From the NCBI GenBank assembly GCA_903923395.1, contig CAIXXM010000020.1, positions 1-56,536 of the forward strand: a DNA stretch of 56,536 bases, in the 5' to 3' direction. The DNA comes from an uncultured Acidobacteriia bacterium (lineage in GTDB: Bacteria > Acidobacteriota > Terriglobia > Bryobacterales > Bryobacteraceae). Position numbers and translations under genes: made by a program. This document shows positions 1 through 56,536 of this stretch, in pieces; position 1 is the stretch's first letter, and every line of letters begins with the position of its first letter. Below the pieces are notes generated by a model, which was not told the DNA's origin, made no database searches, and worked only from the letters and a program-made list of their open reading frames with translations.

Positions 1-127
1 CCAAGCCCAAACTGCCCCCCTCCGCCGGTACCGATTCCCATATGCGGCTCCCCACAACTCCCCCACAGCCCGCCCCACAATCGCATATAAATTGAGGAAC
101 GCTGTAATTCCCGGCACCCACTTCCTC

Positions 128-2434
128 ATGCGACGCCCACTCACCTTCGCCGCCGCGGCCATCACCGCGGGACTCACCATCGCGGCCACTCCCCCCGTCG
201 ACACCACCGGCTTCTCGAAAAACGTCCAACCCGTCATCCAGAAATCCTGCACGCCCTGCCACAACCAAACCCTCGCTTCCGGCAACGTCAACCTCGCCCC
301 GTTCGTCTCCGCGGACACCGTCTCCACCCAGCGCCCCGCCTGGGAAAAGATCATCCAGAAAATCCGCACCGGCGAAATGCCCCCCAAAGGCATGCCCCGC
401 CCCGCCCAAACCCAGGTCGAGGCCTTCATCGCCCAACTCCAGGGCGAATTCGAAAAGCAGGACAAAGCCACCCCCGCAGACCCCGGCCGCGTCACCGCCC
501 GCCGCCTCAACCGCAACGAATACACCAACAACATCCGCGACCTCCTCGCCCTCGAATTCCGCGCCGATAAGAACTTCCCCACAGACGATTCCGGCTACGG
601 CTTCGACAACATCAGTGACATCCTCACCATCTCGCCCATCCTGATGGAGAAGTACCTCACCGCCGCCGAAGGCATCGCCGCCCGTGCCATCGGAGCAGAT
701 CCGCTGCCCAAGCCCGTCGAAGTCGAGTACGCCCTCAAGGACAAACGCCTCCGCCGCCTCGATCCCAGCAATGTCGAAGCCAGCCACCGCGTGGATTTCG
801 ATGCCGAATACAACGTCATCATCGGCCTGCCTGGCGAACGCGCCGCCGATGCCAAGCCCGTCAAAATGGGCTTCTGGATGGACGGCCAGCTGATCAAGAC
901 CCTCGAAGTCGAAACCAAGCCCTCCAAACTCGTCTACTTCAATCCCTATTCCGAAGAACAGTTCCGCATCTTCCTGCCCGAAGGCGACCACGTCTTCCGC
1001 GCTGGCTTCATTGACGATGACTTCGTCAAGACCCTCACCGGCAAAGACGTCTATGACCAGAAGAAGAACAAGTTCCTCAACACCATCAAGTTCATCGGAC
1101 CCTACGCGTCCACCGCCGAAAAGGCCAGCCGCAAGAAGATCCTGATCTGTGACCCCAAAACCGGCAACGCCTGCGTCGAAAAGATCATCTCCACTCTCGC
1201 CCGCCGCGCTTACCGCCGGCCCGTCACACAGGCAGACACCGCGCCTCTCATGAAGTTCGTCGCCATGGGTTCAGCAAATGGCCACTCCGTCGAACAGGGC
1301 CTCCAACTCGCCATCTCCGCGATGCTGGTCTCGCCGCATTTCCTCTTCCGTGTGGAACGCGACCCAGCCGGCGGCGCTCATCCTGTCTCCGAAGTCGAAC
1401 TCGCCTCCCGCCTCAGCTACTTCCTCTGGAGCTCCATGCCGGATGAACAGCTACTCACCCTGGCCGAATCCGGCAAGCTGCGCGCCAACCTCGATACCGA
1501 AGTCCGCCGCCTGCTCGCCGACCCCAAATCTTCCGCCCTCGCCGCCAACTTCGCCGGCCAGTGGCTCGAAATCCGCAACCTCGATGTCGTCAAGCCCGAT
1601 CCCCAGAAGTTCCCCGGCTGGACCCCCGAAATCCGTGACGCCATGAAGACAGAGACCAACCTCTTCTTCGATTACGTCCTGCGCCAGAACCGGCCCGTCG
1701 CAGACTTCATCAACGCCAACTACACCTTCCTCAATGGACTGCTCGCCAAACACTACGGCATCGAAGGTATCGAAGGCCCGGACTTCCGCAAGGTCGAAAT
1801 CACCACCTCCGAACGCGGCGGCATCCTCACACACGCCAGCGTCCTCACCGTCTCCAGCTACCCCACCCGTACCTCGCCCACCATCCGCGGCAAGTACGTG
1901 CTGAACAACATCCTCGGCACACCCCCGCCGCCTCCGCCGCCTGATGTGCCGCCACTCGATGACTCCAAGGTTGGCGAATCCGCCTCCCTGCGCCAGCAGC
2001 TCGAAGTCCACCGCGCCAATGCCGTTTGCGCCAGCTGCCACAACCGTATGGACGTGCTGGGCTTCGGTCTCGAAAACTACGACGGCATCGGCAAGTGGCG
2101 CACCAAAGATGGCAAGTTCCCCATTGACGTCGCAGGCACCATGCCCAACGGCAAGAGCTTCAAAACCGGTGCCGAAATGCGCGCCATCCTCTCCAGTGAA
2201 GTGCCGCAAATCGCCCGCGCGCTCACCGAAAAGATGATGACTTATGCCCTCGGCCGCGGTTTGGAGAGTTACGATAACCGCACTCTGGACGCCATACAGA
2301 AGACCCTCGCCCCCGGCGGGTACAAGTTCCAGGATCTGGTCTTTGAAATCGCACACAGCCTGCCCTTCCAGCAGCGCCGCAGCGAGGCAGTCAGTGAAGT
2401 GAAACCCAAAGCAAAGGAAATCGCAGCACGATGA
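128..2434 (+). CDS. DUF1592-type cytochrome-like secreted protein
   Basis: Predicted exported protein of 768 residues built like the planctomycete/acidobacterial DUF1587-DUF1595-DUF1592-DUF1588-DUF1585 family; biochemical role unknown. Visible: hydrophobic signal peptide in the first ~22 residues, a haem-c motif CTPCH (C41, C44, H45), the DUF1587 stretch LNRNEYTNNIRDLL, ARRAYRRPVT (DUF1595), a proline run before a second CASCH motif (C634, C637) in DUF1588, and a DUF1585 tail (ALGRGLESYDNRTLD). An upstream in-frame TTG at 92 would add 12 residues ahead of the signal peptide; the ATG at 128 is preferred because MRRPLTFAAAA reads as a normal signal start. The stop overlaps the next gene by 4 bp (ATGA), so the two are translationally coupled. 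Two CxxCH motifs suggest covalent haem and electron transfer, which is inference. Confidence 0.9.
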   Translation: MRRPLTFAAAAITAGLTIAATPPVDTTGFSKNVQPVIQKSCTPCHNQTLASGNVNLAPFVSADTVSTQRPAWEKIIQKIRTGEMPPKGMPRPAQTQVEAFIAQLQGEFEKQDKATPADPGRVTARRLNRNEYTNNIRDLLALEFRADKNFPTDDSGYGFDNISDILTISPILMEKYLTAAEGIAARAIGADPLPKPVEVEYALKDKRLRRLDPSNVEASHRVDFDAEYNVIIGLPGERAADAKPVKMGFWMDGQLIKTLEVETKPSKLVYFNPYSEEQFRIFLPEGDHVFRAGFIDDDFVKTLTGKDVYDQKKNKFLNTIKFIGPYASTAEKASRKKILICDPKTGNACVEKIISTLARRAYRRPVTQADTAPLMKFVAMGSANGHSVEQGLQLAISAMLVSPHFLFRVERDPAGGAHPVSEVELASRLSYFLWSSMPDEQLLTLAESGKLRANLDTEVRRLLADPKSSALAANFAGQWLEIRNLDVVKPDPQKFPGWTPEIRDAMKTETNLFFDYVLRQNRPVADFINANYTFLNGLLAKHYGIEGIEGPDFRKVEITTSERGGILTHASVLTVSSYPTRTSPTIRGKYVLNNILGTPPPPPPPDVPPLDDSKVGESASLRQQLEVHRANAVCASCHNRMDVLGFGLENYDGIGKWRTKDGKFPIDVAGTMPNGKSFKTGAEMRAILSSEVPQIARALTEKMMTYALGRGLESYDNRTLDAIQKTLAPGGYKFQDLVFEIAHSLPFQQRRSEAVSEVKPKAKEIAAR

Positions 2435-3792
2435 GCACCCCCATCACCAGGAAACATCTCAACCGCCGGACTCTCTTGCGCGGCATGGGCGCAGCCGTCG
2501 CACTGCCCTTCCTCGATTCCATGCTTCCCGCCATGGCGAAGACCACCAAGCCGCCGGTCCGCATGGCGTTTGTCTATGTCCCCAACGGCATGGACGTCCG
2601 CAACTGGAACCTCGATTACGAAGGCCCGCTGAAAGCGCTCTCGCCCATCATGAAGCCGATGGAGCAGCACAAGGATGAGATCACCATCCTCGGCAACCTG
2701 ACCCACAACGGCGGGCGCGCCCTGCTCGATGGTGCCGGTGACCACGGCCGCTGCTGCGGTTCGTATCTCACCGGTGTACAGCCGAAGAAGACAGTGGTCG
2801 ATATCCGCGCCGGCATCTCGTTTGACCAGATCGTCGCCAACAAAATCGGCAGCCAGACCCGCTTCCCGTCGCTCGAACTCGGCATGGAAGATTCCCGCCA
2901 GGCTGGCGACTGCGATTCCGGTTACTCCTGCGCCTACACCAACAACCTCGCGTGGCGCAGTGAAACGCAGCCACTGCCGCCCATCCTTGATCCCCGCGCG
3001 CTCTTTGAACGCCTCTTCGGCGCTGGCCCGGTCCTCACTCCGGAAGCCAAAGCCCGCCAGAGCCAGTTCCGCAAAAGCATCCTCGACTTCGTCACGGAAG
3101 ACACGAAGAAGCTCGAAGCCGGCCTCGGCCCCACGGACCGCCGCAAGCTCGATGAGTACATGTCCTCCATCCGCGAAGTGGAACGGCAGCTTGAGAAGGC
3201 GGAAAAGGAAAACGCCCAGATCGATCCCCACAAGTTCAACGCCGGTCTCGAAAAGCCCTACGGCGTCCCGGCCGATTTTGCCGAGCACTTCAAGCTGATG
3301 ACCGACATGATGACCATCGCGTTCCAGGCCGACCTCACGCGCATCATCACCTTCCTGGTCACCCATGAAGGCACCTCGCGCTCCTACCGCGAAATTGGCA
3401 TCTCAGACGGCCATCACCCGCTCACCCACCACCGCAATCTGCCGGACCTCATGGAGAAGGTGACGCAGATCAACACCTATCACATGCAGCAGTTCTCCGG
3501 CTGGGTGGAGAAGCTCAAGACCATCAAAGACAGTGACGGCAGCCGGCTTCTTGACAACCTCATGATCGTCTACGGCGCAGGCCTCACAGACGGCAACAAG
3601 CACAATCACGAAGATCTGCCCACCATGATGGTTGGCCGCGGCGGCAGCTACTTCAAACCCGGCAAACGCATTGTTTACCGCAAGGAAACGCCCATGTGCA
3701 ACCTGTTCCTCACCATGATGGACCGCATGGGTGTCCCCGTCGAACACTTCGGCGATTCCACCGGCCGCGTCCAACTGGCGGACCTGGGCTGA
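2431..3792 (+). CDS. DUF1552 family Tat-exported protein
   Basis: A 453-residue member of the DUF1552 family, which is regularly found beside DUF1592 proteins; function unknown. The N-terminus carries a twin-arginine signal (HLNRRTLLRGMGAAVALPF), so export of a folded protein is expected. The body shows family features such as VYVPNGMDVRNWN near the start, GDHGRCCGSYLTG and an ISDGHHPLTHH segment towards the C-terminus, giving an alkaline-phosphatase/sulfatase-like impression as in the related DUF1501 proteins. Start is the ATG inside the ATGA overlap with the upstream gene, and the next gene begins 1 bp after its stop, so this is the middle gene of a three-gene operon. The pairing suggests one complex or one pathway with the haem-motif protein; the substrate cannot be read from the sequence. 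Confidence 0.9.
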   Translation: MSTPITRKHLNRRTLLRGMGAAVALPFLDSMLPAMAKTTKPPVRMAFVYVPNGMDVRNWNLDYEGPLKALSPIMKPMEQHKDEITILGNLTHNGGRALLDGAGDHGRCCGSYLTGVQPKKTVVDIRAGISFDQIVANKIGSQTRFPSLELGMEDSRQAGDCDSGYSCAYTNNLAWRSETQPLPPILDPRALFERLFGAGPVLTPEAKARQSQFRKSILDFVTEDTKKLEAGLGPTDRRKLDEYMSSIREVERQLEKAEKENAQIDPHKFNAGLEKPYGVPADFAEHFKLMTDMMTIAFQADLTRIITFLVTHEGTSRSYREIGISDGHHPLTHHRNLPDLMEKVTQINTYHMQQFSGWVEKLKTIKDSDGSRLLDNLMIVYGAGLTDGNKHNHEDLPTMMVGRGGSYFKPGKRIVYRKETPMCNLFLTMMDRMGVPVEHFGDSTGRVQLADLG

Positions 3793-3793
3793 G

Positions 3794-4750
3794 ATGCCGC
3801 AATTCGGACCACCGCCGCAATCTGTCGGCGTCGTCATTGATGGCGACTTCGGCAATGACGCCACCGGACTGCTCGCCCTCGCCGTACTCTATGGCCTGGA
3901 TGCCAAGGGGGAATGCCGTGTCATCTCGCTCTCCACGTCCAAGACGAATCTGAAGTCCGTGGGCTTGCTGGATCTCACGTCGCGCTTCTACGCAAGCGCC
4001 ACACAGATCCCGGTGGAATTCCGCCGCAATCTCGCCGTCGGCATGAATGAATTCGGCTGGAGCAAGGAAGATACCCCGATCCTCAACGCCGTCTTCGCCA
4101 AGCCGGAGTTCGTCAATCCCATCAAGAAGCTCACTGATACCGCCGAGCCCCACGCCCTGATCCGCAACATGCTCACGGCGCAGCCAGATGGCCTCGGCAC
4201 CATTGTCGCCCTCGGCCCCGCCACCAACGCGGCCCGCACTCTGACCGCTCAGAACGGCCCCGCTGTGGTGGAGAAGAAGGTTCGGGCACTCACGCTCAAT
4301 CTGCCCGCCCTGAAAGCAGACGTCGCCGCCGCCCGCAAGATCTTCGCCGAATGGCCGACTCCCGTCATTGGCGTGGCACCTGCCGACTTGGCCTACACAA
4401 CGGACCACCTCGAAACCGACTTCACCTGGGCCACCAATCACCCTCTGCTCGAAGCCCTGAAGGCGTCCGGCCTGAAAGTAATCCCCGGTGCCGCCACCGT
4501 GCCCATTCTGTCCGCAGTTCGCGTCAAGGATGAGGGCTGGAAGCTTTCCCCCGCTGGCAAATTCTCCATCGCCGACAACGGTGCTGTCAGCTTCAAAGAG
4601 TCCCCGGACGGCAAACACCGCATGCTGACTTTGGACCCAGCCCGCAAAGAAGCAATCGAAAAAGCAATCGCCGAACTCGCCAGCGCCAAACCCGCCGTCC
4701 GCGGCGGAGGACGAAGACAGCAGCAGAAGGCCGAAGAGAAGAAGCCCTAA
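3794..4750 (+). CDS. Nucleoside hydrolase-like protein
   Basis: A 318-residue protein related to inosine/uridine-preferring nucleoside hydrolases, which cleave the N-glycosidic bond of nucleosides and bind Ca2+ through an N-terminal aspartate cluster. Seen here: VVIDGDFGNDATGLLAL at about residues 13-29, matching the position of the family DTDxGxDD motif but with altered spacing and composition. No signal peptide is evident. The ATG at 3794 follows the previous stop by one base; a longer in-frame reading from 3731 would overlap the DUF1552 gene by 60 bp and is not favoured. The C-terminus is a basic, Gln-rich tail. Because the aspartate cluster is not canonical, hydrolase activity is uncertain; membership of the fold is the safer statement. 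Confidence 0.7.
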   Translation: MPQFGPPPQSVGVVIDGDFGNDATGLLALAVLYGLDAKGECRVISLSTSKTNLKSVGLLDLTSRFYASATQIPVEFRRNLAVGMNEFGWSKEDTPILNAVFAKPEFVNPIKKLTDTAEPHALIRNMLTAQPDGLGTIVALGPATNAARTLTAQNGPAVVEKKVRALTLNLPALKADVAAARKIFAEWPTPVIGVAPADLAYTTDHLETDFTWATNHPLLEALKASGLKVIPGAATVPILSAVRVKDEGWKLSPAGKFSIADNGAVSFKESPDGKHRMLTLDPARKEAIEKAIAELASAKPAVRGGGRRQQQKAEEKKP

Positions 4751-4754
4751 GACA

Positions 4755-5168
4755 TCAACGCCCCAAAGCCGAATCCCGGCGAGTCCAATCCATCCTCGCC
4801 TCAAAGCCACCGGGAAGAGCCCGGAAATCGAAGAGGAACTCTTCGCTCAAGCTCCGCTCCACAGCCGGCTCCAGTGACAAGCCATGTACTGAGATTCGGT
4901 CATATCCGGGGTAATGATCGTCGAGCACACTCAAGATGTCCAGCAGAATCGCCAATGGTTCCCAGCCCGGATACTCGCACCGGTTCAGTTCATACAAATC
5001 GGAATGGCGGGCTGCACTGTCGGCTTCAAGAAAACGCACGCCTCCCGCAGCAGTAGTAACTGCCCAAGTCACACGGGAGCGCGCCAAGGAAACTAAGCTT
5101 CCCGGAAAGTCCGGGTCAAGCACAATTTCAATACAGCGATCAGCGCTGAGCTCTCGAATCCAAGGCAT
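4755..5168 (-). CDS. Hypothetical protein, 137 aa
   Basis: A small soluble, acidic protein with no signal peptide or membrane segment that I do not recognise. It is convergent with the nucleoside hydrolase-like gene (4 bp between stops) and lies 45 bp downstream of the chromate-transporter pair on the same strand. Composition looks protein-like, with alternating hydrophobic strands (RCIEIVLDPDFP, VTWAVTTAAGGVRFLEAD) and an LLDILSVLDDHYPGYDRI segment that could be a helix; a Trp/Asp-rich C-terminus follows. No clear Shine-Dalgarno precedes the ATG, so the exact start is uncertain. It may simply be lineage-specific. Confidence 0.55.
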   Translation of the reverse strand: MPWIRELSADRCIEIVLDPDFPGSLVSLARSRVTWAVTTAAGGVRFLEADSAARHSDLYELNRCEYPGWEPLAILLDILSVLDDHYPGYDRISVHGLSLEPAVERSLSEEFLFDFRALPGGFEARMDWTRRDSALGR

Positions 5169-5213
5169 AAATCGACACTGTTCGAGCGTACCAGCATCGC
5201 AGGGAAGCCGTGA

Positions 5214-5738
5214 CTAAATACGTTGCATCGCCGCCGGAATCAGCCCCGCAGCCGCCGAGCCGAGTATCACCCAGATCGTCTCGACCTTCGTAAACAGCAG
5301 CAGACCCAGACTCACCGCTGCGATGCCGTACGCGATAGGAGAGTGCAGCGCATCCACCCCCAGCGGCAGGGTCGCCGCCAAACTGACGCCCGCACTCGCC
5401 AGCACCACCGCCCGCAACATCCGCTTCACCGCCGGACTCTCCGCCTTGCGCCCCGCATACTGGATCATCGGGATCACCAGCAGCGCCGGAGTCACCAGAG
5501 CCAGCCAGCCCGCAAACGCCCCCGGATACCCACCGGCATAATAGCCCACGCTCACAACATACAAGCCCACCGGACCCGGCGTGGAACGTCCAATCACCAG
5601 CGCTGTATTCAATTGCCGGTCCGTCAAGTAATGGTTCTGCACCACAAAGTCCTCACGCAGAATCGACATCGATGCCAGTCCGCTGAACGAACCCAGCGTC
5701 GCCTGCAACAGGTGAATATAAAGGACAAACCAGTTCAT
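5214..5738 (-). CDS. Chromate transporter, second half-subunit
   Basis: Half-length member of the ChrA/CHR family (174 residues), an inner-membrane protein that exports chromate in characterised members. It begins MNWFVLYIHLLQATLGSFSG and contains STPGPVGLYVVSVGYYAGGYPGA, the conserved proline/glycine-rich membrane segment of the family, followed by several further hydrophobic segments. Full-length ChrA is about 400 residues with two homologous halves; here the halves are separate genes, and the start of this one overlaps the stop of the first half by 4 bp (ATGA). A much longer reading upstream is only a frame overlap with the partner gene. Paired short CHR proteins are known to act together. 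Confidence 0.85.
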   Translation of the reverse strand: MNWFVLYIHLLQATLGSFSGLASMSILREDFVVQNHYLTDRQLNTALVIGRSTPGPVGLYVVSVGYYAGGYPGAFAGWLALVTPALLVIPMIQYAGRKAESPAVKRMLRAVVLASAGVSLAATLPLGVDALHSPIAYGIAAVSLGLLLFTKVETIWVILGSAAAGLIPAAMQRI

Positions 5739-6334
5739 GCCTGCTGCTCCTCTTTCAGAAAGTAACCAGCCGTCGCAGCCAGCAAAAGGATCAATATCGG
5801 ATTCAGATGCCCCACCATCGCAAGGACAATGCTTCCGGCAACCATCGCCAAACTCTGCCCGCGGCGTCCAGCCTTCATATACGGGCGGATAGTCGTCCAG
5901 AACGCCGAAAGCAGTATCCCGACCGACGAAGCGAGCACGGCACTCACGGCAACCTGCACCAGCTTCTGTGAACTCCAGAGATCGAAACAACCGGTCATCA
6001 AAGCAACCAGCAGAGCGCTGGGAATCGACCCGGCCAACAACGCGGTCAGCGCACCCTTCCAGCGGCCCAACAACCAACCCGCGCCCGTGCAGAATGCCAG
6101 CAGGACCGTGCCGGGAGTAAACCGGGCCAGAGCAACACACATGGAAGACTGCTCTTCATCCAGCCAACGCTTGGAATTGACCAGTTCCCGTTGCAGCGCC
6201 GCCACCGTCGCGATGCCGCCGCCGAAAGTGACATTTCCCTCGCGCCCGAACAGAGCGGCCATTCCAAACAGACGCCTCACGGGAACAGGTTCCACAACCA
6301 AACACGCTCCCGGTATCATTTCGATGTCTTCCAT
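5735..6334 (-). CDS. Chromate transporter, first half-subunit
   Basis: First gene of the short-chain CHR pair (199 residues). The family signature near the N-terminus is clear: RRLFGMAALFGREGNVTFGGGIATVAALQRELV, followed by WLDEEQ, then a FTPGTVLLAFCTGAGWLLG segment equivalent to the PGP motif of the partner. Several hydrophobic helices follow and the chain ends in a lysine/glutamate-rich tail. The chosen ATG gives about 20 residues before the core; a second Met at residue 6 is equally possible. It is translationally coupled to the second half. The gene is divergent from the serine hydrolase at 6412, leaving a 77-bp shared promoter region. The physiological anion, chromate or another such as sulfate, cannot be decided. 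Confidence 0.88.
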   Translation of the reverse strand: MEDIEMIPGACLVVEPVPVRRLFGMAALFGREGNVTFGGGIATVAALQRELVNSKRWLDEEQSSMCVALARFTPGTVLLAFCTGAGWLLGRWKGALTALLAGSIPSALLVALMTGCFDLWSSQKLVQVAVSAVLASSVGILLSAFWTTIRPYMKAGRRGQSLAMVAGSIVLAMVGHLNPILILLLAATAGYFLKEEQQA

Positions 6335-6411
6335 ATCGCTCTCTCAATCAGGGAAGCGGAGTGCAAGGCAAACAGGGACCAACCTTTCTGCTAACATCAT
6401 GAAATTCCGTT

Positions 6412-7959
6412 ATGCGCACCCTTGCCATTGCATTTCTTGCAGCCGCATTACTACAAGCTCAGCCAGGCAAACAGGCTGAAGTCGATAAGATCTTCTCGGC
6501 ATTCAACACGCATACGCCGGGCTGCTCCGTCGGAGTTTCGGTCAAAGGGCAAACAGTCCTGAAATCCGGCTATGGCATGGCGGATTTGGAACGCAACGTC
6601 CCCATCACAGCGGATACCATCTTCGAAAGCGGCTCTGTCGCAAAACAGTTCACCGCCGCGGCTCTCATTCTTCTCGCGCAACAGGGCAAGATCTCTCTCG
6701 ATGACCCCATGCGCAAGTACCTGCCCGAACTGCCGGAATACGGCACACCTCTCACCATCCGCCATGTGCTCAGTCACATCAGCGGACTCCGCGAATGGCG
6801 CGCTGTCGGAGCGTTCAGCGCCTTCCCGGAAGGCAAGCTCGTCTATACCAATCAAGACCTGCTGGACCTGGCCTCGCGACAGACCGCACTCAACTTCGAG
6901 CCCGGCACCAATTACAGCTACACCAATACCGGCTTCAATATCTCAACCATCCTGATCGAACGCGCGCTCAGCAACGGCAAGACATTTCAGGACTTCACCA
7001 GGGAAATGATTTTCTCACCGCTCGGCATGACACATTCGCGCTGGCGCGATAACTTCCGCACTGTTATTCCCAACCGCGCGTTGGCTTATGCGAAAGAAGG
7101 CAATGGCTGGATTGGAGATACTCCTGTCGAGAACATCATCGGCGCAGGCGGCCTGTTGACGAACGTCAGTGACTTATTGCTTTGGAATGAAAACTTCAAT
7201 CATCACAAAGCCGGCGGCCCGGAAATGACAAAACTCCAGGAAAACACCGCAACACTCAAGAATGGGCGCAAGATCATCTACGCCGCCGGCCTGCAGGTGT
7301 CCACATTTGATGGTTTCCGCGAAGTCTCGCACAGCGGCGCCACCGGAGGCTACCGGACTTGGCTCGCGCGTTACCCCGAACAGGGTGTCTCCGTCGCAGT
7401 GCTCTGTAATGCGGCGAACGCAAACCCCACAGCTCTGGGCCGCGAAACAGCCCGCCTTTGGACCGGCGGCAAACCGAATCCAGCAAATATAAGTGCAGCG
7501 TTGAATCCAGCCGTCACGGGAATGTACCGGCTGGTGCGGGATAACACGGACACCCAGTTACAAATCCGGAACGGGAAAATGTTCCTGGGAACTTCTGAAC
7601 TATCGCCTGCGGACAAGTTCGAAGGAACAACACTCACAGTCAGCACGCCCACCGGGGATCTTGTCTATCAGAAGGTCGAACCTGTAGCCCCTTCTTCGGC
7701 AGAGCTTGCAGAATTTACCGGAGCGTATTCGAGCAGCGAAACACTGACTACAATCCGGGTGACCTTCGATGGAACGGCGCTGCGTTACGGCATCGGCAAC
7801 AATCTGCCAGTGCCGTTGCGGCCGACCTTTCGCGATACCTTTGCGACGCCGGCCAACGCTTCCATTCATTTCCTGCGGGACGCCAGCGGCAAGATCAGCG
7901 GGCTAAGTGCAGGAGAATCGCGCGTCTGGGATCTCCGCTTCACGCGGATCGCCAAATAG
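6412..7959 (+). CDS. Secreted serine hydrolase, class C beta-lactamase fold
   Basis: A 515-residue secreted hydrolase of the beta-lactamase/esterase/D-aminopeptidase family. The N-terminus (MRTLAIAFLAAALLQAQPG) is a signal peptide. Catalytic motifs are intact: SxxK as S75-V-A-K78, YxN as Y170-T-N172, and an HSG box (SHSGATGGYRT) near residue 309 in place of KTG. The catalytic domain is followed by a C-terminal extension of about 150 residues, predicted to be beta-rich, as seen in many penicillin-binding-protein-like esterases. It stands alone, divergent from the chromate transporter and convergent with the next gene. Substrate unknown: esterase, peptidase and lactamase activity are all compatible with the motifs. 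Confidence 0.92.
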   Translation: MRTLAIAFLAAALLQAQPGKQAEVDKIFSAFNTHTPGCSVGVSVKGQTVLKSGYGMADLERNVPITADTIFESGSVAKQFTAAALILLAQQGKISLDDPMRKYLPELPEYGTPLTIRHVLSHISGLREWRAVGAFSAFPEGKLVYTNQDLLDLASRQTALNFEPGTNYSYTNTGFNISTILIERALSNGKTFQDFTREMIFSPLGMTHSRWRDNFRTVIPNRALAYAKEGNGWIGDTPVENIIGAGGLLTNVSDLLLWNENFNHHKAGGPEMTKLQENTATLKNGRKIIYAAGLQVSTFDGFREVSHSGATGGYRTWLARYPEQGVSVAVLCNAANANPTALGRETARLWTGGKPNPANISAALNPAVTGMYRLVRDNTDTQLQIRNGKMFLGTSELSPADKFEGTTLTVSTPTGDLVYQKVEPVAPSSAELAEFTGAYSSSETLTTIRVTFDGTALRYGIGNNLPVPLRPTFRDTFATPANASIHFLRDASGKISGLSAGESRVWDLRFTRIAK

Positions 7960-7967
7960 ATCCGGCC

Positions 7968-9740
7968 CTACGGCTTCTTCTTTGGCGCATCATCCGTATC
8001 AAACGTGATCGCCGTATCCGCCCCGAACTTCCGGTAATTACGGAAGTCAATCGAGTTCTTGCTGCAGAGCGAAGTGCCCCGTGTGCAGCTTAGCGCCTCA
8101 GAATGCACGGGCAACAGGAACTTACCGTCGCTGATCATGACGAAGTCATAGTCCGTCGCTGATTCCACCTGATCCAAGGGGAAACTGGAGGGCATGTTCT
8201 TCGCCGTCATCTCAATCCGCAATACGCGCGAGGTTTCTTTATCGATCCAGATCGCACCCGTGTAAGCAGGCTGGTAACTCTGGCTCGAAGCATGAATGAA
8301 CCAGTGCGAATTCTCCTGCTCCACTGAGAAATCAAACCGGTAAGAAGAACGGTTCACAATCGTGGACGAGCGCTTGTTATAAAACCGGGCATTTGTGGAA
8401 GGCGACAGGATATCCTGCAGCACGGAAGCGAACTCACCGCTCGACCAGGAACCTGTATCTTCGATATTGCCGCGCGGCGGACGGCCATTGACCAGAATGT
8501 TCTTGTAACTTTCCTTGCCACCCTCGCAGACCACATCTGCGGTAACAACATCCTGCGCCTGGAAGCTGACGCGTCCACGAACGTTGTCGCTTTGGGAGCG
8601 CGTGGTGTACTGCTTCACGATGTAATTCGGCAGTGTTTCGATGAAATCAAACGCCGCTTCCCGGGCCTTTTCGATCACGGGATCCACATTGGCCGGCGCG
8701 ATGTCATAGGCCGAAGCCCGGCGCGGCGTCACCGGTTCATCGCCGTCAATCAAAACCTGCGGACGCACCGGCGGACGGTTTGAGGCAATCACGGGCCGGT
8801 CATCGTCTGAAGAAGTATTGTTACTGGAATTCGCGGTGCGCGAGTTATCGGCAGGTTTGCCGCGGCGCAACACAGGACGGTCTGGATCATCGTCAGAAGA
8901 CCGGATGGGACCGGAACCGGAAGACGCACTCGCAGCAGGACGGCGGCTCACCGGAGCGACGTATTCATCATCATCCGACGAAGACTTCACAGCAGGCCGG
9001 GGTGCGGGAGCGCTCGAAGAAGCGGTGGAATTCGTATCCGCCGCATCGGGCTTACGGCGCAAGATAGGACGGTCGGGATCATCATCCGCGGCCCGGGAAG
9101 ACGACGACTGGGCGGAATCGGAAGTATCCGCCTTCCGCCGCAAAACGGGCCGGTCCGAATCGCCATCGCCCGAAGAAGAAGACGGGGAACTTCCCCCGCG
9201 GGGTGCCGTGGGAGATTCCGTCACCGGTTGCTCAGCCGCAGCACGGTCGGCGGCAGATCCAGCGCGTTCCAAACGGACGCGTACCGCATGCAGGTAGGCC
9301 TGGTTGTCAGAAGTGGCGTCCACGCTGACGTGGTCGCCGGGGAAGAAATCCGCCAGTTGGGCAGATTTGCCCTGGTCATCGTAATAACGTGTGTTCGAGC
9401 CCACCAGCACGGTAATGACACGGCGGTCATCGGTCTCGAGCGCAAAATCCGTGCGGCTGGTCCGGCGCAGCATCCCTACATAGTTCTGGGCGGTGGAATT
9501 GCCATTGCTGTTGGGATTGTTCGGATCATTGTTGGTGCGGCGCCTGGTTCCGGGCAGAGAAATCCCGCCGATCCCGCCGCTCTGTGGATATTGGCCGCCG
9601 GGGTAAGTCTGGCCCGGGTAGGTTTGCCCGGGCGGATACTGCCCGCCGCCAATCACCTGAGCGTACGCGCCTGCTTCCAGCGCACACAGCGCTGTCAAAA
9701 CAGCGCACGAAACACTCCAACCGGCTGAGTACCGCATCAT
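7968..9740 (-). CDS. Repeat-rich secreted protein with DUF5666-like and LolA-like parts
   Basis: A 590-residue exported protein. It has a signal peptide (about residues 1-28), a Gln/Tyr/Pro/Gly-rich stretch with PGQTYPG repeats, a small beta domain (about 87-158, VGMLRRTSRTDFALETDD... VRVRLER) resembling DUF5666, a disordered Asp/Ser-rich region (192-341) with six degenerate copies of a DDxDRPVLRRK unit, and a C-terminal domain (about 352-590) containing YRFDFSVEQENSHW and IDKETSRVLRIEM, which looks like the curved beta-sheet of LolA/MucB-like lipoprotein carriers. Function is unknown; the layout suggests an envelope protein whose linker binds something basic or acidic. Two adjacent ATG codons mark the start. 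It is convergent with the serine hydrolase, 8 bp between stops. Confidence 0.75.
   Translation of the reverse strand: MMRYSAGWSVSCAVLTALCALEAGAYAQVIGGGQYPPGQTYPGQTYPGGQYPQSGGIGGISLPGTRRRTNNDPNNPNSNGNSTAQNYVGMLRRTSRTDFALETDDRRVITVLVGSNTRYYDDQGKSAQLADFFPGDHVSVDATSDNQAYLHAVRVRLERAGSAADRAAAEQPVTESPTAPRGGSSPSSSSGDGDSDRPVLRRKADTSDSAQSSSSRAADDDPDRPILRRKPDAADTNSTASSSAPAPRPAVKSSSDDDEYVAPVSRRPAASASSGSGPIRSSDDDPDRPVLRRGKPADNSRTANSSNNTSSDDDRPVIASNRPPVRPQVLIDGDEPVTPRRASAYDIAPANVDPVIEKAREAAFDFIETLPNYIVKQYTTRSQSDNVRGRVSFQAQDVVTADVVCEGGKESYKNILVNGRPPRGNIEDTGSWSSGEFASVLQDILSPSTNARFYNKRSSTIVNRSSYRFDFSVEQENSHWFIHASSQSYQPAYTGAIWIDKETSRVLRIEMTAKNMPSSFPLDQVESATDYDFVMISDGKFLLPVHSEALSCTRGTSLCSKNSIDFRNYRKFGADTAITFDTDDAPKKKP
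8718..9167 (-). repeat. Protein-coding degenerate repeat, DxDRPVLRRK units
   Basis: Residues 192-341 of the secreted protein contain six related units, each an acidic DD/DSD run, an RPVxRR or similar core and a Ser/Ala/Thr-rich spacer of 15-25 residues: DSDRPVLRRK, DDPDRPILRRK, DDEYVAPVSRR, DDPDRPVLRRGK, DDDRPVIASNR and DGDEPVTPRR. Acidic and basic patches alternate. Spacing is irregular, so this is degenerate rather than a recent tandem duplication. Confidence 0.75.
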
Positions 9741-9786
9741 CTATCAATGTAACGTGATTTTGGTCCCCGCGGTTGCGGGTGTTTTC

Positions 9787-10143
9787 TTACGGTTGGCCCG
9801 AGCCGACGCCAATCATAGTGATTCCGCAGAGAATCATCACCAGAGCACCGATTTTACCCTTCGTAATGGGTTCTCCGAAAAAGAGGCGTGACCAAAAGAG
9901 CGTCCACACATAGCCCAGCGAAACCATGGGGTACAGGACCGACAACTCGCCATTGCGGATTCCCATGATGAAAGGCACGCTCGAACCGACGAACAGCGTC
10001 AGGCCAGTCAACAACTGCAGATTCAAAGCACTGCGCAAGCCGCCGCCGAGTTTATTCGCGCCCAGCTTGAGAAAAACGGCTCCAAAGCTCCCAATGAACG
10101 AAGCCAGCAGCACGAGCAGGATGGAACTCAACGGCGTCTTCAT
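9787..10143 (-). CDS. Small DMT/EmrE-like transporter, second of a pair
   Basis: A 118-residue inner-membrane protein with four predicted helices, of the small multidrug resistance/EamA-like kind. Visible features: SFIGSFGAVFLKLGAN (helix 1), LLTGLTLFVGSSVPFIMGI (helix 2), GELSVLYPMVSLGYVWTLFWSRLFFGE (helix 3, the most conserved part of the family) and a glycine-rich last helix. The conserved membrane glutamate of EmrE is not obvious in helix 1. Its start overlaps the stop of the upstream partner by 4 bp, so the two are co-translated and probably form a heterodimer, as ArnE/ArnF or paired SMR proteins do. Substrate unknown. Confidence 0.8.
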   Translation of the reverse strand: MKTPLSSILLVLLASFIGSFGAVFLKLGANKLGGGLRSALNLQLLTGLTLFVGSSVPFIMGIRNGELSVLYPMVSLGYVWTLFWSRLFFGEPITKGKIGALVMILCGITMIGVGSGQP

Positions 10144-10571
10144 GCCTTGGTATTCTGCCTTCCCAGCAGCGCCACGCCGCCCATGACCAGGGCAATGCCG
10201 CCTGCCTTGAATACATTAATGTGCTCATGGAAAAAGTACACAGAGAGCAGGTTCACCCAGACATATGTCAACGCAATGATTGGATAGAGCATGGAAAGCT
10301 CGCCATCGCGCAACGCCAGAATGAGTAAAACGGCATTACAGGCGTGCATCCCGTAGCCGAGAACGAGTTGCCAATTTTGCAGCAGGGAGAGAACGAAGGG
10401 CAGCCACGTTGCGGAATCGCCAGGTGTCAGGGGCGCCATTTGGTGACCCGCGCCAAACTTCATGAGCACTTGAGCGGCCGCAGCAAAGACGGTGCAGCCC
10501 AACACCATGTAGATGGACCGGCGCTTGGCAGCCCTGGCCCGCCCGTTCAAATCTGCTCCACTCGTTGGCAT
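10140..10571 (-). CDS. Small DMT/EmrE-like transporter, first of a pair
   Basis: A 143-residue four-helix membrane protein homologous to the following gene: VLGCTVFAAAAQVLMKFGAG, LVLGYGMHACNAVLLILAL, DGELSMLYPIIALTYVWVNLLSVYFFHE and a terminal GGIALVMGGVALLG helix. The GELSxLYP block is shared between the two genes, supporting an ancient duplication and a heterodimeric transporter. The ATG at 10571 gives about 20 cytoplasmic residues before helix 1; an in-frame reading can be extended to 10904 but would run opposite the lepB gene and is rejected. It is divergent from lepB with 49 bp between starts. Likely substrates are lipid-linked sugars or cationic compounds, which is a guess from the family. 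Confidence 0.78.
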   Translation of the reverse strand: MPTSGADLNGRARAAKRRSIYMVLGCTVFAAAAQVLMKFGAGHQMAPLTPGDSATWLPFVLSLLQNWQLVLGYGMHACNAVLLILALRDGELSMLYPIIALTYVWVNLLSVYFFHEHINVFKAGGIALVMGGVALLGRQNTKA

Positions 10572-10620
10572 CTGACGTAGATTTTCCAGAATAGCAGTGG
10601 AGCCGTTACAATAAGAGTCT

Positions 10621-11412
10621 GTGGACCAAGCCCCCGAGACCGTAATGACCCCGACGGCATCAACCGAACCCTCCCCGAAGCAGCCCGAAGAACAACGCGG
10701 CTTTATTGCCGAATGGACAGTCACGATCATCCTGCTCCTGTTCGGCACCACCAGCCTGGTGCAGGCCTTCGTCATCCCCACCGGCTCCATGGAGGACACA
10801 CTGCTCGTAGGTGACCACCTGCTGGTGGACAAACTCGCCTTCGCGCCATCCGGGGCCTTCAGCAAGAACATCCTGCCGTACAGTGAACCCAAACGCGGCG
10901 ACATTATTGTTTTCCGCTACCCCATCGACATCCGGCAGACCTTTGTGAAGCGCGTCATGGGCGTTCCCGGCGATCACATCCGTCTCGAAAACAAGAAGGT
11001 CTACCTCAACGGCCATCTGCTGAACGAACCTTACGTGGTGCACAAGCTCGACTACATTGACTCTTACCGGGACAACTTTCCCAGCGAACCGAACACCCCG
11101 CTCTTTCCTCCGGCGCAGGAAATGCTGGAAAAGAATGTGAAGAATGGCGAAGTCATCGTGCCGCAGGGCTTTTTCTTCGCGATGGGTGACAACCGTGACC
11201 AGTCGCTTGACAGCCGGTACTGGGGCTTCGTGCCCCGCGAGAACATTATCGGCAAACCGCTGATCATCTATTGGTCCTACGATGCCAGCACTGCCGCGCT
11301 TTCGAATCCGAGTGAGACGATCACGCACATCTTCGACATCATCACGCACTTCCCGGTCAAGACCCGCTGGAACCGGACATTCCGTCTGATTCACAGCTAC
11401 CCGGTTCAATAA
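10621..11412 (+). CDS. lepB: Signal peptidase I
   Basis: Membrane serine protease that removes signal peptides from proteins exported by Sec and Tat. The 263-residue chain has one N-terminal membrane helix (TVTIILLLFGTTSLVQAF) and all the family boxes: catalytic Ser56 in PTGSMEDTL, catalytic Lys110 in VKRVMGVPGD, and box E GDNRDQSLDSRYWG at 189-202. The GTG at 10621 is used; an ATG at residue 9 is an alternative that leaves the domain intact. Between boxes D and E lies a longer insertion (roughly residues 136-178) rich in Asp, Pro and Asn. The next gene starts directly after its stop codon, so both are probably one transcript. Confidence 0.95.
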   Translation: MDQAPETVMTPTASTEPSPKQPEEQRGFIAEWTVTIILLLFGTTSLVQAFVIPTGSMEDTLLVGDHLLVDKLAFAPSGAFSKNILPYSEPKRGDIIVFRYPIDIRQTFVKRVMGVPGDHIRLENKKVYLNGHLLNEPYVVHKLDYIDSYRDNFPSEPNTPLFPPAQEMLEKNVKNGEVIVPQGFFFAMGDNRDQSLDSRYWGFVPRENIIGKPLIIYWSYDASTAALSNPSETITHIFDIITHFPVKTRWNRTFRLIHSYPVQ

Positions 11413-12345
11413 ATGACGAGTCCCATGTCACCTGGAGCGAGTCCCAAGCCTCAGCAGGCGGCCTGGTTGACCGGTTTGAACTGGACATCGGCCATTCTGA
11501 TCTCGCTGGTGTTTCTGGTTGCGGGAATCTGGAAGGCGAGTGATCCCGCGGGCGCAGCTGTTCGCCTGGCACAAGCCAAGGTTCCAGAGAGCTTGAGTTT
11601 GGCCGCTGCGCTGGCGCTTGGAATCGCCGAGACTTTCACCGGTATTCTGCTGCTCATTCCGCGTTATAGAAAGTGGGGCTCGTGGCTCGGCGTGCTGTTG
11701 CTGGTGGCCTTCATGATCTATATCGCCATCTTTTACAACGAGTTGCGCGGAGCGGAATGCACCTGCTTCCCATGGGTCAAGCGCGCCGTCGGCCCCGGTT
11801 TTTTCGTGGGTGATGGCATCATGCTTCTCTTCGCGGTGCTGGCGGGTCTCGGCATTCAGAAATCCTCAGGCTGGAAGCCTGCCGCGGCGATTCTGGGTGC
11901 GGTAACTGTATTCGCGTTTGTATCTTATGGTGCTGCGGAAGCCCGCCACACCGGCACACGCGCGCCGCTTTCCATCAATTCAGAGACGGGCAAGCCGCTT
12001 TCTCTGGCCGAAGGCAAAGTCTTCATCTATTTCTTCGACCCCGCGTGCATGCACTGCCTGGAAGCAGGACGGAAGCTCGCTGCGCTCAACTGGGGAGATA
12101 CCAGACTGATCGGCGTTCCAGTTACAACACCACAGTTCGCGGACGCTTTCATGCGCAAGACCGGACTGAAGGGTGAAGTATCCAAAGACGTGGAAGTATT
12201 AAAGAAGACATTTCCCTTCAACGGTGCACCGGCCGCGGTTGCTCTCGAAGGCGGCTACAGCAAAGCGCTGTTATTGCAGTTTGAAGACGCCGAACCGGAA
12301 GCATCTCTGAAGAAACTGGGCTTTATCTATCCCCAAATCAAGTAA
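11413..12345 (+). CDS. MauE/DoxX-like membrane protein fused to thioredoxin-like domain
   Basis: A 310-residue fusion. Residues 20-175 form a four- to five-helix membrane part with the MauE/DoxX pattern (VFLVAGIWKASDP, then IAETFTGILLL) and a cysteine pair in AECTCFPW (C116, C118), the position at which MauE proteins carry redox-active cysteines. Residues about 200-310 are a thioredoxin-like extracytoplasmic domain with CMHC (C212, C215) after a beta strand (KVFIYFFDP). MauE-type proteins pass reducing equivalents across the membrane for disulfide handling, so the fused thioredoxin domain may be the direct acceptor; this is inference. The start codon abuts the lepB stop, linking disulfide chemistry with the export apparatus. 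Confidence 0.82.
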   Translation: MTSPMSPGASPKPQQAAWLTGLNWTSAILISLVFLVAGIWKASDPAGAAVRLAQAKVPESLSLAAALALGIAETFTGILLLIPRYRKWGSWLGVLLLVAFMIYIAIFYNELRGAECTCFPWVKRAVGPGFFVGDGIMLLFAVLAGLGIQKSSGWKPAAAILGAVTVFAFVSYGAAEARHTGTRAPLSINSETGKPLSLAEGKVFIYFFDPACMHCLEAGRKLAALNWGDTRLIGVPVTTPQFADAFMRKTGLKGEVSKDVEVLKKTFPFNGAPAAVALEGGYSKALLLQFEDAEPEASLKKLGFIYPQIK

Positions 12346-12499
12346 TCAAACTTTGGCTGCAAACCTGCTCTAAAAAGAGTGAATGAGGACTATGGCTGCC
12401 GCTAAGTCACTGATAACTTCCCGCCGGATGAGGAGATCTGGGGTTACCGGTGTGGCGGAAAGCCTCAAGCAGCTGGAATTTCAACAAAGGAGCAAGAAC
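12346..12499 (+). promoter_or_regulatory. Possible structured leader upstream of the TIGR03437 gene
   Basis: The 154-base gap holds a candidate hairpin whose outer stem is CCGCC (12421-12425) with GGCGG (12454-12458), enclosing a purine-rich segment and GGGGTTACCGG; GCGGAAAGCC follows. A good Shine-Dalgarno (AAAGGAG) lies 7-8 bases before the ATG at 12500. The phrases GGGGTTACCG and GGAAAGCC recall parts of c-di-GMP-I (GEMM) aptamers but occur in the wrong order and without the rest of the consensus, so no riboswitch class is assigned. Confidence 0.3.
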
Positions 12500-14278
12500 A
12501 TGGGTATCAACTTCAAAGGACTGGCCGTGTCGGCCATTCTGTTGTTCGGATTTTCTTCGGTACTGGGCGCCGCGCCGCGCCTGCAGTTGAGCACGGCCGC
12601 CGTCGGCCCCGTACTTGTCGCATCAGGAGCAACAGGCACCAAGACCGTGGAAGCGTACAACGCCGGGGACGGCAATCTGAACCTGACCGTGCAGTCCTCC
12701 GCCTCCTGGCTGACTGGTGCCATCGGCGCATCGCGGCCTTGCAGTAATGGCGTTGGCAGCTGTCTGCCGGTAAACATTACCGTCTCGGCCGGCTCACTGG
12801 CCTCAGGCACCTACTCCGAGTTCATTCTGCTCACTGATCCCAATGCGGTGGATTCTCCGCAGCAGATTTCCGTAACGATGACCGTGGCGGGCCTGCCCTC
12901 CAGCGTCACCATGTATGCCGCTCCGGGAACCAACGGTAACAACGGAAGCCCGGCGTCACAACTCGTCTATCCCACGGCAGCGGTCTCCGGCGCGGTTTCC
13001 ACGCAATCCGGCGGGAACTGGCTGCAGTTCACGCTCTCCGGCGGCGGAAGCTTCAGCTTCGGTACGGCCTATAACATCCAGACGACACCTCTTTCGGCCA
13101 TGGCACCGGGAACTTACAACGGGTCCATCGTACTGAGCGGCTCGCCCAACAGTGCCGATAACAAGACCGTCTCCGTTGGCTTCAATGTAACTACGTCTCC
13201 TATCATTCAACTTCCCGTGACGCCACTGCGGCTCACCGGTTTCAGCGGCACCAAGTCCACAGGTACGATCCAGTTTACGAATCTGGGCCAGGGCAGTTTG
13301 TCCGTCACCGGCGCATCGGTCGCGGTCAACGGCGGCGCGCCTTCCTCCACCTTTTCGGCTGCGGCGAGTGGCAGTACGGTGACGGTGACGGCTGACCCCG
13401 GTTCACTTAGTCCGGGCGTCTACAGCGCTGTGGTAACAATCACATCGAATGCCGCGAATAATGCGCTGGTATCAGTACCGGTCAGCTTCCAGGTTTCGGC
13501 AGCGAACACGCCACAGATCCAGCAGGGTGGCGTCATCAACAGTGCCACTTATGCCACTGAGGCAGTGGCCCAAGGCGGTATTGTTGCTATCTTTGGTTCG
13601 CAGCTCGCCCCGGCGGGAACAGCCCTTTCGAGTCCGTCAGTACCACTGGTCACCAGCCTGGCCGGAGTTCAGGTGCTTGTCAATGGCGTACCTGCGCCAC
13701 TGTTCTACGTATCCCCGTCGCAGATCAATATCCAGATCCCTTACGAAACAACGGGGGGAACGACGGCGACCATCCAAGTGGTGAACGGGAGTTACAGCGG
13801 CAATATCCGCAGTGTGCAGATTGCCAATTCCCTGCCCCGCATCATGCCCTGGCCGACATACATCGTGCCGGGCAACAATGGCGTGGGTTATGCCATTGCG
13901 GTGAATTACTCAGACGGCAGCCTCGTACTCCCGTCAGCCAACCAGATTCCCGGCTTCCAGGCCCACCCCGCGAAGCCCGGTGACCTGCTGGTGGTCTATT
14001 GCCTCGGCATGGGCCAGACCAACCCGGCGGCAAAGACTGGCGTGGCAGGCGCCGGTCAATCCGCGGGCAATGCACTAGTCACCTTCGGCGGCGGCTTCAA
14101 CGGCACGGAGTTCTACACCCCGGCGCTTTTCGCGGGCCTGTCCGGCGGCGTGGGCCTGTATCAGCTGAATGTGGTTGTACCGTCCGGCACGATTCCCGGA
14201 CTGGTGCCGCTGCAATTCAGTTTGAATGGCGTCAACAGCAACTTTGTCTACATCCCTGTTTCTCTCAACGGACAGTAG
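12500..14278 (+). CDS. Secreted protein with C-terminal TIGR03437 domain
   Basis: A 592-residue exported protein. A signal peptide (MGINFKGLAVSAILLFGFSSVLGA) is followed by three immunoglobulin-like beta domains of the BACON/choice-of-anchor type, with repeated phrases such as ASWLTGAIGAS, SGTYSEFILLTDP, GTYNGSIVLSGSPNSADNKTVSVGFNV and GVYSAVVTITSNAANNALVSVPVSFQV, each ending in an immunoglobulin-like strand pair. The last ~220 residues (from INSATYATEAVAQGGIVAIFGSQLAP) match the TIGR03437 C-terminal domain characteristic of Solibacter relatives. The ATG at 12500 has a strong ribosome site; a longer frame starting at 12383 lacks a signal-like N-terminus. It probably acts at the cell surface; an adhesive or sugar-binding role is plausible but unproven. 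A terminator follows. Confidence 0.88.
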   Translation: MGINFKGLAVSAILLFGFSSVLGAAPRLQLSTAAVGPVLVASGATGTKTVEAYNAGDGNLNLTVQSSASWLTGAIGASRPCSNGVGSCLPVNITVSAGSLASGTYSEFILLTDPNAVDSPQQISVTMTVAGLPSSVTMYAAPGTNGNNGSPASQLVYPTAAVSGAVSTQSGGNWLQFTLSGGGSFSFGTAYNIQTTPLSAMAPGTYNGSIVLSGSPNSADNKTVSVGFNVTTSPIIQLPVTPLRLTGFSGTKSTGTIQFTNLGQGSLSVTGASVAVNGGAPSSTFSAAASGSTVTVTADPGSLSPGVYSAVVTITSNAANNALVSVPVSFQVSAANTPQIQQGGVINSATYATEAVAQGGIVAIFGSQLAPAGTALSSPSVPLVTSLAGVQVLVNGVPAPLFYVSPSQINIQIPYETTGGTTATIQVVNGSYSGNIRSVQIANSLPRIMPWPTYIVPGNNGVGYAIAVNYSDGSLVLPSANQIPGFQAHPAKPGDLLVVYCLGMGQTNPAAKTGVAGAGQSAGNALVTFGGGFNGTEFYTPALFAGLSGGVGLYQLNVVVPSGTIPGLVPLQFSLNGVNSNFVYIPVSLNGQ

Positions 14279-14300
14279 AGCGAAACTCAACACCTGATAG

Positions 14301-14334
14301 AAAGGGGCTGACCTCCGGGTCCGCCCCTTTTTTG
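14301..14334 (+). terminator. Rho-independent terminator
   Basis: Stem AAAGGGGC (14301-14308) pairs with GCCCCTTT (14323-14330), with an internal GACC/GGTC extension, and is followed by a run of T residues. It lies 23 bases after the TIGR03437 stop codon and before the NIPSNAP gene. Confidence 0.88.
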
Positions 14335-14377
14335 CATTTCACGACGCTGCCGGTGATACGCTGATCGGTTGACACAG

Positions 14378-15148
14378 ATGAACCGCAGGGAAGCCATCGG
14401 GGCCCTCGCCGCCTCACCGCTCGCTCTCACAGCACAGACTATGCAGAACTCCAAGCGCCAGTACTACGAGCTCCGTTATCTCCAGATGCGCAATGGCACG
14501 CAGCCCGCGCGCGCGAATGAATTCTTCTCCAAGCACTTCCAGCCCACGGCAAGAAAGATCGGCATGGGCCCGGTTGGATTCTTCAATCCGGTCTTTGGCG
14601 ACAACAGCCCTTTCACTCTGATGCTGCTGACCTACCCCACGTTTGCAGATGCCGAGCATATGTTTGACCGGCTCATGGCGGACAAGGATTTCGAGGCTGC
14701 TATCAACGAATGGCACAAGCCGATGGACCCCGGCTACACACGCAAGGAAAGCACGATTCTGCGGGCCTTTGAGGGTCATCCGCAACTGGTGATGCCGCCG
14801 GCCTCAAAGACCGGACACATCTTCGAATTGCGCACGTATGAATCGAACAGTGAGCTGACGCTGCGGAAGAAGATCGGTATGTTCAACGGCGGGGAAATGC
14901 AGATTTTCCAGCGCCTGGGAATGAACCCGGTGTTCTTCGGTGAAGCGCTCATCGGCTCGCGGCTGCCGCATTTGACCTACATGCTGGCTTACGAGGACAT
15001 TGCTGCCCGCGACCGTATGTGGAAGGCCTTCGGGGCTGATCCGGAATGGCAGAAGCTTCGCGCAACGCCCGGCCTTTCTGACGCCGAGATCGTCTCAAAC
15101 ATCAGCAACACCATCCTGCGGCCTGCCGCATATTCCGATATCAAATAG
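14378..15148 (+). CDS. NIPSNAP family protein
   Basis: A 256-residue protein made of two ferredoxin-like dimeric alpha/beta-barrel NIPSNAP domains (about 30-125 with YYELRYLQMRNG..., and about 145-250 with GHIFELRTYESNSE...). These domains are common in proteins of unknown function and resemble stress-response dimeric alpha-beta barrels. The N-terminus MNRREAIGALAASPLALTA looks like a short twin-arginine signal, so export is likely. The ATG at 14378 is preferred over an in-frame TTG nine bases upstream. The next gene follows after 8 bp; the two are probably co-transcribed and this Tat-NIPSNAP/sugar-acid-enzyme pairing is typical of acidobacterial catabolic clusters (family knowledge, not demonstrated here). 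Confidence 0.85.
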   Translation: MNRREAIGALAASPLALTAQTMQNSKRQYYELRYLQMRNGTQPARANEFFSKHFQPTARKIGMGPVGFFNPVFGDNSPFTLMLLTYPTFADAEHMFDRLMADKDFEAAINEWHKPMDPGYTRKESTILRAFEGHPQLVMPPASKTGHIFELRTYESNSELTLRKKIGMFNGGEMQIFQRLGMNPVFFGEALIGSRLPHLTYMLAYEDIAARDRMWKAFGADPEWQKLRATPGLSDAEIVSNISNTILRPAAYSDIK

Positions 15149-15156
15149 GAGATTCC

Positions 15157-16239
15157 ATGGACAGACGCAGTTTCTTCCAATCCGCGGCCGCAGGAGCGAT
15201 GGCTGCCGCTCAGGCCACCAAAGGCATCGCCGCACCCGCTACAGGCAAGCGCGTGAAGCCGAAGGTGGGCACGCAGCATTCCGTCGATGAAGATGTGCTG
15301 CCGGTGCTGTCTTCTTTTGGCGTGAACAGCGTACTCGCCATGCGTATCTCCAACAAGCTCGACGAGAAATGGTCCGTGGATGGCCTGAAAGCGCTGGTGG
15401 ACCGGATTGGCAAGCACGGCATTTCGCTCGATCTGGTGCAGGTACCGCTGCCTTCGTCCTTCATCGCGACGCACCCGATGAAGGCGATCATGCTGGCACA
15501 AAGTCCGGAACGCGACCGTCAAATCGACGAAGTTTGCCAGATGATCCGCAATTGTAAGAAGGCGGGGATACCGGGCATCACCTATAACATGTCGATCCTG
15601 GGTGTTGTGCGCAGCGGGCGCTCCAATGGACGGGGCGACGCGAGTTACTCCACCTTCAAATTCTCTGAGCTCAAGGATAAGGACCAACTTACCGAAGCAG
15701 GCAAGGTCAATGCCGATGCGTTCTGGGAACGGATTACTTACTTCCTGGACCGCGTGGTTCCCGTGGCGACGGAAGAGAAGGTCAAAATGGGCTGCCATCC
15801 TCACGACCCAGGGATGCCGGTTCCTGAAGGCTACCGCGGAGTCGACCGGGTTCTGGGTACCGTGGCCGGGCTGAAGAAGTTCATCAGCATCAAAGAAAGC
15901 CCCTATCATGGCCTGAACTTCTGCCAGGGCACGGTCTCTGAAATGCTGGAAGACCCGAACAAGGAAATTCACGACGTGATCCGTTACTTCGGTTCCCGCA
16001 AGAAGATCTTTAACGTCCACTTCCGTAATATCAAGGGCAAGCGGCTCGACTTCCAGGAGACGTTTCCCGATGACGGCAGTGTGAACATGCTGCAGGCCAT
16101 CAAGACTTACTACGAAGTTGGCTATGACGGTATGTTGATGCCGGATCACGTGCCCCAGATCCCCGGTGACAAGGGCGGGGCGCAAGCCTTTGCCTTCAGC
16201 TTTGGCTACATTCAAGCAGCGATTCAGACGCTGGGTTAG
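15157..16239 (+). CDS. Mannonate dehydratase-like TIM-barrel protein, Tat-exported
   Basis: A 360-residue relative of UxuA, which dehydrates D-mannonate to 2-keto-3-deoxygluconate in hexuronate breakdown. Family features are visible: MGCHPHDPGMP around residue 209, GLNFCQGTVSEM near 249, FNVHFRNIKG near 286 and MPDHVPQI near 327; the histidines and cysteine correspond to the UxuA metal site. Unlike cytoplasmic UxuA it begins with a twin-arginine-type signal (MDRRSFFQSAAAGAMAAAQA), so it should act outside the cytoplasm, or the signal may be vestigial. A strong purine-rich site (AGGAGATTCC) precedes the ATG. It is the last gene of the plus-strand pair and faces a DUF1501 gene. Confidence 0.83.
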   Translation: MDRRSFFQSAAAGAMAAAQATKGIAAPATGKRVKPKVGTQHSVDEDVLPVLSSFGVNSVLAMRISNKLDEKWSVDGLKALVDRIGKHGISLDLVQVPLPSSFIATHPMKAIMLAQSPERDRQIDEVCQMIRNCKKAGIPGITYNMSILGVVRSGRSNGRGDASYSTFKFSELKDKDQLTEAGKVNADAFWERITYFLDRVVPVATEEKVKMGCHPHDPGMPVPEGYRGVDRVLGTVAGLKKFISIKESPYHGLNFCQGTVSEMLEDPNKEIHDVIRYFGSRKKIFNVHFRNIKGKRLDFQETFPDDGSVNMLQAIKTYYEVGYDGMLMPDHVPQIPGDKGGAQAFAFSFGYIQAAIQTLG

Positions 16240-16249
16240 TTGGGTAGCA

Positions 16250-16302
16250 GGGGAAGTGGCGGAACAGTGCGGTTAAGCCAATAGCTGTTTCGCCACTTCC
16301 CC
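16250..16302. repeat. 18-bp inverted repeat between convergent genes
   Basis: Left arm 16250-16267 (GGGGAAGTGGCGGAACAG) pairs with right arm 16285-16302 over 18 bp with one G-T wobble, 17-base loop. The right arm is the 3' coding end of the DUF1501 gene; the left arm is an inverted near-copy of that same coding end just beyond its stop. It could work as a bidirectional terminator although no T-run follows on either side. Confidence 0.7.
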
Positions 16303-17673
16303 GCTCACATCGGTGAGACGGAATGGCCGCCCCTGGAACTTATAGGTCAGCTTCGTATGATCGAAGCCCAGCAGGTGCAGCATGGTCGCATGCAGATCAT
16401 GGACATGCACCTTGTCTTTGGTCACATTGAAGCCCAGTTCATCGCTCTCACCAACAGTGATGCCGGGCTTGAACCCGCCGCCAGCCATCCACATGGTAAA
16501 TGCGTTCGGGTGATGATCACGGCCATCGTCACCGCCCTGCACCATGGGTGTGCGCCCGAATTCCCCGCCCCAGATCACGATCGTATCCTTCAGAAGACCG
16601 CGTTGCTTCAGGTCTTTCACAAGTGCCGCGGCGGCTTGATCGGTATCCTTCGTATTGGCCTTCAAATCCTTTACCAGTGCGCCGTGCTGATCCCAGGCTT
16701 CGTGATAAAGCTGCACAAAGCGCACGCCGCGTTCGACCAGTCTGCGGGCAAGCAGGCAGTTATTGGCGAACGAGGGCTTGCCGGGTTCCGCGCCATACAT
16801 CTCCAGCGTCTCTTTGGACTCCTTCGACAGGTCCATCAGTTCCGGCGCACTTGATTGCATCCTGAACGCCATCTCAAAGGAACTAATGCGCGTGGCTGTT
16901 TCGGGATCGCCCGTCACGCCGAGACGCATGTTATTCAACTGCTTGATGGCCGCGAGAGAATCCTGCTGTACCTCAGTATCCACACCGGGAGGATTCGATA
17001 AGTACAACACCGGGTCACCGGACGACCGGAATTGCACCCCCTGATATACCGTGGGCAGGAAGCCGGAACCCCAGCAGGAACTGCCGCCGGAAGGTCCTTT
17101 CTTGCCGGAACTGAAGACCACGAAGGCGGGCAAATCGCGCGATTCACTGCCCAGCCCGTAAGTTACCCAGGCGCCCATGCTTGGCCGGCCGAACTGCATG
17201 GAGCCGGTATTCATCAGGATCTGTCCCGGCGCATGATTGAAAGCGTCCGTCACCATGGACTTCACGATGGTGATGTCATCCACAATGGTGGACAGGTGAG
17301 GCAATAACTCCGATAAGTCCGCGCCGGATTGTCCGTACTTATCGAACTTGAACTTAGGCCCCAGTAACTTCGAATTGGGGTTAATGAAGGCGGAACGGTA
17401 GCCCTTCAATAGATCAGCCGGGGGCAGGGTTCCGCTGAACTTCGCCAGTGCCGGCTTGTAATCGAATAACTCCAGATGACTGGGCGCGCCTGCCATGAAC
17501 AGGAAGATGACATTCTTCGCTTTGGGTGTGAAGTGCGGCTGCTTTGGAGTCAGCGGATCCGCGGGGGCGGCACTTGCGGGGCCACCCAGCAGAGAACCAA
17601 GAGCCGCCGCGCCAAGGCCCACTCCACACTGTTCAAAGAACCAACGGCGGCTGATATCGAGAGGGTGATTCAT
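16273..17673 (-). CDS. DUF1501 family Tat-exported protein
   Basis: A 466-residue DUF1501 protein, a family with an alkaline-phosphatase/sulfatase-like fold and unknown substrate. The N-terminus [31 protein letters not shown] is a twin-arginine signal. Family landmarks include [18 protein letters not shown] (about 55-72), [13 protein letters not shown], a VYQGVQF region, and [35 protein letters not shown], the most conserved C-terminal block. It starts 3 bp after the stop of the haem-motif DUF1549/DUF1553 gene, the usual gene order, and probably works with that protein outside the cytoplasm. Its last codons form one arm of an inverted repeat. Confidence 0.92.
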
Positions 17674-17676
17674 GGG

Positions 17677-20600
17677 TTATTCCTTGGTAATCGTTTCATC
17701 CAGGTTCAACAGGACGCGCGACACGGTGACCCACGCGGCTAACTGCGCCGGAGGCAAGTCCGTGGTGTTCTCCACAATGAGCGGCATGGGGTCATGCCCG
17801 GCGGTATAGTGTCCGGCTTCTTTCGACAGCAGACTGAGCAGAGTATCCCGCTCCCCGGCTTCCGGTCCGCGGGCCAGAACACGCCGGAACATGAAATCGA
17901 GACGCTGTGCATCACTCGAACCGCCTTCTTTTACGGTCTTCACGGCCAGCGCCCGGGCGGCATCCAGAAAGACAGGTTCATTCAGAGTAGTAAGTGCCTG
18001 CAAGGGGGTGTTTGATCTGGAACGGCGGACACAACTAATATCGCCGTTGGGGGAGTCAAACATTTGGAGCATGGGGTAAGGGGAACTCCGGTAGCGGAAC
18101 GTATATAGCGCGCGGCGGAATTTCTCATCGCCCTTGGATTCAACCCAGACTTTCGGGGAGTAACTGGTGGGTGGTTCAAACAGGAACTTCGGTGCGGGGG
18201 GATTTACGCTTGGTCCGCCAACTTTTTCGTTCAGCAAACCGCTGGCGGAAAGGGCGATGTCCCGCACGATTTCGGCGTCCACACGGAAGCGCGGGCCACG
18301 GGCCAGCAGGCGATTGTAGGGGTCCTTGGATAATAACTCCGGCGTGATGTTGGAGGACTGCCGGTATGTCGCAGACATGACAATCATCTTCTGCAGCCGT
18401 TTGATACTCCAGTTATGTTCCATGAAATCGACGGCAAGCCAGTCGAGCAGTTCCTGATGGGATGGAGCGGCGGACTGGCGTCCGAAATCTTCGGCCGTTT
18501 CCACAATGCCGGTGCCGAAGAAACTGAGCCATAGGCGGTTCACGAGGGCGCGGGCTGTGGTGGGCGAATTCCGGTCCACCAGCCATTTCGCGAAGGTCAG
18601 GCGATTGGCTGGCTGGCCCGCCGGCAGGGGATTGAGAAATGCCGGGACGCCGGGGCTCACCAACTTGCCGGGTTGCAGGAAATCACCGCGGTTCAACTGG
18701 TGTGTTTCCCGCATGTTCTCCCGCTCCGCCAGAACCAATTGCGGCGTGCCTTCGGGGTGCGCGGCCCAGAGCTTTGCAATTTCCTGGTTCTCGGTTTCCC
18801 ACTGCGGCTGGATGGTGCGCCAGTAACTAAAGATGGTTTGGACCTGCAGCGGCGAACGCTTTGCCGCTGGAATGGAGAAGATCTCGCGTACGGCTGCGGG
18901 AACGGGGTCGGCAACAGCACCCGGGTCATCCGTGGCTGCGATACGGAAGCGCCCCAGATTCATGTTCTGGTTATCGTCACTATTCCAGCCACCGTGCTCC
19001 TGACTTAGCTTCACCACAAAGGTAAGTTCCGCTCCCGTGCTGTTGGCAATCGGTTCGGCTAAGTTGAACACAGCCTTGCGCGGCTGGTTCCGGAGCGCAG
19101 GGCCGGCATCGGCATTCCAGGCGGTATCTTTGCTGCCGTCAATCGCAAAATCGATGGGGCCGGTGGTGCGTGCGCGGCCCTTCTTATCGTCATAGACGGA
19201 ATCCAGAGGACTTACGGGCGGGTTGATATCGGCAGAGGCGCGCGCGATCTTCACCTTTCTGCCGTTGTACTCGATTTCTATCTCGCTGAGCGCCCCCAGA
19301 CCTTTGAGGGACCGGCCCGGACCACCGAGCGGCAGATTTGGATCCGTCAATAACTCCAGACGCACAGCGGCGATGGACTTCAACGTGGTCTTGAAAGTCA
19401 ACTTAACGGTGTGTTTCGTGGGAGCATAACCCTGCGCGAGCAGCGAGTTATCCGGCTGCAGGAGATACCGTTCGCCGCCGGTGGAGATATCATCCACATC
19501 GGGCTTCAGAACTGTCCACTGGGTTAACTCATGCTTTGCGGATTCTTCCCAGCCAGCCATGCGCGCTTCCCAGCCGGGATTGGCATGCTGGAGAGTCGCC
19601 TCAATCTCACGGGTACGGCGCAGGATATCGGAGCGCTTCTGCAATTCGGCGGGAGTATAGACGGCTGCATTCGATTCATGCGTGTTATTCAGGAATGCGA
19701 ACATCCGGTAATACTCTTCGTGAGTAATGGGATCGTACTTATGGGTATGGCACTGGGCGCACTGAATGGTTAGTCCCAGGACGGACTTCCCGATGGCGTC
19801 CATCCGGTCATACATCGCTTCCATCCGGAACTGCTCGGGGTCCACGCCGCCTTCTTCGTTGATCATGGAGTTCCGCAGGAAGCCGGTTGCGACGAGATCA
19901 TCCTGCGTGTGATTCGGCAATAAGTCACCGGCGATCTGCTTGATCACAAACTGGTCATAAGGGAGATCTTTGTTCAGCGCGTTGATGACCCAGTCCCGGT
20001 AAAACCATACATAGCGGGCTTTATCCTTTTCATAGCCGTCGGAATCGGCATAACGCGCCGCATCGAGCCACTGTCTTGCGAACCGCTCGCCATAGTGGGG
20101 ACTTGCGAGGAGACGGTCCACTTGCTTTTCATACGCTTTGGGGGACTTATCCGCGAGAAAGGCGGTCACTTCCGCGGGTGTGGGAGGCAGGCCCGTGAGA
20201 TCGAGAGATACGCGGCGCAGGAGCGTGGTCCGGTCTGCCTCAGAGGAAGGAGCAAGGCTTTCTTTCTCCAGGCGGGCAAGGATGAAACGGTCGATCTCAT
20301 TCAGCGGCCACTTTGTATTTCCAGTTACGGGAAGCGGCGCTTTCCGGGGAGGCACAAAGGCCCAGTGGATGGGCTGGGGCGCGGCGGAAGATAGATTCTC
20401 CGGCCATTTGGCACCGGCGTCGATCCAGGACTTCACCGCGGCAATTTCGGGGTCTGTCAATTTGCCGCCGAGCGGCATGCGTGCGCCGCTGCCAAGTCCA
20501 GCGATTCGCTTATAGAGTTCACTTTCCGCGGCCTTGCCCGGGATGACGGACTTGCTTAATGCCGCGTCATGCAAATCCAAACGCAGACCCGCAGACTGCA

Positions 20601-20727
20601 CCTTGGCACCATGGCAGGGCGAGCAGGATTTCTGGAAGATGGGCTGCACGTCGTGCGCGAAATCCTGCGCCGCCAGTGGCAAAGCTGCGAGCAGCAGTAG
20701 AACGGGTTGGATTCGGATAGAGATCAC
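17677..20727 (-). CDS. Planctomycete-type cytochrome c / DUF1549 / DUF1553 protein
   Basis: A 1016-residue exported protein of the PSCyt1-DUF1549-DUF1553 family. It has a signal peptide (first ~21 residues), a cytochrome-like domain with CSPCH (C35, C38, H39), DUF1549 from about residue 130 (NEIDRFILARLEKE ... SPHYGERFARQWLDAARYADSDGYEKD), an internal CAQCH motif followed by THKYDPI, a central beta-rich carbohydrate-binding-like insert (about 440-600), and DUF1553 (FAKWLVDRNSPTTARALVNRLW ... TYRQSS ... NTPLQALTTLNEPVF). A GTG start at 20727 is used because it leads directly into the signal peptide. Role unknown; two CxxCH motifs suggest haem. It is the first gene of the operon with DUF1501. 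The central insert makes it longer than the second such protein in the window. Confidence 0.92.
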   Translation of the reverse strand: MISIRIQPVLLLLAALPLAAQDFAHDVQPIFQKSCSPCHGAKVQSAGLRLDLHDAALSKSVIPGKAAESELYKRIAGLGSGARMPLGGKLTDPEIAAVKSWIDAGAKWPENLSSAAPQPIHWAFVPPRKAPLPVTGNTKWPLNEIDRFILARLEKESLAPSSEADRTTLLRRVSLDLTGLPPTPAEVTAFLADKSPKAYEKQVDRLLASPHYGERFARQWLDAARYADSDGYEKDKARYVWFYRDWVINALNKDLPYDQFVIKQIAGDLLPNHTQDDLVATGFLRNSMINEEGGVDPEQFRMEAMYDRMDAIGKSVLGLTIQCAQCHTHKYDPITHEEYYRMFAFLNNTHESNAAVYTPAELQKRSDILRRTREIEATLQHANPGWEARMAGWEESAKHELTQWTVLKPDVDDISTGGERYLLQPDNSLLAQGYAPTKHTVKLTFKTTLKSIAAVRLELLTDPNLPLGGPGRSLKGLGALSEIEIEYNGRKVKIARASADINPPVSPLDSVYDDKKGRARTTGPIDFAIDGSKDTAWNADAGPALRNQPRKAVFNLAEPIANSTGAELTFVVKLSQEHGGWNSDDNQNMNLGRFRIAATDDPGAVADPVPAAVREIFSIPAAKRSPLQVQTIFSYWRTIQPQWETENQEIAKLWAAHPEGTPQLVLAERENMRETHQLNRGDFLQPGKLVSPGVPAFLNPLPAGQPANRLTFAKWLVDRNSPTTARALVNRLWLSFFGTGIVETAEDFGRQSAAPSHQELLDWLAVDFMEHNWSIKRLQKMIVMSATYRQSSNITPELLSKDPYNRLLARGPRFRVDAEIVRDIALSASGLLNEKVGGPSVNPPAPKFLFEPPTSYSPKVWVESKGDEKFRRALYTFRYRSSPYPMLQMFDSPNGDISCVRRSRSNTPLQALTTLNEPVFLDAARALAVKTVKEGGSSDAQRLDFMFRRVLARGPEAGERDTLLSLLSKEAGHYTAGHDPMPLIVENTTDLPPAQLAAWVTVSRVLLNLDETITKE

Positions 20728-20766
20728 GGCTGATTGCCAGTATTCTATACCCGCGTGGGGCTTGGT

Positions 20767-21699
20767 TTAGACGGGCTTGGCCGTATCGCGATGGGCAACC
20801 TTGACCTGGTACCCGGCGGAGGTCAGGTTCTTGCCGATGGAGTCAGCGATCATGACGGACCGGTGATGGCCACCCGTGCAGCCGAAGCCGATGGTGAGGT
20901 AGCTCTTTCCCTCATGGATGTAATGCGGCAGCAAGTACGTCAGCAGTTCCGTGATCCGGGTGATGAACTCCTGCGTTTGGGGGAAGCCGCGGATGTATTT
21001 GGCTACGCTTGGGTGCCGGCCGGTGAGCTTTTTGAACTTGGGGATATAGTTCGGGTTGGGCAGGAAGCGGACGTCGAAGATCAGATCGGCGTCCGGCGGG
21101 ACACCGTGGCGGAAGCCAAAGCTGCTGATGTAAATCAGGATCTTCGAGTCATCAGCTCCAGCGCGGAACTTGTCTTTGATGAAGTCACGAAGGTCATGGA
21201 CGTTGAACTTGGTGGTGTTGATGGTAAGGTCAGCCAGTTCACGCATTGGTTCAAGCAGGGCGCGCTCCCGGGCGATGGAATCGCGCACGGGGCGGTCGCC
21301 GTCGGCCAGGGGATGCGGGCGGCGGGTCTCACTGAAGCGGCGGATGAGGATGTCATCGTCGGCTTCGAGGAAGATCACGCGGGTGTTGACCTCGGCCTGG
21401 ATGCTGCGGATGACTTCGGGGAGTTTTTTCAAACCCGCGCCTTCGCGCACGTCGACCACGAGCGCGGCCTGCTTGATGGTGCTGGAATCGCGCACCAGTT
21501 CCGCGAACGTATACATCAGGTCGAGCGGCAGATTGTCTACGGCGTAGTAACCCAGATCCTCCAGGGAACGCAGTACGGACAATTTGCCGGACCCGGAGAG
21601 TCCGGTGATGACAACCAGTTCGGGAGCCCCGGTCCGCGCGGGAACCGGGGCATCCTTGGGGGCTGTTTTTTTAGGTTGCGGGTTGGGAGATTTCGCCAA
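20767..21699 (-). CDS. rapZ: RapZ/YvcJ-family nucleotide-binding protein
   Basis: RapZ is an RNase adapter and nucleotide-binding protein that in enterobacteria senses glucosamine-6-phosphate and controls glmS regulation; in other phyla (YvcJ) its role is less clear. The 310 residues include a P-loop GLSGSGKLS at 33-41, DNLPLDL, and the C-terminal GFGCTGGHHRSV signature. The residue after the P-loop lysine, normally Ser or Thr, is Leu, with Ser one position later. The first 25 residues are a Lys/Pro/Ala-rich extension. The start overlaps the 3' end of the hibernation-factor gene by 29 bp in another frame, so the genes are coupled. A GlmZ/GlmY target RNA was not seen. Confidence 0.93.
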   Translation of the reverse strand: MAKSPNPQPKKTAPKDAPVPARTGAPELVVITGLSGSGKLSVLRSLEDLGYYAVDNLPLDLMYTFAELVRDSSTIKQAALVVDVREGAGLKKLPEVIRSIQAEVNTRVIFLEADDDILIRRFSETRRPHPLADGDRPVRDSIARERALLEPMRELADLTINTTKFNVHDLRDFIKDKFRAGADDSKILIYISSFGFRHGVPPDADLIFDVRFLPNPNYIPKFKKLTGRHPSVAKYIRGFPQTQEFITRITELLTYLLPHYIHEGKSYLTIGFGCTGGHHRSVMIADSIGKNLTSAGYQVKVAHRDTAKPV

Positions 21700-22051
21700 G
21701 CGGGTTCATAACGGCAGCCCCTTTGGACGAAGCCGTTTCCTTGTTTGGGGTGCGGTGACTGTCGCGCCACTTGTTTTTGACGCGGATCGCCTGGGTTTCA
21801 AGTCTGGCCACTGCGGCGTGGATGGCGGTGAAGAGTTCCGCATCGGATGCGTCGCCTACCAAATCATGGCCGTGATAGTGGACGTTCACCTCAACGACAT
21901 TGAGGTGGCGTTCCTGCGTGATCCGTACATGGGCAAGACATTCGCCCTTGCCGGTATCAAGAAGACGTGCAACTTTATCGAACTCGGCTTGCAGCTTGGC
22001 AAGCTGCGCGGGGGCGAGATCGACCTGACGGCCTGTGTAGTTGACTCTCAT
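21671..22051 (-). CDS. hpf: Ribosome hibernation-promoting factor, short form
   Basis: A 126-residue member of the HPF/RaiA (YfiA) family, which binds the 30S decoding region and inactivates or dimerises ribosomes in slow growth. The N-terminal beta-alpha fold is typical: MRVNYTGRQVDLAPAQLAKLQAEFDKV, then VRITQERHLNVVEVNVHYHGHDL and DLFTAIHAAVARLETQAIRVKNKW-like sequence at about 70-95. The C-terminal ~30 residues are a flexible tail; the dimerisation domain of long HPF is absent. It starts 5 bp after rpoN and overlaps rapZ by 29 bp. The location next to rpoN is the ancestral one for this family. Confidence 0.92.
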   Translation of the reverse strand: MRVNYTGRQVDLAPAQLAKLQAEFDKVARLLDTGKGECLAHVRITQERHLNVVEVNVHYHGHDLVGDASDAELFTAIHAAVARLETQAIRVKNKWRDSHRTPNKETASSKGAAVMNPLGEISQPAT

Positions 22052-22056
22052 GGGTT

Positions 22057-23649
22057 TCAGTTCCGGACACGGCGCTGGTGAGTCGACGGGATTTTCATAT
22101 CCTCGCGGTACTTTGCCACAGTCCTGCGGGTAACGTCAATGCCCTCGGCCTGCAGTTTCGCGGTGATTTGGTCGTCGGTCAGCGGGCGGCTGGTGTCCTC
22201 TTCCTCGATCATTTTTTTGACCTTGCGTTTCAACAGCAGAAGCGGCGTTTCGCCCCCGGAGGGACCTTGCACCGCCTCTGAGAAAAAGTATCGCAGTTCA
22301 TAAACGCCGTGGGGAGTATCCGCGAATTTATTCGCAACGGCGCGGCTCACGGTGGAGGGATGAACACCAATTTCTTCGGCGACATCCTTGATCATCATGG
22401 GCCGCAGGGCATCAATCCCCTGCAACAGGAAGTCATACTGACGCCGTTTGATGGATTCGCAGACTTTCAGAATGGTTTGCTTGCGCTGCTCAATATTCTT
22501 CATGAGCAGAATGGCGGAGGAATAGCGCTCGCGCACGTAGTCGCGAACTTCCTTGGCCGAACCGTTGTCACGGTCCAGCATGTGGCGGTACTGCGAATTC
22601 AGGCGTAGCTGCGGGAGATCGTCATCGTTCATCTGGATGATGAAGTCGTCTCCGTCGCGGATGTAGTAGACGTCTGGCTCGATGGCGCGGGCGGGCGGGC
22701 CGGAGAAGCGCGTTCCGGGCCGGGGATTCAGCCGCTTGATCCGCACCACGGCAAGATCGATGTGATCCTGCGGACGGCCGAGAGCTTTGGCCAGTTCCTT
22801 ATACTGCCGGGTCTCAAGCAACCGCATGTGGTTCGCCACGATCTGCCAGGCGACACCGCCTCGTCCGTTCACGCTTTCGAGTTGCAGCAGGAGACATTCG
22901 CGCAGATCCCGGGCGGCAATTCCGGCGGGGTCCAGGGATTGGACGGCCTTGAGAGCCGTTTCCATTTTGGCCCGGTCATGGAAGCCCATTTCCGCGATTT
23001 CATCGAGGGTGGCTACCAGATAGCCGTCGTCATCAATGTTGCCAATGATGGATTCGGCGATATCCCGCAGTTCGTCGTCGAGGAGGCTGACACTCAGCTG
23101 GGAGCGGAGGTAGTCGGAAAGGGTTTGCGGGGAGGAAAGAAAAGTTTCAAACGATGGCTTCTCGGCGGATTCCGCGGCGGGAGACTTGAAGCCGGGGTCG
23201 AGGTAGTCATCAAAGAAGCTGCCGAAGTCGATTTCGTCGAAAGGGTCAGTGGTGGTGGTTTCCGGCGGGGCGTCGTTGAGCAGTTCGCCGGCGGCGGCTT
23301 CGGCGCTCTGGGGGATTTCGACCTCAGAGCGGATGGCTTCCGAATTGGCCGCTTCCATTTCGGCAATCTGGGGGGCGTCACTCTCCAGTTGGATCTGTGC
23401 GGCTTCCAACATTTCCCGGTCGGCGGGGTCGGCGTTGCGCTCGGCTTCGAGGAGCGGTTGCAATTCCTCAGGAGAAATCTCTTCCAGCCCGTCCATGGAT
23501 TCTTCCAGAACAGGGTTGTCGACGAGTTCCTGGGTGATCATCTCTTTCAGCTCAAGACGGTTGAGCTGGAGCACGGTGACCATCTGGACCAAGCCCGGGG
23601 TCAGGATTTGCTTCTGAGCGACTTTCAGTTGCAGCCTGGGGGACAGCAT
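22057..23649 (-). CDS. rpoN: RNA polymerase sigma-54 factor
   Basis: Sigma-54 directs RNA polymerase to -24/-12 promoters and needs AAA+ enhancer-binding proteins. All regions are present in the 530 residues: the activator-interacting N-terminus LSPRLQLKVAQKQILTPGLVQMVTVLQLNRLEL, a long acidic region II (about 55-130) rich in Glu, Ala and Pro, the core-binding domain (DYLRSQL... LDPAGIAARDLRECLLLQLE), the helix-turn-helix (IKDVAEEIGVHPSTVSRAVANKF) and the RpoN box TRRTVAKYRE close to the C-terminus. The ATG at 23649 matches the usual family start (MLSPRLQLK); an in-frame ATG at 23703 would add 18 atypical residues. It is followed by hpf and rapZ, and preceded by miaA instead of the usual lptB. 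Confidence 0.95.
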   Translation of the reverse strand: MLSPRLQLKVAQKQILTPGLVQMVTVLQLNRLELKEMITQELVDNPVLEESMDGLEEISPEELQPLLEAERNADPADREMLEAAQIQLESDAPQIAEMEAANSEAIRSEVEIPQSAEAAAGELLNDAPPETTTTDPFDEIDFGSFFDDYLDPGFKSPAAESAEKPSFETFLSSPQTLSDYLRSQLSVSLLDDELRDIAESIIGNIDDDGYLVATLDEIAEMGFHDRAKMETALKAVQSLDPAGIAARDLRECLLLQLESVNGRGGVAWQIVANHMRLLETRQYKELAKALGRPQDHIDLAVVRIKRLNPRPGTRFSGPPARAIEPDVYYIRDGDDFIIQMNDDDLPQLRLNSQYRHMLDRDNGSAKEVRDYVRERYSSAILLMKNIEQRKQTILKVCESIKRRQYDFLLQGIDALRPMMIKDVAEEIGVHPSTVSRAVANKFADTPHGVYELRYFFSEAVQGPSGGETPLLLLKRKVKKMIEEEDTSRPLTDDQITAKLQAEGIDVTRRTVAKYREDMKIPSTHQRRVRN

Positions 23650-23763
23650 ACTCACAGGGCCATTATAAGCGGTATTGGGAGTACCATTTCGGAAAAACTG
23701 CATTCTGTGATCCGATTTGGAACAGAAATTGCTGAGAGCGGATGGAAATCGGCAGAAGTTCCG

Positions 23764-24780
23764 TTACAGCTGGAGAAAATTGCGGGCGAGTTCCGCGGCT
23801 TGCGCCTGGATGGCGGGTTGGTCGCCGAAGCCCCGCAGTACTTGGATTCCGGGCTCCTGGCGGAACCATGTGAGCTGGCGCTTGGCGTACTGTCTGGTGG
23901 CTTGTTTGGTGTAAAAGATGGCGTCTTTGGGGCGCAATTCCAGTTGCACCGATTGCAGCGCCTGCTTGTAGCCGATGGCTTCAAAGGGTTTTGTGGAGGG
24001 TGGATAGCCGAGGGCAAGAATCCCTTCGACTTCCGCGATCAAGCCCTGTTCGAACATTTGTTCGACGCGCGCTCCGATTCTGCCGTAAAGCTCTTCGCGG
24101 TCGGGAAACAAGCCGATTTTCAGGAAGCGCCAGCCTTCGAGGGCATCGCGGCCTGCGGCGAAAACGTCGGCGGCCGGGCGGCGTGCGGCGAGGCAGATTT
24201 CGAGCGCACGCACGACCTTCGGCACATCATTGGCGTGAATGCGGGCGGCGGTCACGCGGTCGAATCTTTGGAGAATCCGGTGCAGGCTGCCTGGCCGGGC
24301 AGCCTCCCGGGCCATTAGTTTTGCGCGGAGTGCGTCATCCCGTTGGGGTCCGGGCGCGAGGCCGTCAATGAGCGCGCGCAGGTAGAAACCGGTTCCTCCG
24401 GTCACGATGGGGAGTTTGTTCCTGGTGCCGAGATCGCTCAACAGGGCGCGGGCGGCCCGTGAATAGTCTCCGGCGGTGAAGATTTGATCCGGGGTCAAAA
24501 CATCGAGCAAATGATGCTGGACCCCGGCGCGTTCGGCTTCGGGCACCTTGCCGGTGCCGATATCGAAGTGACGATAAAGTTGCAAAGAATCACAGTTGAT
24601 GACTTCGCCATCAAACAAGCGGGCGAGATGGAGGCTGAGTGCGCTCTTGCCCGAAGCGGTCGGTCCGACGAGCGCGAAGGCGGGTTTCAGAGCCCTGCTG
24701 TCTCCCTGCGGACTCAATGTGGACGGAGTTTCACGCAACTTGTTGTCCCGAATGGCCGTTATACAATGAAGGCGAACCAT
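23764..24780 (-). CDS. miaA: tRNA dimethylallyltransferase
   Basis: MiaA transfers a dimethylallyl group to A37 of tRNAs reading UNN codons. The 338 residues show the P-loop GPTASGKSALSLHLA (about 39-53), the DSLQLYRHFDIGTGKV block, HHLLDVLTPDQIFTAGDYSRAA, VTGGTGFYLRAL, and the C-terminal ALGY...EAIGYKQAL and TKQATRQYAKRQLTWFR, all diagnostic. There are about 35 residues before the P-loop, longer than usual; no better internal ATG exists. It lies upstream of rpoN on the same strand with a 114-bp gap and is divergent from the TPR gene. Confidence 0.95.
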   Translation of the reverse strand: MVRLHCITAIRDNKLRETPSTLSPQGDSRALKPAFALVGPTASGKSALSLHLARLFDGEVINCDSLQLYRHFDIGTGKVPEAERAGVQHHLLDVLTPDQIFTAGDYSRAARALLSDLGTRNKLPIVTGGTGFYLRALIDGLAPGPQRDDALRAKLMAREAARPGSLHRILQRFDRVTAARIHANDVPKVVRALEICLAARRPAADVFAAGRDALEGWRFLKIGLFPDREELYGRIGARVEQMFEQGLIAEVEGILALGYPPSTKPFEAIGYKQALQSVQLELRPKDAIFYTKQATRQYAKRQLTWFRQEPGIQVLRGFGDQPAIQAQAAELARNFLQL

Positions 24781-24882
24781 TGGCCCGGTTTTTCGCTACA
24801 GTGGAGAAATCCCCTGGATAGAGATTGGGCAGGGGTCCAGCGGGCAAAGGTCCGCCGGGCAGAGGAAGGAACGCGGCTGAAT

Positions 24883-26925
24883 ATGACCGGTTTTGGGCGC
24901 AATGCGCTGTTGGCGAGCAGTTTTGCATTTCTTCTTGGTGCGGGCGAGGCTGTCGCCCAGACGCCAGCGCCGCCAAAAGCGGGCGACGTCAGGAGCGAGG
25001 CCTACTACAACTTTGCCATGGGCCATATGTACGGCGAACTGGCGAATGCGTACGGCAACCGCGGCGAGTACGTCAACAAGGCCATCGACTTCTACAAAGA
25101 GGCCATCAAGCTGGACCCGTCGTCGAGCTACGTCGCCGAGGAACTGAGCGAACTGTACGTCCAGGTCGGACAGTATCAGAAGGCCATATCGGAAGCCGAA
25201 GATCTGCTCAAGCAGAACCCCAATAACTTGAATGCGCGCCGCATTCTGGCCCGGATCTACAGCCGCATGATCGGTGGCCAGGGCGATACGCCGGGTGGCC
25301 GCGTCAATGTGGAGATGTTGAAGCAGGCGGTAGATCAGTACAAGAAGATCATTGAGGCCGACCCCAAGGATGAGGAGAGCCTCTCCATGCTGGCCCGGCT
25401 CTACCGTGCGTCGCAGGAAAAGGATCTGGCGGAACAGACCTACAAGAAGCTGCTGGCGCTGGACCCCTCCAGCGAAGATGCTCTCACCGGTTTGGCTGCG
25501 GTTTTCGCGGACCGCGGTGACCTGCCCGGGGCCATCCAGATGTTGAAGAAGGCCGTCGAGAAGGAACCGAATCCGCGTACCCTGGTGACGCTGGCCGAAT
25601 TCTATGAGCAACTGCGTGATTATTCGCACGCGGCCGATGCCCTGAAGCAGGCCATTCCGATGGCACAGGAGAACGAAGCGCTGTTGAAGGCGCTCGGGCG
25701 TGATCTGTTCGAAGCGGGCCGGGCCGATGAGGCGCTGGAAGTTTATACGGAATTGGCGAAGACCAACCCCAAGGAAGTGGAGTATCAGGTACGGCTGACG
25801 GAACTCTACACGCGGAAGAAGGAGTTCGCGCAAGCACGGGCTGCGCTGGCCCGCGCGAAGCAGTTGAGCGCTGCGCTGGAAGTTCGTGCGGAAGAAGCAG
25901 ACATTCTGGATGCGGAAGAGAAGACGCCTGAGGCGATCGCTTTCCTGCAGGGTCTGTTGAGTGAAACCAAGCGCGAAAATTATTCGGATCTGGAGCGGCA
26001 GATGCGCCTCGGGCTGCTGGAACGCACCGCCGAGATGCAGCGCAAGGCGAAGCGGACTACGGATGCCGTGGCGACCTTCAAACAGATTTCGGATCTGGAT
26101 GCAGCGCTGTCATCCCGTGTGGATTTGATGATCGTGGAAACGTACGCACAGGGCCGCGATTATAAGCAGGCCAAGTCGGTGTCCGATGCCGCGATCAAGA
26201 AGTTTCCCGCGGACCGCACTCTGCTGTTGCAGCATGCGGATGTACTGTCCGAACTCGGGCAGGTGGATGCGGCGGTGAAGGAGTTGAACGCGCTGCCGAA
26301 TGCGGCGAAAGACCGTGGCGTGCAGACGGCCATCGCCCAGTTCTATGAACGGGCCAAGCGTTACAACGACGAAAAGCGAATCCTGGACCAACTGGAAAGC
26401 CAGACCCAGAACGACGCGGATAAGACCCCGCTCGTTTTCATGCGCGGCGCGATGTATGAGCGGATGAAGAACTTCGATGAGGCCGAGAAGGAGTTCCGCA
26501 AGGTCCTGAATGCGGACCCGGAAAGTGCCCAGGCGCTGAACTATCTGGGTTACATGCTGGCTGACCGCGGCGTGCGGCTGGATGAAGCGCAGAAGATGAT
26601 TTCCAAAGCGGTGGAGATGGATCCCGAGAACGGGGCGTATCTGGACAGCCTCGGGTGGGTGTTCTTCAAGCAGGGCCAACTGGATAAGGCCGTGGAGAAT
26701 CTTCGCCACGCTCTGGACCGCGCTGGTGACGATCCTGCGATTCATGATCATCTGGGCGATACGTATGCCAAGCAGGGCAAGATGAAGGAAGCGATCGCGC
26801 AGTGGGAAGCGGCGGTGGCTGGTTATAAGAATGCGCGTCCGAGTGAGCGGGATCCGGAAGAGGTTTCGAAGGTCACGAAGAAGCTGGAGACGGCGCGGGT
26901 GAAGACGGCTGAAAAGGGCCGGTAA
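24883..26925 (+). CDS. Secreted tetratricopeptide-repeat protein
   Basis: A 680-residue protein with a signal peptide (RNALLASSFAFLLGAGEAVAQ) and about 14-16 TPR motifs filling the rest of the chain. Clear repeats include INKAIDFYKEAIKLDPSSSYVAEELSELYVQ-like sequence at the start, a block at SMLARLYRASQEKDLAEQTYKKLLALDPSSEDALTGLAAVF, and a C-terminal trio (FDEAEKEFRKVLNADPESAQALNYLGYMLADRG, LDEAQKMISKAVEMDPENGAYLDSLGWVFF, LDKAVENLRHALDRAGDDPAIHDHLGDTY). It is likely a periplasmic scaffold, of the general kind found in cell-envelope assembly and in outer-membrane lipoprotein biogenesis. The ATG at 24883 follows a purine-rich site (AGAGGAAGGA); the longer frame from 24484 runs over the divergent miaA. 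Confidence 0.88.
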   Translation: MTGFGRNALLASSFAFLLGAGEAVAQTPAPPKAGDVRSEAYYNFAMGHMYGELANAYGNRGEYVNKAIDFYKEAIKLDPSSSYVAEELSELYVQVGQYQKAISEAEDLLKQNPNNLNARRILARIYSRMIGGQGDTPGGRVNVEMLKQAVDQYKKIIEADPKDEESLSMLARLYRASQEKDLAEQTYKKLLALDPSSEDALTGLAAVFADRGDLPGAIQMLKKAVEKEPNPRTLVTLAEFYEQLRDYSHAADALKQAIPMAQENEALLKALGRDLFEAGRADEALEVYTELAKTNPKEVEYQVRLTELYTRKKEFAQARAALARAKQLSAALEVRAEEADILDAEEKTPEAIAFLQGLLSETKRENYSDLERQMRLGLLERTAEMQRKAKRTTDAVATFKQISDLDAALSSRVDLMIVETYAQGRDYKQAKSVSDAAIKKFPADRTLLLQHADVLSELGQVDAAVKELNALPNAAKDRGVQTAIAQFYERAKRYNDEKRILDQLESQTQNDADKTPLVFMRGAMYERMKNFDEAEKEFRKVLNADPESAQALNYLGYMLADRGVRLDEAQKMISKAVEMDPENGAYLDSLGWVFFKQGQLDKAVENLRHALDRAGDDPAIHDHLGDTYAKQGKMKEAIAQWEAAVAGYKNARPSERDPEEVSKVTKKLETARVKTAEKGR

Positions 26926-26956
26926 TTGCGTGAGGCGCGGCCTTGGGGGAAACGAA

Positions 26957-27226
26957 ATGCTGGAGCCATCAGTCCGATGGAGCATCAAGGTCTCGAAAGA
27001 AACCGATTTAGCTTTGCGCGCTTTCCTGGGTACCCGTGGTGCCGAAAAGAGCAGGTCCAAATTCATCGAGGACGCTGTCCGGCGACGTGTGTTGCAGTGT
27101 ACCGTGCAGGACATAAGAGCACGTAATTCCCAAGTCGATCCAGTTGAGATACAGCGCGTTGTAGACGAAGCTGTAAACGCCGTACGCGCTGAACGCCGGC
27201 ATAGCGAAGCATTGCAGAAGGCCTGA
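26957..27226 (+). CDS. Ribbon-helix-helix antitoxin
   Basis: An 89-residue protein with an N-terminal ribbon-helix-helix DNA-binding motif (VRWSIKVSKETDLALRAFLGTRGAEKSRSKFIEDAVRRRVL) and an acidic, helical C-terminal tail (EIQRVVDEAVNAVRAERRHSEAL) of the kind that neutralises toxins. It overlaps the following PIN-type reading frame by one base (TGATG), the standard antitoxin-toxin arrangement. The ATG at 26957 gives a compact domain; an upstream GTG at 26930 is possible. It would repress its own promoter in the 31-bp gap after the TPR gene. Its partner is broken, so it is an orphan here. Confidence 0.8.
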   Translation: MLEPSVRWSIKVSKETDLALRAFLGTRGAEKSRSKFIEDAVRRRVLQCTVQDIRARNSQVDPVEIQRVVDEAVNAVRAERRHSEALQKA

Positions 27227-27490
27227 TGCGGGTGGTCATCGACACCAACATTCTGGTTTCGGCACTCATTGCAGCAACTGGGCACTCCTGCCTTGATCAT
27301 TGATGCATGGCTGGACGGAGAATTCACGCTCCTCATCTGTTCCACTCAAATCGAGGAACTCGCGGCTACGTTGAAGAAGCCACGGGTCGCAGCAATGATT
27401 AAACCCTACAAGTCCGGTCGCCTTGCCCTCGGCCATCACAAAGGTACCAGAATAGTGTCCGCGAAAGAATTCAGCGGATTGCTTGCATAG
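27226..27490 (+). pseudogene. Broken PIN-domain toxin (VapC-like)
   Basis: The start (MRVVIDTNILVSALIAATG) is that of a PIN-domain endoribonuclease with its first catalytic Asp (D6) in place, but the frame hits a stop at 27301-27303. The correct continuation, LGTPALIIDAWLDGEFTLLICSTQIEELAATLKKPRVAAMIKPYKSGRL, lies in another frame from 27272, so a frameshift of one base has occurred near 27270-27285. In addition, the family's central part with the other acidic active-site residues (about 50 residues) is missing: KSGRL runs straight into the C-terminal LALGHHKGTRIVSAKEF. KSG-x-L also occurs just before LALGHHKGT in intact relatives, which suggests a deletion between short repeats. Inactive as a nuclease. 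Confidence 0.8.
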
Positions 27491-27500
27491 AGAGTGCACC

Positions 27501-28121
27501 ATGGGTTTGCTGGAGTTCTTGAAATCCCGTTGGTTCCCGCCTATTCTCGCACTTCTTGTTTCCCTGCTCCACCTGGCTCTCATCTGCTGGGGGTACTGGG
27601 CGGCTGTACATGGTGAGAAGCGCTTCGACCTTGCGCACTATATCCGGCAAGACCTGGCCCGCCCACTTTCCGAATCAAACGGTTTCTGCGCAGCTTGGAT
27701 ACAAGTTTCACCAGCGGAGTCGGCTGCCCTTGGACTCGATTTGCCTGCTTACCTCAGCACCTCCCTGGTGCTGTCCCTGGTAACGCGGGGACGCGCATGT
27801 TATTCCGACCTGGTGGCACCGCGCGGCCAGATCCTGACGTGGGTTTGGGTTCCATTCTTCTGGTACGGTGTGGGCAGTACTGTTCGCCGATGGGTACGGG
27901 GGCTGTGGCAGAATCCCAGCGTTGGAATCCGCAACCGCCTGCTCAATGGACTTGGATTCGTAACCATGCCAGCGGCGATAGTCACGCTTTTGATGGCAAT
28001 CTTCGGTTTGTTCTTCTCCCCTTCCTCGTCGTTTCGGCTGGCAGGTTTTTCGTTTTGGACTCTTTACATATACGCACTGTTCGCCGAACGCTCCAGGCAA
28101 TGGCCCTTTCGATCAATCTAA
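27501..28121 (+). CDS. Membrane protein of unknown function
   Basis: A 206-residue protein with a probable membrane helix near the N-terminus (FPPILALLVSLLHLALICWGYWAAV), a central 70-residue loop with two cysteines (FCAAW, RGRACYSDLV) that is probably periplasmic, a second helix pair (TWVWVPFFWYGVGSTVRRWV; LLNGLGFVTMPAAIVTLLMAIFGLFF) and a last helix. No known family recognised. It begins 10 bp after the broken toxin, and no other gene of the same operon follows. The start ATG at 27501 is preferred because the preceding six residues (MHRECT) contribute nothing. Confidence 0.6.
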   Translation: MGLLEFLKSRWFPPILALLVSLLHLALICWGYWAAVHGEKRFDLAHYIRQDLARPLSESNGFCAAWIQVSPAESAALGLDLPAYLSTSLVLSLVTRGRACYSDLVAPRGQILTWVWVPFFWYGVGSTVRRWVRGLWQNPSVGIRNRLLNGLGFVTMPAAIVTLLMAIFGLFFSPSSSFRLAGFSFWTLYIYALFAERSRQWPFRSI

Positions 28122-28279
28122 GGTGCCAAGCACCGCTTCACTCCTAAGTATTCGCCGGCAAAACGGACCTCGGGGCGGCGGCGAATGCTTGTTTGTGATG
28201 AGGCCGCCCCGGCCTTTGCCGGCTAGCTGGCGTGCCGAATTGAAACAGAATTTCCGCTGGTTCGCGGCACTGATGAAGT

Positions 28280-28849
28280 GTGTCGCAATATCTCCGGAAA
28301 CCACAACATCCCAGACTTCCCGAAGAGGCCTATTTCCTGACCTGGCGGCTTGCCGGATCTATGCCTATCTGCCGAATTGCGACAACTCCGGCCGATGTCC
28401 GTCCAAAGTTTGCTGCTATGGACCGGCTGCTGGATAGGCTTTCGACTGGTCCACGCTGGCTGGCGGGGGACGGGGTTGCCCAGGCGGTCATCGGGTGCCT
28501 CAAGCGGAGTGAACAGGCTGGATTCTGCGAATTGGGCGATTGGGTAATCATGCCGAATCACGTGCATTTGATCGTGCGGCCGCACGTCGAACTGCCGCGA
28601 TGGGTTTCCGGTTTGAAGCGCGAGAGTGCGGTCGAGGCGAATCGGGTATTGGATCGGATCGGAAGTTTCTGGGCGCACGGTTATCATGACCGGCTGATTC
28701 GGGACCGGGATGAGGAATTTCGGATCAGGCGGTATATAGATAACAACCCGGTGAAGGCGGGGTTGTGCAGTGATCCCGCGGATTGGCCCTACGGTTCGGC
28801 AAATGTGGTTCATGCGGGCACGCACGTCAGGATGACGTGCGAACGATAG
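28280..28849 (+). CDS. REP-associated tyrosine transposase (RAYT)
   Basis: A 189-residue single-domain Y1 HUH transposase of the TnpA-REP/RAYT family, enzymes related to IS200/IS605 transposases that nick and join REP hairpins and are thought to spread them. Seen: the family's opening PRLPEEAYFLTWRLAGSMP, the HUH pair H94-x-H96 in MPNHVHLIV, the catalytic tyrosine Y152 in RRYIDNNPVKAGL, and the typical DWPYGSA tail. It uses a GTG start (28280), in the right place for the family. The last nine codons (THVRMTCER) are written by the first REP palindrome itself. An array of the same palindrome follows immediately, the expected REPtron layout. Confidence 0.92.
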   Translation: MSQYLRKPQHPRLPEEAYFLTWRLAGSMPICRIATTPADVRPKFAAMDRLLDRLSTGPRWLAGDGVAQAVIGCLKRSEQAGFCELGDWVIMPNHVHLIVRPHVELPRWVSGLKRESAVEANRVLDRIGSFWAHGYHDRLIRDRDEEFRIRRYIDNNPVKAGLCSDPADWPYGSANVVHAGTHVRMTCER

Positions 28850-29613
28850 GCGACGGAGCAAGGGTTCATGCAGGGTTTCGGAATATAGGGGCACGCACGT
28901 CAGGATGACGTGCGAACGATAGGCGGAGGGGCAAAGGGGCGCATGCAGGGTTTCGGGGATAGAGGGGCGCGCAAGTCAGGATGACGTGTGAACGATAGGC
29001 GGAGGGGCAAAGGGGCTCATGCGGCGTTTCGGACGGGCGAACGATAGGCGGAAGAGAAGGAGCCTTGTTCGCCCGCCTTTCAGGCGGGCGTGTCGAAGGG
29101 AACTGGGGAGCGGCGGAGCAAGGGTGCATGCGGGATTTCGGGATATAGGGGCAAAGGGATTCAAGAGGGGTTTCGAGGATCCAGGGGCACGCACGTCAGG
29201 ATGACGTGCGAACGATAGGCGGAGGGGCAAAGGGGCTCATGCAGGGTTTCGGGGATATAGGGGCGCGCACGTCAGGATGACGTGCGAACGATAGGCGAAG
29301 GGGCAAAGGGGCTCATGCAGGGTTTCGGGATAGAGGGGCACGCACGTCAGGATGACGTGCGAACGATGGGCGACGGGGCAAGGGGGCTCATGCAGGGTTT
29401 CGGGATAGAGGGGCACGATAGGCGACGGAGCAAGGGCTCATGCGGCGTTTCGGGACATAGGGGCGCGCACGTCAGGATGACGTGCGAACGATGGGCGGAG
29501 GGGCAAAGGGGCTCATGCAGGGTTTCGGGGATAGAGGGGCAGGCATCGGCGAAGGCACAGGGGGCAAGCGACCGTTTCGGAATATGGACGCACGCACATC
29601 AGGATGACGTGCG
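28821..29613. repeat. Array of REP palindromes next to the RAYT gene
   Basis: Eight copies of a hairpin, stem CGCACGTCA / TGACGTGCG with a GGA loop: 28821-28841, 28894-28914, 28970-28990 (two changes), 29190-29210, 29266-29286, 29341-29361, 29466-29486 and 29593-29613 (one change). Each is followed by GAACGATAGGCG or close variants. All have the same orientation. They are embedded in a direct repeat of 73-76 bases with spacer text GGGGCAAAGGGGCTCATGCAGG..., and several units have lost the palindrome (around 29035 and 29414). A different palindrome, CGCCCGCCT-TTC-AGGCGGGCG, sits at 29070-29090. No real gene lies in 28850-29770; open frames here are the repeat read through. Confidence 0.92.
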
Positions 29614-29770
29614 AACAAAATCTTTTGCTAACCTGAGGTGGAAGGTGCTTGCGCAGGGTGCCTCCAGTCCGCGGAAAGGGCCGCGCCCACCTGCTGTTTT
29701 GAGGTCTTACGCCCATTGAAGACACTCTTTCGCCTGTCATGCGGACCAGGCTAACGAAGGAGACTGTCCA

Positions 29771-31204
29771 TTGAATCTCGAACAACAGAAGAAACAGGCG
29801 CGTGAGCTCTTGCGCGAACTCAGGGCTGGAAATACTGAAGCCATCGAAAGACTGCGGCGCTATCACCAGCGGTGGCTGCGTGCGGACACCCCCACCATCC
29901 GGCAACGGATTGCCCTGCATGATGCGCAGTTCGTCCTGGCACGCGAACAGGGCTTTGCGAGTTGGCCCAAACTCAAGGCCCATGCCGAACCGGCAGCGGA
30001 GTCCCGCCACACCAAGATCTTCGTCGCTGATCCCGCCTGGCTCAACGAACGCGCTCTCGGTCTTCTCCGCACGCGCTACTCTGCTGGACCTGCTGCCCTG
30101 GAACAGATCCGCGAATGGCATCCTGCGTTCTCTGACCGGAGCGATGCCGAAATCCTGCAAGCTCCGTTCACAGAAGCCGATGCCCGTTTGGTCTACGCCC
30201 GGGAACATGGCTTCGAAACCTGGGAAGACCTGACCCTCCGCGCGCAAGCATTGGCCGCCAACCCGGAGCAGGAACCGTTCCTAACCGCGTTTACCGAGCT
30301 GCAAAGTGGCGATCTGCCCCAGTTCGAAGCCCGCCTGCAGAGCAACTCCAGCCTGGGACAACAGCGCGGAACCAATGGCAATACGCTGCTCAACCTGGCG
30401 GTCAGTCTCGCGAAAGACAACACCGCCGCCGTCGAAATCCTGCTGCCGCTCTCTGATGTAAACGCCGCCAATGACCGGGGATGGACACCACTCCACGCCG
30501 CCGCGTATGGCAATAAATCCGAAATCGCCGCACTTCTTCTGGCCAGCGGGGCGGCCCTCGATGCCGAAGCGCACGGTGCCGGCGGCACACCTCTCATCGC
30601 CGCGCTCTTCTGGGGACATCGCGAGACGGCGGACCTTCTGGGGCAACACTCGACCTCTCCGCACAATCAACGCGCCGCCGCCGGACTCGGGCTCCCGGAC
30701 CTTGTGGAAACCTGCCTCCGCAACCCGGACCAGGCTGCTGCAGCGCGCGGCTTCTACCGGCCGCACAGCGGCTTTCCTGATTGGCAACCATCCAATGATC
30801 CGCAGGAAATTCTCGACGAAGCCCTCGTGTGGGCCTGCAAATCCAATCGGGTCGCGGTCCTCGATTTGCTTCGCAACGCGGGTGGCAACCTTGCATCCGA
30901 CCCTTACCGCGGCACGCCGCTCATCTGGGCCGCCGCCTGCAACAGTCTCGAAGCGGCGAATTGGCTGCTGGATCACGGTGCCGATATCGACCAAAAGGCG
31001 ACGTTCGGAGGGCTGACGCATGGGCAGGGGATCACGGCACTCAATATTGCCGCGCAAAGCGGTCATCTGCCGATGGTGCAACTGCTTGTGGAACGCGGCG
31101 CGGACCTTGCCGTCACCGATGATCTCTACAACGCCACGGCGCTGCGGGCGGCACGCCACTTCGGCCAAACCGCCATCGCGGATTACCTCGCTGCGCGCGC
31201 GTAG
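29771..31204 (+). CDS. Ankyrin-repeat protein
   Basis: A 477-residue cytoplasmic protein. The N-terminal half contains two copies of a helical module ending DAQFVLAREQGFASWPKLKAHA (about 57-78) and DARLVYAREHGFETWEDLTLRA (about 136-157). The C-terminal half has ankyrin repeats: GWTPLHAAAYGNKSEIAALLLASGAALDAE, GTPLIAALFWGHRETADLL, GTPLIWAAACNSLEAANWLLDHGADIDQK and GITALNIAAQSGHLPMVQLLVERGADLAVTD. A TTG start is used: the Shine-Dalgarno AAGGAG at 29757-29762 has ideal spacing to it. It probably mediates protein-protein contacts; partners unknown. Its end overlaps the convergent ROK gene by 22 bp. Confidence 0.85.
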   Translation: MNLEQQKKQARELLRELRAGNTEAIERLRRYHQRWLRADTPTIRQRIALHDAQFVLAREQGFASWPKLKAHAEPAAESRHTKIFVADPAWLNERALGLLRTRYSAGPAALEQIREWHPAFSDRSDAEILQAPFTEADARLVYAREHGFETWEDLTLRAQALAANPEQEPFLTAFTELQSGDLPQFEARLQSNSSLGQQRGTNGNTLLNLAVSLAKDNTAAVEILLPLSDVNAANDRGWTPLHAAAYGNKSEIAALLLASGAALDAEAHGAGGTPLIAALFWGHRETADLLGQHSTSPHNQRAAAGLGLPDLVETCLRNPDQAAAARGFYRPHSGFPDWQPSNDPQEILDEALVWACKSNRVAVLDLLRNAGGNLASDPYRGTPLIWAAACNSLEAANWLLDHGADIDQKATFGGLTHGQGITALNIAAQSGHLPMVQLLVERGADLAVTDDLYNATALRAARHFGQTAIADYLAARA

Positions 31205-32205
31205 TGCATCGCCTGGATCGCCGCGCCGCGTGAGCCTGCCGTATCTCCATTCGGCATGATCGCAATCGGGATGCCGGCCTGTTCGGCGCGCTGGCCGGGC
31301 ATCCCCGCGCGGATCTGGCTTACGAACCAATCGCGGAACTCCTGGCCGGTTTCGATGGCACCGCCGCCGACGATGAGCACATCGGGGTCAAAGGTGTTGA
31401 TCATCTGGTCAAAGAAGAGGCCGAGGGCCTGTGCCTGAACCCGGAAGACTTCGCGGCAAAGATGGTCGCCCGCTTCGGCCATGCCGCGCACTTTTTTCGC
31501 GGCCTGGCGGATGTCGCTGATGGCGTTGAGTTCGTGTTCGGGGTGCTTCGAGAGGAAGTACGGCAGGATGGTCTTCGAGATGGCGGTGAGGGAGCAGAGG
31601 CTTTCGAGGTCGCCGGTGCGGCCGCAGTTGCAGACGGGGTGGATGCCTTCGATGCCCGGGATGCTCTGGTAGGGGATCAGGACGTGACCGAGTTCGCCGC
31701 CGAAGCCGAGGCGACCTTTCACAACGACGTTTTCGACCACAACGCCGCCGCCGAGTCCGGTGCCGATGATGGCGGAGACGGAGGTCTTGTCGGTGGCGTT
31801 GCCGAAGAGGACGAAATGGCCCCAGAGGGCACCGGCATTGCCGTCATTGATGTAGGTGACCGGCTTGCCGAGTTTGATTTCGAGGTTGGCCCGGATGTCG
31901 AAACCGGCCCAATCGGGATGGACGAAGTTTGTGGAGCCCTTTGCCGAGAGTACACCGCCTGCGCTTGCCGGGCCAGGGGTATCGAGACCGGCGACTATGA
32001 CGTCATCGAGGGAAATCCCGGCCTTCGCCGCAGCCAGTTCGAGCCCATCGGCAATCTGCTGCAGACAAATATCCGGACCTTCGCGGGAGAGCGCCGGGTG
32101 TTCGAAAAGCTCCTCAATCAGGAAGCGGCTTTCCTGATCGAGAAAGGTGTAGTTAATGGCGGTGCCGCCGAGGTCAATGCCGGCAGTCAGACTGTTGGGG
32201 TGCAC
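31183..32205 (-). CDS. ROK family sugar kinase
   Basis: A 340-residue ROK-family protein, probably glucokinase or another hexose kinase that phosphorylates sugar with ATP. Motifs: N-terminal phosphate loop GIDLGGTAINYTF, INDGNAGALWG with the catalytic Asp, GTGLGGGVVV, FGGELGH, the zinc cluster CNCGRTGDLESLCS, and the adenosine motif DVLIVGGGAI. There is no helix-turn-helix, so it is a kinase rather than a ROK repressor. A GTG start at 32205 begins just before the motif. Its neighbour upstream is a divergent cytochrome-type gene with a 37-bp palindrome in the gap; the 3' end overlaps the ankyrin gene convergently. Confidence 0.9.
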   Translation of the reverse strand: MHPNSLTAGIDLGGTAINYTFLDQESRFLIEELFEHPALSREGPDICLQQIADGLELAAAKAGISLDDVIVAGLDTPGPASAGGVLSAKGSTNFVHPDWAGFDIRANLEIKLGKPVTYINDGNAGALWGHFVLFGNATDKTSVSAIIGTGLGGGVVVENVVVKGRLGFGGELGHVLIPYQSIPGIEGIHPVCNCGRTGDLESLCSLTAISKTILPYFLSKHPEHELNAISDIRQAAKKVRGMAEAGDHLCREVFRVQAQALGLFFDQMINTFDPDVLIVGGGAIETGQEFRDWFVSQIRAGMPGQRAEQAGIPIAIMPNGDTAGSRGAAIQAMHYARAAR

Positions 32206-32259
32206 CAGCCCAGCGTATTGGATTCGGCGAGGGATCTCAAGCGGACCAACCTAAGAAAA

Positions 32260-32296
32260 CCCTAAAGAATCGGTGCCTGGCACCGATTCTTTAGGG
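32260..32296. repeat. 37-base perfect palindrome, copy 1
   Basis: 18-bp perfect stem with a one-base centre (T); inner arm TAAAGAATCGGTGCC. It sits between divergent genes, so it is not a terminator for either. The same element recurs at 46075-46111. Confidence 0.85.
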
Positions 32297-32331
32297 AATA
32301 TTGAGGCGGTGGAACTGATAAGATTTTGGGG

Positions 32332-34653
32332 ATGACCAGCGTGCGAGCCCTTTTCGGAATCGTTTACTGTGCCGCCGCACTAGGCGCGCAGACCGTGGAT
32401 TTCAACCGGCAGGTGCATCCGATTCTTGCCTCGCGGTGTGTGGTTTGCCATTCGACCGAAAAACGGTCGGGCGGGCTGTCGCTCGCAACCCTGCAAGCGA
32501 CGCTGGACGGCGGGCGCAGCGGCGCTACCGTACGTCCGGGCAAAGGAGCAGAAAGCCTTCTCATTCAGCGCATGACCGGCGAGATGGAACCCCGCATGCC
32601 GATGGGTGGCCGTCCAGTGAGCGAAACCGAAATCGCCCTCATCCGCAAATGGATCGACGAAGGCGCACGTGCGACCCCGACCTCCGCGCCAGCCATTCCG
32701 AAGTGGGAAGCCCCGCTCAGTTTGACGAAGCCTGCGATTCCGGGAGAGACACGGCAAGGCTGGGATGCCCCGCTGGACCGCTTCACCGCCACCTACCTTG
32801 CCAAGCACAAGATCACCCCCGCCGACCCCGTCGCCGACGCTACTTATTACCGCCGCGTCTCGCTCGATATCCAGGGACTGCTGCCGCCCCCGGCCAAACT
32901 CCAAGCCTTTCTTGCGGACAAAGACCCGGCGAAGCGGCAGAAACTGGTGGAAGCTCTGCTCGCAGATAATCACGCCTATGCCGAACACTGGATCTCCTTC
33001 TGGAATGACCTGCTGCGCAATGACGAAGGCGTGAATTATTACTCAGAAACGGCTTCGCGCAAAAGCATTACCCCGTGGCTGCTCAGCGCCCTCGAAAAGA
33101 ACATGCCCTACGACGAGATGACGCGGCATCTCCTCAACCCCACAGGCCCCGCCGACCCCGAGGGCTTTCTCATCGGCGTGAACTGGCGAGGCACGGTTTC
33201 AGCCAGCCAGACCCCGGCGCTGCAGGCCGCGCAGAACACGGCGCAAATCTTCCTCGGCGTCAACTTGAAGTGCAATTCCTGCCATGACAGCTTCATCAGC
33301 AAGTGGAAGCTGAAGGATGCCTATGCGCTGGCGGCTTACTTCTCTGAGCAACCCAAACTGCAGCTCTACCGCTGCGACGTGGCGCAGGAGAAATACACCG
33401 AAGCCGCCTTCCTCTTCAAAGAACTGGACCGCGGCCCCGCGCCGGCCGCACTGAAGGACCGCCGCGCCCTCGCCGCCGATATCTTCACGGACCCCCGCAA
33501 CGGACGTCTCGCCCGCACCCTGGTCAACCGCCTCTGGCAGCGTGTGATGGGCCGCGGGCTGGTGGAAGATCCCGATGAAATGGATGGCGAACCTTGGAGT
33601 CCCGAACTGCTCGACTACCTCGCAGCAGATTTCGCCGAACACCACTACGACATACGCCACTTGCTGGCCACGATCCTGACTTCGCGCACGTACCAACTCC
33701 CGGCCGTGACTTCGAATCCGAAGGAATATACGTTCCGGGGTCCGGAGGTCCGCCGTCTGACCGCCGAAGAGTTTGCCGATGGCATTGGGGCCATCACGGG
33801 CGAATGGCATACACTGCAATCCGGCGCGCGCCCCACGTACACACGGGAGTGGCACACCGCCGCGAGTCCGCTGACGAAAGCCCTGGGCCGGCCGATTCGC
33901 GATCAGGTTTACAGCGTGCGGGATAACAATGCCACCACCCTGCAAGCGCTGGAACTGGTGAATGGGGAAGCGCTGACGCACTGGCTCAACCGCGGCGCGA
34001 AGAAACTCCTCGGCCAACTGCCGCCGGAGCCCGTCAGCCTGTTCAACGTCACATGGAAAAACAAGCAGCCGGGCAAGTTTGATATCGATATTTCCAAAGC
34101 CAAGCGGCTCTATCTCGTGGTGCAGGACCGCGGCTCTTACTCGCCTGAAAAGGTGGAGGCGGCGTGGAACCCCATTGAACTCATCGGCCCGAAGGGAAGT
34201 GTGCCGCTCGAATCGTTGAAACCGCTCGCGGATGCAGGTCTACGGCTTCGCGCCACACCCGGTCCGGGAATTGCCGTGAAGACGCCTTCCGTCGTCGCGT
34301 ATGACATCGCCGGCATGGGCTTCGTCCGGCTCACTGGCAACACAGGCATTGAGAACGCGGAAATCACCTCAGACCTCAATCCGCAACTCCGCTTCTTCAT
34401 CTTTGATGCCGAGCCCAACCTGGAACGGCTCACGCCCCCGGCGCCCGAAACGCCTCTGCCCGCGCCGCCTGTGATGCGTTCGGCCGGGCAGCTCACGGAC
34501 TGGATATTCTGGTATGCACTGGGCCGCGCGCCCTCTGCTGCCGAAAAGCAAATCGCAACCCAAACTCTGGGGGCCGCAACGCCCTCCGCCGAAGGTCTTG
34601 CCGATCTTCTCTGGGCCGTCACCATGAAGCCCGAATTTCAGTTGATCCATTGA
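32332..34653 (+). CDS. Cytochrome c / DUF1549 / DUF1553 protein, short form
   Basis: A 773-residue exported protein of the PSCyt1-DUF1549-DUF1553 family. A signal peptide (ALFGIVYCAAALGAQ) precedes the haem motif CVVCH (C36, C39, H40), then an RMPMGGRPVSETEIALIRKWIDEGA block, DUF1549 (LDRFTATYLAKHKITPADP; SLDIQGLLPPPAKLQAFLAD; WISFWNDLLRNDEG), a second CNSCHDSF motif, and DUF1553 (LARTLVNRLWQRVMGRGLVEDPDEM). It lacks the large central insert of the 1016-residue relative but has a C-terminal extension (about 565-700) with carbohydrate-binding-like beta strands. ATG at 32332 is preferred over the TTG at 32326. A DUF1501 gene follows after 6-12 bp, completing the usual pair. Confidence 0.9.
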   Translation: MTSVRALFGIVYCAAALGAQTVDFNRQVHPILASRCVVCHSTEKRSGGLSLATLQATLDGGRSGATVRPGKGAESLLIQRMTGEMEPRMPMGGRPVSETEIALIRKWIDEGARATPTSAPAIPKWEAPLSLTKPAIPGETRQGWDAPLDRFTATYLAKHKITPADPVADATYYRRVSLDIQGLLPPPAKLQAFLADKDPAKRQKLVEALLADNHAYAEHWISFWNDLLRNDEGVNYYSETASRKSITPWLLSALEKNMPYDEMTRHLLNPTGPADPEGFLIGVNWRGTVSASQTPALQAAQNTAQIFLGVNLKCNSCHDSFISKWKLKDAYALAAYFSEQPKLQLYRCDVAQEKYTEAAFLFKELDRGPAPAALKDRRALAADIFTDPRNGRLARTLVNRLWQRVMGRGLVEDPDEMDGEPWSPELLDYLAADFAEHHYDIRHLLATILTSRTYQLPAVTSNPKEYTFRGPEVRRLTAEEFADGIGAITGEWHTLQSGARPTYTREWHTAASPLTKALGRPIRDQVYSVRDNNATTLQALELVNGEALTHWLNRGAKKLLGQLPPEPVSLFNVTWKNKQPGKFDIDISKAKRLYLVVQDRGSYSPEKVEAAWNPIELIGPKGSVPLESLKPLADAGLRLRATPGPGIAVKTPSVVAYDIAGMGFVRLTGNTGIENAEITSDLNPQLRFFIFDAEPNLERLTPPAPETPLPAPPVMRSAGQLTDWIFWYALGRAPSAAEKQIATQTLGAATPSAEGLADLLWAVTMKPEFQLIH

Positions 34654-34659
34654 GGGGAA

Positions 34660-36102
34660 ATGCCAATGCACGCTGACGAACTTCGCACGTATTCCCGTAT
34701 TTCCCGCCGTGGCTTCATGGGTGTCTCCGCTGCCGGAACGCTGGCGGCGCTCCACGGCACGGCGCCATCGCTGCTGCAGGGGGCGACCGCGCCGAAAGCC
34801 ACCGCGGACAGCGTCATCGTTCTATGGATGGCGGGCGGCATGGCGCAAACCGAAACCTTCGATCCCAAGCGCTACACGCCTTTCGAACCGGGCGTCCGCA
34901 CCGAAAAAGTGCTGAGCACGTTCCCGCAGATCGATACCGTTGTCGACAACATCAAGCTCTCGAAGGGCCTGGAACGCGTCGCCAAAGTGATGGACCGCGG
35001 GGCACTGATCCGCACCTTCCAGGCGGCTGATCTCGGCTTCATTCTGCATTCGCGACACCAGTTCCACTGGCACACAGGGTACATTCCGCCGCAATCGGTG
35101 GCCGTGCCGCACCTGGGGTCCATGGTGGCGCGCACGCTGGGCCCACGGAATCCTACCGTGCCGGCCTTTGTTTCCATTGGGCAGGATCTGGAAATCGGTG
35201 CCGAAAGCCCGGCGCTGAAGAGCTTCCACACTGCTGGTTTCCTCGGTTCGGAATACGGCCCGTTCTTAATCAAAGACCCGCAGGATGCCGCTGCTGCGGT
35301 GCGTCCGCCGGCCGAACTGGGAGACACACGCTTCGCCAGCCGCCGGAAACTCTACGAAAAGCTGCTTTCGACCGAACCGGTGTATCAGGAATCGAGTGAT
35401 TTCCAGCGCACTTCGCTCATCAAGTCACTGGATGCGGCGGACCGCCTTCTGACCTCGCCTTCCGCCAAGGCGTTCGATCTTTCCCTCGAACCCAAGAAGA
35501 GCTTCGATGTCTACAACAACAGCCGCTTCGGGCAGGGCTGTTTGCTGGCCCGCCGTCTGGTGGAGGCTGGTGCGCGCTATGTGGAAGTCACCACGGAATA
35601 TGTGCCCTTCCGCTACTGGGATTCCCACGAAAACGGCCATGAACGCGCGGAGACGATGAAGCAGACCATCGACGCGCCCATCGCCCAGCTGGTGCTGGAT
35701 CTGGAAGAACGCGGGCTGCTGAACCGGACGCTCGTCATTCTGGCCAGCGAATTCGGGCGCGATGCCATTACCGAAGGCAAGATCGGTAAAGAGGTCAAGA
35801 GCCAGGCCAACACGCCGGATGTGATGAGTCTGCCGAAGCACTACGGCATGCACCGGCACTTCACCGGTGCGGGTTCCGTGCTGCTGTTTGGCGGTGGCAT
35901 CAAGAAGGGTGTGGTCTACGGCAAGACGGCGGATGAGCGGCCTTGCACCACCCTCGAAAATCCTGTTCCCATGGAAGATCTGCATGCATCGATGTACCAT
36001 GCGCTTGGAATTCCGCCTGACACAGCGTATATAGTAGAAAAAAGGCCCGTTTACGTCACCAAAGACGGCAAGGGCAAGCCTATACTGGATTTGTTCGCGT
36101 GA
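34660..36102 (+). CDS. DUF1501 family Tat-exported protein
   Basis: A 480-residue DUF1501 protein with a twin-arginine signal (ISRRGFMGVSAAGTLAALHG). Family landmarks: VIVLWMAGGMAQTETFDPK, FIRTFQAADLGFILHSRHQFHWHTGY-like text, [36 protein letters not shown], and the C-terminal PKHYGMHRHFTGAGSVLLFGGGIKKG block. Two ATG codons lie six bases apart (34660 and 34666); the GAGGGG site fits the second better. It is the partner of the cytochrome-type protein just upstream. Function unknown; export and the phosphatase-like fold suggest extracytoplasmic hydrolytic or transfer chemistry. Confidence 0.9.
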   Translation: MPMHADELRTYSRISRRGFMGVSAAGTLAALHGTAPSLLQGATAPKATADSVIVLWMAGGMAQTETFDPKRYTPFEPGVRTEKVLSTFPQIDTVVDNIKLSKGLERVAKVMDRGALIRTFQAADLGFILHSRHQFHWHTGYIPPQSVAVPHLGSMVARTLGPRNPTVPAFVSIGQDLEIGAESPALKSFHTAGFLGSEYGPFLIKDPQDAAAAVRPPAELGDTRFASRRKLYEKLLSTEPVYQESSDFQRTSLIKSLDAADRLLTSPSAKAFDLSLEPKKSFDVYNNSRFGQGCLLARRLVEAGARYVEVTTEYVPFRYWDSHENGHERAETMKQTIDAPIAQLVLDLEERGLLNRTLVILASEFGRDAITEGKIGKEVKSQANTPDVMSLPKHYGMHRHFTGAGSVLLFGGGIKKGVVYGKTADERPCTTLENPVPMEDLHASMYHALGIPPDTAYIVEKRPVYVTKDGKGKPILDLFA

Positions 36103-36159
36103 TCGTCACCGCCCCCGTTTGGCAGTCGGTCCTTCCCCTTTGAATTTCCTGGAGATTTT

Positions 36160-36669
36160 ATGGCCTATACATTGAAGGTTAACGGGCAGAGCAAAACGGT
36201 CGATGTCCCGGCCGATACCCCTCTGCTGTGGGTGTTGCGTGAGGCGCTTGACCTCCAAGGCACCAAGTTCGGTTGCGGCGCGGCCCAATGCGGCGCCTGC
36301 ACTGTGCATTTGAATGGTGTCGCGATCCGCTCCTGCGTCACCCCCGTTGTCTCCGCGAACGGTAAAGCGGTTACCACTATTGAAGGGCTTTCCCCGGATG
36401 GGACGCACCCCTGCCAGATCGCATGGCAGGACGTGGACGTTCCGCAGTGCGGCTACTGCCAGGCGGGACAGATCATGTCCGCGGCAGCGCTGCTGGCGAA
36501 GAAGCCAAAGCCCACGGACAAAGATATTGATGAAGCCCTGAACGGCAATCTCTGCCGTTGTGGCACATATGTTCGAATCCGCGCGGCCGTACACAAGGCT
36601 GCGGAACTCGCGGCTGCCGGCAAACCCGCCGGTTCGCCCTCTGGTGCACGTTTGGGAGGCCGGGAATAA
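36160..36669 (+). CDS. 2Fe-2S subunit of a molybdenum hydroxylase (IorA-like)
   Basis: The 169-residue small subunit of a xanthine-oxidase-family enzyme. It contains the plant-type 2Fe-2S cluster ligands C39, C44, C47 and C59 ([17 protein letters not shown]...SC) and the second cluster C97, C100, C132 and C134 ([19 protein letters not shown]). Layout and length match isoquinoline 1-oxidoreductase alpha subunits, which pass electrons from the molybdenum site to a cytochrome or other acceptor. No FAD subunit gene is adjacent, as is usual for the Ior type. The stop overlaps the start of the large-subunit gene by one base. A Pro/Gly/Ala tail of about 15 residues follows the domain. Confidence 0.93.
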
Positions 36670-38909
36670 TGGACCGCAGACTCTTTTTGAAAATCTCCGC
36701 GATTGCGGGCGGCGGCGTGGCCCTGGGCTTCGTCACCGAAGAGCAGGCTCTTGCACAGCGCGGCGGCGCAATGGCTCCCCCGCCCGATGTCCACAACTAC
36801 ATCACTGTTGCCGCTGACGGCACAGTGACGATCACCGCGAAGAACCCCGAAGTCGGCCAGGGCGTGCGCAACATGCTGCCCATGATGATTGCCGATGAGC
36901 TCGACGTTGATTGGAAGTCGGTCAAGACGGTGCAGGCTGATTACGACGATTCGAAGTTCGTCGGCCAGTCCGCTGGCGGTTCCACCGCGACCCCGAACAA
37001 CTGGACCCCGATGCGCCAGGTGGGTGCTGCCGGACGTTTGATGTTCGTCACCGCCGCTGCCCAAACCTGGAACGTTCCCGCCGCGGAGCTCTCCACCGGT
37101 TCCGGCAAGGTGTACCACAAGGCCTCCGGCAAGAGCATCAGCTACGGCGAACTCGCCCCGGCTGTTGCGAAACTGCCCACGCCGGATCTCGCGCAGGTGA
37201 AACTGAAGGACCCGAAGGATTACAAGATCATCGGCGTCACCAAGCCCGGCACGGAAGTTCCCAAGATCGTCACCGGCCAGCCCATCTTCGCCATCGACGT
37301 CAAAGTCCCCGGCATGCTCTGCGCTGTGTTTGAAAAGTGCGGCGTATTCGGCGGCAAGGTGGCCAGCGCGAATCTCGACGAAATCAAGAAGCTGCCCGGC
37401 GTGAAGCACGCGTTCATCATTGACCGCCCGGACGTCACCGAACCGGTCATCCCCCGCGACCCCGGCCTCGAAAGCGGCGTCGTCATCGTTGCCGATCATT
37501 ACTACCAGGCAGCGGCCGCGCGCAAGAAACTCAAGGTCACCTGGAATGAAGGTGCGCGCGCCAGCCACAGCTCGGCGAAGTATGCAGCGAAGGCGCAGGA
37601 AATGTCGAAGTCGGCACCGCAGCGCACGATCCGCAAGGACGGTGACCCGGAAGGCACGCTGAAGTCGGCCGCGAAGGTGGTGAAGGCGCAGTATTCGTAT
37701 CCTTTCATCGCACACGCCCCGCTCGAACCCCAGAACTGCACGGCGCACTTCCAAGGCGACAAGATCGAGATCTGGACCAACAGCCAGACTCCTGGCGGCG
37801 GACGCCGTATGGTCTCTGACCTCCTCGGCATTCCGGAAAAGAACGTGATCACCCACATGGTCCGCGGCGGCGGTGGTTTCGGCCGGCGTCTCACCAATGA
37901 CTACATGGTGGAAGCGGCTTACATCTCCAAGCAGGTCAACGCGCCTGTCAAGCTGATCTGGACCCGCGAAGACGACATGCGCCACGATTACTACCGTCCC
38001 GGCGGCTGGCAGAATCTGGAAGCCGGTCTGGATGCTTCGGGCAAGCTAGTGGCATGGCAGAACCACTTCATCAGCTACGGCGAAGGCGAAACCTTCGTCG
38101 GCTCCGGTGCCATGGGCCCCACGGAATTCCCGCAGCGCTTCGTTCCCAACTACGCGCTGCATGCTTCCGTGCAGCCGCTGGCCATCCGCACCGGCGCACT
38201 GCGCGCTCCTTCGAGCAACGCGTTCGCGTTCGTGATCCAGAGCTTCATCGATGAACTGGCGCACGCAGCCGGCAAGGACCCCGTGGCTTTCCGTCTGGAA
38301 ATTCTGGAATCCGTGCCCGCGGTTGCCGCAGCACCTGCTCCCGGTGCCGGTGGACGCGGCGGCGGGTTCGCGCCTCCGGGCATGAATGCCGACCGTATGA
38401 AGGGCGTGGTCAAGCTCGCTGCCGAAAAGTCCGGCTGGGGCAAGACCAAGCTCCCGAAGGGTACCGGCATGGGGATCGGCTTCCACTTCAGCCATCAGGG
38501 TTACTTCGCCGAAGTGGCCCAGGTGAGCGTGAGTGCCGATAACAAGATCAAGCTCGAAAAGGTGTGGGTGGCGGCAGACGTCGGCAGCCACATCATCAAC
38601 CCCGGCGCGGCCGATAACATCTGCCAGGGTGGCATCATTGACGGTATCTCGGAGATGATGGGCCAGGAAATCACCATCGAAAACGGCAAGGTGGTACAGG
38701 GCAACTTCGATAAGCACACCATGTTGCGGATCTCAGAAGCCCCGCCGGTGATTGAGGTGCATTACCTGAAGTCCACGTTCAACCCGACCGGTCTGGGCGA
38801 ACCTGCTCTGCCGCCGATCCTGCCTGCTGTGGCGAACGCGATCTTCGCGGCGTCCGGCAAGCGCCTCCGCGATCTGCCTCTGAAGAACCTCGGTTTCAGC
38901 TGGGCATAA
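36669..38909 (+). CDS. Molybdopterin-binding large subunit (IorB-like)
   Basis: The 746-residue catalytic subunit of a xanthine dehydrogenase-family hydroxylase. A twin-arginine signal ([21 protein letters not shown]) exports the heterodimer, with the small subunit probably carried along. Features include NPEVGQGVRNMLPMMIADELDVDWKSV, VRGGGGFGRRLTNDY (molybdopterin-binding), GALRAPSSNAFAFVIQSFIDELA and GEPALPPILPAVANAIFAA near the C-terminus. Substrate cannot be predicted; relatives act on N-heteroaromatics or aldehydes, and the haem-motif proteins just upstream could be electron acceptors (inference). A regulator resembling molybdate-binding proteins sits 2.5 kb away. The next gene overlaps its stop by one base. 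Confidence 0.93.
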   Translation: MDRRLFLKISAIAGGGVALGFVTEEQALAQRGGAMAPPPDVHNYITVAADGTVTITAKNPEVGQGVRNMLPMMIADELDVDWKSVKTVQADYDDSKFVGQSAGGSTATPNNWTPMRQVGAAGRLMFVTAAAQTWNVPAAELSTGSGKVYHKASGKSISYGELAPAVAKLPTPDLAQVKLKDPKDYKIIGVTKPGTEVPKIVTGQPIFAIDVKVPGMLCAVFEKCGVFGGKVASANLDEIKKLPGVKHAFIIDRPDVTEPVIPRDPGLESGVVIVADHYYQAAAARKKLKVTWNEGARASHSSAKYAAKAQEMSKSAPQRTIRKDGDPEGTLKSAAKVVKAQYSYPFIAHAPLEPQNCTAHFQGDKIEIWTNSQTPGGGRRMVSDLLGIPEKNVITHMVRGGGGFGRRLTNDYMVEAAYISKQVNAPVKLIWTREDDMRHDYYRPGGWQNLEAGLDASGKLVAWQNHFISYGEGETFVGSGAMGPTEFPQRFVPNYALHASVQPLAIRTGALRAPSSNAFAFVIQSFIDELAHAAGKDPVAFRLEILESVPAVAAAPAPGAGGRGGGFAPPGMNADRMKGVVKLAAEKSGWGKTKLPKGTGMGIGFHFSHQGYFAEVAQVSVSADNKIKLEKVWVAADVGSHIINPGAADNICQGGIIDGISEMMGQEITIENGKVVQGNFDKHTMLRISEAPPVIEVHYLKSTFNPTGLGEPALPPILPAVANAIFAASGKRLRDLPLKNLGFSWA

Positions 38910-39526
38910 TGCGGCTGTCTGTCCTTTCCTGCGCGGTGCTAGCCTTTGCGGTCAGCGCCGCCGCGCAGGATGTCCGTTCCGTCTCCTCCCCCGATGGCCA
39001 ACTGGTGGTCCGCATCTTCACGGCCACGCAGGAAGGCCGGGAACTCTCACGCCTTGCCTACCAGGCCGATTACCAAGGCAAACCAGCCATCACTACTTCC
39101 TATCTGGGCCTGAACCTCTGGGAACAGGAACCCATGCTGGGCGAAAACATGGGGCTGGTGGAGACGAAATCCGAACCCGGGCATTTGATTGTGCGGTACA
39201 TGCAGAACGGGTCGCTGGCGCGGCGTCTGGATGTGGAGATTCGTGTTTTCAATGAGGGTTTTGCGTTCCGGTATACGGTGGGAACGTCCATCGCGGTGCC
39301 GGAATTGTTGATTGATGATGAGGGCACGCAGGTGTTCAACGTGATCCCGGTGAGTCTGGGGGAGAAGCCGAAGCCAGGGTTCCCTGTGATTGAATGGGTC
39401 CAACACCAACGTTTTTATGCGACCAAACTGCCGAAGCGTTTCGACGGGCATGCGCCGTATACGGGACCGTGGCGGGTGGTAGCGTTGTCAGATGCCGGGC
39501 GGGCGCAGATCCTGAAGCAGTTGTAG
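38909..39526 (+). CDS. Stand-alone GH97 N-terminal domain protein
   Basis: A 205-residue exported protein (signal peptide MRLSVLSCAVLAFAVSAAAQ) that matches only the N-terminal beta-sandwich of glycoside hydrolase family 97: SSPDGQLVVRIFTATQ, YQGKPAITTSYLGLNLW, VEIRVFNEGFAFRYTV and the closing PYTGPWRVVALSDAG. In complete GH97 enzymes this sandwich is followed by a (beta/alpha)8 barrel carrying the catalytic acids, which is absent: the frame stops and a convergent gene lies 6 bp away. The start overlaps the molybdenum-enzyme stop by one base, so the domain is co-translated with it. It may be a truncated remnant or a carbohydrate-binding accessory. Confidence 0.78.
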   Translation: MRLSVLSCAVLAFAVSAAAQDVRSVSSPDGQLVVRIFTATQEGRELSRLAYQADYQGKPAITTSYLGLNLWEQEPMLGENMGLVETKSEPGHLIVRYMQNGSLARRLDVEIRVFNEGFAFRYTVGTSIAVPELLIDDEGTQVFNVIPVSLGEKPKPGFPVIEWVQHQRFYATKLPKRFDGHAPYTGPWRVVALSDAGRAQILKQL

Positions 39527-39532
39527 TGCGGG

Positions 39533-39676
39533 CTATGCGTGCTGCCATCCATCCCTGGAGCCCTGCTCGGGGATATCGCTCAGATCAATATCCCCGTCGC
39601 GGATCGCATCCAGAGCGGCCAGTTGTCTTGCTTGTTCCTCAGTTGGTATCCGCATCCCCCGTGTCGTTTTTGTCAT
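39533..39676 (-). CDS. 47-residue protein, antitoxin-like
   Basis: A very short protein coupled to the CPBP gene by a 4-bp ATGA overlap (39673-39676) and with a good site (GGAAAAG) before its ATG. The sequence is Thr/Arg-rich at the start, then helical (EEQARQLAALDAIRDG) and ends DIDLSDIPEQGSRDG. The phrase DIDLSDIPE resembles the acidic tail of small BrnA-like antitoxins, but no ribbon-helix-helix is present and no toxin gene is next to it. It could be a small regulator of the upstream protease or simply an antitoxin fragment. Coupling and ribosome site support that it is expressed. Confidence 0.55.
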   Translation of the reverse strand: MTKTTRGMRIPTEEQARQLAALDAIRDGDIDLSDIPEQGSRDGWQHA

Positions 39677-40476
39677 ACTTTTCCTTTTTCGCCATCCCCA
39701 GCCGAAATCAACTTCCCGAGAATCCACAGCGCCAACGCAACCTCGACACACACCTCAACACCAAACGGCACGCCAATTCCTCCGCAATAGTTCGCCGCCA
39801 AGTGGACACAAATCATGAGCAGCAAGTCTCCGCGGGTACGCAGGTAAAGCCCCATCATGATCACACTCAAGGCCACACTGTTGAGCAAAAACAAAGGAAT
39901 CGATAGTTGGTGCTGTGACAGCGTTCGGATGAAGAATGTCGGCAGATGCCAGGCCCACCAGATGACGCCGAGTTGCAAAGCCACGTACACCGGACGCTGG
40001 CGCACAAGCATGCGGGGCAACGCGAAGCCACGCCATCCGAACTCCTCACCCAGCGGTCCTGTATCGGTGATAAGTGTGCATGGCAACAGATAGAGGAGAC
40101 GGCCCCAGGTTGGGAGGTGGGCACGGAATTCCGGGAAGAAAAGACAAGCGACAAACACGTTTACCAGCGGAAAGCCGAGCAGAGTGGCAGCGTACCAGGG
40201 GATTGATGCAGCCCGGGGAACCAGTCGGGCCAATATTTCGAGCAATCCCGCCCAGTCTCCGGTTGCTGCAGCCATCAGCAAGCCTGCCAGGGACGGTCCA
40301 AAAGCAGCAACGTAGTGGAGCGGGTGGAGTGGTGCGCCACCTCCCCGGAGTTCACCGGAAAGCAGCGCGATGCCACCCACGCCCCAGGTAATGCCAAAAG
40401 CAAGTCCGAAATACGCCCGCAATGGAACGTCGACCGGGCTTCGACCCTGCGCAGACGGTGGCATGGGCTGGTTCAC
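39673..40476 (-). CDS. CPBP-family intramembrane metalloprotease
   Basis: A 267-residue multi-helix membrane protein of the CPBP (CAAX-processing/bacteriocin-processing, Abi) family. The motif EExxxR appears as E144-E145-F-G-W-R149 in GPLGEEFGWRGFALPRML, and a histidine motif as WAWHLPTFF (H177), the two active-site parts. Several helices surround them. These proteases act in immunity to self-made peptides and in membrane protein processing. The start overlaps the upstream DUF6526 gene by 4 bp and its end is coupled to the 47-residue gene, so it belongs to a tight five-gene operon. Target unknown. Confidence 0.9.
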   Translation of the reverse strand: MNQPMPPSAQGRSPVDVPLRAYFGLAFGITWGVGGIALLSGELRGGGAPLHPLHYVAAFGPSLAGLLMAAATGDWAGLLEILARLVPRAASIPWYAATLLGFPLVNVFVACLFFPEFRAHLPTWGRLLYLLPCTLITDTGPLGEEFGWRGFALPRMLVRQRPVYVALQLGVIWWAWHLPTFFIRTLSQHQLSIPLFLLNSVALSVIMMGLYLRTRGDLLLMICVHLAANYCGGIGVPFGVEVCVEVALALWILGKLISAGDGEKGKV

Positions 40477-40907
40477 ACCCGGTAATCATCCGCCTTCCAG
40501 CTCTTCACAGCCGCCTTGATGTCCTTCGGTGCCATGCCCTCTGCCGCAGCTTTTGCCGCGAGGGCCACGAATTCCTCATCCGACGCAAACCGCAGCGCCA
40601 CGATTTGGGTGGGCGTCAGGCGGCGGTCCAGCAGTTTGCCGGTGATGACGTAATGCCGCAGATTCTCTTCGGCACGGATGGCACGGTCCTGGGCTTTCAG
40701 GGCGAAGATGCGCGCCAGGAATGTCGTCACAAGCAGGACCAGCGTCAGGGCCAGAATTAGGGTTGCGTTATAGATGCGCTCATGGTCGCCAATTGACCGC
40801 GACACGTTCACAAGCGACCCGATCAGGATCAGTAACAGCACGGGCGCTGCGAAGAAATGAAAGGCGGGGACGAACTTGGCGTGGTTCTTAAAATTTTGTT
40901 CAGACAT
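40473..40907 (-). CDS. DUF6526 family membrane protein
   Basis: A 144-residue protein with two membrane helices at 11-35 (VPAFHFFAAPVLLLILIGSLVNV) and 46-66 (NATLILALTLVLLVTTFLARIF), followed by a cytoplasmic helical part with the family signature FALKAQDRAIRAEENLRHY and a closing LTPTQIVALRFASDEEFVALAAKAAAEG... KAAVKSWKADDYRV. The family (DUF6526) has no known function. It is the third gene of the minus-strand operon, overlapping the CPBP gene by 4 bp and following the upstream gene by 9 bp. Confidence 0.85.
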   Translation of the reverse strand: MSEQNFKNHAKFVPAFHFFAAPVLLLILIGSLVNVSRSIGDHERIYNATLILALTLVLLVTTFLARIFALKAQDRAIRAEENLRHYVITGKLLDRRLTPTQIVALRFASDEEFVALAAKAAAEGMAPKDIKAAVKSWKADDYRV

Positions 40908-40916
40908 GTCCCCGCA

Positions 40917-41387
40917 TTATAACGGCAATTTCTCCCATTGACGTCCCTGTTGTTTCGAAACCCAGCGGGAGCCGTCTGCCAGGGTGACTTCGGCCTCGCC
41001 GCCCGCCCGGTCTGATACGGACACGGCTTCGCCCGCCAGTTCCGCGCGCACCCAGCCGGAAGTCTCCAAATGTTCCAGCACGCCGCCCTCACCCAGACGC
41101 CATTTCGAGATTGCGGGCAGCGCGCCATCCACCACAGGCTTCACCACAATACGTTTGGCCACCACAGGAGGCACTTCAACACGGACAATCTTCCGTTTCG
41201 GCAGCGGTGCCGAGGCGACTTCCGCAGCCGGGGGAAAGACAAAGGGCTTCGCTGGCGGCGGGGGAAACATGGTCCGCCACAGGGATTTTCGCTGCACGCG
41301 GGGAAACTCCCTGGGCACGAGAGTTCCCAGCCACAGAGTCCCTGCCACTACAGCCAACGTGCCGGCCAGATTCCGCACGCGCTTCAC
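40917..41387 (-). CDS. Hypothetical single-pass membrane protein
   Basis: A 156-residue protein with a positively charged N-terminus and one membrane helix (NLAGTLAVVAGTLWLGTLV), then a Pro-rich linker (PPPPAKPFVFPPA) and a C-terminal beta-rich domain (VEVPPVVAKRIVVKP... GEGGVLEHLETSGWVRAELAGEAVSVSD... GSRWVSKQQGRQW) with the look of an SH3-like or small beta-barrel fold. No family recognised. It uses a GTG start at 41387 that overlaps the regulator's TGA stop (GTGA). Its position in the operon suggests an envelope function shared with the DUF6526 and CPBP proteins. Confidence 0.7.
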   Translation of the reverse strand: MKRVRNLAGTLAVVAGTLWLGTLVPREFPRVQRKSLWRTMFPPPPAKPFVFPPAAEVASAPLPKRKIVRVEVPPVVAKRIVVKPVVDGALPAISKWRLGEGGVLEHLETSGWVRAELAGEAVSVSDRAGGEAEVTLADGSRWVSKQQGRQWEKLPL

Positions 41388-42472
41388 AGAACCCTCTGCG
41401 CGGTCACGCGGGTGTCATAGCCGCCAAGTGCTTCCAACTGGCGCCGGAAGACCCCGCGGCTCAGCACTTCGAGCACCTTCTGGACGCCTGGCAAGCCGAG
41501 GACGGACGTGCGGACGGCGAGGTCATAGCGGGAATCCGCAAGGGGCAGGAATTCCAGTCCGAAGGCGCGTGCGGCGGCCTCGGTTGCGACACAGACATCC
41601 GCCGAACCGCTGTGCACGTGCCAGGCGGCCGGCAGATGGCCGCGAACGGCATGGTTGTAGCCCTGGACGAGATCCACGGCGATGCCCGCCAACTCCAATT
41701 GCCGGTCCAGCAGACGGCGCGTGCCTGCACCGGGCTCGCGGTTCACCATCCGCACGTCTGGCCGAGCCAGATCGGCGACGCTCCGGATACCCTTGGGATT
41801 GCCGGGTGCCATGCAAAGGCCCTCGCGCCAGGTGGCATAGGAAATGACGGCGATGTCGCCTGACGAGGAGCACGCCTTCGCGGCGGAAAGGTTCCCATCC
41901 TCCACACCCTCTTCATAACGCCAGTGCATGCCGCCCATATGGACGAGCCCGGCATCGACCAGAGCCAGGGCTTCGGAGCTGTTCCTGTGCACCAGCACGG
42001 CATCCGCGGCACCCATATGCTTCGAGAGCACGCCCATGCCGGGATCACAGCCGGCGATCAGCACGCGGTTCTCAAATTCGGCCCGGGCGTCGAAGACTTG
42101 CACCTGGTCACTGCCGGAGAGGACGCCATCGCCCGCGGGCAAGTACCAGGAAACCGGCGGAACGGGCACGGCCGAATACTGTCCGTCCAGCCGCGCCAGG
42201 TGGACGGGCTGCCCAACGGTGGTTTCAGCGCCCGGCAGCAGGCGCACGGCCTCGGTGCGGACAGGCTCTGCGGCGTCGCTCAATTGGAAGAGCTCATCGA
42301 CGGAGGTGCGCAAGACCCGCGCCAGTTGGAGTGCGACAGCGGTATTCGGCGCATAGCCGCCGCGCTCCATCGCGTGGATGGCCTGCCTTGTGACGCCAGT
42401 CAGTGCGGCCAGGTCTCCGACAGAAACCCCGCGCTGTTGCCGAAACTCCGCTACCCGGCTGATAATCCCCAT
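41384..42472 (-). CDS. HTH regulator with molybdate-binding-like (COG1910) domain
   Basis: A 362-residue regulator. Residues 1-60 are a helix-turn-helix of the Xre/Cro type (VGDLAALTGVTRQAIHAMERGGYAPNTAVALQLARVLRTSVDELFQL), and about residues 135-355 are a periplasmic-binding-protein-like domain (VLIAGCDPGMGVL... GLVHMGGMHWRYEEG... VNREPGAGTRRLLDRQL... GYNHAVRGHLPAAWHVHSGSADVCVA) typical of PBP-like sensors related to molybdate- or tungstate-binding ModA. It is the first gene of the five-gene operon and presumably controls it. A molybdenum enzyme lies 2.5 kb downstream on the opposite strand, so a molybdate- or oxyanion-responsive role is reasonable but not shown. It is divergent from the TonB receptor (68 bp). 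Confidence 0.87.
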   Translation of the reverse strand: MGIISRVAEFRQQRGVSVGDLAALTGVTRQAIHAMERGGYAPNTAVALQLARVLRTSVDELFQLSDAAEPVRTEAVRLLPGAETTVGQPVHLARLDGQYSAVPVPPVSWYLPAGDGVLSGSDQVQVFDARAEFENRVLIAGCDPGMGVLSKHMGAADAVLVHRNSSEALALVDAGLVHMGGMHWRYEEGVEDGNLSAAKACSSSGDIAVISYATWREGLCMAPGNPKGIRSVADLARPDVRMVNREPGAGTRRLLDRQLELAGIAVDLVQGYNHAVRGHLPAAWHVHSGSADVCVATEAAARAFGLEFLPLADSRYDLAVRTSVLGLPGVQKVLEVLSRGVFRRQLEALGGYDTRVTAQRVL

Positions 42473-42540
42473 AAACCTCCACTACTACAAATCTCACTCT
42501 ACTGACTTCCGCTACAGCCGGATGACAAAACTGCGCGATA

Positions 42541-45500
42541 ATGAATGCAACCGCTCTAAATTCAAATATGAGGTTATCTCTTATGCTCCAACCCAGACGC
42601 GCCGCGCATGCGCTGTTGGCGTTGTTCCTTGCGACGGCTTCGGCCTTCGCGCAGGACATCACCGCCAGCCTTGCCGGCACTGTGCTCGATCCTTCGGGCG
42701 CAGTCGTAGCAAATGCCAAAGTCACTGCTTACAGTGCTGACCTGAAGGTCGATGTCCGCACCGTTGCCACAGATGCTTCCGGCAATTTCTCTCTCCCCGG
42801 CCTGAACATCGGCACGTACCGTCTCACTGTGGATGCCGCTGGCTTCAAGAAAGCCGTCCGCAATGGCATCGTTCTCAATGTCAACGACAAGACCTCGATC
42901 ACCTTCAACCTCGAAGTCGGCAATACGTCTGAAACCGTGACCGTCGAAGCCTCGGCGCTCGGTGTCCAGCTTGCCAGTTCCGAACAGAGCGATACGGTCA
43001 ACGGCACGCAGATCCGCGAACTCGCGTTGATTACCCGCAACTACGAGCAGCTCATTGGCCTGCTACCCGGCGTGAATCCGTCGAACACGGACCAGCTCTA
43101 CGTGGGCAACTCACTGCCCTCCGGCCAGGCCAACGTGATTCCTTTCTCCATCAATGGCACCCGCAACTCTGCCAGTGCTTTCACGGTGGATGGTGCTGAC
43201 AACGTGGACCGTGGTTCGAACCAGACCGTTCTGAACACGCCCAGCATTGATTCCATCGCCGAATTCAAGGTTTCCCGCAGCACGTACTCAGCTGAACTTG
43301 GCCGCGCCGCTGGCGGACAGGTTTCCGTGATCACGAAGTCGGGCACGCCGGATTTCCATGGCAACCTCTATGAATTCGTCCGCAATGACGCGTTCTCCGC
43401 GAACAACTTCCTGAACAACGCGACGAAGCTCAACCTCGGACCCGATGGCACCGCCACGGTCCCGCAACTCCGTTACAACGATTTCGGCTGGACCCTGGGC
43501 GGCCCGCTCTACATTCCCAAGGTGTACAACACCAAGAAGAACAAGACCTTCTTCTTCTTCTCTGAAGAGTTCCGCCGCTACATCACCTACGCCAGCGCCA
43601 CCGGCGTGGTGCTGCCCACGGATGCCGAAAAGCAGGGCATCTTCCCCCACCAGGTCTGCACCAGCTACTCCGGCTTCACCACCGGCACCTGCAACAACTT
43701 CGTGTCCAGCATCCCGGCGAGTCTCATCGCTCCCACCTCCGCTGCTTACCTGAAGGACGTTTTCAGCAAGATCGCCACACCGCAGAACGGCAACTCGCTT
43801 TCCGCGCTCTTCCGCAACGTCTATAACTTCGAGCAGGAACTCTACAAGGTGGATCACCACTTCAGTGACAAGCTGAACGTTTCCGCCCGCTTCCTCCGTG
43901 ACCAGATCCCCACCACCGAACCGCAGGGTCTCTTCACCGGCGTTCCGGTTCCCGGTTATGCAGTGACCAGCACCAACTCCCCCGGCCACAACTGGACCGT
44001 TCGCGGCACTTCCACCTTCTCGCCCACCTGGCTGAATGAAGCTGGTTTCGCGTACTCCTACGGTGCCATCCTCAGCGACCCGACCGGTTTCGCCAACAGC
44101 TCCATCTCCACGGACGTGAAGCCCAAGCTGCCGTTCCCTGTGACCCTGAGCCAGATCCCCGGCCTCGCCTTCAACGGCGGCAACAGCCTGGCATCTTACG
44201 GCCCCTATCGCGACTACAACAAGAACTACAACTATTACGACAACATGACCAAGATCGTGAACAACCACACGATCAAGTTCGGTGTCACCATCAATGCCTA
44301 CGAGAAGCATGAAAATGCCGCCTCCGGCAACCAGGGAACCTTCACCTTCACGGGTACGGCTGTTACGGGCGGCGCAACCGCTTTCGAACAGTCCTTCGCG
44401 AACTTCCTGGTCGGCAACGTCTCCACGTTCTCCCAGTCCTCGCTCGACGTCCTCGCGGACGTGAAGCAGAAGCAGTGGGAAGGCTATGTACAGGACGATT
44501 GGAAGATCCGCAAGAACCTGACTCTGAACCTCGGCGTCCGCTATTCGAAGTACTTCGCGGTGACCGACGTCAATAACCAGCTCACCACCTTTGACCCGAA
44601 GCTCTATGACCCCTCGAAGGTCCCGACCTTCACCTCCGGCGGTTTGCTCACCAGCAACGCGCAGCTTTACACCAACGGCATCAGCATTGCCGCGCAGAAC
44701 TCGCCTTATGGCAATGCCATTGCGGGTTCGGGCAACAAGAACTTCGCGCCCCGCGTTGGCTTCGCCTATGATCCGTTCGGCAAGGGCCGCACGTCGGTCC
44801 GCGGCGGCTTCGGTATCTTCTATGATTCCGGCCTCGTCGGCACCTACGAACAGAACGAGTTCGCCAACCCTCCCTACGTCAACGCCGTCAGCATCTCCAA
44901 CGTGTCCATCGACAACCCCGCGGCCGGCACGGCAGCCATCAGCACCACGCCGAAGGCTCTCCGCGGCGTCGATCCCGGCTTGAAGGTTCCCTACACCGAA
45001 CAGTGGAATTTCGGCATCCAGCACCAGGTCACCAGCAAGCTGATGCTCGACGTTTCCTACAACGGCACCAAGGGTACGCACCTGCTCGGCATTGTGGATA
45101 TCAACATGCTCCCCGTGGGCTACGCTTACACGAGCGGCCTGCTTGCTCCCGGCACCGTGTTGACCTCTTCGACGGCGGAAACGGTGCTCAACATCATCCG
45201 TCCCTACAAGGGTTACAACGCAATCAACTTGATCGAGTCGCGCTTCAACTCCACTTACAACGCACTGCAGAGCCGCGGCACCTACAAGATCAACGGTGAT
45301 TCGCAGGTCGGCTTTGCGTACACGTGGGCGAAGAACCTTTCTGACAACGGTTCGGACCGTTCCAACGCTCCGCAGAACACGTATGACATCCCCTCGGAAA
45401 AGGGCCGCGCGGCGTATGACCGCCGTCAGGTCTTCAACTTGAACTCAGTCTACGCTCTGCCGTTCTTCAAGAAGCAGAACAACCTGGTCGGCAAGGTGCT

Positions 45501-45966
45501 GGGCGGCTGGCAGACTTCGGTCATTTTCTATGCGATGACCGGCCTGCCTCTGACGGCGACCACGTCGAACCTCGATCCCGGTGCCCTCGGCCTGCTCGGC
45601 TCTTCGGCCGCCGGCGGACGCCCGGACATGATCTGCAACCCCAACCAGGGTGGTGCACAGACCCGCTTCCAGTGGTTCAACACTGCCTGCTTCGCCCCCG
45701 TTCCCGCCGGCCAGATCCGTCCGGGCAACGAAGGCCGCTACGTGATCAATGGACCGGGCTTCACGAAGTTCGATCTGTCGCTCTCGAAGAACGTTGTGGT
45801 GAAGGAACGGTTCCGCTTCCAGTTGCGTGGTGAAGCGACGAACGCCTTCAATCATTCGAACCCGAACGCCGTGGCCGTGGCGCAAACCACGCCGTCCACC
45901 TTCGGCACGGTGACTTCGTACCGCGATCCCCGCATCATCCAGATCGGCGCGAAGTTCTACTACTAA
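42541..45966 (+). CDS. Oar-like TonB-dependent receptor
   Basis: A 1141-residue outer-membrane receptor. It has a signal peptide ending near AFAQ (about residue 38), a carboxypeptidase-regulatory-like beta domain at 39-130 (ASLAGTVLDPSGAVVANAKVTAYS), a plug domain (VDGADNVDRGSNQTVLNTPSIDSIAEFKVSRSTYSAELGRAAGGQVSVITKSGT), and a C-terminal beta barrel ending in aromatic residues (IQIGAKFYY). No clear TonB box was seen. Such receptors are numerous in Acidobacteria and are presumed to import complex carbohydrate or other large substrates. Start choices at 42541, 42568 and 42583 are all in frame; none has a decisive ribosome site. It is divergent from the HTH regulator and followed by a terminator. 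Confidence 0.92.
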   Translation: MNATALNSNMRLSLMLQPRRAAHALLALFLATASAFAQDITASLAGTVLDPSGAVVANAKVTAYSADLKVDVRTVATDASGNFSLPGLNIGTYRLTVDAAGFKKAVRNGIVLNVNDKTSITFNLEVGNTSETVTVEASALGVQLASSEQSDTVNGTQIRELALITRNYEQLIGLLPGVNPSNTDQLYVGNSLPSGQANVIPFSINGTRNSASAFTVDGADNVDRGSNQTVLNTPSIDSIAEFKVSRSTYSAELGRAAGGQVSVITKSGTPDFHGNLYEFVRNDAFSANNFLNNATKLNLGPDGTATVPQLRYNDFGWTLGGPLYIPKVYNTKKNKTFFFFSEEFRRYITYASATGVVLPTDAEKQGIFPHQVCTSYSGFTTGTCNNFVSSIPASLIAPTSAAYLKDVFSKIATPQNGNSLSALFRNVYNFEQELYKVDHHFSDKLNVSARFLRDQIPTTEPQGLFTGVPVPGYAVTSTNSPGHNWTVRGTSTFSPTWLNEAGFAYSYGAILSDPTGFANSSISTDVKPKLPFPVTLSQIPGLAFNGGNSLASYGPYRDYNKNYNYYDNMTKIVNNHTIKFGVTINAYEKHENAASGNQGTFTFTGTAVTGGATAFEQSFANFLVGNVSTFSQSSLDVLADVKQKQWEGYVQDDWKIRKNLTLNLGVRYSKYFAVTDVNNQLTTFDPKLYDPSKVPTFTSGGLLTSNAQLYTNGISIAAQNSPYGNAIAGSGNKNFAPRVGFAYDPFGKGRTSVRGGFGIFYDSGLVGTYEQNEFANPPYVNAVSISNVSIDNPAAGTAAISTTPKALRGVDPGLKVPYTEQWNFGIQHQVTSKLMLDVSYNGTKGTHLLGIVDINMLPVGYAYTSGLLAPGTVLTSSTAETVLNIIRPYKGYNAINLIESRFNSTYNALQSRGTYKINGDSQVGFAYTWAKNLSDNGSDRSNAPQNTYDIPSEKGRAAYDRRQVFNLNSVYALPFFKKQNNLVGKVLGGWQTSVIFYAMTGLPLTATTSNLDPGALGLLGSSAAGGRPDMICNPNQGGAQTRFQWFNTACFAPVPAGQIRPGNEGRYVINGPGFTKFDLSLSKNVVVKERFRFQLRGEATNAFNHSNPNAVAVAQTTPSTFGTVTSYRDPRIIQIGAKFYY

Positions 45967-45992
45967 TCGAAACAGGAACTGTTCCGATGGTT

Positions 45993-46041
45993 ACCGGGCG
46001 GCTCTCCCTTCTTCGGAAGGCGGGCCGCCCGGTTTGTTTTT
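45993..46041 (+). terminator. Rho-independent terminator of the TonB receptor gene
   Basis: Stem ACCGGGCGGC (45993-46002) with GCCGCCCGGT (46024-46033), inner CTTC-TTCG-GAAG stem, then TTGTTTTT. It lies 27 bases after the stop codon. Confidence 0.92.
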
Positions 46042-46074
46042 GGCGCCACAAATTAAAGCACTCCAATAAACAAC

Positions 46075-46111
46075 CCATAAAGAATCGGTGCCAGGCACCG
46101 ATTCTTTATGG
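46075..46111. repeat. 37-base perfect palindrome, copy 2
   Basis: 18-bp perfect stem with a one-base centre (A). The 15-base inner arm TAAAGAATCGGTGCC is identical to copy 1 at 32260, while the third outer base differs with a matching change on the other arm. It lies between convergent genes and might additionally terminate the minus-strand gene. Confidence 0.88.
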
Positions 46112-46154
46112 TTCGTTAGTATTCTTCGGGCTGGAACTATGCAGTAGAAGAGGG

Positions 46155-48683
46155 TTACAGCTTGAGGATGATCAGGGTCATATCATCATGCTGCTTCGCG
46201 CCGTTGACAAACTGATCTGCCGCGCGGAAGAGCTCATTGATCATTGCGCCGCTGTCCTGTTTGCGGCATAACTGCGCGGCAGCGAGAAATCTTTCCTCTT
46301 CCCACTCTTCATCCTCAGGATTCATCGCCTCACTGATGCCGTCTGTAAAGGCGATGAAGATATCCCCGGGCTCTAACTGCACCTCTGCCTGTTCGAAAGT
46401 GGCGAAGGGTAACAAGCCCACCACCGGACCGCCAGCCTCCAGCCGGATCACTTCGCTTTCTCCCCGCAGAATCATCGGTGCGTTATGGCCGCCGTTGGCG
46501 TAGCGCAGGATGCGGCTTGCCGGGTCAAACTCCGAGTAAAAGAACGTGGCATAGCGGTTGGACGAAGAAGCGTCATAGACGAGCTTATTGACGTTCTTCA
46601 TCAGGATCGAAAGGTCATGCTGTCCGGCGATGGTCTGTCCGCGCAGGGAGGCCTGTAAGCTCGCCATCAGCAGTGCGGCGGCAATTCCCTTCCCTGACAC
46701 GTCACCAATCGCAATGCCGAAACTGCCATTGGGTAACTGGAGAAAATCACAGTAATCCCCGCCAACGCCCAGAGCGGGGCGGCAGTGGCCCGAGTAATCC
46801 ACACCGGCGACCGGCGGATAAGTCTGTGGAAAGAGCCTCTGCTGCACTTCGCGCGCAATTTCGACCTCGCGGTTCAGACGCTCTCTTTGAGCTGCCTCCG
46901 CGGCCAGAGAAGCCGCGAGACGGCTATTCTCAATCGACAACCCCACCTGTGCGGCTACCGTCTGCAACAAACGCAGATCGGTAGGGGTGTAAGGTGCTTC
47001 GGAGAGTTTGTGGCCCAGGCTGAGAATACCGGTGATGCCGCGTCTGCCGGGCAGTGCGATCAACACCTCAGAGCGCATGATATCGATGGCCTGCAGTTCC
47101 GTCATATCGAGTCCGCGCAACCAGGGCGCAGGAGAGGCAAGAGAAACCTCGAGCGGTTTGGCTTGCGCGTCGAGATGGGGCACGATGCGGTTTTCCGCTT
47201 CCAGGGTCAAAGGTTCTCCCTGCCGTGAGGACCAGGCAGTCACAAAGCCAGTTGGCTGCCGCAGGAGCACCGTAATATCGGGCACGTGCAGCGTATCTCC
47301 GAGACGCCGCGCCACCGTGTCGAGCAAAGGTTCCACTTCAATAAACTGCCCGGCTTGGAGCGCGAGATCCGCCAGGATATGTTCGGCGTTATAGGCTTCG
47401 CGGAAGAACCTTCTGTCAATCCATTCCGAAGCTTTGCGCGTGCCACCGCGGCGCATGGCCAGCAGCACCAGCAGCACGGCAACCAGCCACCACTTGGAAG
47501 AGGAATTGCCGGTGAGGCCGTCCCGGCTCAGCAGGATCCCGGCAGTGACCACCAGGCCGAAACGCAGTCCCCATAACCCGGCTTTGAACAAGCCATACTG
47601 CAAACTTTGCCGGATGACAAAGCTGAGGTCCATGGCTTTTTCAATGACGATGACGTAGGCGAGAGTGACCGGGAACAGCAGTAAGAGCAGCAGGACTGCG
47701 ATGGCCACCGGGTCCGGCACGCCTTGAAAGAAATCTGCCCCGCTGACCAGAGCGTAGACTGCCACCAGAAAGATAGGTGTGAGCGCAAGAGAAGAGCCTG
47801 CCCACAATATCTTCAAGCGGCGGCGTGCGTCGGGAGTGGCAGCCTGCCCGCTCTTCATGCCGATGCTGACAAAGAACACCGTGATGGCCGCCATGGAGAT
47901 CAACGTTTGCGCCTTGCTGAACATCAGGAACGCACTGCGCCAGGGCCCGGCCATGTTGATATCGAAGTTCCACAGTGAGAGCACGGCCACCGATGCCACA
48001 GGCACCACCACCACGGGAATCAGGATGAGGAACTTGGCCCAGGGCCATTTGCGGTCAATCGGCAGACGGTAGGGAAAGTACACGCCGAAGAGCAGCATGA
48101 ACGCGGGCCACATACCGGCCAGCAGTTGATTCCACAGCAGAGTCAGAGCGGGTTGCGGTCCGCGCCAGACGTGGGAGCGCGCGATTTCCGCAAAGCTCAG
48201 CAAGAGAAAGAAGAGGAGCCAGGCGTTGACATCCTTCGGACGGATTGCCACCGCAAAGGTGCCCAGCAGCAACGCCAGCAGGGGAATCGCGGCATCGAGC
48301 GCGATCCAGAGGGCCATTTCCGTAACCGGAACGCCACTGCCGGGTGCCATGGGCCGCAAGACAATTTCGCGCTCCATGGCCAAACCCTGCGGAGAACTGA
48401 GCAACACGCGGATACTATCGCCCGGCTTCATGGGCCGGATCTTTTCTTCCAACTCCATGGGCGAATGGAGGGTCTTGCCGCCGAGCGCGAGCAATTGGTA
48501 ATTGAAGTAGGGACCAGAGCCGATCTCACGGGTAGCCACCTTCAGTTCGAAGGGCTTCGCGGGCATCTGCGGCGCTGAGCGCAGCAGGTGGATGAGATTC
48601 GCTGTATTGCCGTTCTGTATCCATACCGCAGGCAACAGAATCAGGAGGAGCAGGACGTGTTGCAGAAGCGGCCGCTTGGTCAT
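46155..48683 (-). CDS. SpoIIE-type serine phosphatase with membrane and GAF domains
   Basis: An 842-residue regulator. The N-terminus has a membrane helix and a PDZ-like segment (about 45-112, GSGPYFNYQLLALGGKTLHSPMELEEKI), then a multi-helix membrane region (about 125-405), a GAF domain (about 440-600, containing QAGQFIEVEPLLDTVARRLGDTLHVPD), a linker helix (REVEIAREVQQRLFPQ) and a PP2C/SpoIIE phosphatase (GVDYSGHCRPALGVGGDYCDFLQLPNGSFGIAIGDVSGKGIAAALLMA; YANGGHNAPMIL; IAFTDGISEAMN), with metal-binding Asp residues in place. It probably dephosphorylates an anti-anti-sigma factor in a partner-switching pathway, though no STAS or kinase gene is adjacent. ATG at 48683 is used; ten extra in-frame residues upstream would overlap the divergent ribB region. 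Confidence 0.9.
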   Translation of the reverse strand: MTKRPLLQHVLLLLILLPAVWIQNGNTANLIHLLRSAPQMPAKPFELKVATREIGSGPYFNYQLLALGGKTLHSPMELEEKIRPMKPGDSIRVLLSSPQGLAMEREIVLRPMAPGSGVPVTEMALWIALDAAIPLLALLLGTFAVAIRPKDVNAWLLFFLLLSFAEIARSHVWRGPQPALTLLWNQLLAGMWPAFMLLFGVYFPYRLPIDRKWPWAKFLILIPVVVVPVASVAVLSLWNFDINMAGPWRSAFLMFSKAQTLISMAAITVFFVSIGMKSGQAATPDARRRLKILWAGSSLALTPIFLVAVYALVSGADFFQGVPDPVAIAVLLLLLLFPVTLAYVIVIEKAMDLSFVIRQSLQYGLFKAGLWGLRFGLVVTAGILLSRDGLTGNSSSKWWLVAVLLVLLAMRRGGTRKASEWIDRRFFREAYNAEHILADLALQAGQFIEVEPLLDTVARRLGDTLHVPDITVLLRQPTGFVTAWSSRQGEPLTLEAENRIVPHLDAQAKPLEVSLASPAPWLRGLDMTELQAIDIMRSEVLIALPGRRGITGILSLGHKLSEAPYTPTDLRLLQTVAAQVGLSIENSRLAASLAAEAAQRERLNREVEIAREVQQRLFPQTYPPVAGVDYSGHCRPALGVGGDYCDFLQLPNGSFGIAIGDVSGKGIAAALLMASLQASLRGQTIAGQHDLSILMKNVNKLVYDASSSNRYATFFYSEFDPASRILRYANGGHNAPMILRGESEVIRLEAGGPVVGLLPFATFEQAEVQLEPGDIFIAFTDGISEAMNPEDEEWEEERFLAAAQLCRKQDSGAMINELFRAADQFVNGAKQHDDMTLIILKL

Positions 48684-48733
48684 ATGGCTATCACGGATTA
48701 TGCCGCATGCCACAATCGAATTGCCAGGAACCT

Positions 48734-49909
48734 ATGTCATTTGCTTCCATACCTGAAGCCATCGAAGAAACCCGCGCCGGAAGGATGCTGGTGGTGGTGG
48801 ATGACGAAGACCGCGAGAATGAGGGCGATTTAACCCTCGCGGCAGAAAAAGTAACACCCGAAATTATCAACTTCATGGCCACGCACGGGCGTGGTCTGAT
48901 CTGTCTTACCCTGACCGAACAGCGTTGCGATGAATTGCATCTGCCGCTGATGTCGCCGAGCAACACGTCGAACTTCGGGACGGCATTTACGGAGTCGATT
49001 GACGCGAAGGAGGGGGTCACCACCGGCATTTCCGCCCTGGACCGCACGAAGACCATCCTGGCAGCGATTGACCCGAACACCAGGCCGTGGGATCTGGCGC
49101 GCCCCGGGCACATGTTTCCGCTGCGGGCCCGCGATGGCGGCGTGCTGGTGCGCGCGGGCCAGACGGAAGCATCGGTGGATCTCGCGAGGCTGGCTGGGCT
49201 GCATCCTTCCGGCATCATCTGCGAAATCATGAATGAGGACGGCACCATGTCCCGCGTGCCGCAACTCATCGAGTTCTGCAAGAAGCATGACCTCAAGATG
49301 ATCTCCGTGGCACAGCTCATCCGTTACCGTTTGAGCAATGAACACTGCGTGCACCGCCGCGGCACGGGAACCGTCCAGACCGAATTCGGCGAGTTTCAGG
49401 CTATCCATTACTCGAGCGACCTCAGCCCGGAGCGGCATACCGTGCTGGTCCGGGGCGATGTTTCGAACAAGAGCCGTGTGCTGGTGCGGATGCATTCCCA
49501 CTGCGCGTACGGCAATCTTTTCGGTTCCACAGCGTGTGATTGCGGACCGCTGGTAAACCAATCGCTGCGGCGTATTGCGCAAGAAGGCGCGGGCGTGCTG
49601 GTCTACCTGCACCAGACTGCGGGCGGCCTGCGGATTGAGAATGGCCAGATCATCGCGCACAGCCCGAAGAACCACCGGGCGCCGAATCAGAATGAGGTGG
49701 GCATTGGCGCGCAGATCCTGCGGGATCTGGGTCTCACGACGATCCGTTTGCTGACGAATAATCCGAAGAAGATCGGCGCGCTCGAAGGGTTCGGGATACA
49801 GATTGTGGAGCAGGTGGCGGTGGGGTGTTCGTGCGCCATTCTGGCGCGCGTTTCCGGGGTACAGAAGCACGTACGTCAGTTAACACATGCGCGAATCCGT
49901 CTTTTCTGA
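48734..49909 (+). CDS. ribB: RibB fused to a degenerate RibA-like domain (RibBX-like)
   Basis: Riboflavin pathway protein, 391 residues. The N-terminal 3,4-dihydroxy-2-butanone-4-phosphate synthase domain is intact ([11 protein letters not shown] at 23-33; [48 protein letters not shown]). The C-terminal GTP cyclohydrolase II-like domain keeps the zinc cysteines C257, C268 and C270 and the TNNP-x-KI loop, but the active-site RQEGRGIGL segment is replaced by HQTAGGLRI (293-301), so cyclohydrolase activity is doubtful. This matches the described RibBX architecture, where the second domain lacks RibA activity. ATG at 48734 follows AGGAA; an in-frame ATG at 48707 is the alternative. Divergent from the phosphatase gene. 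Confidence 0.88.
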
Positions 49910-49956
49910 CCAGGCCGGCTTTTCATTTCTCTGGCCACGTTATACGCTGGCTGCAA

Positions 49957-51195
49957 ATGAATCGCCGCACATTTTTCCAGAGCCTCGCCGGAGTCGCCGC
50001 CGGAGCCGCTGCCGTTCCGCTGTTGACGCGGGCCGCAATGCCCAAGATGAAGATCACGCGGGTCCGCATGTATGCGCCGCCCAATCCGAATCCACTGTTC
50101 AATCAAAGCGACATGGTGGTTACCGTTGAAACCGACGCCGGAATCACGGGAATTGGCGAAGGCGGGTCGCCGGATACCGTTTCGCAATCGGCCGGGCGGT
50201 TGATCGGGCGCGACCCGCAATATATCGAAAAGCTCTGGCAGGACATGCAGCGGGCCTTCTTCTATCCGCCGGGGCGGGAGAAGACGCATGGCATCGGCGC
50301 GCTGGATCTGGCACTGTGGGATATCAAAGGCAAGGCGCTGAAGCTGCCGGTGCATCAGATCCTGGGCGGCATGGCGCGCAACCACGTCGAGTGCTACAAC
50401 ACCGCGGGAAGCATTCCCGGTGTGCAGCCTGGCATGAGCATCAAAGAGCGGGCGCAGTTGACCATCGCTGCCGGTTACCGGGCGTTTCGCTTCGGTGCCG
50501 CCGATGCTCCCGCCAACGGACTGTTCAATACCCATATACAGCTGAATGTGCTGCGGGACCAGTGCGCGCAGGCACGGGAAGGGGTGGGTCCGAACGGGGA
50601 TTGGTGCGTGGATTTCCACCAGCGCTTTGATCTCTCCGAAGCCGTGCGGGGCTGCGATCTGATCCGCGAGTTCAACCCCATGTTTGTGGAAGACCCGGTT
50701 CGCGAAGAGGCGTTCAAGGAGGATATTCCGATTCTGCGCCGCACCGCGCGTGTGCCGATCGCGGCAGGGGAAGAGTGGGGCAACCGGTGGGATTTCAATA
50801 AACTCATCGAAGCGCATGACATCGATTACGTCCGCGCCACGTTGCCGAACACGGGCGGGATTACGGAAATGATGAAGATCGCCGCCATCTGCGAGACGCA
50901 TTTTGTGGGGATTGTGCCGCACTTTACGGGTCCCATTGCGACGGCGGCACTGGTGAACTCGCTGGGCACGTTTCCAGGGCCGCTGCTCATGGAATATAAC
51001 TTCCAGGGCAAGACGTTCGCGCACCTGCCGGTTTGCCTGGATTTCAAGGATGGGAAATTGTTTGCAAATGAGCGACCGGGGTTGGGGGTGGAGTTCGATC
51101 CCAAGCCGTGCAAGTTGTTGGGGGAAGTGACGCAGCCAGTGACGGCGCGCGCGCAAACGTATTTCCGGCCGGATGGGTCGATTACGAACTGGTAG
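49957..51195 (+). CDS. Enolase-superfamily (mandelate racemase-like) protein, Tat-exported
   Basis: A 412-residue protein of the mandelate racemase/muconate lactonizing group, most like sugar-acid dehydratases. A twin-arginine signal (MNRRTFFQSLAGVAAGAAAVPLL) precedes the capping domain. Metal-binding acids are visible as D219 in VDFHQRFD, E245 in FVEDPV and E272 in AAGEEWGNRWD; H221 of the D-x-H motif and H322 (VPHFTGPI) would be catalytic. The lysine pair (K-x-K) found in racemases is replaced by AFRFG around 176-180, as expected for dehydratases using D-x-H. Export of a sugar-acid dehydratase is unusual but matches the mannonate-dehydratase-like gene at 15157. It is the last gene before the accessory region. 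Confidence 0.85.
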   Translation: MNRRTFFQSLAGVAAGAAAVPLLTRAAMPKMKITRVRMYAPPNPNPLFNQSDMVVTVETDAGITGIGEGGSPDTVSQSAGRLIGRDPQYIEKLWQDMQRAFFYPPGREKTHGIGALDLALWDIKGKALKLPVHQILGGMARNHVECYNTAGSIPGVQPGMSIKERAQLTIAAGYRAFRFGAADAPANGLFNTHIQLNVLRDQCAQAREGVGPNGDWCVDFHQRFDLSEAVRGCDLIREFNPMFVEDPVREEAFKEDIPILRRTARVPIAAGEEWGNRWDFNKLIEAHDIDYVRATLPNTGGITEMMKIAAICETHFVGIVPHFTGPIATAALVNSLGTFPGPLLMEYNFQGKTFAHLPVCLDFKDGKLFANERPGLGVEFDPKPCKLLGEVTQPVTARAQTYFRPDGSITNW

Positions 51196-51656
51196 CGCAC
51201 AGGCGCAAGGGCCGCGCCCGCAAACTCGATCAGCAACCGCAGCGTTCAGGCGGCCCGCAGTCGTCCGTTTTGCGCGAGTTCCTCGTAAGCGCAAAGGGTG
51301 CGGTGCGCGCCATCAGAAGTTGAGAAACAGCGTCGCACCGCACTCCGTTTTGCGCGTAATCCTCAGTAGCGCACGAGCCGCAGTTCGCGTCGTCAATCGG
51401 GTCGGATCAAGGAACCCGATGAGCTCAACGCGGACGGCGAGTCCGTTGTGCGGCGGTTCCTCAGAAGCCGCACAGGCGCGAGGGCCGTGCCCGCAACATC
51501 GATCAGTAACCACAGCGTTCCGGCGGCCCGAAGGCGTCCGTTGTGCGGCGGTTGCTCAGAAGCCGCACAGGCCACCGTTCGCGGCGTCAATCGAATCAAG
51601 GAACCCGATGAGCTCAACGCGGACGGCGAGTCCGTTGTGCGGCGGTTCCTCAGAAG
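51193..51656. repeat. Array of hairpin repeats with about 95-base period
   Basis: Five hairpin positions, each after TCCGTT: 51269-51295 (stem TTTGCGC/GCGCAAA), 51351-51373 (TGCGC/GCGCA), 51447-51474 and 51542-51569 (both TGTGCGGC/GCCGCACA), and 51636-51656, whose right arm is missing. Loops share a TTCCTCAGAA-like sequence. Spacing is 82, 96, 95 and 94 bases. The sequences between are mostly of two related kinds that alternate. A 62-base exact repeat occurs at 51406-51467 and 51595-51656. The region 51196-51739 has no gene I can support. Confidence 0.85.
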
Positions 51657-51739
51657 GATCAACCGTCTCACCTCGGTCAAGCAATTCCAGACGGGATCTC
51701 AACTCGTCATCAAAAATCGGCCAGGCGCGCACGCCTGGA

Positions 51740-51990
51740 TCAAGCAACTGGTTTTCCAAATGGCCGCATACCCAGCTTGAGTACTGTCTTCGGCAAGGAA
51801 TCCGTGCCGCAGAGAATGAAAGAACCGAAGTCTTTATACCAGTCACCGGAAGGCGCGACCGGGTTCGTTTCACCTACTCTTGTAGAGACAGCAAGTCGTC
51901 GAGCGAAATATCCCGCTCATCCACTCTTTGGAGAAGGTGCTGCCAAACGCTTCTTGGGAGATTAGCAAACTGAATCTTCGGCAATCGCAT
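51740..51990 (-). pseudogene. Frameshifted partner of the RHH antitoxin
   Basis: The frame starts at 51990 (MRLPKIQFANLPRSVWQHLL QRVDERDISLDDLLSLQE) and stops at 51874-51876. The continuation NPVAPSGDWYKDFGSFILCG TDSLPKTVLKLGMRPFGKPV is in a different frame and ends at a TGA at 51740. One missing base near 51873-51877 explains both halves and would restore an 84-codon gene. It overlaps the preceding antitoxin by 29 bp, the layout of a two-gene toxin-antitoxin operon; the intact family is a small unnamed protein of roughly 85 residues that I know only as a neighbour of such RHH genes. The surviving 38-residue product is probably inert. Confidence 0.68.
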
Positions 51991-52273
51991 CTCTCCCGAA
52001 GATGGCAGAAATCAGGTCCCTGCCTGCTGCGTTCTTCGCAGCCGGATCACTTTCAGAAAGAAACCGCCCGTGAGCTGACTTCAGTTGCTCTTTTGCTTCG
52101 AGCTCGGCCCGAACGCCACGCTCTGCAAAGACCACCAGCGCGCGGCTCATCGTGAGGTGTTGCTCCCTGGCTGCGCGGCGCAATTCTGGCAACAATGCCG
52201 CCGGGATTGTCACGCTCTGCCGGAGCGACCCTGCGGATGCCTTCTTGTTCGCCGCCACATTTCGGGTTGCCAT
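51962..52273 (-). CDS. Ribbon-helix-helix protein, antitoxin-like
   Basis: A 103-residue protein. A basic N-terminal tail (MATRNVAANKKASAGS) leads into a ribbon-helix-helix motif (LRQSVTIPAALLPELRRAAREQHLTMSRALVVFAERGVR) and an acidic helical tail (AELEAKEQLKSAHGRFLSES). The form is that of a CopG/MetJ-type antitoxin or small repressor. The ATG at 52273 is chosen because upstream in-frame codons lie in the unrelated leader. It overlaps its downstream partner, which is frameshifted, and follows the terminase-like genes on the same strand with a 61-bp gap. Alternative: a stand-alone repressor. Confidence 0.75.
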   Translation of the reverse strand: MATRNVAANKKASAGSLRQSVTIPAALLPELRRAAREQHLTMSRALVVFAERGVRAELEAKEQLKSAHGRFLSESDPAAKNAAGRDLISAIFGRDAIAEDSVC

Positions 52274-52334
52274 ATATAGAGAATAACAGCGAAACGGCGC
52301 AACTTCCCCCTCCACACCTCACCCCCTCCACCCC

Positions 52335-53138
52335 TCAAAACGGCGGCCGGTTCCCCTCTCCCGTCACCGTCTCCTCCAGCAGCGGCTCTTCGAAAATCCC
52401 GTTCTCCGCCGACCCGAACTGGCACTCATACTCCTGCGCATACTTCTCCGGCGTCTTGTCCTCCCGCTCCTTCGCCAGAAACTCCTCACTCAGCCGCGGA
52501 CAATCGGACGCCTTCACCTGCTGCTTCTTCCACCGGTTCCCCGCCGAAACGTGCGCTTTGTAATAGAACCCATACCTCGGCCCCGAAGTCGAAAGCAGCC
52601 ACGTATTCCCGTTCTTCACCACCAGCGCCGGCCGCACAATTTGATACGCCTCGTCATTCTTGAAGTGCGCCGCCTCATCCACAATCAGCAGACTCGCCGT
52701 GAAACACCGTATGTTCTTCGGCATCTCCGGCAACCCGATAATCCGCGACCCGTTCGGCAGCACCACCGAACAGCTCCGCCTCGGATCCCTCGGCAGCTTC
52801 ACCCCATACGCCAGCCGCTCCGCAAATTCGCGCGCGATCGCCACCAAATTCATGCTCTGGCTCTCCGTCGGAGCCAGCACCAGCGCCGTCATCCCCGGCT
52901 CCAGCCAGCCCCGCGCCACCGCCATCGCTGCCGTCGCCGTCGATTTCCCCCACTGCCGCGTGCAGTTCAACACCACATCATCCTTCGCCCACCCGAGCAG
53001 CTCCCTCTGCGGCTCATCCGGTTCAAACCCCATCCGCGCGATCAACTCCCAGTAATCCTCCGCCGGAGCCTCCGCGCGTGCCACCTCTTCGTTGGCTGGA
53101 ATGTCCTGGATATGTATCCCACACCGCTTCGCCCACAT
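52335..53138 (-). CDS. Terminase-like ATPase domain protein
   Basis: A 267-residue protein corresponding to the ATPase half of phage large terminase (TerL): Walker A CTRQWGKST at 59-67, Walker B LLIVDEAAH at 150-158, coupling motif LLSTSGP at 181-187. Terminases package phage DNA into proheads. The chain ends soon after these motifs, so the RNase H-like nuclease half is absent; it is encoded by the gene just upstream, 13 bp away. The usual order in a single TerL is ATPase then nuclease, so the two halves are split and permuted. ATG at 53138 is preferred over a longer frame overlapping the nuclease gene. The coding strand is notably G-rich at codon third positions. Confidence 0.78.
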   Translation of the reverse strand: MWAKRCGIHIQDIPANEEVARAEAPAEDYWELIARMGFEPDEPQRELLGWAKDDVVLNCTRQWGKSTATAAMAVARGWLEPGMTALVLAPTESQSMNLVAIAREFAERLAYGVKLPRDPRRSCSVVLPNGSRIIGLPEMPKNIRCFTASLLIVDEAAHFKNDEAYQIVRPALVVKNGNTWLLSTSGPRYGFYYKAHVSAGNRWKKQQVKASDCPRLSEEFLAKEREDKTPEKYAQEYECQFGSAENGIFEEPLLEETVTGEGNRPPF

Positions 53139-53151
53139 AACTGGACCCACC

Positions 53152-53787
53152 CTACAGCCACGGCACCCGGACGTCGCCCGGATACGACTGCAGCAGCGCC
53201 CACTGCGCCAGTGCCGCCGCGAACGCAAGATCATCATGTCCGCTGCCTTTGCCGCTGGCTGTCAAATAGCCGTTGGGCGTGCGTATCTCTTCCACGCACC
53301 GCAGTTCATGCATCAGTTCTTCAAAGCCCGGCATGTCTTTCCGGATCACGGTGCGCCCCTGTTCCATCCCGGCCCGCAGCATGTAGAACAACTGGCTCTT
53401 GGTTGCGGAGTGGTACGAGGCTCCCTTCCGGCCGGGCAGACTCCCGGTGTCCCCGTGTCCGCCGGTGATCATCACGGGCCACACCCGGCCCTTCAGCCCG
53501 ACGGCGTCCATGATCTCCAGCACGGCTTCGCCAACGCCCGTGGCATCCACGGCGCAGCGCACGCCCCAGCCCCGGCTCTCCGCCACCCGCCACCGCCGCG
53601 CGAGATCTTTGGCAATATCGGTGTACCGGGTCCCGAGAGGGTACCGCTCCGCCAGAATAAACTCCATGCGCGGCGCCGTCGGGAACCGGACCTGCACCGG
53701 GTCCCAGGCCTTGACCACCGTCCGCCGAAACCCCGCCACCAGCGCCGTATAATCCCGTCGTTTTCCTAAATCCAAACCCAAAAACAT
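53152..53787 (-). CDS. Terminase-like RNase H-fold nuclease domain protein
   Basis: A 211-residue protein matching the nuclease half of large terminases, which cuts DNA with an RNase H-like fold and two metals. The catalytic acids are visible at the family positions: D6 in FLGLDLGKRRDYTAL, D81 in AVDATGVGEAVLE and D185/D186 in GSGHDDLAFAAALA. Start at the ATG at 53787 is supported by GGAG six bases upstream; in-frame ATGs at 53799 and 53829 would extend it. The neighbouring downstream gene carries the ATPase half. No portal, capsid or protease gene lies near. If not phage-derived, both could belong to a plasmid, gene-transfer-agent or defence-related system. Confidence 0.72.
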   Translation of the reverse strand: MFLGLDLGKRRDYTALVAGFRRTVVKAWDPVQVRFPTAPRMEFILAERYPLGTRYTDIAKDLARRWRVAESRGWGVRCAVDATGVGEAVLEIMDAVGLKGRVWPVMITGGHGDTGSLPGRKGASYHSATKSQLFYMLRAGMEQGRTVIRKDMPGFEELMHELRCVEEIRTPNGYLTASGKGSGHDDLAFAAALAQWALLQSYPGDVRVPWL

Positions 53788-53887
53788 CTGAGTCTCCATG
53801 GCCATGGCATACCACGGCCCAGAAAGCAATAATGTGGAAGTGCTTGATTCGAAAAGAAAAAAGTGCTGTGATCATTCGCGGCTGTGG

Positions 53888-53906
53888 GGCAGGTTGCCAA
53901 CCTGCC
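53888..53906. repeat. Short hairpin in the gap before the 54063 gene
   Basis: 8-bp perfect stem GGCAGGTT / AACCTGCC with a GCC loop, followed by a second CCCGCC/GGCGGG-like segment (about 53921). The 275-base gap (53788-54062) otherwise shows nothing recognisable. Confidence 0.6.
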
Positions 53907-54062
53907 GCGGGGTGCCATCCCGCCTGCCAAGTACAGGAGCTTGTTGAAAAATGACCCCGCGAAATTGCGAAAGTAATAAAGAGCACAATTCGACCACGCC
54001 CTCGGATTTTCGGCTCAAACCACTATCACAATTCCAAATCTCCGGTGTACCATCACTCCTAT

Positions 54063-55256
54063 ATGCGCATCCGGTTAATACTCGCGGGTTTAATCGCATC
54101 GGTTACCAGCCTTCCCGCGGAAGATTTTACGCTGACCCAGGGCAATATCGGCCCAATCCATGTCCACACGGAAATGACCTACCAAGGCAAAGGGGAACGC
54201 CTGGTTGCCACGGCCACCAACGACTCCGGCGTCGTAATCCCCTATGTCCGCTTTTGTGTTTCCGCTTCCATGAAAGGCTGCTTATTCACCATGTGGACCA
54301 CAGCAGCCTGGCAGCCGGGAAAACAGCTCAGTTGGGACACCACCAGTAACCGGAAAGTGCCCAACTTATCTCATGAAGTAAGAATCGATTCGCTCAACGC
54401 AACTCCTGTTGCTCCCGCTCCAAATACCTCAACAGCGGAAGTTCCACAATCCAATCCCACACCCGATCCCAAGCCTCAGGTGTCGGAACCAACCCGCGCA
54501 CCTCCTCCCGCGCCCCCGGTGACGCAGGCACCGCCCGGAACTCCAATGCTCCTGGACGGCACACCAGTGCGCGCCCGCCTAACCCGGAACCTGACCTCCG
54601 CCGAGGCCAAGGTCGGTGACACCGTAGTTTTTGAGGTCTTGGACGACATTGTCGCCGCAGGCACCGTCATGATCCCCCGGGGAGCTAACGCCATGGGCAC
54701 GGTCACAGACGCTGCAACCAAGAAAAGCATGGGGCGCGCGGGCCATTTGGATGTGGGTATTGACTACGTGCGCACCGCCACAGGCGATAAGATCCTCCTG
54801 CGCGGCGTGCAGAACACCAAAGCGGGCGGACACATCGGTGCAATGACCGGAGCCATCGTCGCCACCAGCATTGTCTTCTTTCCCGCCGCCCCGCTCTTCC
54901 TCTTCGTTCACGGCAAGGACGCAGTGATCCCCAAAGGTCATGAAGTAACTGTCTATGTCAACGGCGATTACCCTGTAAGATCCACCGTCTCCGCACCCGC
55001 ACCGCAGACACAGCCAATTACAGCCGTAACGGGGATCATGGCACCAATACAGCCCGCAACTCCGGCAGGCCAGAAAGCCATGACCAATGCCGACATCCTC
55101 GCCTTGCATGCAGCCGCTTTCTCAGATGACTTGATCATCTCGAAAATCCTCACCTCCATACCGGATTTCAAGTTGGAGACCGAAGATCTGGTCAAACTGA
55201 AACAAGCCGGGATTTCAGAAGCAGTAATTACCGCGATGTTGAAAGCGCACAGGTGA
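54063..55256 (+). CDS. Secreted protein with C-terminal SHOCT-like tail
   Basis: A 397-residue exported protein, role unknown. Signal peptide (MRIRLILAGLIASVTSLPAE); an N-terminal beta domain (FTLTQGNIGPIHVHTEMTYQ ... VIPYVRFCVSASMKG); a Pro/Thr/Ala-rich linker (about 115-165); a middle beta domain (TPVRARLTRNLTSAEAKVGDTVVFEVLDDIVAAGTVMIPRGANAMGTVTDA) like those in acidobacterial TIGR-type secreted repeats; a probable membrane or membrane-associated hydrophobic stretch (AIVATSIVFFPAAPLFLFV); and a short C-terminal helical module (MTNADILALHAAAFSDDLII ... LKQAGISEAVITAMLKAHR) of the type often seen at the ends of such proteins. The start at 54063 is preferred over 54045. It is followed by the methylase gene after 207 bp. 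Confidence 0.72.
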   Translation: MRIRLILAGLIASVTSLPAEDFTLTQGNIGPIHVHTEMTYQGKGERLVATATNDSGVVIPYVRFCVSASMKGCLFTMWTTAAWQPGKQLSWDTTSNRKVPNLSHEVRIDSLNATPVAPAPNTSTAEVPQSNPTPDPKPQVSEPTRAPPPAPPVTQAPPGTPMLLDGTPVRARLTRNLTSAEAKVGDTVVFEVLDDIVAAGTVMIPRGANAMGTVTDAATKKSMGRAGHLDVGIDYVRTATGDKILLRGVQNTKAGGHIGAMTGAIVATSIVFFPAAPLFLFVHGKDAVIPKGHEVTVYVNGDYPVRSTVSAPAPQTQPITAVTGIMAPIQPATPAGQKAMTNADILALHAAAFSDDLIISKILTSIPDFKLETEDLVKLKQAGISEAVITAMLKAHR

Positions 55257-55463
55257 GCAAGACACCTGATGACTGCCACTGGCGCGCGCCACGGGCCATC
55301 GCGAAGCCCAACCCGCACATCATGCATCCCACAATCCGGTAAACTGATGCATAAAATGAAATTTCGAAAAGCCGCCATACGATCCGCCCTGCTCATCGCC
55401 CCCGCTCACCACAACCGGCAGCAACCCAATACGAAAACCGCTTCCGCAAGCCGCTAACCCAAC

Positions 55464-56536
55464 ATGCCCGCCAACACCACCGAACTGGAAAAGCGCCTCT
55501 GGGACTCCGCCAATCAACTCCGGGGCAACTCCGACCTCAAATCCCACGAATACTCTGTCCCCGTCCTCGGACTCATCTTCCTCCGCTTCGCCGACCACAA
55601 GTTCTCCCTCGCTGAACAGCAACTCAAGGGCCAGGGCTCAGGCCGCCGCACCATCGGCAAGGCCGATTACCAGGCCCGCGGCGTGCTCTACCTCCCGGAA
55701 GCCGCCCGCTTCTCGAACCTGCTCCAGTTGACCGAAGGCGACGACATCGGCAAAGCCATCATCGAAGCGATGAAGGCACTCGAAGCCGATAACGAAGACC
55801 TGCGCGGCGTTCTCCCCAAGAACTACACCAAGTTCGACCGCGGCCTGCTCGTCTCCCTGCTGAAGAACTTCGCCGCCATCCCCATGGACATCGAAGGCGA
55901 CGCCTTCGGCCAGATCTACGAATACTTCCTCGGCAAATTCGCCATGACCGAGGGCCAGAAGGGCGGCGAATTCTTCACGCCCACCAGCATCGTCAAGCTG
56001 ATCGTGGCCATCATCGAACCCTTCCAGGGACGCATCCTCGATCCCGCCTGTGGCTCCGGCGGCATGTTCGTCCAATCGGCGGCCTTCGTGGAAGCGCACC
56101 GCAAGGACACCCACGGGATCTCCATCTACGGCCAGGAGAAGACCGAAGAGACCATCCGGCTCTGCAAGATGAACCTTGCCGTCCATGGACTTTCCGGGGA
56201 CATCCTGCAAGGCCTCACCTACTACGTGGACCGGCACCAGAGTGTCGAAGGCTTCGACTTCATCATGGCGAATCCACCGTTCAACGTGAAGGAAGTGGAC
56301 AAGGAGAAGTTGAAGGACGATCCCCGCTATCCATTCGGATTACCCGCTGCCGACAACGCCAACTACCTGTGGATTCAAATCTTCTATTCGAGATTGAATG
56401 CCAACGGGCGTGCAGGGTTCGTGATGGCGAACTCAGCCGGGGATGCACGGGGTTCTGAGCTTGAGGTTCGGAAGAAGCTGATCGAAGATCGGGCCGTCGA
56501 TGTAATGATCTCGGTCGGACCGAACTTCTTTTACAC
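55464..56536 (+). CDS. hsdM: Type I restriction-modification methyltransferase subunit, 3' end cut
   Basis: The first ~357 residues of an HsdM (M) subunit, which with S methylates host DNA and with R forms the restriction complex. The N-terminal four-helix domain ([41 protein letters not shown]) and the methylase core are clear: the SAM-binding motif [13 protein letters not shown] and the catalytic NPPFN motif for N6-adenine methylation. The ATG at 55464 is the start. The gene continues beyond the window, so hsdS and hsdR may follow. C-rich codon choice resembles that at the left end of the window. Its position beside terminase-like and antitoxin genes marks an accessory or defence region. 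Confidence 0.93.

Follow-up and report, generated by a model that had tools for sequence, protein, structure and literature searches.

A dispersed family of small folded repeats in the Bryobacteraceae as candidate single-strand mobile elements

What is repeated behind a gene of the enolase/mandelate racemase superfamily in an uncultured Acidobacteriia bacterium, and how did the repeats come to lie there? The window, by which we mean the whole 56,536-nt stretch of DNA analysed, was described in an earlier note as carrying five hairpins, one every 82-96 bases after a constant TCCGTT, with TTCCTCAGAA as their loop. TCCGTT does occur at five sites (51264, 51344, 51442, 51537 and 51631), but the spacings are 80, 98, 95 and 94 and the hairpins number four. 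The quoted stems TTTGCGC/GCGCAAA and TGCGC/GCGCA are found, as is TGTGCGGC/GCCGCACA twice, but the fifth site has TGTGCGGC without a downstream partner. More fundamentally, the hairpin around TTCCTCAGAA is not the repeat unit. It straddles a unit junction, where at four of the five sites one unit's 3′ end pairs with the start of the unit after it, and the supposed loop consists of one unit's 3′ tail followed by its neighbor's 5′ flank. Isolated copies elsewhere in the same genome keep the unit intact and lack the junction. The array is better read as five head-to-tail units of 80-98 nt each, spanning 51196-51656, with interior types in the order A-B-C-A-C, the first beginning directly after a stop codon, TAG (51193-51195). 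The features are listed below with their matches to two models, covariance model R1 and model R2, the latter built from 51 diverse units.

49825-51195, + strand: host gene, enolase/mandelate racemase superfamily (Pfam); the array starts after its stop codon.
51196-51289, + strand: unit 1, subfamily A interior; R1 and R2 matches.
51290-51369, + strand: unit 2, of subfamily B, with GTGCGGTGCG/CGCACCGCAC as its inner stem; R1 and R2 matches; single-stranded DNA fold z of -5.51.
51370-51467, + strand: unit 3, subfamily C, 5′ end decayed; R1 match, absent from the R2 matches.
51468-51562, + strand: unit 4, subfamily A; R1 match, absent from the R2 matches.
51563-51656, + strand: unit 5, subfamily C, the last of the array; R1 and R2 matches; no junction hairpin 3′ of it.
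28140-28229, - strand: single subfamily D unit, GCCGGCAAAGG...TCCGTTTTGCCGGC GAATACTTAGGAG; R1 match, and R2 match at 28135-28224.

Fourteen other genus genomes match the host gene, and in 13 of them the best match stops at, or at most 5 bases from, the stop codon, which would fit insertion of the array at this point, although conservation of the gene alone would look alike. Pieces of a terminase large subunit (Pfam, PHROGs; 52335-53829, - strand) adjoin the array together with a weak ribbon-helix-helix ORF at 51962-52315, and this region is perhaps a phage remnant.

The unit is built as follows. It starts after RAG or TAG, the stem P1 (GCGCAMA...TKTGCGC) encloses a variable hairpin, and the tail GTTCCTCARAAG comes last. 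This tail is complementary to the unit's own apical loop, GAGGAAC, and the two likely form a pseudoknot. Inside P1 lies GG, closed by CCGT so that GT bulges out. A local hairpin comes next (GCCGC..GCGGC, GGTGC..GCACC or GGCGC..GCGCC, among its variants), then often CCAA, the loop, P1′ and the tail. Units generally measure ~80-110 nt with one hairpin each; in other species the letters differ and the plan is similar, and the subfamilies differ from species to species. In the array itself, the 3′ arm of unit 1, TTTGCGC, has one mismatch to that unit's own 5′ arm, and the tail of unit 4, GGTTGCT, pairs by eye with its own loop, AGTAACC, through one G-T. Short forms of 50-60 nt, such as GCGCACAGGCGGCC...GGCCGCCGTTGTGCGC, occur in other members of the genus (L111, L113, L122 and L128), with the same ends and little or no loop.

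The earlier note suspected that the folded form is what is selected. This appears to be so, as three pairings, P1, the inner hairpin and loop with tail, exceed shuffles in tests that ignore kinship. We used 202 units chosen by an exact CCGTT[GT]TG and a near-exact tail, criteria that leave the inner hairpin and the loop free to vary. That CCGTT and the GT bulge do not vary in alignment A3 therefore follows from the selection and is no finding; by eye, several copies in genomes G008, G014, G017 and G018 lack CCGTT. For P1, an arm score of at least 7 is reached by 186 of the 202 units, chosen by their 3′ side alone, against 334 of 1010 shuffled arms. A3 comprises 51 rows, taken from 53 units that represent 68 clusters. 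Its P1 column pair 8-87 reads A-U in 27 rows and C-G in the other 24; that the pair is never broken is a biased result, as rows needed a P1 score of at least 8. Alignment A1 (37 used of 52 extracted units, one chance match of 53 having been removed beforehand) gives C-G 29, A-U 7 and one other, which is unit 1 of the array; these counts are likewise biased, as the script that built R1 demanded at least 7 of 9 stem pairs.

Standard pairs make up 77.0% of the inner hairpin, with a covariation of 0.283; shuffles give 66.4% and 0.129 (0 of 500 reach the observed values), and sliding gives at most 59.6% and 0.159. A column covariation scan is noisy mid-alignment, and the two candidates for the true inner fold, a local hairpin at columns 11-15/22-26 and a stem of longer range, share bases. 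The longest stretch of perfect complementarity between loop and tail averages 6.49 nt, compared with 4.26 nt for shuffled tails, and reaches at least 8 nt in 60 of 202 units and in 2 of 1010 shuffled tails. Among 108 distinct units (121 of the 202 taken, 108 after merging duplicates), 61 have a complementary base beside GTTCC/GGAAC against a shuffle expectation of 42.0 (0 of 2000 as high), with T-T accounting for 27; the second flanking base shows no excess in the same 108 units, at 77 against 78.1. When tails were permuted among 52 representatives, the own-tail mean was reached in 1 of 5000 permutations, although the own tail exceeds the unit's own swapped mean in just 30 of the 52. By eye, loop and tail still pair where their letters have been replaced wholesale, as in subfamily D (ATTCGCCG/CGGCGAAT) and subfamily A (AACCGC/GCGGTT).

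Folding energy by itself is poor support for the five array copies: as single-stranded DNA, units 1-5 have z values of 0.10, -5.51, -0.69, -0.88 and -1.98 on the + strand and 0.32, -6.03, -1.49, -1.52 and -1.54 on the - strand. Among 186 distinct units of 196 passing, from the 202, RNA energy is lower on the + strand in 105 and on the - strand in 61, a modest strand preference.

An array both unique and decayed was part of what the earlier note had said would count against its reading; the family proves instead to be dispersed. R1 has 111 matches at E ≤ 0.01 in the bacterium's own 6.15-Mb genome, all five array units included (of 4254 candidates, 150 were scored, and some of the matches are short). 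With an exact two-ended pattern the genome gives 22 matches, against 0 for the same pattern read backward, and blastn with the array as query finds 46, the array itself counted. Across the genus, R1 matches 12 of 19 genomes, the bacterium's own included; the other 11 hold 35, 34, 32, 16, 9, 7, 4, 2, 1, 1 and 1 matches, the weakest possibly by chance, and seven of the 18 other genomes hold none. R2, searched with stricter filters and at most 26 (order) or 16 (phylum) candidates scored per genome, matches at least 54 of 150 genomes of the order, all 54 labeled as the window's own family, and 1 of 247 in a phylum sample, namely the genome that we started from. A scan of named genomes with a pattern that fixes tail letters, and so limits tail variation, returned 110 stretches, of which 79 of 80 listed carry acidobacterial names (Bryobacteraceae, Bryobacterales, Solibacter and others) and one is named Nevskia soli, perhaps mislabeled. 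Viral contigs searched with one exact pattern and plasmids searched with one blastn query gave no match. The units are thus one large family in the Bryobacteraceae (Acidobacteriota), real, widespread and structurally conserved. As had been supposed, no named family fits: Rfam has no match in the window at gathering score and one chance microRNA match at E ≤ 5 on eight loci, and a literature search, with most subscription papers outside its scope, turned up no description of the family. In the bacterium's own assembly, contigs C58, C85, C137 and C161 start, and C7 ends, within ~45 nt of a unit, a sign that draft assemblies probably break at the repeats.

Mobility was among the options that the earlier note had listed, and filled and empty sites, together with the dispersed copies, bear it out. 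Contig C58 holds two paralogous segments, with flanks identical at 91/95 and 457/480 positions, each of which has a unit where the other is empty. The empty sites read CCAAAG|AACAGG and GAAG|GTCGCC, and in the filled ones the unit sits directly behind RAG and ahead of the following base, with no target duplication in these pairs beyond 2-3 ambiguous letters. In genome G004 a unit occupies one fixed position within another dispersed repeat, CTGAGCCGCGACCGNRAGGGAG, at 9 distinct sites (L105, L200-L210, L251, L252, L276 and L279). Thirteen rows have the unit (four seen twice; 4 of the 9 distinct places continue with CGGT after it) and 16 are without it (some seen twice; 8 continue with CGG), all at non-orthologous places, and the composite may have spread as a whole. 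Here the left GAG and the right AAG argue against a 3-nt duplication. More broadly, RAG stands at the left end of 105 and the right end of 135 of 156 scoreable units (from 186), counting against it 17 that read AGGG and are probably out of register. Subfamily D is mostly preceded by CTA and ends in GGAG, and an empty site was not found for it. Insertion 3′ of a short motif, RAG, without target duplication is the behavior of IS200/IS605-type elements. It also explains the arrays, for a unit ends in RAAG, each copy therefore offers a landing site to the next, and mixed subfamilies come to lie head to tail.

Of 196 distinct copies, 24 lie inside ORFs predicted with a simple codon score, for which the window served as training set, and their orientations split 12/12. 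Divergent genes flank 22 copies, convergent genes 27 and co-directional genes 66, and 57 have a gene on one side only. Relative to co-directional genes there is no orientation preference (32 same, 34 opposite), as expected if movement occurs at the DNA level. At L268, three 93-nt units lie in frame within a 370-aa ORF that has no Pfam match; in-frame insertion is a habit of Rickettsia palindromic elements. At L297, from 7608, an opposite-strand array starts where a 240-aa ORF (PP2C-like by eye) finishes, and the tail sequence of the array supplies the TGA stop.

We favor, at a probability of roughly 0.55, the reading that the array comprises five copies of a small non-autonomous mobile element that would be moved in trans by an HUH-type enzyme by way of folded single-stranded DNA, the most likely route. 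Sequence comparison documents the unit, its ends, its dispersal, insertion at RAG without duplication, pairings in excess of shuffles and arrays of mixed subfamilies, the filled and empty sites being paralogous and repeat sites, with one genome per species compared. We infer that a mover exists, and HUH chemistry is favored because a single-strand fold, the lack of duplication and a short 5′ target occur together. In such a scheme, the strand reading AAGCGC...CTCARAAG would fold as single-stranded DNA into a pseudoknotted hairpin. A nuclease or transposase acting in trans, most likely of HUH type, would recognize the P1 hairpin, cut after the 3′ RAAG and join the unit 3′ of a chromosomal RAG. 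A bolder version, possible but doubtful, is that the units represent a new class of non-autonomous single-strand element, in which a pseudoknot of the internal guide loop GAGGAAC with the unit's own 3′ tail would set the cut at the terminal RAAG, with an undescribed enzyme as mover, and joint change of loop and tail would let subfamilies diversify.

Candidate movers were sought around the units. TnpB with its omega-RNA was set aside, with PF07282 matching nothing in the bacterium's own genome and being found in 1 of 19 genus genomes. Class 3-like TnpA matches 4 of 19 genus genomes, as fragments in G007 and G004, and among the four unit-richest genus genomes appears just in G004, as fragments; with 0 R1 matches at 8 class 3-like loci, some themselves fragments, it too was rejected. 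Clustering of 4519 ORFs near units gave none that is transposase-like by eye among the 17 largest clusters, and no gene-bearing version was seen in 110 loci. For a long gene-bearing form, 21 orphan 3′ ends and 94 loosely defined 5′ ends yielded three loose pairs, which by eye did not convince. On several contigs, units paired at a distance of 1.5-1.9 kb resembled composite elements, a reading that was rejected, as the ORFs of four such loci include no transposase by eye.

The foremost rival, which we hold to be unlikely, is that the units are REP/BIME elements moved by the RAYT genes of these genomes. They are indeed high-copy, mostly intergenic hairpins, and the window's subfamily D unit lies ~50 nt upstream of a RAYT-like Y1 transposase ORF (28280-28849, + strand, PF01797). 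Y1 transposases have 3 matches in the bacterium's own genome and occur in 14 of 19 genus genomes and 104 of 150 order genomes. Their association with units across the order is weak (both 43, unit alone 11, Y1 alone 61, neither 35; 43/54 against 61/96, Fisher p 0.044, uncorrected for kinship), and 11 of the 54 unit-bearing genomes have no Y1 match; within the genus the two are unrelated (9, 3, 5 and 2 in the same order; p = 1). The link to RAYT that had been proposed weakens further at the loci themselves, where a unit is present at 2 of 50 overall, some being the same gene and some ending at a contig end: R1 matches at 2 of 30, and R2 at the same 2 of 39, with no R2 match at the 20 new loci among these, which come from unit-bearing genomes of the family (0/20). 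RAYT/Y1 is thus unsupported as a linked mover. The foot also differs, with GTAG at 1 and GTGG at 0 of 156 units (though window units 1 and 3 follow GTAG), as does the length of ~80-110 nt. Moreover, the window's RAYT-like ORF precedes an array of its own, in which a different hairpin repeat, GCACGTCAGGATGACGTGC, occurs about eight times, a layout (28280-29636) that is REPtron-like.

Quite unlikely, in our estimation, is a structured pseudoknot RNA with a cellular function and genome copying as its by-product. Loop-tail pairing above shuffles and a strand that folds slightly better speak for it; the neutral orientation to neighboring genes, the 24 copies within ORFs, subfamilies that vary between species, patchy presence in 12 of 19 genus genomes and the lack of an Rfam match all speak against. 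We judge as similarly improbable that another HUH enzyme (Y2, of an IS91/Helitron-like rolling circle) or reverse transcription of a folded RNA does the moving, for which the lack of target duplication, the short target and the tandem arrays could also be cited; IS91, which inserts beside a fixed tetranucleotide, offers a lead here. Classical MITEs of a DDE transposase would share inverted ends, a length of ~100 nt and dispersal, but are very improbable given the two filled and empty pairs without duplication beyond ambiguous letters, the unequal GAG and AAG in G004 and the pairing of loop with tail.

Small folded repeats shape bacterial genomes, and beyond REP/RAYT pairs few of their movers are known. 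In the present case a single architecture persists across a bacterial family although its letters are mostly replaced. Its ends are defined, empty sites exist, and loop and tail follow a rule, so that what moves an orphan palindromic element can be tested directly.

The family resembles known REP repeats but is distinct from them. The REP/BIME elements of RAYT (TnpA-REP) are described, in the available portions of the sources, as clustered, high-copy, mostly intergenic hairpins thought to move as single-stranded DNA (PMC8266576; PMC3733652). The units are likewise clustered, high in copy and mostly intergenic, but measure ~80-110 nt, pair loop with tail and have a RAG foot instead of GTAG. The requirement of Escherichia coli TnpA-REP for the REP bulge and GTAG, given in the accessible part of PMC8266576, may be relevant to the units as an analogy only. 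Of the GTAG and CGTC repeats covered in the available text of PMC3733652, neither tag fits. Closer in phylum are the ~600 atypical high-copy structures of Solibacter usitatus, which carry a CnGA foot and lie beside class 3 TnpA-Y1 genes according to the portion available of PMC6006769; the units share phylum, copy number and atypical structure, but CnGA is the foot of 0 of 156, and the eight class 3-like loci hold no unit. Rickettsia palindromic elements and CGTC repeats are palindromic, with a dedicated transposase not known, as far as the accessible part of PMC3733652 extends. The units share both traits, along with one case of in-frame units (L268), but end in RAG rather than CGTC, pair loop with tail and run to ~80-110 nt. 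Finally, although the units have one hairpin each, with no gene-bearing version seen and TnpB unmatched in 18 of 19 genus genomes, they have in common with IS200/IS605 ends and their non-autonomous derivatives the absence of target duplication, a short 5′ target and folded ends.
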